Origin: Pseudomonadota bacterium
GTDB lineage: Bacteria; Desulfobacterota; Desulfovibrionia; Desulfovibrionales; Desulfovibrionaceae
Length of the DNA: 33,186 bases
Direction: 5' to 3'
NCBI GenBank assembly: GCA_018817515.1
Contig: JAHIUD010000020.1
Location: 1-33,186 of the forward strand
A program made the translations under genes and the position numbers. Within the stretch, counting starts at the first letter, position 1, and each line of letters opens with the position of its first letter. A model generated the notes under the pieces. It saw nothing but the letters and a program-made list of their open reading frames with translations, had not been told where the DNA came from and did not search any database. This document shows, piece by piece, positions 1 through 33,186 of this stretch.

Positions 1-2053
<2,053 letters not shown>

Positions 2054-2062
2054 GCTGTCCCC

Positions 2063-2581
2063 CTAGTATGGCACGGGGTCAAGGGTGTTGCTGCGCGGCT
2101 TCACTGTGGTGGTGAAGACCTCGCCCTTTGGCGCGTCGGTCAGGGTGAAGGTCACGGTGAGGCTGGTGCTGCGGCCTGTGCCGCTGTAGCTCATGGTGCA
2201 GGTGTGGACCCCGCCGATGAGGGTGCGCGCCGTGCCGCCAGCGCCCGTATCGACGGCCAGGGTGATGGCGCCGCCGTTGAAGGCCAGGGTGCGCGTGCCG
2301 GGCAGGGCGGTCTGGCTGGTGGCGTAGATCATGCTGGTGCCGTCGGTCTTCACCTTGACCGCTCCCGCTGCCTTCGTGCTGTCGATGTCGCGCAGTTCAA
2401 GGGAGATGCGCTCCAGGGCGATCTGGGCGCTGACGCCCGCGTTGTCGGCGTTTCTGGCGGAGAAGAAGCTGCGCGTGCCAAGGGAAATGACCGTGGCCGC
2501 CCCGATGCCGATGAGCCCGAGGATGACGATGCAGGCGATGAGCTCGATGAGGGTGAATCCGGCCTGTCTGCGCATGGGCAT
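2063..2581 (-). CDS. PilW/GspJ-like minor pseudopilin
   Basis: A 172-residue protein with a type III prepilin signal: MPMRRQAG followed by FTLIELIACIVILGLIGIGA, i.e. Gly(-1), Phe(+1), Glu(+5) and a hydrophobic stalk helix. The remaining domain is beta-rich and has a C-terminal Cys-containing strand (HTCTMSYSG). PilD-type prepilin peptidase would cleave after Gly8. Position third in the cassette and the size fit PilW/GspJ-like subunits, but family assignment beyond 'minor pilin' is tentative. The start (2581) lies two bases past the upstream stop codon; a second ATG six bases on (2575) is equally possible. The next gene starts nine bases after this stop, so the genes are co-transcribed. Confidence 0.88.
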   Translation of the reverse strand: MPMRRQAGFTLIELIACIVILGLIGIGAATVISLGTRSFFSARNADNAGVSAQIALERISLELRDIDSTKAAGAVKVKTDGTSMIYATSQTALPGTRTLAFNGGAITLAVDTGAGGTARTLIGGVHTCTMSYSGTGRSTSLTVTFTLTDAPKGEVFTTTVKPRSNTLDPVPY

Positions 2582-2583
2582 CC

Positions 2584-3042
2584 CTAAAAGTTGGTGGCGT
2601 TGTCTAAGGCGTTGGTGCGCGCCTGGGTGAGCAGGGTGGTGTACGAGGTGTTGCCCACGGTGGCGGTGACGATGAGCGCGCGCAGGCCTGTTGGGCTGGT
2701 CGGGGTGCCCCAGGTGGCGTCGTCCACAATGGTTACGTGAGTTGCGGTGGAGTTGCTCGCCGGATATTCGGCCTTCACGGCATCCAGGGCGCCGCTGATG
2801 CCGTTGTTGACGTTGGCGGTGTAGAGGGCCACCACGCCCTCCAGGGCAGCCTCGGCGTCCCCGGCGTCTGCGGAGATGGTGGAGGGGCTGCTGGAGCGCA
2901 AAAGCTGCGTGCCCATGAGGTTCACCACCAGCGCCGCCAAAAGGCCGCCCACGGTGATGATGACGATGAGCTCAAGCAGGGTGAAGCCGAGGCTCTGGCG
3001 TCTGGCCAGTTTGGGGGGTGTTGCTCGGCCGCTAAGGCACAT
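2584..3042 (-). CDS. PilV/GspI-like minor pseudopilin
   Basis: A 152-residue protein with a prepilin signal: a basic leader ending RRQSLG, then FTLLELIVIITVGGLLAALV with Glu(+5). The mature part has an amphipathic helix (DAGDAEAALEGVVALYTANVNN) and a short Thr-rich beta domain. It should be processed by the prepilin peptidase and assembled in the inner membrane with its cassette partners. The ATG at 3042 overlaps the end of the upstream FimT-like gene by 11 bases, which suggests translational coupling. Only the pilin N-terminus is diagnostic, so the PilV/GspI label is based on gene order. Confidence 0.88.
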   Translation of the reverse strand: MCLSGRATPPKLARRQSLGFTLLELIVIITVGGLLAALVVNLMGTQLLRSSSPSTISADAGDAEAALEGVVALYTANVNNGISGALDAVKAEYPASNSTATHVTIVDDATWGTPTSPTGLRALIVTATVGNTSYTTLLTQARTNALDNATNF

Positions 3043-3574
3043 AGCCGGTCTCCGGGGTTATGGTCAGGGTGGCGTTGGCCCCGCCCGCCCAGATGCCTAT
3101 GGCCGCGGGGTTCTGGAGCTTGGTGTTGACGCTGGCACTGGTGTAGGACGTGTAGGGGATGCCGAAGCCGTCAAAAAAGATGGTGTAGGGCGGGCCTGAA
3201 GGCAAGGTCATGGCGGTGATGTCCTTGCTGGCCAGGGTGATGGTGGCGTTGTTTTCGCCGGGCAGCGTGAGGTACGCGCCCTCGAGGGTAGGGTCGGTGC
3301 CGTTGAACGCCCAGTAGGTCGAGGCGGTGAACCTGACTCCCCACACGGCGCCGGTCTTCATGGCCCTGAGCTGCACGAAGCGCAGCTGCCCGCGCACCTC
3401 GGCCGCGCGCGCCTTCTCCGACCCGCCCAGGGTGCCGGAGCCGGAGGTGGCGACCAGGGCCAGGATGGCCAGGATGATGATGACGGCGATGAGCTCGATG
3501 AGCGTAAAACCATCAGCGCGCAAGTGATCCTTGCGTCCGCCCTGTGGTCCTGGGGGGGGAGTGCCGGTGGTCAT
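3032..3574 (-). CDS. FimT/GspH-like minor pseudopilin
   Basis: A 180-residue protein starting at ATG 3574, chosen because GGAGG lies six bases upstream; an in-frame start at 3628 would add a leader without pilin features. The prepilin signal is RADG followed by FTLIELIAVIIILAILALVA with Glu(+5). The sequence after the helix (EKARAAEVRGQLRFVQLRAMKTG then WGVRFTASTYWAFNG) matches the GspH/FimT pattern, where this subunit initiates the tip complex. It is the first gene of the cassette. A weak promoter lies at 3649-3677. The mature protein is expected to be anchored in the inner membrane and assembled into a type IV pilus or pseudopilus tip. Confidence 0.9.
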   Translation of the reverse strand: MTTGTPPPGPQGGRKDHLRADGFTLIELIAVIIILAILALVATSGSGTLGGSEKARAAEVRGQLRFVQLRAMKTGAVWGVRFTASTYWAFNGTDPTLEGAYLTLPGENNATITLASKDITAMTLPSGPPYTIFFDGFGIPYTSYTSASVNTKLQNPAAIGIWAGGANATLTITPETGYVP

Positions 3575-3648
3575 TTCATTCCTCCAGGCCGGAGGTTTGC
3601 AATAACCAAGCCTGCCCGCGCCGGGCAAATGATGCTATTCATGGCTTG

Positions 3649-3677
3649 GATATAACCCGCCGCCGCCGTCTATGCAA
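3649..3677 (-). promoter_or_regulatory. Candidate sigma70 promoter of the minor-pilin cassette
   Basis: On the minus strand TTGCAT (3677-3672), a 17-base spacer and TATATC (3654-3649) lie about 75 bases before the ATG at 3574. The match is partial. The same stretch holds an 8-bp inverted repeat (AACCCGCC/GGCGGGTT, 3654-3661 and 3685-3692) that could instead be a weak terminator of the preceding small gene. Confidence 0.3.
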
Positions 3678-3715
3678 GGGCGGAGGCGGGTTGCGGTGAG
3701 AAGACGGGATTTGGG

Positions 3716-3883
3716 CTAGGCTTTGCGGATCTCCACGTAGCCGGAGGTGATGGAGCGGATGTGCTGCTCGCGCTTGAGCTCCACTTCCAGCAGCTTGGGC
3801 GAGGTGAAGAGGACGTCCTGCTTCTGCTTGCCGGGTCCGATGTAGACGAGCTGGTAGGTCTCGGGCTCTTTGGTCTTGCTCAT
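3716..3883 (-). CDS. Small hypothetical protein (55 aa)
   Basis: ATG at 3883 is preceded by GGAG eight bases upstream and starts MSKTKEPETYQLVYIGPGKQ; a longer frame to 4018 lacks a ribosome site. The product is short, charged and soluble, with no signal peptide or membrane segment (core KQDVLFTSPKLLEVELKREQ). I do not recognise a family. It lies between the exported-protein gene and the pilin cassette on the same strand. Coding is supported by the ribosome site, the GC-rich third positions and a plausible folded composition. Confidence 0.65.
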   Translation of the reverse strand: MSKTKEPETYQLVYIGPGKQKQDVLFTSPKLLEVELKREQHIRSITSGYVEIRKA

Positions 3884-4047
3884 GGTGACTCCGTTGACCC
3901 CTGTTGCGGGGCGTTTTGTTGTGGTGTGCGCTGCTCCCGGGCCCTGGGACCGGGGGTCGGAGCCGGGGCCGTTATGCGCCGAACACGCAAAAATAACCAC
4001 TTGTCCCGGCGTTGGCAAGAAGTCTCAGCAGGGTGGGCCAAGGGTCA

Positions 4048-4437
4048 TTATTTCTTGCTGGCCGAACTCCCAGGCGAGTCGTCGTCCGGGCTCTTGATGT
4101 TGTAGTCGAGCAGGCGGATGACCCGGAAGTCGCGCTCCTGGCCGACAACCACCGCAGTGCCCTGGATGTGCCGTCCGGCAAAGCGCGTGAGGTCCAGGCC
4201 CTGAACCATGAGGTAGCCCTGGGTCTGGTCCTTGATGAAGGTCTTGTCCAGGCCCACGGCCACGCGGCCGAGGATGTTGATCTTCTCGCCCTTGGGCTGG
4301 GTCTTGGCCGCTTCGGCCTTGGGTGCGGCCTTGCGGGCCTGGGCGGGCGCGATGCCCCAGGTGGCCGACAAGGCCAGCAGGGCCGCCAGGGCCAGGTGGG
4401 CCAAGCAGGGAAGCTGGGTGGGGCGTACGGCGCGCAT
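4048..4437 (-). CDS. Exported hypothetical protein (129 aa)
   Basis: ATG at 4437 follows AAGGAG six bases upstream. The protein has a Sec signal peptide: MRAVRPTQ, then a hydrophobic stretch (LALAALLALSATWGIAPAQA) with likely cleavage after AQA near residue 34. An Ala/Lys-rich linker follows, then a compact domain of about 75 residues (INILGRVAVGLDKTFIKDQT, and TAVVVGQERDFRVIRLLDYN). It is probably periplasmic. I do not recognise the family; the short beta-rich segment could be an OB-like or binding domain, but that is a guess. A gap of about 160 bases separates it from the small gene at 3883 on the same strand. Confidence 0.75.
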   Translation of the reverse strand: MRAVRPTQLPCLAHLALAALLALSATWGIAPAQARKAAPKAEAAKTQPKGEKINILGRVAVGLDKTFIKDQTQGYLMVQGLDLTRFAGRHIQGTAVVVGQERDFRVIRLLDYNIKSPDDDSPGSSASKK

Positions 4438-4544
4438 GGGGGGCTCCTTGCGTCCCGGCCTGGGACACGGGGTCATTTGATCATGAAACCCCCGGAGAGT
4501 CTAGGGACATGCATTTCTTGGCCCGGGTCGTGGCCGCGGTCCGC

Positions 4545-4573
4545 TTGCAGAGCACAGCGCTTTGGGCTACAAA
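4545..4573 (+). promoter_or_regulatory. Candidate sigma70 promoter of the lipoprotein gene
   Basis: TTGCAG (4545-4550), a 17-base spacer and TACAAA (4568-4573) lie about 70 bases before the ATG at 4644, in the divergent gap between the exported-protein gene and the lipoprotein gene. Both hexamers are partial matches. Confidence 0.35.
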
Positions 4574-4643
4574 TTCGCCTGCGGTAAAGCCCGCCACCAT
4601 TGTTACGCCATGACACCACAGCAGTCCTCAAGGGGGATTCATA

Positions 4644-5225
4644 ATGTTGAACCGTATATATATTCGCGCTGCGCTTTGTGTTCTGCTTTTGGCCATGACT
4701 CTCGGCCTGGGGGCCTGCGCGTCCAACACCGTGGTGCAGCTGCGCTACCAGCCCTCCACGCCCCCCGCCGGAGCGGTCTGCGCCCAGTCCTTCACCGTCC
4801 TGCCCTTTGTGGACAAGCGCGCCGACACCCTGACCATCGGCACCCTGGGCGACGGCAAGCGCTACTACGCCGAGAACAACCCCGTGGAGTGGATCAGCTG
4901 GGCCATGTTCGAGGAACTCAAGGCGCGCGGCTGCGACGTAAAGTATCGCGAAAAGCCCGACGCCACGCCTCTTACCGGCTATGTCGTGTCCGGCTCCTTT
5001 GACAAGATCAACGTGGACCGCGCCCCCAGCCTCACCGTGCAGGCCGAGTTGCGCATGAACGTGAAGATCACCAAGGATGGTGAGTTCGTCGCCGAGAACG
5101 TCTACTCCGGCTCGCGCGAGGACATCGGCGTCACCATGGTCCAGGCCGCCCAGAGCGTGCTGGCTTCGACCTTGCAATATCTGATGCAGGACGCCGCAAC
5201 CAACATCGTCAAGGTCGCCAAGTAG
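4644..5225 (+). CDS. YajG-like outer-membrane lipoprotein
   Basis: A 193-residue protein starting at ATG 4644 after GGGGG. The signal peptide ends in a clear lipobox, LGAC (Cys25), so it should be lipidated and periplasm-facing. The mature part resembles YajG/Lipoprotein_16: a first strand with VLPFVDKRAD, a mid-region WAMFEELKARGCDV, then VSGSFDKINVD, VQAELRMNVKITKDGEFVAENVYSGSRED and a C-terminal helix ASTLQYLMQDAATNIVKVAK. The family has no well-defined molecular role. The sensor gene starts nine bases after its stop codon, so the two are probably co-transcribed. Confidence 0.85.
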   Translation: MLNRIYIRAALCVLLLAMTLGLGACASNTVVQLRYQPSTPPAGAVCAQSFTVLPFVDKRADTLTIGTLGDGKRYYAENNPVEWISWAMFEELKARGCDVKYREKPDATPLTGYVVSGSFDKINVDRAPSLTVQAELRMNVKITKDGEFVAENVYSGSREDIGVTMVQAAQSVLASTLQYLMQDAATNIVKVAK

Positions 5226-5233
5226 CAGCGCCA

Positions 5234-7474
5234 GTGTCCGGGGCGGCCAAGCATTCCCCCTTTCGGCTACGCGCCACCGTCATCCCTGCGGATGCCGGGG
5301 GCTGTGGCCTTGGGCGCTGCCTGGGGCGGGCCTTGCTTGCCTGCTGTCTCTTGGCCTGCTGCCTGCTGGCGGCTGCGCCCGCAGCCTGGGCCAGCGCGCC
5401 GGGCCACCTGACCCTGGTCCACCCGGGCGATGCCCCGCCTTACTTCTTCCGCGACGACACGGGCCAGAGCGCCGGGCTCCTGGTGGACTATTGGCGCTTG
5501 TGGGGCCGCAAGGCCGGGGTCGATGTGCGCCTGTCCATTGTCCTGGACGGCGAGGCCCTGAGCCAGGTGTCCACGGGCAAGGCCGATGCCGTGGCGGGCA
5601 TGCCCTTCACCCCTGCTCTGGAGAACACCCTGGCCTTCACCCGGCCCCTGCTCGACCTGGGCATCGGGGTCTTTGCCGTCATTGGCAAGGACGGTTTGAC
5701 CCGGCAGCAGCTGGAGGCCGAGAGCGCCTCCGTGGGGCTGGTGCAGGACGACCCCTCCGCGGCCTTTCTGGCGGCCACCTACCCCAATCTGCGGCAGGAA
5801 TATTTCCCCGACCTGACGACCCTGGCGGCAGCGGCCTCCCTGGGGCAGGTCCGCGTTGTGGCCGGGCCGGTGCTGGGCCTGCGCTACCAGCTGGCCTCCC
5901 TGTCCAAGGGGCAGCGTTTTGAGCTGGTGCGCGCCTTCCCCGGCGTGCAGCTGCGGGCGGCGGTGCTGCGTGGCGATGCCGAGCTCCTGGCGCGCCTGAA
6001 CGCCGGCATGGACGCCATCAGCCGGGACGAGGTGCGCGAGCTGGAAGCCAAGTGGTCCAAGCCCGCCTGGCGTCTGCCGGACTGGGCGCCGGCCCTGGCC
6101 GGGTGCGCGGCGCTTCTGGCCATCGCGTTGTGGATGTTCCTGCGCGTGCGCGGGGTGCGCTCCTGGGCCGAGGTCCGCATCCGCGAGGCCGACCTGCTGC
6201 GCGAGAACCTCCTGTCCGAGATGACCCGCCACCGCAAGACCCAGGATCTGCTCCTGGCGGCCATCGAGCAGTTCCCCTCGGGCATCGTCATCGCCTTTGC
6301 CGACGACATTCCCGCCATTCGCAACCACCATGCCGTGCGCATCTTCGGCCCCGGCGACGTGCCGCCGCAGGGCCCGGACCCGGGGGTGCACCCCTGGCGC
6401 GCGTTCTCGCCCAATGGCGTCCTTGTGCTGGAGGCTGATCTGCCCCTGAACAGGTCCCTGCGCCATGGCGAGACCATGGAGAACGTCGAGTTGCGCCTGG
6501 AGCGGGCCGATGGCGAGTCGCGCTGGATCTCGGTCAATGCCGCCCCAGTGCGCGACGTCCGCGGTGAGGTTCGCGCGGGCGTGGTGGTCGTCAACGACAT
6601 CACCGAGACCCGGCAGAACGCGCGCGACATGGCCCGGTTCAAGTTCTTTCTGGATTCCGGGGTGGAGGAGATCTACCTGGTGCGGCCCGATGGCGTGGTG
6701 TCCTACGTCAACGAGGCCGTGGCCCGCAGCCTCGGCTATCCGCGCGTGGACCTCTTGGGGCAGCCCCTGTCGCTCATCGACCCGACCTTCACCCTGGATG
6801 CCGTGCGCGCGCTGCTGCGCAAGGTGCGCGGTGGCCATCAGACCTTCGAGACCGAACAGCTGACCCGCATAGGCGGGCGCGTGCTCAAGGAAATCAAGGC
6901 GTTCTACATGCGCTCCGGCGAGGAGGAGTTCATCTGCGCCTTCGGCCAGGACATCACCGAGCGCAAGCGCATGCAGCTGGAGTTGGAGAGCACGCGCACC
7001 CTGTTCAGTGCGGCCATGGACCAGGCCATCACCGGCATCGCCATCGCGGATGCGGCCACGGGCCGGGTGGTCATGGCCAATCCGGCCGTTGCCGAGATGG
7101 TGGGCATGACGCCCGCAGAGCTTGAACGCATGCACATGGGCGAGCACCTGCCGTCCTGGAACTTCCTGGATGAGGGCGGCACGCCCATTGCGGCGAAGGA
7201 AAGCCCGCTGATCCGCTCCATTACCTGCGGGGAGAGCACCCGCGACCTGGTCGTCCGGTTTGTGTGCGAGGGCAAGGCGGACCGCTGGCTGCTCATCAAC
7301 GCCGCGCCCATCCTGGGGGCGGACGACGTCATCCAGGCGGGCATCATGGTCCTGGCCGACATCACCCCGCACAAGCAGATGGAGTCGCAGCTGTTGTTCA
7401 AGGCCCATCACGACGCGCTGACCGGCCTGGCCAACCGCACCCTGTGCCTGGTAGCTCATCCAGCGGGTGCTTGA
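5234..7474 (+). CDS. N-terminal part of a split periplasmic-binding/PAS/GGDEF/EAL sensor
   Basis: Starts at GTG 5234. Domains in order: signal peptide (ends near residue 54, AWASA); family 3 solute-binding domain (57-275; LVHPGDAPPYFFRDDTGQSA is its typical first strand); membrane segment at about 283-302; PAS-like regions at about 335-450, 471-578 (EIYLVRPDGVVSYVNEAVAR) and 588-715 (GIAIADAATGRVVMANPA); then the first residues of a GGDEF domain, HHDALTGLANRTL. The frame then runs into a stop at 7472. The rest of the GGDEF and the EAL continue in another frame from about 7455. Removing T7452 restores NRTLCLELIQRVLEDSQ, so this is one gene of about 1166 codons with a +1 insertion. The protein would sense a periplasmic ligand and set c-di-GMP levels. 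As given, this ORF makes only the sensory half. Confidence 0.85.
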   Translation: MSGAAKHSPFRLRATVIPADAGGCGLGRCLGRALLACCLLACCLLAAAPAAWASAPGHLTLVHPGDAPPYFFRDDTGQSAGLLVDYWRLWGRKAGVDVRLSIVLDGEALSQVSTGKADAVAGMPFTPALENTLAFTRPLLDLGIGVFAVIGKDGLTRQQLEAESASVGLVQDDPSAAFLAATYPNLRQEYFPDLTTLAAAASLGQVRVVAGPVLGLRYQLASLSKGQRFELVRAFPGVQLRAAVLRGDAELLARLNAGMDAISRDEVRELEAKWSKPAWRLPDWAPALAGCAALLAIALWMFLRVRGVRSWAEVRIREADLLRENLLSEMTRHRKTQDLLLAAIEQFPSGIVIAFADDIPAIRNHHAVRIFGPGDVPPQGPDPGVHPWRAFSPNGVLVLEADLPLNRSLRHGETMENVELRLERADGESRWISVNAAPVRDVRGEVRAGVVVVNDITETRQNARDMARFKFFLDSGVEEIYLVRPDGVVSYVNEAVARSLGYPRVDLLGQPLSLIDPTFTLDAVRALLRKVRGGHQTFETEQLTRIGGRVLKEIKAFYMRSGEEEFICAFGQDITERKRMQLELESTRTLFSAAMDQAITGIAIADAATGRVVMANPAVAEMVGMTPAELERMHMGEHLPSWNFLDEGGTPIAAKESPLIRSITCGESTRDLVVRFVCEGKADRWLLINAAPILGADDVIQAGIMVLADITPHKQMESQLLFKAHHDALTGLANRTLCLVAHPAGA

Positions 7475-8735
7475 GGACTCCCAGCGCCGCAATGCCCTCT
7501 TTGCCGTGGCCTTCATAGATCTGGACCGCTTCAAGATGCTCAACGACAGCCTGGGCCACTCCTTCGGCGACCTCGTCCTGGTGGAAGCCGCCCGGCGCCT
7601 GGTGATCGGCATGCGCGGGCAGGGCCAGGTCTGCCGCTTCGGCGGCGACGAGTTCGTGCTCATCGTCAGCGAGCTGGCCACGGCCGAGGAGGCCCAGGGG
7701 ATCATCCGCAGCGCGCTGGAGAGCCTGTGCACGCCCTTTGGCGTGGACGGCCAGGAGGTGCGCCTCTCGGCCAGCGTGGGCGTGGTGGTGGGCCCAACGG
7801 CGGACAGCCCCAAGGCTGAGGACATCCTCCAGAACGCGGACATGGCCATGCACCGCGCCAAGGACACCGGCCGCGACCGCATCCGCATGTTCCACCCAGG
7901 CATGCTGCGCCGCGCCCGCGAGCTTATGGCCCTGGACGCCGACATGCGCCGGGCATTGGAGCGGGAAGAATTCCTGGTGTACTACCAGCCGGTGATGTCC
8001 ATAAGCGGGGAGCGCACCCTGGGCTTCGAGGCCCTGGTGCGTTGGAAGAGCCCCACGCGCGGGCTGGTCACGCCGCACGCCTTCATCCCCCACGCCGAGG
8101 AGTCCGGGCTCATCGTGCCCCTGGGCGAGCTGGTGCTCCGGCGCGCCTGCGCCACCATGGCCGCCTGGCGGCAGCGCTATCCCGCCGCGCGCGGCATGAC
8201 CCTGGCCGTGAACCTCTCGGCCCGGCAGTTCGTCCAGCCGGACATCGTGGAGAACGTGCGCCAGATCCTGCGCGAAAGCGGCCTGCCTCCGGCCTGGCTG
8301 AAGCTTGAGCTCACGGAGTCCACCCTCATGGGCGACCCGGAGACCGCGCTCTCGTCCATGCGTCGGCTCAAGGCCCTGGGCGTGTCGCTGGCCATCGACG
8401 ACTTCGGCACGGGCTACTCCTCCCTGGCCTACCTGCAGCGCTTCCCGGTGGACATGCTGAAGATCGACCGCTCCTTTGTGCAGGACCTCCCGCGCGAGGA
8501 CTCCGACAGCCGCGAGCTGGCCCGGGCCATCATGGCCCTGGCGCGCAGCCTGCGCCTGGGCGTGGTGGCCGAGGGCGTGGAGACCCGCGAGCAGCTGGAG
8601 CTCCTGGCGGAGCTGGGCTGCGAGGCCGTGCAGGGCTATTATTTCTCCCCGCCCCTGCCCGAGGCCGGGGTGCCGGAATTTCTTGGCCCGTCTGCCGAGG
8701 CCGGCCTGCCGGAAGACGAACCCGGCCAGGCCTAG
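7467..8735 (+). CDS. C-terminal GGDEF-EAL part of the split sensor
   Basis: This frame continues the preceding gene; the GTG at 7467 is merely the first possible start. The GGDEF domain holds FGGDEFVLI intact. The inhibitory-site motif RxxD upstream is RGQG here, so product inhibition at the I-site is probably absent. The EAL domain keeps the catalytic set: EALVRW, NLSARQF, ELTES, DDFGTGYSSL, KIDRSF, AEGVET and the final QGYYFSPPLPE. Both cyclase and phosphodiesterase activities are therefore predicted in the joined protein. Without the upstream start of the GGDEF fold (DALTGL), the separate fragment would lack a complete cyclase domain but could keep phosphodiesterase activity if translated. 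Confidence 0.85.
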   Translation: MLEDSQRRNALFAVAFIDLDRFKMLNDSLGHSFGDLVLVEAARRLVIGMRGQGQVCRFGGDEFVLIVSELATAEEAQGIIRSALESLCTPFGVDGQEVRLSASVGVVVGPTADSPKAEDILQNADMAMHRAKDTGRDRIRMFHPGMLRRARELMALDADMRRALEREEFLVYYQPVMSISGERTLGFEALVRWKSPTRGLVTPHAFIPHAEESGLIVPLGELVLRRACATMAAWRQRYPAARGMTLAVNLSARQFVQPDIVENVRQILRESGLPPAWLKLELTESTLMGDPETALSSMRRLKALGVSLAIDDFGTGYSSLAYLQRFPVDMLKIDRSFVQDLPREDSDSRELARAIMALARSLRLGVVAEGVETREQLELLAELGCEAVQGYYFSPPLPEAGVPEFLGPSAEAGLPEDEPGQA

Positions 8736-9065
8736 CGCCGCTCCCCCCTTTTCCCCATCCCCCTCGCCTTCGCGGCGGCCCGTGTCCAGACGGGCTGGCG
8801 TTCCCGCTGCTCGCGAAGGGAAGCCGCGCCTCGGGCTGAAAATGCTTCCGCCCGTTGCAGGGCGTGAAGCCGCGCCACCTGAAGGCAGATGCAATGCCGA
8901 GGCAAGGGCAGGCAACTGCTACTCGCGAAGCGCACAGTGAAAGGGAAGGCAGTCTGTCGACCTTGCCCAGTGATGAGCAAGCGGAGGGGGAGATGGTGGC
9001 GGGCCGCAGCGCACGACGGCAGAACCTCCGGGCTGGCTCGGCGATGGCGGGATTGCCGCATGCAC
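8736..9065. other. Gene-free gap between convergent genes, with a nested inverted repeat
   Basis: No convincing ORF here. It contains CCTTCGCG (8767-8774) and its complement CGCGAAGG (8812-8819), enclosing a perfect 6-bp stem GCCCGT/ACGGGC (8778-8783, 8790-8795). This could be a bidirectional terminator stem or another intergenic repeat. The rest shows nothing I can name. Confidence 0.4.
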
Positions 9066-9099
9066 AAAAAAAAGACCGCCAGGCGCAAACCGGGCGGTC
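9066..9099 (-). terminator. Rho-independent terminator of the mltD-like gene
   Basis: GACCGCC (9074-9080) and GGCGGTC (9093-9099) form a 7-bp GC stem with a 12-base loop. On the minus strand the stem is followed by eight T residues (the A-run at 9066-9073). It lies about 25 bases after the stop codon at 9125. Confidence 0.85.
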
Positions 9100-9124
9100 G
9101 TTTCTTCGTGCTGTGGCGGTGCGC

Positions 9125-10858
9125 TTAGCGCAGGCGGACCTTCAGGTCCTCGCCAGCGCGCAGGCTGCTGCCTTTGATCTTGTTCCAGTCCTTGAGGTCC
9201 TTTTGGGCCACGCCGAGCTTGCGCGACACGCTGAACAGGGTGTCGCCCTGGCGCACGGTGTAGCTCTTGATCTGCTCGCGGGCCTTGGCCGCCTGGCCCC
9301 TGGTCTTCTTGGTGGCCTTGGCCGAGTTGTCGGGGATGGACAGGCGCATGCCGGGCTTGATGCTCTTGGAACTGGTCAGGCCGTTGGCGGAAAGCAGGGT
9401 CTTCACGCTGATGCGGTATTTCTTGCTGATGGACCAGACGTTGTCGCTTTGGCGCACCACGTAGTTGGCGCGGTTGGAGGCTATGCCGCGGGTCCGCTTG
9501 AGGCGTTCGGGCATGGCCTCGCCGGTGCTGCTGGCCGGGATCTTGAGGCACTGGCCGGGCTTGAGCGCCTGGGCGACATCGCCGTTGATCTGGCAGAGAA
9601 CCTCTTGGGGCACGCGGTAGTGCCTGGCCAAGGTCTTCAGCGACTCGCCCTTTTTCACCTGGTGGGTGATGAAGCCCTCGTTGGGGCGCAGGTCCGGATT
9701 TTTCAGGTAGGCCAGCATGGGTGCCGCCTTGTCCACCGGGATGTGCACGCTGACGCTGCGGTCCGGGGGGCTGACCTGACGGCGGAAGGCCGGGTTGAGC
9801 AGGTGGAACTCGTCCCAGGTCAGGCCGCCGGCCTTGGCCAGGGCCAAAAGGTCGGTGCCGCCGCCAACTCTTACCTTCTCAAGCTTCGGGGCGGCGTCCC
9901 AGCGTACGGGCTCAAAACCCAGAGCCTCAAGATTCTGGAAGATCTTGGTGATGGCGATGAACTTGGGCACGTAGTTCTGGGTCTCCGGCTTGAGCCGCGC
10001 GCGCCTGCTCAGGCGGTTGTTGCGGCTGACCAGGTCCAGGAAGTCGTCGGTGTCGGTGCCCGCCAGGGCGCGGGAGATCTTGCCTTCGCCCGCGTTGTAG
10101 GCGGCCAGGGCCAGATACCAGTCGCCGAACATGTCGTTCAGGAAGGCCAGGTACTTGCCTGCGGCCTCGGTGGCCATGCGTGGGTCGCGGCGTTCGTCTA
10201 TCCACCAGTCCACGGTGAGGCCGAACTTGCGCCCGGTGTAGGGCATGAACTGCCACATGCCGCCCGCGCCAGCCCAGGAGTAGGCGTAGCAGTTGTAGCC
10301 GGACTCGGCGAAGGGCAGCATGGCCAGGTCCTGGGGCAGGCCGTTTTTCACCAGCGACTCGCGCACGTGGGGCAGGTGCGTCTCGGCGCGTTTGAGCCAG
10401 CGGGCGAAGGTCTCGCGCGCGGGGCCGGTGAAGTAGGCGAAGTAGCGTTCCACTTCCTTTGACTCAAAGAGGTCGAGGTCGAAGTCCAGGCCGGACTTTT
10501 CGCTCAGGATGCGGCGCTGCTCGTCGGTGAGCACCGGCTCCTGGGCCAGGGGCGGGGTGGTGACCTCGGGCTCGAGCAGGGTGCCGGTCTGGCCGGGGGT
10601 CAGGGGCACGGCGGAGGTGTCTGGTTCAAGATCGGCGTCGTCATCGAGGGTGGCCGATTTGGCCATGGGCTTGGCGGGGTTGCGGGTCTGGGCCATGGCC
10701 AGGCTGGGCTGGCCGAAGGTGGGGGACTGCATATTTTGGGTGGTCTGGCCCTTGACAGGGTCGGTGATGTCGCTATTCATGGTCGAGCACGACCATAGGC
10801 CTGTGGAAAGGACGAGGACGCCCAGCACGGCCAGTTTTTTTCGCATGGTCTTGGACAT
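9125..10858 (-). CDS. mltD: MltD-like membrane-bound lytic murein transglycosylase with three LysM repeats
   Basis: A 577-residue protein starting at ATG 10858 (GGAGG about 10 bases upstream; the longer frame to 10963 has no signal peptide). An N-terminal signal ends in LSTGLWSC, a slightly atypical lipobox with Trp at -2, suggesting a lipoprotein. The lysozyme-like SLT domain at about 165-330 has PFAESGYN with the likely catalytic Glu, then GMWQFMPYTGRKFGL, DERRDP and LALAAYNAGEGKI. Three LysM modules follow (HQVKKGESLKTLARHY, YVVRQSDNVWSISKKY, YTVRQGDTLFSVSRKL), the last at the C-terminus, and would bind peptidoglycan. The protein should cut glycan strands from the periplasmic side. It is divergent from rlmB and has its own terminator. 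Confidence 0.93.
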   Translation of the reverse strand: MSKTMRKKLAVLGVLVLSTGLWSCSTMNSDITDPVKGQTTQNMQSPTFGQPSLAMAQTRNPAKPMAKSATLDDDADLEPDTSAVPLTPGQTGTLLEPEVTTPPLAQEPVLTDEQRRILSEKSGLDFDLDLFESKEVERYFAYFTGPARETFARWLKRAETHLPHVRESLVKNGLPQDLAMLPFAESGYNCYAYSWAGAGGMWQFMPYTGRKFGLTVDWWIDERRDPRMATEAAGKYLAFLNDMFGDWYLALAAYNAGEGKISRALAGTDTDDFLDLVSRNNRLSRRARLKPETQNYVPKFIAITKIFQNLEALGFEPVRWDAAPKLEKVRVGGGTDLLALAKAGGLTWDEFHLLNPAFRRQVSPPDRSVSVHIPVDKAAPMLAYLKNPDLRPNEGFITHQVKKGESLKTLARHYRVPQEVLCQINGDVAQALKPGQCLKIPASSTGEAMPERLKRTRGIASNRANYVVRQSDNVWSISKKYRISVKTLLSANGLTSSKSIKPGMRLSIPDNSAKATKKTRGQAAKAREQIKSYTVRQGDTLFSVSRKLGVAQKDLKDWNKIKGSSLRAGEDLKVRLR

Positions 10859-11038
10859 TGGAATGGTTTCCTCCGGTCGGCGGCGCGGGTGGAGAGAAGG
10901 CTCCTGAAAGTGGGGCCACTTACGCAATGAAGGAACCCCGTGCGCCGATTTTTGGATACGCAAAAAGACACCACAACATACACCTGTTTTTTCTCTCTGG
11001 CAAGCTGGACAGGCCTGCCCGAGCCCCTGAGGTAAACC

Positions 11039-12388
11039 ATGGCAGATTCAAGAAAACCTTCGCGCCCCAACGCTCCGCGCAAACCTGGCCCGGCCAGAAA
11101 ATCGCGCCCCGGGCAGGGCAAGCGCGAGGATAACGAGTGGAGCTCCACCGGTCCCAAGCGCACTGGCGGGCCCAAGCCCGCTGGCACCGGCTACGCCCCT
11201 GGCAAGCCCGCAGGCAAGGGCCCCGGCAAGCCCGGCTCCAAGCCCGGCTCCAAGTATGGCGGCAAGCCCGGTGAGAAAAGCTCCGGCCCGCGCCAGGACA
11301 ATCGTCAGGACAATCGCGATGACCGCCGTCCTCCGCGCCAGGACGACCGCCGCCCGGCCCCCCAGCGTCCGGCCCCACAGCGTCCGGCCAAGGAAGCCGC
11401 CCGCAAGGTGAACGACGACTTCGATATCGACATCGATGTCTCCTTCGAGCGCGATCCCAATGAAGCGCCCGCCGCCTTCCCCAAGCCCGTCCGCCCGCCC
11501 AAGGCCTACGCTGGCGCGAAGTCCGGCGACCGCGACGCGCGCCCGCGCCATGAAAGCTCCGACAAGTCCGGCAGGTCGGACAAGCCCGGCAGGCCCGAAC
11601 GCCCCGGCAGGCCCGAACGGCCTGCCTACACCAAGGCCGCGCCCCGTGCCGAAGCCGAGCCCGAAGACGGCAAGAGCATCACCGCAGGACGCAACCCCGT
11701 GCGCGAACTGCTCGAGGCCGCGCCCAAGCGCATCGACACCGTGCTCGTGCGCAAGGGCCAGCGTGACGCCAAGGTCCAGGAGATCGTGACCCTGGCCGAC
11801 GACAACCGCATCAAGGTCCAGTTCGTGGACGACCTGACCCTGCGCCGCCTGTACTCCGGCAGCCACCAGGGCGTCATCGCCATCACCGCCGCCGTGGAAT
11901 ACGCCGACCTGGACACGCTCATCGCCAACATCAAGGACGCGCCCCTGCCCGTGCTCCTCGCCCTCGACCAGGTGCAGGACCCCGGCAACCTCGGCGCCAT
12001 GGCCCGCACCGCCTGGGCGCTGGGCGCAGCCGGAATCATCGTGCCGCGTCACGGCGGGGCCTACATCGGGGCCGGGGCCATGCGCTCCAGCGCCGGTGCG
12101 CTGCACCACCTGCCCGTGGCCCGCGTCACCAACCTGTCCCAAACCCTCGACACCTGCGCAGACGCCGGACTCTCCATCCTCTGCGCCGATGCCGAAGGCG
12201 AAAACCTCTACACCACCAGCATCCACCTGCCCGCCGTGCTCGTCATGGGCGGCGAGGGCAAGGGCGTGCGCCACGGCGTGGGCAAGCACTGCCAGCAGCG
12301 CCTCGCCATCCCCCTCAAACGCGCCTTCGACTCCCTGAACGTGGCCCAGGCCGCCGCCATCTGCCTGGCGAGGTTGGGGCAGTTGTAA
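11039..12388 (+). CDS. rlmB: 23S rRNA 2'-O-ribose methyltransferase (RlmB/TrmH family) with long disordered N-terminus
   Basis: A 449-residue protein, well above the roughly 250 residues usual for RlmB. ATG 11039 follows GAGG. Residues 1-210 are low-complexity and charged, with repeats such as GKPGSKPGSK, RQDNRDDRR, RPAPQRPAPQRP and GRPERPGRPERP; they resemble RNA-binding disordered tails. The SpoU substrate-binding and knot domains follow: SITAGRNPVRELLEA near 212, motif 1 LDQVQDPGNLGAMARTAWA near 308, motif 2 VMGGEGKGVR near 402 and motif 3 IPLKRAFDSLNVAQAAAI near 425. These are the SAM-binding trefoil-knot signatures. The target could be G2251 of 23S rRNA as for RlmB, or another rRNA/tRNA ribose; sequence alone does not settle it. 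Confidence 0.9.
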   Translation: MADSRKPSRPNAPRKPGPARKSRPGQGKREDNEWSSTGPKRTGGPKPAGTGYAPGKPAGKGPGKPGSKPGSKYGGKPGEKSSGPRQDNRQDNRDDRRPPRQDDRRPAPQRPAPQRPAKEAARKVNDDFDIDIDVSFERDPNEAPAAFPKPVRPPKAYAGAKSGDRDARPRHESSDKSGRSDKPGRPERPGRPERPAYTKAAPRAEAEPEDGKSITAGRNPVRELLEAAPKRIDTVLVRKGQRDAKVQEIVTLADDNRIKVQFVDDLTLRRLYSGSHQGVIAITAAVEYADLDTLIANIKDAPLPVLLALDQVQDPGNLGAMARTAWALGAAGIIVPRHGGAYIGAGAMRSSAGALHHLPVARVTNLSQTLDTCADAGLSILCADAEGENLYTTSIHLPAVLVMGGEGKGVRHGVGKHCQQRLAIPLKRAFDSLNVAQAAAICLARLGQL

Positions 12389-12399
12389 GAAAGAGAATA

Positions 12400-12443
12400 G
12401 CCTCCGGCGGCTGGGGGGCCTCAGGCCCCAGGCCGCAGGAGGC
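12400..12443. repeat. Intergenic hairpin related to the modular repeat (5' module)
   Basis: GCCTCCGGCGGC (12400-12411) matches the start of the 5' module seen at 13619. It opens a near-perfect 44-base inverted repeat: GCCTCC (12400-12405) pairs with GGAGGC (12438-12443), and GGGGCCT (12415-12421) pairs with AGGCCCC (12423-12429). It lies between rlmB and ispG. There is no T-run, so it is not a standard terminator. Confidence 0.65.
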
Positions 12444-12524
12444 ATCCCACGCTCCAGTCCCAGGGCCCCTGGTCTGGCAAGTCCGCACTTGGCGAACGGC
12501 GCGAATTGCGCTAGTCGTTTCGCC

Positions 12525-13616
12525 ATGATTGTACGCAAGGAAACGCGCGCGTTGAGCGTCGGGGCTGTGGGTGTGGGCGGGAGCAATCCTGTGCGCGTGC
12601 AGAGCATGACCAATGTGGATACGCGCGATGTGTTCGCGGCCAGCGCCCAGGTGGCTGAGCTGGCGCGCGCGGGCTGCGAGATCGTGCGGCTGGCCGTGCC
12701 GGACGAGGCGGCGGCCCAGGCCTTGGCGCACATCCGCAAGGATTCGCCGGTGCCGCTCATTGCGGACATCCATTTCGATTACCGGCTGGCGCTCATGGCG
12801 CTCACGGCGGGCGTGGACGGCCTGCGCATCAATCCGGGCAACATCGGCGGCAAGGCCAAGGTCGACGCCGTGGTGAGCGCGGCTGCCGAGCGAGGCGTGC
12901 CCATCCGCATCGGGGTCAACTCCGGTTCGGTGGAGAAGAAGCTCTTGGCGCGTTTTGGCGGGCCGACTCCTGAAGCGATGGTGGAGAGCGCGCTGGGGCA
13001 TGTGGCGCTTCTGGAAAAACGCAACTTTCACGCCATCAAGATTTCGCTCAAGTCCTCCAGCGTGCTGCACACCATCGAGGCCTACCAGCTTTTGAGCGCG
13101 CGCGTGGACTACCCGCTGCACATCGGCGTCACCGAGGCGGGCACGCTTTTGCCCGGCGCGGTGAAGAGCGCGGTGGGCCTGGGCGTGCTTTTGTATCAGG
13201 GCATCGGCGACACCCTGCGCGTGTCCTTGACGCATGACCCGGTGGCCGAGATCGGCGTGGCTTACGACATTTTGCGCGCGCTCGGCCTGCGGGAGCGCGG
13301 GCCGGAGGTCATCAGCTGCCCGACCTGCGGGCGTACGGAGATCGGGCTCATCGCCCTGGCCGAGGAAGTCCAGCGCCGTCTGCGCGACGTGCCCGAGGTC
13401 TTCAAGGTGGCGGTCATGGGCTGCGTGGTAAACGGACCCGGCGAGGCGCGCGAGGCCGACATCGGCATCGCCGGGGGGCGCGGCGTGGGCATCGTCTTCC
13501 GCAAGGGCGAGGTCATCCGCAAGATCCGCGGCGAAGAGAACCTGCTGCCCGAGTTCATGAAGGAAGTGGAAATATTTTTGAGTGAGCTGAGAGCCTCCGG
13601 CGGCCACAGAGCCTAG
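12525..13616 (+). CDS. ispG: (E)-4-hydroxy-3-methylbut-2-enyl-diphosphate synthase (IspG/GcpE)
   Basis: A 363-residue protein of normal short-form length, starting at ATG 12525. No strong ribosome site precedes it; an in-frame TTG at 12489 is the alternative. The TIM-barrel half has QSMTNVDTRD, IVRLAVPDEAAA, PLIADIHFDYRLAL and GLRINPGNIG. The iron-sulfur half has SCPTCGRTEIGL and VMGCVVNGPGEAREADIGIAGG, which carry the three Cys and the Glu that bind the [4Fe-4S] cluster. It converts MEcPP to HMBPP in the MEP pathway in the cytoplasm; dxs and ispA of the same pathway lie 15 kb downstream. The last eight codons (RASGGHRA) are encoded by a partial copy of the intergenic repeat found just after the stop. 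Confidence 0.95.
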   Translation: MIVRKETRALSVGAVGVGGSNPVRVQSMTNVDTRDVFAASAQVAELARAGCEIVRLAVPDEAAAQALAHIRKDSPVPLIADIHFDYRLALMALTAGVDGLRINPGNIGGKAKVDAVVSAAAERGVPIRIGVNSGSVEKKLLARFGGPTPEAMVESALGHVALLEKRNFHAIKISLKSSSVLHTIEAYQLLSARVDYPLHIGVTEAGTLLPGAVKSAVGLGVLLYQGIGDTLRVSLTHDPVAEIGVAYDILRALGLRERGPEVISCPTCGRTEIGLIALAEEVQRRLRDVPEVFKVAVMGCVVNGPGEAREADIGIAGGRGVGIVFRKGEVIRKIRGEENLLPEFMKEVEIFLSELRASGGHRA

Positions 13617-13768
13617 GCAGCCTCCGGCGGCCAAAGGGCCTGAGGCCCTCTGGACTCCCCATTTGGCTGCGATTTCTGCGGCGGAAACCGCCGCAGAAAT
13701 CGCAGCGAGCAAACGAGGGGGTCCGGGGGGAATCATTCCCCCCGGCGGGGTCCAGGGGCAGAGCCCCT
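13592..13768. repeat. Modular intergenic repeat, most complete copy (5' module, variable hairpin, 3' module)
   Basis: 5' module: AGCCTCCGGCGGCCA occurs at 13592 (inside ispG) and again at 13619, a 27-base tandem, then GGGCCTGAGGCCC and CTCTGGACTCCCCA up to 13661. Variable hairpin: 13666-13706, a perfect 19-bp stem (GCTGCGATTTCTGCGGCGG) with loop AAA. 3' module: CCGGGGGGAAT/ATTCCCCCCGG (13723-13745, one-base centre), CGGGGTCC, then AGGGGC/GCCCCT (13754-13759, 13763-13768). No T-run follows. Related pieces lie at 12400, 16733, 16874 and 22075. It fills the ispG-proS gap. Confidence 0.85.
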
Positions 13769-13838
13769 TGGCTGGGGTCCAGTGGGAGCGCCCCTGTGTG
13801 GATATCACATCAGTAATCTATGACATCTGGAGAATACT

Positions 13839-15584
13839 ATGCGTCTGTCCAAGACCTATGTCCCGACCCTGAAGGAAGTCCCGGCCGAGGCCGAGGTCAT
13901 CAGCCACCGGCTGCTGTTGCGCGCGGGATTCATCCGCAAGTTGACGGCCGGCATCTACACGTATCTGCCGCTGGGGCTCAAGACCTTGAACAAGGTGGCG
14001 GACATCGTGCGCGAGGAGATGGACCGCGCGGGCGCGCAGGAGATTTTGATGCCCATGGTGCAGCCCGGCGACCTCTGGCGCGAGACCGGGCGCTGGGAGT
14101 TCTACGGCAAGGAGCTGTTGCGCTTCCGCGACCGTCATGACCGCGATTACTGCCTCGGACCCACGCACGAGGAGGTCGTCACCGACCTGATTCGCGGCGA
14201 GGTGCGCTCCTACCGCCAGTTGCCGCTGAACCTGTACCAGGTGCAGACCAAGTTCCGCGACGAGATCCGCCCGCGTTTCGGGCTCATGCGCGGCCGCGAG
14301 TTCGTCATGAAGGACGCCTACTCCTTTGACCGCGACGAGGCCGGGGCCGACGCCAGCTATCGCGGCATGTACGACGCCTACAAGGCCATCTTCCGCCGCC
14401 TGGGCCTGGAGTTCCGGCCCGTGGAGGCCGATTCCGGCTCCATCGGCGGCAGCTTCAGCCACGAGTTCATGGTCCTGGCGGACACGGGCGAGGACACAAT
14501 AGCGGTGTGCCAGGCCTGCGAGTACGCGGCCAACATGGAGAAGGCCGAGGTGGTCTCGCCGGTGGACAAGTGCGACTGCGGTCACGACTGCGGCCCGGTG
14601 GTGGAGATCCCCACCCCTGGCAAGCACACGGTGGAGGAGGTCTGCGAGTATCTGGAGATCGAGGCGGCCACGCTGGTCAAGACGCTGCTGTTCGACGTGG
14701 ACGGCGCGCCGGTGGCCGGTCTTGTCCGCGGCGACCGCGACCTGAACGAGATCAAGCTGAAGAACCACCTGGGCGCGCAGGACGTGAAGCTGGCCACGCC
14801 CGAGCAGGTGGTGGCCTGGACCGGCGCGCCGGTGGGCTTTGCCGGGCCGGTGGGCCTGAAGGTGGCGGGCATCAAGATCGTGGCCGACCGCGAGCTGGAT
14901 TTCGACTGCGGCTGGGTCGTGGGGGCCAACAAGGCCGACGCGCACCTGAAGAGCGTGGACCTGCGGCGCGACTGCGCCATCGACGCCTACATCGACCTGC
15001 GCAACATCACCGAGGGCGACAAATGCCCGCGCTGCGGCGGGGCCATCGGCTTCCGGCGCGGCATCGAGGTGGGCCACGTGTTCAAGCTGGGGCTCAAGTA
15101 CTCCCAGGCCATGAACGCCGTGTTCCTGGACGAGAACGGCAAGGAGCAGACCATGGTCATGGGCTGCTACGGCATCGGCGTGTCGCGCATCGTGGCCAGC
15201 GCCATCGAGCAGAACAACGACGCCGAGGGCATCAAGTTCCCGCCGTCCATCGCGCCCTACGAGGTGGCGCTGTTGTCCCTCGGCGGCAAGGACCAGGAGG
15301 TCGTGGAGGCCGCGGACAAGCTGTACGCCGAGCTGACGCGCCACGGCATCGACGTGCTCTACGACGACCGCGACGAGCGCCCGGGCAGCAAGTTCAAGGA
15401 CGCCGACCTCATGGGCATGCCCATGCAGCTGGTGCTCGGCGGCAAGGGCCTGAAAAACGGCATCATCGAGGCCAAGGACCGCCGCACCGGCGAGAAGCGC
15501 GAGCTCAAGCTGGACGACTTCGCCTCCGAGTTCGCGTCCTGGCGGCGCACCGTGCGCCAGGGCTGGGGCCTGGACATCGATTAG
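13839..15584 (+). CDS. proS: Prolyl-tRNA synthetase, bacterial type with editing domain
   Basis: A 581-residue protein starting at ATG 13839, with GGAG seven bases upstream. The class II catalytic core shows [20 protein letters not shown] (motif 1 region), [39 protein letters not shown] (motif 2) and [20 protein letters not shown] (motif 3). Between motifs 2 and 3 is the INS/YbaK-like editing domain at about 235-375, with [21 protein letters not shown] and [16 protein letters not shown], which hydrolyses misacylated Ala-tRNA(Pro). The C-terminal anticodon-binding domain has [20 protein letters not shown]. Length and architecture are normal for the bacterial form. The M48 lipoprotein gene begins 25 bases after its stop and is probably co-transcribed. 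Confidence 0.96.
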
Positions 15585-15609
15585 GCGAAGCCCTGGCCGG
15601 GGACTGCCC

Positions 15610-16689
15610 ATGCGCGCGCGCAAACCCTTCCGCTGGCCCCTGGCGGCCTTGCTTGCGGCCCTGTGCCTGGCGGCCCTGGCGCTGACGGGCTGCGCTTCCG
15701 CTGCTGGTCCGGGCCCGGCTGAACCCACTGCCAAGTCAGCTGGCGGGGCATCTGGCGGGGCTGGCCCCCAGGCCACGCCCGAGGCCCGGCGCGAGGCCGA
15801 GCTCCAGCGCGAGTTCGCCGCGCAGACGTACTACGAGCGCCTGGACCGGCTGAATGCCGTGGCCTGGCCGCTGGCCACCGCAGGCGAGCCCCTCTGCCGC
15901 CAGCGCGGCCGCGTCCACCAGAGCCTGGGCCTGGTGGCCGACTCCTTCAACCGCCGCGACAACCGGCGCTGGTTCGCGGCCCTGAGCGGCCTGTGGGGCG
16001 TGGGCGAGGACACGCCGGTGGTCATCGGCGTCATGCCGGGCGGCCCGGCGCATCTCGCCGGGGTGCGGCGCGGCGATGTGCTCCGCGCGGCAAAGGGCAA
16101 GCCCCTGGATGTCTCCGGCAATTCGGCGGACCTGACCCGCAGGCTGGACGACCTGGCCGCAGGCGGGCCGGTGGACCTGGAGCTTGTGCGCGCGGGCAAG
16201 CCGCTCACCCTGACCATCCCCGCGCCCAAAGCCATCTGCGACACGCGCTTCACCGTCATCTTGGGCGACGCCGTCAACGCCTACGCCGACGGCAAGAACG
16301 TCTTCGCCACCTATGGGGCCATGAACCTTTTCGCCAAGGACGAGGACCTGGCCGTGGTGCTCGGCCACGAGCTGGCCCACAACATCCTGGGCCATGTGCG
16401 CCAGGACGCGTCCGGAAAGGCCACGGGGGCCACCACCCCGCAGCAGGAGGCCGAGGCCGACGCCGTGGGCCTGTACTTCACCGCGCGCGCCGGGTTCAAC
16501 ATCAAGGACGCGCCGGGCGTCTGGCGGCGGCTGGCCGCCCAGAACCCCACGCACATCAGCGCCGGGGGCGACCATCCCTCCACCGCCGCGCGGTTCCTGA
16601 ACCTGGAGGCCGTGCGCGACGAGATCCTCATGCGCCAGGCCGCCGGGCTGCCGCTCATCCCCAGACCCAGGGTGGCGCCAACGCAGTAG
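15610..16689 (+). CDS. Lipoprotein M48-family metalloprotease with PDZ domain
   Basis: A 359-residue protein from ATG 15610. The signal peptide ends in a lipobox, LTGC (Cys28). Residues about 130-200 form a PDZ domain (VVIGVMPGGPAHLAGVRRGDVLRAAKGKPL). The peptidase M48 zinc motif is HELAH at about 253-257, with the third ligand in EAEADAVGLYFTARAGF near 282. The protease should sit in the periplasm attached to a membrane, with PDZ guiding substrate binding. BepA/LoiP-type quality control is the closest known role, but those proteins differ in domain order, so the function is inferred. The C-terminus (DHPSTAARFLNLEA) is typical of M48 lipoproteases. Confidence 0.9.
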   Translation: MRARKPFRWPLAALLAALCLAALALTGCASAAGPGPAEPTAKSAGGASGGAGPQATPEARREAELQREFAAQTYYERLDRLNAVAWPLATAGEPLCRQRGRVHQSLGLVADSFNRRDNRRWFAALSGLWGVGEDTPVVIGVMPGGPAHLAGVRRGDVLRAAKGKPLDVSGNSADLTRRLDDLAAGGPVDLELVRAGKPLTLTIPAPKAICDTRFTVILGDAVNAYADGKNVFATYGAMNLFAKDEDLAVVLGHELAHNILGHVRQDASGKATGATTPQQEAEADAVGLYFTARAGFNIKDAPGVWRRLAAQNPTHISAGGDHPSTAARFLNLEAVRDEILMRQAAGLPLIPRPRVAPTQ

Positions 16690-16873
16690 GCGGCCAGCAG
16701 GACCGGGAGCCGGGAGCGGGGAGATTCCCCTGGCGGCCAAGGGCTCTGCTGTCCTGTGGAATCCCCAATGGGCTGGGCCGGTGGGGCCAGGGCACAGGCA
16801 TCGGCTGGGTTGGCCCTGTTTTGAAGCAAAGGCGAAGGCCAAGGGAAAGACGCTCTTCCGTGATTCCTCAAAA
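16690..16873. other. Gene-free stretch after the M48 gene with a decayed 5' repeat module
   Basis: No convincing ORF. GCGGCCAAGGGCTCTGCTGT (16733-16752) followed by CCTGTGGAATCCCCAATGGG aligns with the 5' module at 13627-13666, with substitutions, so it looks like a degraded copy. The remaining bases are GC-rich with only short inverted repeats. Confidence 0.5.
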
Positions 16874-16955
16874 GCCGAAAGGGCTGCTCCGGGTTCCCCC
16901 TGGGGCAGCCCTTTCGGCGTACTGGGGAGTCCAGAAGGCCTCAGGCCTCTGGCGG
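16874..16955 (-). repeat. Modular intergenic repeat, inverted copy (5' module plus variable hairpin)
   Basis: A perfect 14-bp stem, GCCGAAAGGGCTGC (16874-16887) with GCAGCCCTTTCGGC (16905-16918), is followed by GGGGAGTCCAGAAGGCCTCA (16924-16943) and GGCCTCTGGCGG. Read on the minus strand this is the 5' module (CCAGAGGCCTGAGGCC, TCTGGACTCCCC) then the hairpin, in the same order as the copy at 13619-13706. The stem is unrelated in sequence to the other copies. On the minus strand it is followed by TTTTGAGG, so it might also terminate transcription. Bases 16956-17077 hold no other feature I can name. Confidence 0.75.
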
Positions 16956-17077
16956 GGAGCTGGTGCCGCATACGCGCTTCTGTGCGGGCGTAAGAACCAT
17001 TTTACCTTGAAACAAAGCTGGATACGTGCCAGTGTAAATGACGTTGCTTGGAAAATTCTATCTAAGGTTGTGATATC

Positions 17078-18373
17078 ATGATGAAATCTATGAATGCTGT
17101 CCTGGTCGTCCTGTGCCTGGCCCTGATGATGACGGTGCCTGCGGCCCAGGCCGGACAGGCGGTCAAAGGCGTAGTCAAGACAGTAAAGAAACAGAAGAAG
17201 TTCGATGCGCACGAATCCTTTGCCAGGCTGCACTTCACCGACCAGGAGATGGACTTCGCCTTCGCCCTGATCCTGGGCGCCACCATGAACCATGGTTGCG
17301 AGATCGGCGAAGCCTACTACGCGGCCACCAACATCAAGGAAGGCAGCGCCGCGAGCTGGCAGGACGAATGGATCAAGATGGGCCAGCGTGTCGAGGCCAG
17401 GGGTGAGGCTTCCCTTGCCGGGGGACACCGCGTCAGCGCCCGCGAGCAGTTCCAGCGCGCCTCCTACTACTACCGCGCCGCCCTCATTTCCATGCTGCCG
17501 GACGCGAAATTCAAGGCAACCGCCCTGAAGAGCCGCGAACTGCTGAAAAAGGCCGGAACGCTCTTCAGCCCCCCTCTGGAGTACATCGAGATTCCCTTCG
17601 AAGGCACGGTCATGCCGGGCTACTACCGCAAGGCGGATTGCGGCGCCAAGCAGTGCAAGACCCTGGTCATGCTCGGCGGCGGCGAAACCTTTGCCGAGGA
17701 TCTGGTCTTCTACACCGCCCCCCAGGCCTATGACCGCGGCTACAATTTCATCACCGTGGATCTGCCCGGGCAGGGCCTGCTGCCCCTGGAAGGCAAGGTC
17801 TTCCGCGCCGATGTCGAGGTGCCGGTCAAGGCCGTGCTGGACTACGTCTTGAGCAGGCCCGAAGTCGCGCCGGAAATGGTTGCCGCCTACGGCATCAGCG
17901 GTGGCGGCGGTTTTGTGCCCAGGGCCGCCATGCACGATGCGCGCATCAAGGCCATCGCCATGAACAGCGCCGTGGTCGACGCCTATCCGCTGTTCGCGTC
18001 CATGCCCGTGGCCACTGCCACAGAGGACATCATTCGCGGCTGGTCGACCTTCAAGCAGAATACCGTCAGAGCCATCGCCTGGCGCTGGGGCGTCGACATG
18101 CACAATATCCCCGGCCTTGTCCCGGCCAACAAGGGCTTCGACTTCGATCCGGCCAAGATCGCCGTGCCCGCGCTGCTCATCGTGGGCCAGGGTGAATACT
18201 CCAACGCGGAAGTCAAAAGACAGCAGAAGCTCTGCTACGACACCCTGCCCGGCAACATGAAGAAACTGGTGGTCACCCCGGCCAACGAGGGCGCCTCCAA
18301 CCACTGCATCACCGAGAACCGCAGCGTCATGAGCCTCGTGGTGTTCGACTTCTTCGACGAGGCCTTCAAGTAG
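17078..18373 (+). CDS. Secreted alpha/beta hydrolase (FrsA/DUF1100-like)
   Basis: A 431-residue protein; ATG 17078 and ATG 17081 are adjacent and either may start it. A Sec signal peptide (AVLVVLCLALMMTVPAAQAG) predicts export. The N-terminal helical part (about 40-165) has WQDEWIKMGQRVEARGEASL and REQFQRASYYYRAAL, the pattern of 2,6-dihydropseudooxynicotine hydrolase/FrsA-like esterases. The hydrolase core follows: IEIPFEGTVMPGYYRK, LVMLGGGETFAEDL, ITVDLPGQGLLPLEG, and the nucleophile elbow YGISGGGGF with Ser274. The C-terminal part has LLIVGQGEYSN and the likely catalytic His409 in ASNHCI. The acid may be the Glu of GQGEY or a nearby Asp. The substrate is unknown. It stands alone between two long gaps. 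Confidence 0.85.
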   Translation: MMKSMNAVLVVLCLALMMTVPAAQAGQAVKGVVKTVKKQKKFDAHESFARLHFTDQEMDFAFALILGATMNHGCEIGEAYYAATNIKEGSAASWQDEWIKMGQRVEARGEASLAGGHRVSAREQFQRASYYYRAALISMLPDAKFKATALKSRELLKKAGTLFSPPLEYIEIPFEGTVMPGYYRKADCGAKQCKTLVMLGGGETFAEDLVFYTAPQAYDRGYNFITVDLPGQGLLPLEGKVFRADVEVPVKAVLDYVLSRPEVAPEMVAAYGISGGGGFVPRAAMHDARIKAIAMNSAVVDAYPLFASMPVATATEDIIRGWSTFKQNTVRAIAWRWGVDMHNIPGLVPANKGFDFDPAKIAVPALLIVGQGEYSNAEVKRQQKLCYDTLPGNMKKLVVTPANEGASNHCITENRSVMSLVVFDFFDEAFK

Positions 18374-18711
18374 GGGGTCGGGAGCCTGGACCTGAAGCGC
18401 GGCAGGGGCTTTCACGCCATGCGTCCCCCTTGGGCAGCCACGCTAATCCTCGGCTCCCACGCTGATCATCCCTTCACGCGTTGACTTTCCGCTCCCGCTC
18501 GAACATTCGGCAATGATGCGGTCCTTCGGTCGCCGCGAGGGCCGTCGGCCCTTGCGCAAAGCGAGAAAGCGATCCAATCTCCGACTCTTGCCTGCTCCTG
18601 GCCGCCCCCTGTCTCGACCCTGGGCCGCCAGGTACGGGCCGTTTTGTCAGGCGGTGGCGTCCGACGACATACGCAAACGAATCGCCGGGCGAGAAATGTT
18701 GCGGACACATG
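18374..18711. other. Gene-free gap between the hydrolase gene and the DUF2325 promoter
   Basis: No ORF with a ribosome site or coding composition. GGGAGCC (18380-18386) and GGCTCCC (18452-18458) form a distant 7-bp inverted repeat without a T-run. I see no tRNA, repeat copy or known riboswitch core here. Confidence 0.4.
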
Positions 18712-18741
18712 TTGACATTGAATTTCAATTTCAATTAGAAG
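18712..18741 (+). promoter_or_regulatory. Candidate promoter with Fur-like operator upstream of the DUF2325 gene
   Basis: TTGACA (18712-18717), an 18-base spacer and TAGAAG (18736-18741). The spacer is almost entirely the 19-base element ATTGAATTTCAATTTCAAT (18717-18735). On the other strand this reads as hexamers ATTGAA, ATTGAA, one base, TTCAAT, the 6-6-1-6 layout of a Fur box. Repressor binding would cover both promoter hexamers. The AT-rich element stands out in GC-rich surroundings. Fur assignment is an inference; PerR or another regulator is possible. Confidence 0.55.
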
Positions 18742-18835
18742 ACGGCGACGGAGCAGAGGGCGTCGTGTCGCCGCGCCCGCCAAGCTCATGCACCAAGGAC
18801 TCACACCAAAGACTCGCACACATCCGGAGGCTGTC

Positions 18836-20059
18836 ATGATCAAGCGCAACATCTGGGAACACACGGACTACCACTGTCCCATCGTCGGCACCTGCCTGAG
18901 CACGGGAGAGCTGCGCAAGCTCGCGGCGAAGATGCGCCTGGAGTTGCCCGAGGCCCTCTCCGATTATGAGCTGCACGGCTGCTTCGTCGGGCTGGCCAAA
19001 CGCCCGGAACGCCCGGCCCGCATCCTGCAAAAATATCTCGACCGCAAGTACGCCCGCCAGCTCAAGCGGATCTCCAAGGCCAGCGGCGACGAGGAACTCT
19101 GGCGGCTTTGGACGGAATATGCGGACGCGGGAGACATCCCCGGCGCGTTCTGGGCCATGATGCGCCACCCGGAGGCCTCAGAGGCTGTGCTCAACCAGAT
19201 CTACGGGGAAGTGCACATGCTCTCGCATCTGGTGGGGGCGTCCACCAGGGCGGAACTGCGGCGTCTTGCCGAGAGCGAGGCCAGGGTGGAAGTTCTCACC
19301 GAGGCCCTGGCCCGGCGCAAGGTCACCCTTCGCGAGGCCGTGGGCGTGTGGAAGCGGCGCACCCTGGCCCTGGAGCGCGAGGTCAGCGATGAGCGGGCCA
19401 AGCGGGCGCAGGTCGAGCGCGAGCGCGTGTCCCTGCGCGAGATAATCGAATCCCGTGCCGTTTCGGAGCTGGAAGGCCAATTGGACGCCCTGCGCGGACA
19501 GCTGGGCAGGCAGGCCGACCAGCTCGTACAGGCCGAGATCGACAGCCGCCGCAAGTCCGGCATCATCGAGACATGCTACCGGGAGGAGAAGACCCTGCGT
19601 GGCGCCCTGGCCGCGAGCGAGCGCGAGGTGGCGGCCTTGGAGTTGACCCTGCTGGACTCCATGAGCGCCGTCGCCGGGTGCGACGCCGACTGCCAGGGGC
19701 CCGCCTGCGCCGTGAGCTGCGCCGATCCTGCGGCCTGCCCGTGCCCGCGTTTGAGCGGCAAGCGCGTGCTCTACGTTGGCGGGCGCAGCGGGCTCAAGGG
19801 CCAGTACCGCCAGCTTGGCGCGCGTTTCGGGTGCGAGCTGCTGCACCACGACGGCGGGGTGGAGCAGTCGCCGCACCGCCTGCAGCAGATGCTGGCAAGC
19901 GCCGACGCCGTGGTCTGCCCGGTGGATTGCGTGAGCCACGACGCCTGCTCCACAGTGAAGCGGCTGTGCCGAAACCCCATGAAGCCGGTGCTCTTCGCCC
20001 GGTCTTCCGGCCTGTCGAGCCTGGCTGCGTCCCTGGCCGAGCTGGAGCGGGTCTGCTGA
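18836..20059 (+). CDS. DUF2325 domain protein with coiled coil
   Basis: A 407-residue protein starting at ATG 18836, with GGAGG six bases upstream; an in-frame ATG at 18788 lacks a site. The N-terminus has HTDYHCPIVGTCLSTGELRKLA, a His/Cys motif typical of longer DUF2325 proteins and possibly metal-binding. Residues about 150-275 are a long charged coiled coil (LAESEARVEVLTEALARRKV, REVSDERAKRAQVERERVSL). A Cys-rich patch follows (GCDADCQGPACAVSCADPAA), then the DUF2325 domain from about 307: KRVLYVGGRSGLKGQYRQLG, HHDGG, ADAVVCPVDCVSHDACSTVK. The molecular role of the family is not established. The promoter's Fur-like site suggests control by iron or peroxide. It appears monocistronic. Confidence 0.85.
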   Translation: MIKRNIWEHTDYHCPIVGTCLSTGELRKLAAKMRLELPEALSDYELHGCFVGLAKRPERPARILQKYLDRKYARQLKRISKASGDEELWRLWTEYADAGDIPGAFWAMMRHPEASEAVLNQIYGEVHMLSHLVGASTRAELRRLAESEARVEVLTEALARRKVTLREAVGVWKRRTLALEREVSDERAKRAQVERERVSLREIIESRAVSELEGQLDALRGQLGRQADQLVQAEIDSRRKSGIIETCYREEKTLRGALAASEREVAALELTLLDSMSAVAGCDADCQGPACAVSCADPAACPCPRLSGKRVLYVGGRSGLKGQYRQLGARFGCELLHHDGGVEQSPHRLQQMLASADAVVCPVDCVSHDACSTVKRLCRNPMKPVLFARSSGLSSLAASLAELERVC

Positions 20060-20480
20060 AGGCGTCATGCGCCGGGAGCCCCCTTTAGGGTTCATAACGT
20101 CCACCCCGCCCCCCCTTCGGCCCGCCGTGGCCCCCCGCTATCCAGGGTCGAGGGGGGCTCGGCTCTTGGTCTGGCCCTGGCCCTGCGCAGGAGTGAAACA
20201 ATGACCTGGGCTGCACCGTCCTTACGAGAGGGGGCAGGCGCAAGCGTCTTGATTCTTCGCCTTTCGCGAGCCTCTGCACGCAGGTGAGCCCGGGGGCTGG
20301 CCCTGTGCCCTCCCTGATGTATCTGCTCAAGGGCGCAGCGAGATGGTCCTCCGGCACCGGCAAGAAACATGGGCAAAGGACACCGTACGCCCCAAGCTCG
20401 CCCATCTTGCGGCCGGGCCCCCGGCACGGATCGCCTCTGGAATAGTCGCCAGCCGTTTTGCGGGGGGCGGGGAATTGTTC
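20060..20480. other. Gene-free gap between the DUF2325 gene and the second PilX-like gene
   Basis: No convincing ORF. GCCCCCC (20130-20136) and GGGGGGC (20152-20158) form a 7-bp stem about 70 bases after the DUF2325 stop; it may be a terminator stem, but no T-run follows. The remaining bases show no recognisable RNA or repeat. Confidence 0.4.
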
Positions 20481-20509
20481 TTGAACGTTGCGTCCACACT
20501 GGATATTCT
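20481..20509 (+). promoter_or_regulatory. Candidate sigma70 promoter of the second PilX-like gene
   Basis: TTGAAC (20481-20486), a 17-base spacer and TATTCT (20504-20509). It lies 37 bases before the ATG at 20546, which is itself preceded by AGGAA. This supports the ATG at 20546 over longer frames. Confidence 0.5.
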
Positions 20510-20545
20510 CTCCAACATACGATGCAGCGCACACAGGAACCCGGC

Positions 20546-21952
20546 ATGAACATCCCCCCAAAGGCCCTGCGGCAACGTGGCAGCATCCTTGTCTATCTCG
20601 CCCTGGCGTTGGTGCTTTTTGGCGCCTTTGCCATGGCCGGGGCCTCGCGGTTTGGCGCAAGCATCGTGGGCGTGTCCCTGCCCAATTGCGCCACCCAGGC
20701 CAGGTACATGAGCGAGGCCGGCATGCGGTACGCCTTGGCCCGGCTGCGCGCCTGCACCACCGAGGCCGAGGTGAACGCGGCAGTGGCGCAGATGAACGGC
20801 GTCACCTTCACGGTGGACGCTGCCAAAGGACTGACCTTTACCCCGGCAGTGAGCTACAGTTCCGGCACCGGTCTGGCCACTGTCGCCTCCTCAGGCCGGG
20901 GTTGCCCGGGCGCCTTGTCCGTGCCTGCCTCCACAGCAGCTTCCAGCGTGAACCTGCCGGGGATCAACACCGCTTCGGAAGCGTCGACGTCTGAGGCCCT
21001 GAAAGGAACCTACAGCGGCACCTCTGCAATCGCCGCAGGCTCCATGACGGGGAATCTCACGACATCCTCAGCGCGGATCAGCGGCGGGACGAGCATCGGC
21101 GGCTCTGTGAATTATCTTGAGACTGGCCCAACGTGCCTCCAAATCGGTGGTGGCGCTATGGTCGGCACTGTGGGCAACAGCAATTACGTCTGCTCAGAAA
21201 CGTGTGTTGTCGTCGGTGGCGGGGCAACAGTGAATGGCAACATCTATGCCCAAGGCGACGTCAATGTCTCGAGCAAGGTGAATGGCGATATTTATTCTGG
21301 CGGCGATGTGCACCTTTCGTGGGGTGCAGAGGTCTCAGGCAATATCTATGCGCATGGCACTTTCAGCACGCCACCGTACTCTTCATTGTATGCTGGGACT
21401 GTAACGACTGGCTATGCAAAGCCAAACCACTGCGCAACCTATACTCTTCCTGCCCATACGACAGTTCCTTCCAATATTAAACTGAATATTGGTTCAAACA
21501 CGTATACGTTTATTGGGTCGACAGACCTCTCCGACAAAACAAATGCCTTTTCTTCCATCACCACTGGCGGTGGTTCGAAAATTTGTTTTGATCTGTCACT
21601 TCCAGACTCGTACATAAACATATTCAGCAAAGGCTCAATGACAATCAATGGTGACATTTATGTGCGCACATCAACAACAAGTCAATGTTTTGATGGTGAA
21701 AACAAGGTCACAAACGTGAATTTTGCAAAATATGCTTATGCCAAGCGTGTCTATATGGATGTCGGCGGGACTGTGTCGTTTAATGGCGGCAGCAACTGGT
21801 TTGGTACCATCTACGCCGCAGATAACATCTACCCTGGCAGCGGTGGAGTATACATCGGCGCTTTCTATACAAATAAAGCATACAACCCTGGCAGCTCCTG
21901 GAGCACCAGCCGCTTCGTCCCTTCGGATTACGTGGCAAAGTACTGGCCGTAG
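20546..21952 (+). CDS. Orphan PilX-like protein with beta-helix-type repeats
   Basis: A 468-residue protein from ATG 20546 (AGGAA upstream). Residues 10-70 are closely similar to the N-terminus of the protein at 1-2053: RGSILVYLALALVLFGAFAM, GASRFGASIVGVSLPNCATQ and ARYMSEAGMRYALARLR. The rest differs completely. From about residue 170 there are short Gly-rich strands of the kind seen in right-handed beta-helices or polymer-forming proteins: VVVGGGATVNGNIYAQGDVN, VNGDIYSGGDVHLSWGAEVS, GNIYAHGTF. Codons from about 21100 to the end are visibly AT-richer than the N-terminal half and the neighbours. Likely exported and membrane-anchored through its N-terminal helix, as a pilus-associated subunit. 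No other pilin gene is adjacent. Domain function is not recognised. Confidence 0.82.
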   Translation: MNIPPKALRQRGSILVYLALALVLFGAFAMAGASRFGASIVGVSLPNCATQARYMSEAGMRYALARLRACTTEAEVNAAVAQMNGVTFTVDAAKGLTFTPAVSYSSGTGLATVASSGRGCPGALSVPASTAASSVNLPGINTASEASTSEALKGTYSGTSAIAAGSMTGNLTTSSARISGGTSIGGSVNYLETGPTCLQIGGGAMVGTVGNSNYVCSETCVVVGGGATVNGNIYAQGDVNVSSKVNGDIYSGGDVHLSWGAEVSGNIYAHGTFSTPPYSSLYAGTVTTGYAKPNHCATYTLPAHTTVPSNIKLNIGSNTYTFIGSTDLSDKTNAFSSITTGGGSKICFDLSLPDSYINIFSKGSMTINGDIYVRTSTTSQCFDGENKVTNVNFAKYAYAKRVYMDVGGTVSFNGGSNWFGTIYAADNIYPGSGGVYIGAFYTNKAYNPGSSWSTSRFVPSDYVAKYWP

Positions 21953-22074
21953 TCAGCCGGATGCGTCTGCCGCCTTTGTGCACGTCAGAACGTCCTCCTG
22001 GATCGTTTTAAGTCACAGGCTCATGGCCTGGGGTGCCATGTCTCCCCTCGCGCCTCTCCTCCTGCCTCAGCAAA

Positions 22075-22187
22075 GCGAAAGGTTCCTGTTGACGGCTTTG
22101 CGTCAACAGGAACCTTTCGCGTAATGTGGGGGTCTGGGGGAAATCATTTCCCCCAGCGGGGTCCAGGGGCGGAGCCCCTGGTGGCTC
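22075..22187. repeat. Modular intergenic repeat (variable hairpin plus 3' module)
   Basis: A perfect 20-bp stem (GCGAAAGGTTCCTGTTGACG, 22075-22094) with loop GCTTTG and its complement to 22120. After seven bases comes GGGGGTC, then the palindrome CTGGGGGAAAT/ATTTCCCCCAG (about 22133-22155), CGGGGTCC and AGGGGCGGAGCCCCT. This is the 3' module of the copy at 13723-13768; two stem positions differ from that copy on both sides, keeping the pairing. It lies between the convergent PilX-like gene and lrgB and may end transcription from both, though it lacks T-runs. Confidence 0.82.
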
Positions 22188-22198
22188 TATGCTTCGGC

Positions 22199-22903
22199 TT
22201 ATCCCACGAACCCCAGCAGCCAGACGGCCAGCGGCGCCAGCGCGGCGGTGAGGATGCCCGCCAGGATCATGGCCAGTCCAGCCATGGCGCCCTGCTGTTC
22301 GCCCTCCATGAGCGCGGTGGCGGTGCCCTGGCCGTGGGATACGGTGCCCAGCGCCAGCCCGCGCGCCACGGGGTGGCTGACGCGTGCGAGGGTCAGCAGC
22401 CAGCCGCCCACCAGCGAGCCCAGCGTGCCGGTGGCCACCACAAAGGCTGCGGACAGCGGCGGGATGCCGCCGTAAATTTGGGCGATTTCCACGGCAAAGG
22501 GGATGCTGACGCCCTTGGGCATGATGGACATGACCACATCGTGCGGCAGCCCGCCCAGCTTGGCGATGAGCGCCGCCGTGAGCATGGCCAGGAACGAGCC
22601 CAGGGCCACGCAGCCCACGATGGGCACGCCGAAGCGGCGCAACAGCTCGCGGTGGCGGTAGAGCGGCACGGCCAGACCCACGGTGGCGGGGCCGAGCAGC
22701 AGGGTCATGATGTTTTTGGCTGGCACGAAGTCGTTGTAAGGGATGCGCAGGACCACGAGCACGGCGATGACCGCGGCGGCGGTCAGGGCCACCACGTTGA
22801 GCAGCGGATGCTTGTAGCGCAGGTAGAGCTTGCGGGTGCCGAGGTAGGCGGCCAGGGTCAGCGCGATGCAGAAGATCGTGGTCAAATAGTTCGTGGTGCC
22901 CAT
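22199..22903 (-). CDS. lrgB: LrgB/CidB-family membrane protein
   Basis: A 234-residue membrane protein starting at ATG 22903 (MGTTNYLTTIFCIALTLAAY), within the TGATG overlap with lrgA. About seven hydrophobic segments are visible. Family motifs: KHPLLNVV, LLGPATVGLAVPLYRHRELL, SIMPKGVSIPFAVEIAQIYGG, VVATGTLGSLVGG and the conserved GLALGTVSHGQGTATALMEG. LrgB/YohK proteins pair with LrgA and are linked to control of murein hydrolase activity, cell lysis, or glycolate/pyruvate transport. The substrate here cannot be told from sequence. Confidence 0.93.
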   Translation of the reverse strand: MGTTNYLTTIFCIALTLAAYLGTRKLYLRYKHPLLNVVALTAAAVIAVLVVLRIPYNDFVPAKNIMTLLLGPATVGLAVPLYRHRELLRRFGVPIVGCVALGSFLAMLTAALIAKLGGLPHDVVMSIMPKGVSIPFAVEIAQIYGGIPPLSAAFVVATGTLGSLVGGWLLTLARVSHPVARGLALGTVSHGQGTATALMEGEQQGAMAGLAMILAGILTAALAPLAVWLLGFVG

Positions 22904-23262
22904 CAGCTCCGCTCCCGGTTCAGGAATTGCGACAGCCGCCCCACCACCAGCAGCGGCAGCACGGTGCTGATGACAATGGCCGCCAGCAGCGTCAGGCCGT
23001 AGTCGTAGAACACCACGCCCCATTCCATGAGCCCCACGGCCACGGCCGCGAAGAAGAACACCAGGTGCTTGAGCAGGAAGTCCGTGGCCAGCTCGATCTG
23101 GCGCACCTTGAGCACCCCGGTGCAGAGCAGGGTGAACAACAGCACCACGCCGACAACGTTGCCCGGGATGGGCACGTCCGTCACGCTGACAAGCCAGGTG
23201 CTGACCCAGTAGATGGCCCAGAGGATGGCCAGTTGGCCGAGGGCTTTCAATGTTTCAGTCAT
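22903..23262 (-). CDS. lrgA: LrgA/CidA-family holin-like membrane protein
   Basis: A 119-residue protein starting at ATG 23262 (MTETLKALGQLAILWAIYWV). AAAGG lies upstream. Four hydrophobic segments are present, with the LrgA/CidA pattern VPIPGNVVGVVLLFTLLCTG and LLKHLVFFFAAVAVGLMEW. Its stop overlaps the lrgB start by one base (TGATG), so the two are translationally coupled, as is usual for this pair. Predicted inner-membrane partner of LrgB. A 62-base gap separates it from the LOG gene upstream on the same strand. Confidence 0.92.
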   Translation of the reverse strand: MTETLKALGQLAILWAIYWVSTWLVSVTDVPIPGNVVGVVLLFTLLCTGVLKVRQIELATDFLLKHLVFFFAAVAVGLMEWGVVFYDYGLTLLAAIVISTVLPLLVVGRLSQFLNRERS

Positions 23263-23324
23263 GGGGGGCCTTTTGCTATGCGGTGTTTGTTTCAGGGCGT
23301 GTGGGGCGCGGATAAATCCCGGCC

Positions 23325-23909
23325 TCAGAGGGCCTGGGGCTTGGTCACCCATTTGGTGACCGTGGGGGCCTGGTAGCTGGCGAAGCGGTCGAGCAGCGCG
23401 GCCGGGCTCGGATCGGAGAGCAGCATGGCCCGGTGCGCGGGCATGACGAAGCCTTCGGCCACGGCGTGGTCCAGAAAGGTGCACAACGGGGCGTAGTAGC
23501 CGCCCACATCCAGCAGTCCGCAGGGCTTCTTGTGGAAGCCGAGCTGCGCCCAGGTCAGCACCTCGCACAGCTCCTCCAGGGTGCCCAGGCCGCCGGGCAG
23601 GGCGATGAAGCCGTCGGCCAGGTCGGCCATGGCCGCCTTGCGCTCGTGCATGGACGCGACGACCTTGAGGCTGGTCAGGCCCTGGTGGGCAAGCTCCTTG
23701 TCGCGCAGGGCCTCGGGGATGATGCCGATGACTTCGCCCCCGGCGGCGAGCGCGCTGTCGGCCAGCTCGCCCATGAGGCCCACCTTGGCCCCGCCGTAGA
23801 CCGTGGCCAGGCCCCGGCGGGCGAGCTCCGCCCCGAGGGCGCGGGTTGCGGCGAGGTAGGCCGGGCTTGTGCCGGGGTTGGACCCGAGGAAGACGCAGAT
23901 GCGGCGCAT
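23325..23909 (-). CDS. LOG-family cytokinin riboside 5'-monophosphate phosphoribohydrolase-like protein
   Basis: A 194-residue protein from ATG 23909, with AGGAG upstream. It has the Rossmann-like LOG fold: [38 protein letters not shown], then the diagnostic MHERKAAM near 87 and [20 protein letters not shown] near 104. These motifs bind the nucleotide and catalyse cleavage of N6-modified AMP (or AMP) to the base and ribose 5-phosphate. In bacteria the physiological substrate is often unclear. It is divergent from xseA and co-directional with lrgAB. Confidence 0.93.
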
Positions 23910-24010
23910 GGGGAGCTCCTGATGAGATCATGGTTGGGCGCGCGTGACATGCTGGGCCATGGCGGCGCGCTTGTTCAGGCTGAATAGGGCGAGCGGGCTG
24001 TTTGCGCAAG

Positions 24011-24062
24011 CCCGAAGCGTTTGCCCGAAGCGCATGCCCGGAGCGCATGGCCGAAGCGTATG
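24011..24062. repeat. Four 13-bp tandem repeats in a divergent intergenic region
   Basis: CCCGAAGCGTTTG, CCCGAAGCGCATG, CCCGGAGCGCATG and GCCGAAGCGTATG follow one another with no spacer. They sit about 60 bases upstream of xseA and about 100 bases upstream of the divergent LOG gene. They could be a regulator-binding array or a slippage-derived repeat. The adjacent CGGGCT/AGCCCG stem near 23995 is short. Confidence 0.75.
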
Positions 24063-24120
24063 CCCGCCGCCCGCCGCCGCTTTTGGACAGCCGCGCCATT
24101 TCCGGGTATGACTCAAGGCC

Positions 24121-25635
24121 ATGTCGCACATCCTCTCCGTCACCGACCTGACCCAGGCCCTGAAGGACGTCCTTGAGGCCGAGTTCCCGTTCATCTGGGT
24201 GCGCGGCCAGGTGACGAACCTTGCGCGCCCGGCCTCCGGGCACATGTATTTCACCCTGTCCGATGCGGGCGCGGCGCTGCCGGTGGTCTGGTTCAAGAAC
24301 AGCCAGGGGCGCGGCAACAAGGGCGCGGGCGGTGGCGAAAGCGCCGACAGGGCCGAAAAAATCGACCCGCTCACCGGCGAGGTGCTGGAGCCGGGCCCAG
24401 GCGTGGCGGCAGCCCTGACCGACGGCCAGGAGGTGCTGGTGGCGGGTCGCGTCACGGTCTACGCCGCGCGCGGGGCCTACCAGCTGGTGGCCGAGCTGGT
24501 GCAGCAAAGCGGCGTCAGCGACCTGGCCCTGGCCTTTGAGGCGCTCAAGCGCAAGCTTGCGGACCAGGGCTGGTTCGACGAGGCGCGCAAGAGGCCCGTC
24601 CCGGCGAACCCGGCGCGGGTGGCGCTCATCACCTCGCCGCAGGGCGCGGCTGTGCGCGACTTTTTGCGCCTGGCCGAGGCGCGCGGCACGGGCGCTGCGC
24701 TGCGCATCTACCCGGCCCTGGTGCAGGGCGACGCGGCCCCGGCCCAGATCGCAGCAGCGCTCGACGCCGCCAATGCCGACGCCTGGCCCGGGGGCGGCAA
24801 GGCCGAGGTCATCGCGCTCATCCGTGGCGGCGGCAGCCTGGAGGATCTCTGGGCCTTCAACACGGAAATGGTGGCCGAGGCCATGATCCGCTCGCGTGTT
24901 CCGGTGGTCACGGGCGTGGGGCACGAGCCCGACGTGAGCATCGCCGACTTCGTGGCCGACAAGCGCTTTTCCACGCCCTCGGCCGTGGCCTCCGGGCTGT
25001 GGCCCCTGCGCGCGGACCTCATGCAGGCCGTGGACGGGCTGGAGGCCGAGCTCTCGCGGACCTTTGGCGCGTTCATGGAGCGCAAGCTGGCGCAGCTCTC
25101 TGAGCTTCGGCGCGGCCTGTCCTGGCTTTCGCCGGTGCAGCGCCTGGCGCGGCTTGAGGACACCTGGCTGGAGACGTCCAGGCGGCTTGAGGCGGCTGGC
25201 CGGCGTCTGCTCGGGGCGCGCCGGGAGCGCCTGGCCGGGGCCGTGCGCGATCTTACTCGCGCCTTCGGGCCCGCAGTGGTGGAGGCCCGGCAGGAGCGGC
25301 TGGACAGCGCCGTGCGCGACCTGACCCGCGCCTTTGGTCCGGCGGAGCTTTCCGAGCGCCAGTCCCGGGTGGACGCCCTGCGCGAGCGGGCCACGCTGGC
25401 CGTGGACATCGCCCTGGGCCAGGCCGGGCGGCAGGTGGACGTGCTGGCGGCGCGGCTGGCCGGGCTTGACCCCGAGGGGCCGCTGGCGCGCGGCTACAGC
25501 CTGGTGCGCATCGAGCGCACGGGCCGGTTCTTGCGCTCAACTGGAGATGTTTTGGCTGGTGACCGCCTGGGCGTGCGCACGGCGGATGGCGAGGTGGCGG
25601 CTGTGGTCGCCGGAATGACGGAAGGGAAGGTTTGA
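24121..25635 (+). CDS. xseA: Exodeoxyribonuclease VII large subunit
   Basis: A 504-residue protein from ATG 24121 with AAGG upstream. The N-terminal OB domain shows FPFIWVRGQVTNLARPASGH and MYFTLSDAGAALPVVWFKNS, interrupted by a Gly/charged insertion at about 63-100. The catalytic domain has ARVALITSPQGAAVRDFLRL, EVIALIRGGGSLEDLWAFNT and VVTGVGHEPDVSIADFVADK RFSTPSAVA. The C-terminal coiled coil contains a 23-residue tandem duplication (see 25225-25362). With XseB it degrades single-stranded DNA to oligonucleotides. The stop overlaps the next start by one base (TGATG). First gene of a five-gene operon. Confidence 0.95.
   Translation: MSHILSVTDLTQALKDVLEAEFPFIWVRGQVTNLARPASGHMYFTLSDAGAALPVVWFKNSQGRGNKGAGGGESADRAEKIDPLTGEVLEPGPGVAAALTDGQEVLVAGRVTVYAARGAYQLVAELVQQSGVSDLALAFEALKRKLADQGWFDEARKRPVPANPARVALITSPQGAAVRDFLRLAEARGTGAALRIYPALVQGDAAPAQIAAALDAANADAWPGGGKAEVIALIRGGGSLEDLWAFNTEMVAEAMIRSRVPVVTGVGHEPDVSIADFVADKRFSTPSAVASGLWPLRADLMQAVDGLEAELSRTFGAFMERKLAQLSELRRGLSWLSPVQRLARLEDTWLETSRRLEAAGRRLLGARRERLAGAVRDLTRAFGPAVVEARQERLDSAVRDLTRAFGPAELSERQSRVDALRERATLAVDIALGQAGRQVDVLAARLAGLDPEGPLARGYSLVRIERTGRFLRSTGDVLAGDRLGVRTADGEVAAVVAGMTEGKV
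25225..25362 (+). repeat. 69-bp in-frame tandem duplication within xseA
   Basis: Two consecutive 69-base units (25225-25293 and 25294-25362) encode ERLAGAVRDLTRAFGPAVVE ARQ and ERLDSAVRDLTRAFGPAELS ERQ. Thirteen residues in the middle (AVRDLTRAFGPA and flanks) are nearly identical, with synonymous differences, so the duplication is not recent. It lengthens the coiled-coil stalk by 23 residues. Confidence 0.85.
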
Positions 25636-26633
25636 TGCGTCGATTGTTTCTGGTGCTGCTGGTGCTGTTCTTGCTGCCCGCGCTGGGCCTGGCGGGCACG
25701 GCGAGGCATCCGGTGAAGAAGTCCACAACGAAGTCCGTCGTCAAATCTGCCAAGAAGCCCGGCAAGAAATCCGGCACGCGGGCGCCAAAGGCCGCAGCCA
25801 AGCCTCTGGCCAGCCCCGGCTTTGTGCTGGAGTGCCCGAAAGCCGCGAACCTGGGCGAGGCCTTTGTGGTGCGCCTGCGCGCGGCCAAGGCCCCGGCAAG
25901 CGTGCGGCTGACCTGGCTGGGCCGCCAGGCCAACATCACGGGCCGCGACACGCCGGACGGCTGGGAGGCCCTGGTGCTGCTGGGCTCAGACGTGGGCAGC
26001 ACCTCCGTGGGCCGCCACAGCCTGGTGGTCCGCCTGGGCGGCAAGGGCGCGCGCAGCCTGCGCAAGGTCGTCCGGGTGCGCCCGGTGGAGCGCCTGAACC
26101 TGGACGAGGCCATGGCCCGTCCGCCAGCGGAGGTCTACCCGCGCATCCTGGCCGAGCACCGGCTGATCCAGAGGGAACTGCTGGGCACGCTGTCGCGCGT
26201 GGTCCCGCCGGGAACGGACGCCCGCAGGTGGAGCCTGCCCCTGGCGCGGCCCGTGCCGGGCGAGGCGACGAGCGGCTACGGCCTGCGGCGGATCCTGAAC
26301 GGCCAGCCCCACGCCCCGCACCGGGGGCTGGACATGGAGGCCGAAACGGGACAGCCTGTGCTGGCCGCTGCCGAGGGGCGGGTGCTCTTTTCCGGCGAGC
26401 TCTACTACGCGGGCGACGCCGTGTACGTGGACCACGGCCAGGGGCTTGTCAGCGCGTATTTCCACCTGTCCGAGCGGCGCGTGCAGGCCGGGGACGAGGT
26501 GGCGCGCGGCGTTGTGCTGGGCCTGGCCGGAGCCACGGGCCGCAGCACGGGTCCGCACCTGCATTTCGGCCTTTGGGCCTGGGGCCGGTATGTGGACCCC
26601 GAGCCGCTCTTTCTGTATGATGCCATGCCATAA
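25635..26633 (+). CDS. Exported M23-family metallopeptidase
   Basis: A 332-residue protein; ATG 25635 overlaps the xseA stop and follows GGAAGG. Signal peptide MRRLFLVLLVLFLLPALGLA, then a Lys/Ser-rich linker (KKSTTKSVVKSAKKPGKKSG) that may contact the wall, an Ig-like or beta domain at about 65-160, and the LytM/M23 domain at about 205-325. Zinc ligands are HRGLD near 228 and HLHFG near 308, both intact, so the enzyme is probably active as a peptidoglycan endopeptidase in the periplasm. It sits between the two subunits of exonuclease VII, with tight spacing. Confidence 0.93.
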   Translation: MRRLFLVLLVLFLLPALGLAGTARHPVKKSTTKSVVKSAKKPGKKSGTRAPKAAAKPLASPGFVLECPKAANLGEAFVVRLRAAKAPASVRLTWLGRQANITGRDTPDGWEALVLLGSDVGSTSVGRHSLVVRLGGKGARSLRKVVRVRPVERLNLDEAMARPPAEVYPRILAEHRLIQRELLGTLSRVVPPGTDARRWSLPLARPVPGEATSGYGLRRILNGQPHAPHRGLDMEAETGQPVLAAAEGRVLFSGELYYAGDAVYVDHGQGLVSAYFHLSERRVQAGDEVARGVVLGLAGATGRSTGPHLHFGLWAWGRYVDPEPLFLYDAMP

Positions 26634-26657
26634 GCTGCGGGAAATATCACGGGGGCG

Positions 26658-26957
26658 ATGATGGCCAAGGACAAGAGCAAGGACCAGAGCAGGAACAAGG
26701 ACAGTTTCGAGAAGCGCCTGGAGCGCTTGCGCGGCATCGTGGACGCCCTGGAGCGCGGCGAGCTGCCCCTGGAAGAGGGCCTGGCCCTGTACAAGGAGGG
26801 CCTGGTGCTGGCCGGGGACTGCGGCCGCCAGCTGGAGAGCGCCAAAAACGAGGTCAAGCTCGTGCAGGAGGGGCTGCTCAAGGAGTTTGCCGCCCTGGAC
26901 GCGGGAAATCCCGTGGGCAATGCCCCAGGAGACGGCACCGGGGGCGGCGGCCAATGA
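26658..26957 (+). CDS. xseB: Exodeoxyribonuclease VII small subunit
   Basis: A 99-residue protein starting at ATG 26658 (a second ATG at 26661 is also possible) after GGGGG. The helical hairpin core SFEKRLERLRGIVDALERGE, LPLEEGLALYKEGLVLAGDC and LESAKNEVKLV is diagnostic for XseB. A Gly/Asn-rich tail (about 20 residues) extends the usual length of roughly 80. It binds the coiled-coil of XseA. It overlaps ispA by four bases (ATGA), so translation is coupled. Confidence 0.95.
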   Translation: MMAKDKSKDQSRNKDSFEKRLERLRGIVDALERGELPLEEGLALYKEGLVLAGDCGRQLESAKNEVKLVQEGLLKEFAALDAGNPVGNAPGDGTGGGGQ

Positions 26958-27877
26958 GCGCCCCGGATACCTTGAACGTCAAGCAGGCCCTGGCCAGCCG
27001 CGCCGCCGAGATCGAGGCCCACCTCGCCGACTGCCTGCAGGGCCGCGACATTCCCGAGCGCCTGCTTTCGAGCATGGAGTACAGCCTGCACGCCGGGGGC
27101 AAGCGCCTGCGGCCCGTGCTGGTGCTCTCCTTCGTGCGGCTTATGGCCGGAGCGGGCACGGGCCTGGGCCGCCGCGCCTTGCCCTTTGCCGCCGCCCTTG
27201 AGCTCATCCACACCTATTCGCTCATCCACGACGACCTGCCGGCCATGGACGACGACGACCTCCGGCGGGGCAAGCCCTCCAACCACAAGCAATTTGACGA
27301 GGCCACGGCCATCCTCGCGGGCGATGGCCTGTTGACCGAGGCCTTCGCGCTGATGCTCTCCTGCGCGGGCGAGGGGCAGATCCCGGCGGAACGCGTGGCG
27401 AGAGCGGCCCAGGCCGTAGCCGTGGCCGCCGGAGCGGGCGGCATGGTCGGCGGCCAGGCGCTGGACATGGAGTTCACCGCCAAGCAGGGCGTGAGTTTCG
27501 AGGAGCTGCGCGGCATGCACGCCAGGAAGACCGGCGCGCTCATCACCGTGGCCTGCGTGGCCGGGGCCGTGCTGGCCGGGGCCACGCTGCATGATGTCCG
27601 GCGCGCGCACGAGTATGGCTGCGCCGTGGGCCAGGCCTTCCAGATTGCCGACGACATCCTGGACGTGGTGGGCGACACCGCCACCCTGGGCAAGCCCGCA
27701 GGCAGCGATGAGCGCCAGGGCAAGACCACTTATCCGTCGCTCCTGGGGCTGGACAAGAGCCGCCTGCTGGCGGCCGAGCGCGCAGCCGAGGCCATTTCGA
27801 ATCTGACACCCTACACCGGGGACGAGGCGGACTTCCTGCGCGCCTTGGCCCGGTACATTGTTGAGCGGGTCAACTGA
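26954..27877 (+). CDS. ispA: Farnesyl/geranyl diphosphate synthase
   Basis: A 307-residue short-chain trans-prenyltransferase starting at ATG 26954, which overlaps the xseB stop. The first aspartate-rich motif is DDLPAMDDDDLRRGKPSNHK near residue 92, in the IspA form DDxxxxDxD; before it is SLHAGGKRLRPVLVLSFVRL. The second motif is FQIADDILDVVGDTATLGKP near 233. GGQALDMEF and HARKTGALI are also typical. It condenses IPP with DMAPP/GPP to give farnesyl (or geranyl) diphosphate in the cytoplasm. It lies directly upstream of dxs, the usual pairing. Confidence 0.95.
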   Translation: MSAPDTLNVKQALASRAAEIEAHLADCLQGRDIPERLLSSMEYSLHAGGKRLRPVLVLSFVRLMAGAGTGLGRRALPFAAALELIHTYSLIHDDLPAMDDDDLRRGKPSNHKQFDEATAILAGDGLLTEAFALMLSCAGEGQIPAERVARAAQAVAVAAGAGGMVGGQALDMEFTAKQGVSFEELRGMHARKTGALITVACVAGAVLAGATLHDVRRAHEYGCAVGQAFQIADDILDVVGDTATLGKPAGSDERQGKTTYPSLLGLDKSRLLAAERAAEAISNLTPYTGDEADFLRALARYIVERVN

Positions 27878-27947
27878 GCACCCATGGCGGTACTTGCGGC
27901 GACAGCCAGGACGACCCCGCGCCCGAGCGCTTGAAGGACCATTGCAC

Positions 27948-29861
27948 ATGACTGACATTCTTCCCACTTCCCTCCTGGCGAGGGTGACCGGCCCGGCTGA
28001 CGTGGCGCGCATGAGTCTGGACGAGCTGGCGCATCTGGCCGTGGACCTGCGCCGCGTGATCATCGACCAGTGCTCCGAGGGCGGCGGGCATTTGGCCCCG
28101 TCCCTTGGCGTGGTGGAGCTGACCCTGGCCCTGTACAAGGCCTTTGACTTCGAGCGTGACAAGCTCATCTGGGACGTGGGGCACCAGGCCTATGCCCACA
28201 AGCTGCTCACCGGGCGGCTGGCGCGCTTCGGCAGCCTGCGCCAGTTGGACGGCGTCAGCGGGTTCCCGCGTCTGAGCGAGAGTCCTTACGACCACTTCGG
28301 CGTGGGCCACTCCAGCACGTCCATCTCCGCGGGGCTGGGCATTGCCATGGCCCGCGATCTCGCCGGGCTCAATCACCAGGTCGTCTCGGTCATCGGCGAC
28401 GGCTCCATGACCGCCGGGCTGGCCTACGAGGGCCTGAACCAGGCGGGCGACATGGGCCGCAAGATGGTGGTGGTCTTAAACGACAACGAGATGAGCATCT
28501 CCAAGAACGTCGGCGCGCTGTCGAGCTTCCTCTCGCGCAAGCTCTCCCGGCCCGCGCCCCAGCGCTTCAAGCGCGAGTTCGAGTCCTGGCTGGCGGCCAT
28601 TCCGCGCATCGGCAAGGACCTGGCCATGTACGCGCGGCGCAGCGAGGACTCGCTCAAGACCTTCTTCACGCCGGGCATGTTGTTCGAGGCCTTCCGCTTC
28701 ACCTACGTCGGGCCCATCGACGGCCACGACACAGCCAGCCTCATCGACGTGTTCGAGCAGACCAAGGGCATGGACCGCCCGGTGCTGGTGCATGTGCTGA
28801 CCAAGAAGGGCAGGGGCTACAAGCCAGCCGAGACCAACCCCACGTATTTCCACGGGGTGGGCAGCTTCGAGCCCGAGACCGGCCTGGCCCCGGCCAAGCT
28901 TGGCAGCGGCAACAAGACCTACACCGAGGTTCTGGGCGAGACCCTGTGCCGCCTGGCCGATGCCGACGAGAAGATCGTGGCCATCACCGCAGCCATGCCC
29001 GAGGGCACGGGCACGGACTGCTTCCGCCAGGGCCACCCGGAGCGCTTCGTGGACGTGGGCATCTGCGAGCCCCACGCCGTGACCTTCGCCGCCGGGCTGG
29101 CCACCCAGGGCTTCAAGCCCGCCGTGTGCATCTACTCGACCTTTCTGCAGCGCTCCTACGACCAGATTGTCCACGACGTGTGCCTGCAGAACCTGAACGT
29201 GAATTTCTTCCTCGACCGCGCCGGGCTCGTGGGCGAGGACGGGGCCACGCACCACGGCGTGTTCGACATCGCGTATCTTCGCCACGTGCCGAATCTGCTG
29301 TTCATGGCGCCCAAGGATGAGGCCGAGCTGGCCCAGATGGTGGCCACGGCCCTGGCCCAGCCCGGTCCGGCGGCGGTGCGCTACCCGCGCGGCGTGGGTC
29401 CGGGCGCGGACGTGCCCACGGCCCCGGAGGCCCTGGAGCTGCTGCCCATCGGCCAGGGCGAGCTCTTGCGCGACGGCGCGGACGCCGTGCTCATCGCCCT
29501 GGGCTCGCGCGTGTATCCGGCGCTGGAGGCCGCGCAGCAACTGGAGGCGGAACAGGGCCTGTCCGTGGCGGTGTTCAACGCGCGGTTCATCAAGCCCCTG
29601 CCCGAGGCGCAGCTTTTGGAGCTGGCCGGGCGCTTTCAGCGCATCATCACGGTGGAGGAGGGCTGCCTGGCGGGCGGCTTCGGCTCGGCGGTGCTGGAGC
29701 TCTTGGCCGACCACGACATGCTGGCTGGCCGCACGGTGAAGCGGGTGGGCATCCCGGACGCCTTTGTGGAGCACGGCACCTCAAAGCAGTTGCGCGCCAA
29801 GGTCGGCATCGACAAGGCCGGGATCAAGGCCGCGGTGCTGGAAGCGGTGGGCAAGGCCTAG
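27948..29861 (+). CDS. dxs: 1-deoxy-D-xylulose-5-phosphate synthase
   Basis: A 637-residue protein of normal length, starting at ATG 27948 (AAGGA upstream; the frame extends to 27858 but that start overlaps ispA). The TPP-binding half has IWDVGHQAYAHKLLTGR, SAGLGIAMARDL, GDGSMTAGLAYEGLNQAG near 151 and VVLNDNEMSISKNVGALS. The second half has EPHAVTFAAGLATQG with the catalytic Glu near 371, and DRAGLVGEDGATHHGVFDIA. The C-terminal domain ends with EEGCLAGGFGSAVLE. It makes DXP from pyruvate and glyceraldehyde 3-phosphate, the first step of the MEP pathway. Last gene of the operon. Confidence 0.96.
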   Translation: MTDILPTSLLARVTGPADVARMSLDELAHLAVDLRRVIIDQCSEGGGHLAPSLGVVELTLALYKAFDFERDKLIWDVGHQAYAHKLLTGRLARFGSLRQLDGVSGFPRLSESPYDHFGVGHSSTSISAGLGIAMARDLAGLNHQVVSVIGDGSMTAGLAYEGLNQAGDMGRKMVVVLNDNEMSISKNVGALSSFLSRKLSRPAPQRFKREFESWLAAIPRIGKDLAMYARRSEDSLKTFFTPGMLFEAFRFTYVGPIDGHDTASLIDVFEQTKGMDRPVLVHVLTKKGRGYKPAETNPTYFHGVGSFEPETGLAPAKLGSGNKTYTEVLGETLCRLADADEKIVAITAAMPEGTGTDCFRQGHPERFVDVGICEPHAVTFAAGLATQGFKPAVCIYSTFLQRSYDQIVHDVCLQNLNVNFFLDRAGLVGEDGATHHGVFDIAYLRHVPNLLFMAPKDEAELAQMVATALAQPGPAAVRYPRGVGPGADVPTAPEALELLPIGQGELLRDGADAVLIALGSRVYPALEAAQQLEAEQGLSVAVFNARFIKPLPEAQLLELAGRFQRIITVEEGCLAGGFGSAVLELLADHDMLAGRTVKRVGIPDAFVEHGTSKQLRAKVGIDKAGIKAAVLEAVGKA

Positions 29862-29985
29862 CAGGCTATTGAAAAACGGCAATCTGCTGCGTTGCCGCAA
29901 AAAGTTCAAATCCTCACGTACGAGAAGTACGTTTTGGCCTTGAACTATTTTTGCGCCGTGCATCTCTCCATTTCTGATCAGCCTG
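29862..29985. repeat. 124-bp imperfect palindrome after dxs
   Basis: The ends CAGGCT (29862-29867) and AGCCTG (29980-29985) are complementary. Inside, CGCAAAAAGTTCAA (about 29896-29909) pairs with TTGAACTATTTTTGCG (29940-29955) around a two-base bulge. At the centre ACGTAC and GTACGT flank GAGAA. The whole sequence can fold into one long cruciform or RNA stem. It lies between convergent dxs and the CysH-like gene. The pattern resembles intergenic palindromic repeats common in deltaproteobacteria; no second copy is in the window. Confidence 0.75.
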
Positions 29986-30025
29986 TATTCCCGCTCTGTC
30001 AAGCGGGCTGCAGAGCCGACAACCC

Positions 30026-30799
30026 TCAAAAATACCCCAAGCTCTTCAGCGTCTCCAACTGCCGCTCCTTGTCCGGGTCGCGGCCAGCGCGCTCGTCGGA
30101 ATCGGTTCTGGCAGGCCGGGTGCAGGGCACGCAGCCCAGCGACCGGTAGCCCTCATGGTACAGCTCGCAGTAGGGCAGCCCCTCGCCCGTAATGAACGCC
30201 CAGATGTCCATCTCCGTCCAGTCCAGGAGGGGGTTCACCTGCCAATGTTCGGGGCATGTCCCCTCAGCGCTTACGGTGGAGGCGCGCAGCTCGGCGTAGG
30301 GCCGGTCATGGCGTGAGGGGTGCTCGTCGCGCCGGATGCCGGTCAAGAGCGCGCGGGTGTCCGTGTCGGCCAGGGCCCGGCACAGCGGCAAAATCTTGAG
30401 GTCGCGGCAGCAGGTGAGTTTGTCCACGGCCACGGGGTAGGTGCTGAGGTCCGCCCCGGGCAGGCCGAATTGGGGCCGGGCGATGGTCAGCGCCACGCTC
30501 CAGTCCGCGCAGACCCGGTCGCGCAGGTCCATGACCTGCGCGAACTTGACGCCCGTGTCGATGGAGATGGCGCGCAGCGGGGCCAGGCCTGCCCGTTCCA
30601 GCGCCTGCCTCCAGAGGAACAGCGCCACCCCGGAGTCCTTGCCGCCGGTGTAGGCTACTGCCACGCGCGCCGGGGGAGAGTCCGCCAGGACTGCGGCCAG
30701 CACCTCGCTGCTGCGGGCCAGCTTGTCCGAAAGCGGCGCGGCTGCGGGCAGCGGTGGCAGGGCGTTCACGGCGTCAAATACATTGGCGGCGGTGGTCAC
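30026..30799 (-). CDS. CysH-like PP-loop protein with four-Cys iron-sulfur motif, lacking the reductase ECGLH tail
   Basis: A 257-residue protein from GTG 30799, preceded by AAAGGAG nine bases upstream; the open frame extends to 31294 but that region is antisense to the next gene. The PP-loop is VAVAYTGGKDSGVALFL near 51. LTCCRDLKILPL (Cys130-131) and SLGCVPCTRPA (Cys223, Cys226) form the CC...CxxC set that binds [4Fe-4S] in APS reductases. RDEHPSRHDR and NPLLDWTEMDIW match PAPS/APS reductase substrate loops. The C-terminus ends KSLGYF without the ECGLH catalytic Cys. It binds an adenylylated substrate, but reductase activity is doubtful. Divergent from the PNPOx-like gene. Confidence 0.88.
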   Translation of the reverse strand: MTTAANVFDAVNALPPLPAAAPLSDKLARSSEVLAAVLADSPPARVAVAYTGGKDSGVALFLWRQALERAGLAPLRAISIDTGVKFAQVMDLRDRVCADWSVALTIARPQFGLPGADLSTYPVAVDKLTCCRDLKILPLCRALADTDTRALLTGIRRDEHPSRHDRPYAELRASTVSAEGTCPEHWQVNPLLDWTEMDIWAFITGEGLPYCELYHEGYRSLGCVPCTRPARTDSDERAGRDPDKERQLETLKSLGYF

Positions 30800-30895
30800 G
30801 GTGAAAGGCTCCTTTGCGCTGGGTGGCGGCTTGCCGGGCTGGGCGATATTTCGTAGGGTCTGGCAAGACTGCAACCCTTCGTACCCGGAGGCGTG

Positions 30896-31348
30896 ATGCT
30901 GAAGAAAATCGCGGAACTTGTCCAGGCCCAGGGCCACCTGGTTTTGGCCACCTGCTCCTGCGCTGGCAGGGAAGGCTATCCGCACACCTCGCTCATGAGC
31001 TATTGCCCGTCGCCGGACGGGCGCGAGTTCTGGCTGGCCACCCTGGCGGACACGCGCAAATACGCCAACCTCCAGGCCAACCCGCGCGCCAGCCTGCTTC
31101 TGGATGATCGGGGCGGCAGGGCCTGCGGCTCGCCAAGCCTGGCGCTGACGGTGGCGGCGGAGTGTGTGCCCTTTGCCTCCGCAGCGGACGAGGCCGGGGC
31201 CCGCCGGGCGCTTCTGGCGCGGCACCCGGAGCTGGGGGACTTTCTTGCCGCCGATGGGGCGCTGGTGCTGCGCTTGCGCGGCCTGCGCTACCAACTGCTC
31301 AGCGGGCTGACCGAGGTTTTCGTCTGGAGCCCCGCAGAAAAGCCTTGA
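30896..31348 (+). CDS. Pyridoxamine 5'-phosphate oxidase-like flavin-binding protein
   Basis: A 150-residue protein from ATG 30896 with GGAGG five bases upstream (a GTG at 30893 is less likely). The split-barrel fold is suggested by LVLATCSCAGREGYPHTSLM, REFWLATLADTRKYANLQAN and PRASLLLDDRGG. This is the pattern of PNPOx-like and HugZ-like small proteins that bind FMN or a related cofactor. The substrate is unknown. It is divergent from the CysH-like gene and 39 bases upstream of the tRNA gene. Confidence 0.85.
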   Translation: MLKKIAELVQAQGHLVLATCSCAGREGYPHTSLMSYCPSPDGREFWLATLADTRKYANLQANPRASLLLDDRGGRACGSPSLALTVAAECVPFASAADEAGARRALLARHPELGDFLAADGALVLRLRGLRYQLLSGLTEVFVWSPAEKP

Positions 31349-31372
31349 CGGCGCGGGCCGTACCGCTTAATT
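31345..31372 (+). promoter_or_regulatory. Candidate tRNA-Arg promoter
   Basis: TTGACG (31345-31350) overlaps the stop codon of the PNPOx-like gene. After a 16-base spacer is TTAATT (31367-31372). It lies 15 bases before the tRNA 5' end. The -35 is strong, the -10 partial. Confidence 0.4.
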
Positions 31373-31387
31373 GTTCGTTCCTCGCGA

Positions 31388-31463
31388 GGGCTCGTAGCTC
31401 AGTGGATAGAGCGCCGGACTACGAATCCGTAGGTCGCAGGTTCAAATCCTGCCGGGCCCACCA
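31388..31463 (+). tRNA. tRNA-Arg (anticodon ACG)
   Basis: 76 bases including the encoded CCA. Acceptor stem GGGCTCG (31388-31394) pairs with CGGGCCC (31453-31459) with one G-T pair. D-arm GCTC/GAGC; anticodon loop CTACGAA gives anticodon ACG, with one mismatch at the top of its stem; T-arm GCAGG TTCAAAT CCTGC. A34 would be edited to inosine to read CGU/CGC/CGA. The 3' end adjoins accessory DNA with an integrase, so the gene is the likely attachment site. Confidence 0.95.
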
Positions 31464-31481
31464 TTTAATCCACAAGAAAAG

Positions 31482-31516
31482 CAGGCATTTAGGAAAACTC
31501 CTAGATGCCTGTTTTT
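31482..31516 (+). terminator. Rho-independent terminator after tRNA-Arg
   Basis: CAGGCATTTAGGA (31482-31494), loop AAAC, and TCCTAGATGCCTG (31499-31511) form a 13-bp stem with one G-T pair, followed by TTTTT (31512-31516). It lies 18 bases after the tRNA, within the integrated DNA or across the junction. Confidence 0.85.
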
Positions 31517-31530
31517 CGTTTCGGCGTTTG

Positions 31531-31566
31531 TTGTCAACTTTGTTGTCAACTTATTTGTCAACTTTC
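31531..31566. repeat. Three 12-bp tandem repeats upstream of the integrase gene
   Basis: TTGTCAACTTTG, TTGTCAACTTAT and TTGTCAACTTTC start at 31531, 31543 and 31555, with a period of 12 bases. They lie 24 bases before the integrase ATG and about 70 bases from the tRNA end. They are likely arm-type integrase sites, excisionase sites or operators of the integrase promoter. Confidence 0.8.
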
Positions 31567-31589
31567 GCCGCAAAAAATGTGGGTAAGTC

Positions 31590-32789
31590 ATGGCAATTTC
31601 AAGGTATTGTGTGCGTTGTTTTTCGGAAAGTCCTACCCAGGCGAAGCAGTGCCGTAAGTGTGCTGAATCATTCACCAGAGAGAATCCAGCCTACAGGGTG
31701 CGAGTGAAGGTCGCTGGGCGGTGGAAAACTGCAACGCTAGGGAGTTTAAAAGAAGCCAGGGAGTTTGAAGAGGCGTATGGCGTAAAAGATGAGCTAACGC
31801 AGAAGGTTCGGCAGCGCGGAAGGCCCCGGCAGTTGACAAAAACCGTTGGCAACAAACCGGAGGCTAAATCGCCTGAACTACAGGGGCTCACTCTCAAAGA
31901 CGTTTGGGAGAAGTTCTATGTATGGGCGAAATCAAACCTCAAACACCCTGATAGCTATGAATCCATCTGGCGCAATCGTCTGGCTGAAGCCTTTGGAGAC
32001 AGGGCGCTTAGTGAGATTTCAGCTAATGATATTGTGGCTTTCTTTCAAACTCTGCAAACAGAGCCTAGGAAGCCTAGACCCTGGCATAAGCCTGATAAGA
32101 CCAAGACAATCTCAATCAGGACGTCAACAGGCTACATTAAACTGATTGGGCGGCTCTTCTCCTACGCCATCGAACAGTGCGATTACCAAGGCGCTAACCC
32201 GTTTGACCGGGTTACTCTGCCCAGCTTTGACAACCAGATGACGAATGACTTGAAGGCGGGCGCTGTAAAGCGTCTGGTTGGGGTTTTAGACTCTTGGGGG
32301 AATAGAAGTGTTGCCCTGGCCTTTAAGCTCTGCCTTATGACGGGCAAACGCTCTGGGGAAGTCTTTGGCCTTACTTGGGATAGGGTAGATTTTGACGATT
32401 GTTTCATACGCTTCTTCGTCAAGAGCAAGAAGAGGAATCAGGCCCAGAATTACCCAATGAGCCCTGGCGTGAAAGCCCTTCTTCAAGATGCTCTAAAACT
32501 CTCTGTAAAGGGCTCAGGGCTCGTTTTTACAACCAAGGCGGGTAAGCGCATATGCTACCGTTCAATATGGCTTAGAATCAAAAAGAGGGCGAATCTCCCA
32601 GAGGAAACCCGCCCCCATGATTTGAGGCATACCTTTGCAAGCCGTCTTCTGAGTTCTGGCAAGGTGGATATCTACCAGATGCAGAAACTTTTGGGCCACA
32701 AAGACATTAGGATGACTGAGCGTTACTCGCATTTGGCCGATGAAACTTTGCGTAAGGCCGCTCAATCAGCAGATGAAATCTTTGGGTAA
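31590..32789 (+). CDS. Tyrosine recombinase/phage-type integrase
   Basis: A 399-residue protein starting at ATG 31590. The N-terminus has a zinc-ribbon-like set, YCVRCFSES and KQCRKC (Cys7, 10, 21, 24). The core-binding domain lies at about 90-195 (LTLKDVWEKFYVWAKSNLKH, GYIKLIGRLFSYAIEQC). The catalytic domain has Arg254 in TGKRSGE, HDLRHTF (His343, Arg346), His370 in LLGHKD and the nucleophile Tyr379 in ERYSHL. All expected residues are present, so the enzyme is probably active. Codon use is clearly AT-richer than the chromosomal neighbours. Position next to the tRNA 3' end indicates an integrated element using tRNA-Arg(ACG). Confidence 0.95.
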   Translation: MAISRYCVRCFSESPTQAKQCRKCAESFTRENPAYRVRVKVAGRWKTATLGSLKEAREFEEAYGVKDELTQKVRQRGRPRQLTKTVGNKPEAKSPELQGLTLKDVWEKFYVWAKSNLKHPDSYESIWRNRLAEAFGDRALSEISANDIVAFFQTLQTEPRKPRPWHKPDKTKTISIRTSTGYIKLIGRLFSYAIEQCDYQGANPFDRVTLPSFDNQMTNDLKAGAVKRLVGVLDSWGNRSVALAFKLCLMTGKRSGEVFGLTWDRVDFDDCFIRFFVKSKKRNQAQNYPMSPGVKALLQDALKLSVKGSGLVFTTKAGKRICYRSIWLRIKKRANLPEETRPHDLRHTFASRLLSSGKVDIYQMQKLLGHKDIRMTERYSHLADETLRKAAQSADEIFG

Positions 32790-32876
32790 CAACGGGCGGC
32801 TAGGAGCCTAATGAAATTACTGGCTCAGGTTTAACGGTCGAAGGATTAAAAACGTTATGAAAAGTAGGTGCTCGGA

Positions 32877-33077
32877 ATGATTGACACAAAAACGCTACAG
32901 ACCTTCATTGACGCTGGCTCTTCAATCTTAATCAAAGAGCCACGATTTTATGCCCCTCTTGGGTATGCTCAGATTACAGAGAAGGGCGATTTCTTCTTTG
33001 CTGGGCTATTCCCAGAGGCCCAGAACCATTGCCATACGCTTAGGAATGACCTGCCTGCCCCTTTTCGGACCAGCTGA
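32877..33077 (+). CDS. Small hypothetical protein, possibly truncated by the IS
   Basis: A 66-residue ORF from ATG 32877 (MIDTKTLQTFIDAGSSILIK), AT-rich like the integrase. I recognise no family. The last residues (LPAPFRTS) are encoded where composition changes and an IS end is expected, so the original C-terminus may have been replaced by insertion. A Gly/Phe-containing segment (GDFFFAGLFPEAQN) suggests a small globular protein. No clear ribosome site is seen. Confidence 0.45.
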   Translation: MIDTKTLQTFIDAGSSILIKEPRFYAPLGYAQITEKGDFFFAGLFPEAQNHCHTLRNDLPAPFRTS

Positions 33078-33186
33078 AACTTGAGAGAGTGACCCCCAGA
33101 GAAGAAGGGGGAGCCATGAGGAAGGGAAGATTTTCCGAGGAGCAGATGGTGGGCATCCTGCGCGAGGCTGACCGCGATCCGGTGAC
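33047..33186 (+). mobile_element. Left part of an IS3-type insertion sequence (partial; exact end uncertain)
   Basis: An abrupt shift to GC-rich sequence occurs near 33047-33060 (TGACCTGCCTGCCCC), followed about 60 bases later by an IS3-type transposase start. The terminal inverted repeat cannot be verified because the other end lies outside the window; the true end may be a few bases to either side. A target duplication cannot be seen. Confidence 0.55.
33116..33186 (+). CDS. IS3-family transposase OrfA (5' part)
   Basis: ATG 33116 follows GGGGGA. The 23 visible codons read MRKGRFSEEQMVGILREADR DPV. This is the well-known N-terminus of IS3-family OrfA helix-turn-helix proteins that bind the IS ends; OrfB with the DDE domain should follow outside the window. 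Truncated by the window edge. Confidence 0.85.
   Translation, partial: MRKGRFSEEQMVGILREADRDPV

Follow-up and report, generated by a model that had tools for sequence, protein, structure and literature searches.

Composite palindromes with paired but variable hairpin cores downstream of genes in Humidesulfovibrio and its relatives

The stretch analysed here (hereafter the window) comprises 33,186 bases of the Humidesulfovibrio-like genome of a sulfate reducer. A hairpin scan returned three hairpins scoring at least 13, exactly the stems singled out in the first-pass annotation, while 60 dinucleotide shuffles of the window gave two such hairpins altogether, at most one per shuffle. All the modules and stems of that annotation were re-found in place. 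A complete type A element lies between the codirectional genes ispG and proS (13620–13771, + strand) and is composed of an end module, the hairpin H1 (CCAAAGGGCCTGAGGCCCTCTGG, 13631–13653, +), a variable core hairpin (13666–13706, +) with a perfect 19-bp stem and the 3-nt loop AAA, and the hairpins H3 (CCGGGGGGAATCATTCCCCCCGG, 13723–13745, +) and H4 (CCAGGGGCAGAGCCCCTTGG, 13752–13771, +). The flanking modules, namely, H1 (23 nt), H3 (23 nt) and H4 (20 nt), are hairpins too. An extra end module, GCCTCCGGCGGCC, is found at 13593–13605 (+) within the 3' end of ispG, the stop codon of which occupies 13614–13616.

The rlmB–ispG gap harbours a core-less palindrome of 44 nt (12400–12443), in which a hairpin is framed by GCCTCCGGCGGC and GGCCGCAGGAGGC, two inverted end modules. 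As the same gap carries a 394-nt element in locus L061, this palindrome is probably a remnant left by deletion of the core; in L062 the gap holds a type C element. A long-type element of about 225 nt without its D hairpin spans 16731–16956, with borders placed by eye and read against long copies, and its right part has a match in L061 too. It contains the type B core hairpin (GCCGAAAGGGCTG...CAGCCCTTTCGGC, 16874–16918), made of 14 perfect pairs followed by T.G and CC/GG (17 bp with one mispair), and an inverted H1 module (16930–16953, −). What had been taken for a partial 5' module at 12400 is the small palindrome, and the one at 16733 reads, together with the stem at 16874, as a single long-type element. 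Finally, the type C core (22075–22120) forms a perfect 20-bp stem with the 6-nt loop GCTTTG, and is followed by H3 (CTGGGGGAAATCATTTCCCCCAG, 22134–22156, +) and H4 (CCAGGGGCGGAGCCCCTGG, 22163–22181, +).

The survey of the genome revealed 72 match clusters, of which 63 possess a long hairpin and five overlap a predicted gene end; the 24-nt pattern of the 5' module (up to three mismatches) has 60 matches, and the reversed pattern none. The three stems of the window are unrelated to one another, as annotated, yet the type of each recurs in the genome: cores fall into recurring types, and the window holds one each of A, B and C. The annotated hairpin that differs in every copy therefore does not hold, since 33 of the 63 type B stems share identical arms (two further ones, in which an indel shifts the register so that under 13 bases pair, were left out). 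Shared stems and modules without stems, both named in the annotation as speaking against a variable core, were encountered in part, shared stems being common and nine of the 72 clusters having no hairpin scoring 13 within 200 nt. The idea that constant flanks enclose a core that varies yet stays paired was nevertheless supported. Most frame columns about H1 are at least 90% identical among 31 type A copies. The type A list (35 copies, chosen for their flanks together with a hairpin of 11 bp or longer, which misses stemless copies and L182 with its short stem) comprises 20 stems without mismatch; possession of a hairpin was in part a criterion for inclusion in the type A and B collections. Among 59 D-bearing elements, 55 fold with at least 17 pairs, G-U allowed. 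DNA matches were obtained in all 14 congeners, whereas 16 of the 23 relatives L037–L059, each represented by its single best locus, lack such a hairpin near the match. Many sites are common to several species, with a best flank identity of 76–93%.

These non-coding composite palindromes reside in gaps behind gene 3' ends. Gene context is convergent for 42 of the 72 clusters, tandem for 26, divergent for two and one-sided for two, and it separates the types: same-direction neighbours flank 22 of 23 type A elements, and convergent neighbours 44 of 59 long-type elements. With regard to transcription termination, the lack of T-runs noted earlier was confirmed in that a terminator scan (G+C-rich stem plus U-tract) made no call at any of the three stems, and type A has no T-run beside its stem on either strand, so that a simple intrinsic terminator is rejected for this type. 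The 8-nt tail of type B, however, contains at least four T in 50 of 63 copies on one strand (vs 4 of 63 on the other), so that the long elements may still act as weak terminators. In tandem contexts, this T-rich strand is the gene strand in nine of 13 cases and the opposite one in four.

Rfam models gave only a tRNA in the window, with nothing else over threshold, and the best match at four element loci had an E-value of 0.043 (27 bits vs a gathering score of 90). Phage carriage gave no match, and plasmid matches, covering just part of the query (23–31%), came from two Pseudoroseomonas records and one Streptomyces record. No description of the family was found in the titles and abstract openings of the literature searched, mostly outside subscription journals. 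By description, these elements resemble ERIC/IRU, as short intergenic multi-copy repeats, in size and place only, and differ by a modular frame, several core types and stems that are unlike between orthologs. REP elements carry one conserved REP sequence, whereas the stems described here are paired but variable. Published accounts depict ERIC/IRU and other enterobacterial small mobile repeats as short (100–170 bp), intergenic, present in many copies and likened to MITEs (PMC2759123, PMC2229807), and REP/REPIN with RAYT as many-copy extragenic palindromes in mosaic units (PMC2817692, PMC3116915). An extragenic palindrome in many copies, as in REP/REPIN, is present here with 72 clusters.

The stems change in sequence on both sides at once. 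In 21 type A stems of 41 nt (leaving out L150 with 20 bp, L181 with 17 bp and later-fetched copies), 97.5% of cells are paired and 51 both-side changes were counted, a level reached by none of 500 shuffles. In type D, 30 stems of 42 nt (26 distinct) were kept from regular-expression harvests that took in many unrelated stretches, the other 29 of the 59 D-bearing elements having a different stem length or bulges; 97.6% of cells are paired and the 80 both-side changes were again matched by none of 500 shuffles, although the diversity of pair types is unremarkable, being reached by 86 of 500 shuffles. Between orthologous type A cores (22 pairs in eight groups), 72 paired double changes were observed, against 30 single and eight double-unpaired ones; these counts are not mutually independent, and the groups were set by us, with L032/L248 and L199/L242 assumed to be one gap. 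Of the 72 paired changes, 45 are of transversion type and 27 of transition type.

Comparison of orthologous gaps, proposed in the first-pass annotation, revealed presence or absence of the element, for instance at ispG–proS, and often different near-perfect stems in the same gap of related species. In other cases nearly the same stem was kept (the window and L250; L032 and L199), and the same-orientation orthologs L168 and L195 are one paired change apart. In seven of ten orthologous groups (four checked by eye, and two possibly representing the same gap), one or more species carry the core cassette the other way round, and a different stem usually accompanies the reversal. In one reading orientation, the loops of the 35 type A copies are TCC (7) or GGA (6), TTC (6) or GAA (3), with 13 others. 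Compared with its ortholog L168, L033 carries a 37-bp stem with one mismatch, in which the left flank complements the one on the right. Symmetric flank bases amount to 12 of 12 in L217 and nine of 12 in L166, vs at most seven in each of the remaining 61 type B copies; the flank types assigned in the same analysis were too loose and were not used. Clear flank copying is rare (L033, L217 and partly L166), and the cases come from draft assemblies, in which repeats are at risk of being joined wrongly.

Several processes could generate such a pattern. Active transposition of a MITE- or REP-like kind, in which each insertion brings its own hairpin, would suit the many copies, the presence/absence at ispG–proS and the GCCTCCGGCGGC ends, which are inverted in many copies, alongside several end variants and one-ended copies. 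It appears very improbable, as many sites are common to species and no target duplication was recognised by eye at the compared gaps and ends; outside 22 aligned ends, the last few bases are merely A/T- or purine-rich. Mobilisation by the RAYT-like transposase suggested earlier was rejected, as no PF01797 (Y1 transposase) match was found in this genome, which is 95% complete, five of 14 control genomes giving a match. Exchange of whole cores by ectopic recombination or gene conversion, leading to other stems at orthologous gaps, would fit the opposite orientations, which usually come with a different stem, and the outer modules that keep their place between L181 and L194. It is improbable: it leaves the origin of variant paired stems unexplained, L168 and L195 differ by a single paired change in the same orientation, and L033 retained its own flanks when one arm changed.

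The main rival holds that selection acts on an RNA or two-strand hairpin, a bidirectional terminator or a stabiliser of mRNA 3' ends, in which ordinary compensatory mutations keep the pairing. The strong placement behind genes, the split of types by context, the T-rich strand of type B, which is the gene strand in most tandem cases, and the conserved frame about H1 all speak in its favour. However, the mispairs among 2229 pairs, counted in the same analysis as the flank symmetry, comprise 21 G-U, 19 A-C and 17 others, and thus no excess of G-U, as opposed to ten G-U and no A-C in a small tRNA comparison (five tRNAs from fetched loci, 102 pairs). Hairpins transcribed from both strands would, on the other hand, disfavour G-U and A-C alike, and a control with ordinary T-tailed terminators yielded two pairs only, one of them misregistered. 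A path through a single G-U intermediate allows transition-type changes only, so that the prevailing transversion-type changes count against it; no role at the RNA level is apparent for flank copying or for loop flips, and type A lacks a T-run. We consider selection of this kind rather unlikely.

We lean, with somewhat better than even confidence, towards ERIC/REP-like palindromes at gene ends that are kept perfect by template switching from arm to arm, and among the proposals of the first-pass annotation, a site of hairpin rewriting is the best match. That stems stay paired while their letters change between copies and species suggests that one arm serves to rewrite its partner, and the lack of G-U excess, the mostly transversion-type changes, the two-way loops and the rare flank copying suggest that this occurs at the DNA level. 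While DNA is being synthesised, template switching within a hairpin or cruciform would let the opposite arm replace the sequence of a mutated one, and the core would stay near-perfect for this reason. The same event would flip the loop and occasionally copy flank sequence across the stem; together with recombination among copies, it may also turn round or swap the core cassette as a whole. Such rewriting would not be constant, given the near-identical stems of the window and L250 and of L032 and L199, and the identical type B stems. The hairpin is probably retained as an insulator of neighbouring transcripts, through protection of 3' ends or weak two-way termination, function being the weakest step of this proposal.

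Of the traits of inverted repeats edited by template switching, paired multi-base changes and loop inversion are present here, and arm copying in a few cases. One study presents long hairpins that keep pairing while their sequence changes as an old question; in the RNA genes it examined, compensatory change with loop inversion is extremely rare and regarded as the strongest possible support for its template-switch model (PMC8794818). Multi-base compensatory changes, loop inversion and arm repair are common to both systems, but here they concern bacterial intergenic repeats, with the main loop triplets in both orientations. In yeast genes, template switching is reported to yield arm homogenization and spacer inversion (PMC8604942), in a study that deals with coding genes of one yeast species, and not with one repeat family across bacterial species.

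More tentatively, and with real doubt, we can propose that the whole genus carries self-templating hairpins, with stems under continual rewriting and cores that turn round where they stand in fixed gene gaps, so that structure would be inherited rather than sequence, with two classes suited to codirectional and convergent genes. The split of types by gene orientation offers a handle on the role of such palindromes at gene ends. A family that occurs dozens of times per genome, with conserved flanks, two-way loops and sites common to several species, would make arm-to-arm rewriting directly measurable in bacteria.

The repeats of the window are intergenic composite palindromes located at gene 3' ends. 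A full element is a series of hairpins, namely, an end module (GCCTCCGGCGGC), H1 (CCAAAGGGCCTGAGGCCCTTTGG and variants), a core hairpin, H3 (GGGGGAATCATTCCCCC and variants) and H4 (CAGGGGC...GCCCCTG). The type A core is a 17–22-bp stem flanked by CCCCATTTG and CAAATGAGGGGG, the type C core consists of GCGAAAGGTTCC with its complement, and the long type, which measures about 300 nt, has two hairpins, D (GTGCGCG...CGCGCAC) and B (GCCGAAAGGGCTGTTTCAGG with its complement). The window holds one copy of each: a complete type A element (copy 1, 13620..13771, between the codirectional genes ispG and proS), a long element without D at 16731, and a type C element at 22075. At these three places, the sequence agrees with the modules and stems described by the first-pass annotation. 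Its claim that the stems differ in every copy had to be given up, since cores recur as types and 33 of the 63 B hairpins have identical arms; the window stems appeared unrelated because just one copy per type is present there. Full pairing was found in 46 of the B hairpins, which display 15 distinct 5' arms. Type A lacks a T-run, and 50 of the 63 type B copies show at least four T within eight bases on one strand.

A hairpin scan of the window (score of at least 13) returned three long hairpins, corresponding to the stems of that annotation, compared with two in total over 60 dinucleotide shuffles. In the 3.61-Mb genome, the 24-nt pattern of the 5' module has 60 matches with at most three mismatches, and the reversed pattern has none at this tolerance. 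BLAST searches of the same genome gave 92 matches with copy 1 (E of 10 or less) and 131 with the long copy L017 (E of 1 or less), merging into 72 clusters. A hairpin of score 13 lies no farther than 200 nt from 63 of them; the other nine lack one. Draft contigs of relatives (G008:C64, G008:C39, G011:C107, C334, C335 and C365) were seen to stop inside elements or within about 25 bases of them; the repeats thus seem to break assemblies, and copy number may be undercounted.

With regard to neighbouring genes, called with a home-made codon-based caller, 42 of the 72 clusters lie in convergent, 26 in tandem, two in divergent and two in one-sided positions, and five reach into the predicted end of a gene. 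Across the same stretches, all neighbouring gene pairs without overlap, element gaps included, number 191 in tandem, 56 in convergent and 42 in divergent arrangement. Placement follows type in pooled counts, which are not independent because orthologs repeat: 22 of 23 type A elements are tandem, one divergent and none convergent; D-bearing elements (n = 59) are convergent in 44 cases, tandem in 10, divergent in one and one-sided in four; and B hairpins (n = 63) in 47, 13, two and one, respectively. In the window's own genome, considering convergent and tandem positions only, 0 of 10 A versus 25 of 31 D elements are convergent (Fisher p = 7e-6). The ispG reading frame stops within repeat sequence both in the window (13593-13616) and in L060, a locus of another genome (near 11068-11090), and the element seems to supply the final ispG codons and stop.

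In the IspG comparison, the closest named relatives include a Humidesulfovibrio MAG (L063, 90% identity). Copy 1 finds matches at E 0.01 in 30 of 58 related genomes, its own not counted, including all 14 congeners. The stems were checked at one best locus in each of 23 relatives (L037-L059; eight congeners, 15 others), many of which match one module only. A long stem lies inside the frame in five (congeners L039, L042 and L045; others L047 and L049), a hairpin of doubtful relation occurs in two (L058, L059), and no hairpin of score 13 or more was found in the scanned stretch of 16. In L047 (G027) and L049 (G029), which represent two further genera of the family, the enclosed stems are perfect and unrelated, of 21 and 15 bp, respectively, but such cases are the exception. 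An H3 and H4 module with 83–90% identity, without variable core, is also present between convergent genes on plasmids of the alphaproteobacterium Pseudoroseomonas cervicalis (L270 and L271, near 1501-1551).

The ispG-proS gap illustrates gain and loss. Type A is present in the window's genome and in the congener G012; in G011, it is present in inverted form and truncated where the contig stops; in G008, it lies at the end of the proS-side contig, and a different core begins at the end of the ispG-side contig; G013 has the 3' module alone, beside proS. No type A module was found in the entire gap of G002, G003 (with an internal N run), G005, G010 and G014, nor in the partial stretches beside proS in G001, G004 and G009 or beside ispG in G001, and G007 gave no match. 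The G003 gap (L258) holds a reading frame that we take to resemble an NADPH-dependent reductase or flavodoxin. The G010 gap (L262) contains other sequence, and this gap varies much between species.

Stem evolution is paired. Of the 399 cells in an alignment of 21 type A stems, 97.5% are paired and 51 carry both-side changes, equalled by none of 500 shuffles; in that of 30 D stems (26 distinct, from 30 of the 59 D-bearing elements), the values are 97.6% of 494 and 80, again with 0/500, and the number of pair types is ordinary (equalled in 86/500). Folded singly, 55 of the 59 D-bearing elements form at least 17 pairs, G-U allowed. Type A sites with flanking genes common to several species form ten groups. 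Across 22 ortholog pairs in eight groups set by the analyst, 308 stem pairs are the same, 72 show paired double changes (45 of transversion and 27 of transition type), 30 single changes and eight unpaired double changes. In L170/L196, seven of 19 pairs differ and all remain paired, and in L178/L035, five of six differing pairs do so. In L168, L195 and L033, from one gap, a single pair differs (T-A, A-T, C-G), with one extra mismatch in L033. Other stems are nearly unchanged, with one single change in window/L250 and two in L032/L199. L170 and L196 also share an ordinary T-tailed terminator (4608-4648 and 4441-4480); in contrast to their type A core, its 16-bp stem is preserved in every letter, and its loop is altered.

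Such pairing could reflect selection of the hairpin on both strands or rewriting of one arm from the other. Under one-strand RNA selection, G-U should outnumber A-C mispairs, as in a small control of five tRNAs from the fetched loci (10 versus 0 among 102 pairs). The repeats are balanced, with G-U, A-C and other mispairs numbering 6, 5 and 5 among 399 for type A, 5, 5 and 7 among 570 for D, and 10, 9 and 5 among 1260 for B. Two-strand selection accounts for this balance, but neither for flank copying nor for loop flips. As to the former, L033 was compared with its ortholog L168 across an alignment of 3.2 kb (87%): on the left side of its hairpin, arm and flank now complement those on the right, and the resulting stem of 37 bp contains a single mismatch; among type B copies, symmetric flank bases reach 12/12 in L217 and 9/12 in L166, and seven or fewer in the remaining 61. 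As to the latter, the loop is flipped relative to its flanks, by eye, in three type B copies (L061, L219 and one in L148). In seven of the ten groups, one or more species have the core turned the other way, and two of these seven may be one gap; a check by eye confirmed four and assigned the L150 group a single orientation. L181 and L194 keep the outer modules in place, but the segment from H1 through the core to H3 is inverted between them, and the stem is different. In common orientation, type A loops (n = 35) read TCC in seven, GGA and TTC in six each, GAA in three and others in 13.

Template switching between inverted-repeat arms, with arm homogenization and spacer inversion, is described in PMC8604942, and PMC8794818 presents hairpins as maintainable by this process with multi-base compensatory change. 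The marks in this repeat family agree with it. The best overall explanation, in which we place slightly better than even confidence, is that of gene-end palindromes whose stems are kept paired by template switching between arms; this confidence was lowered a little, since identical stems make up just over half of type B and, in relatives, no long stem accompanies many of the module matches.

Searches of Rfam gave nothing over threshold, phages gave no match to the element, and no description of the family was found among the papers listed in literature searches. In place and shape, the family is like ERIC/REP palindromes, of which it is at most a candidate member, as no Y1 transposase was found in the window's own genome. 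Its evolutionary behaviour is unusual. Rewriting and selection may both be at work, the former keeping the stems paired and the latter keeping the element.
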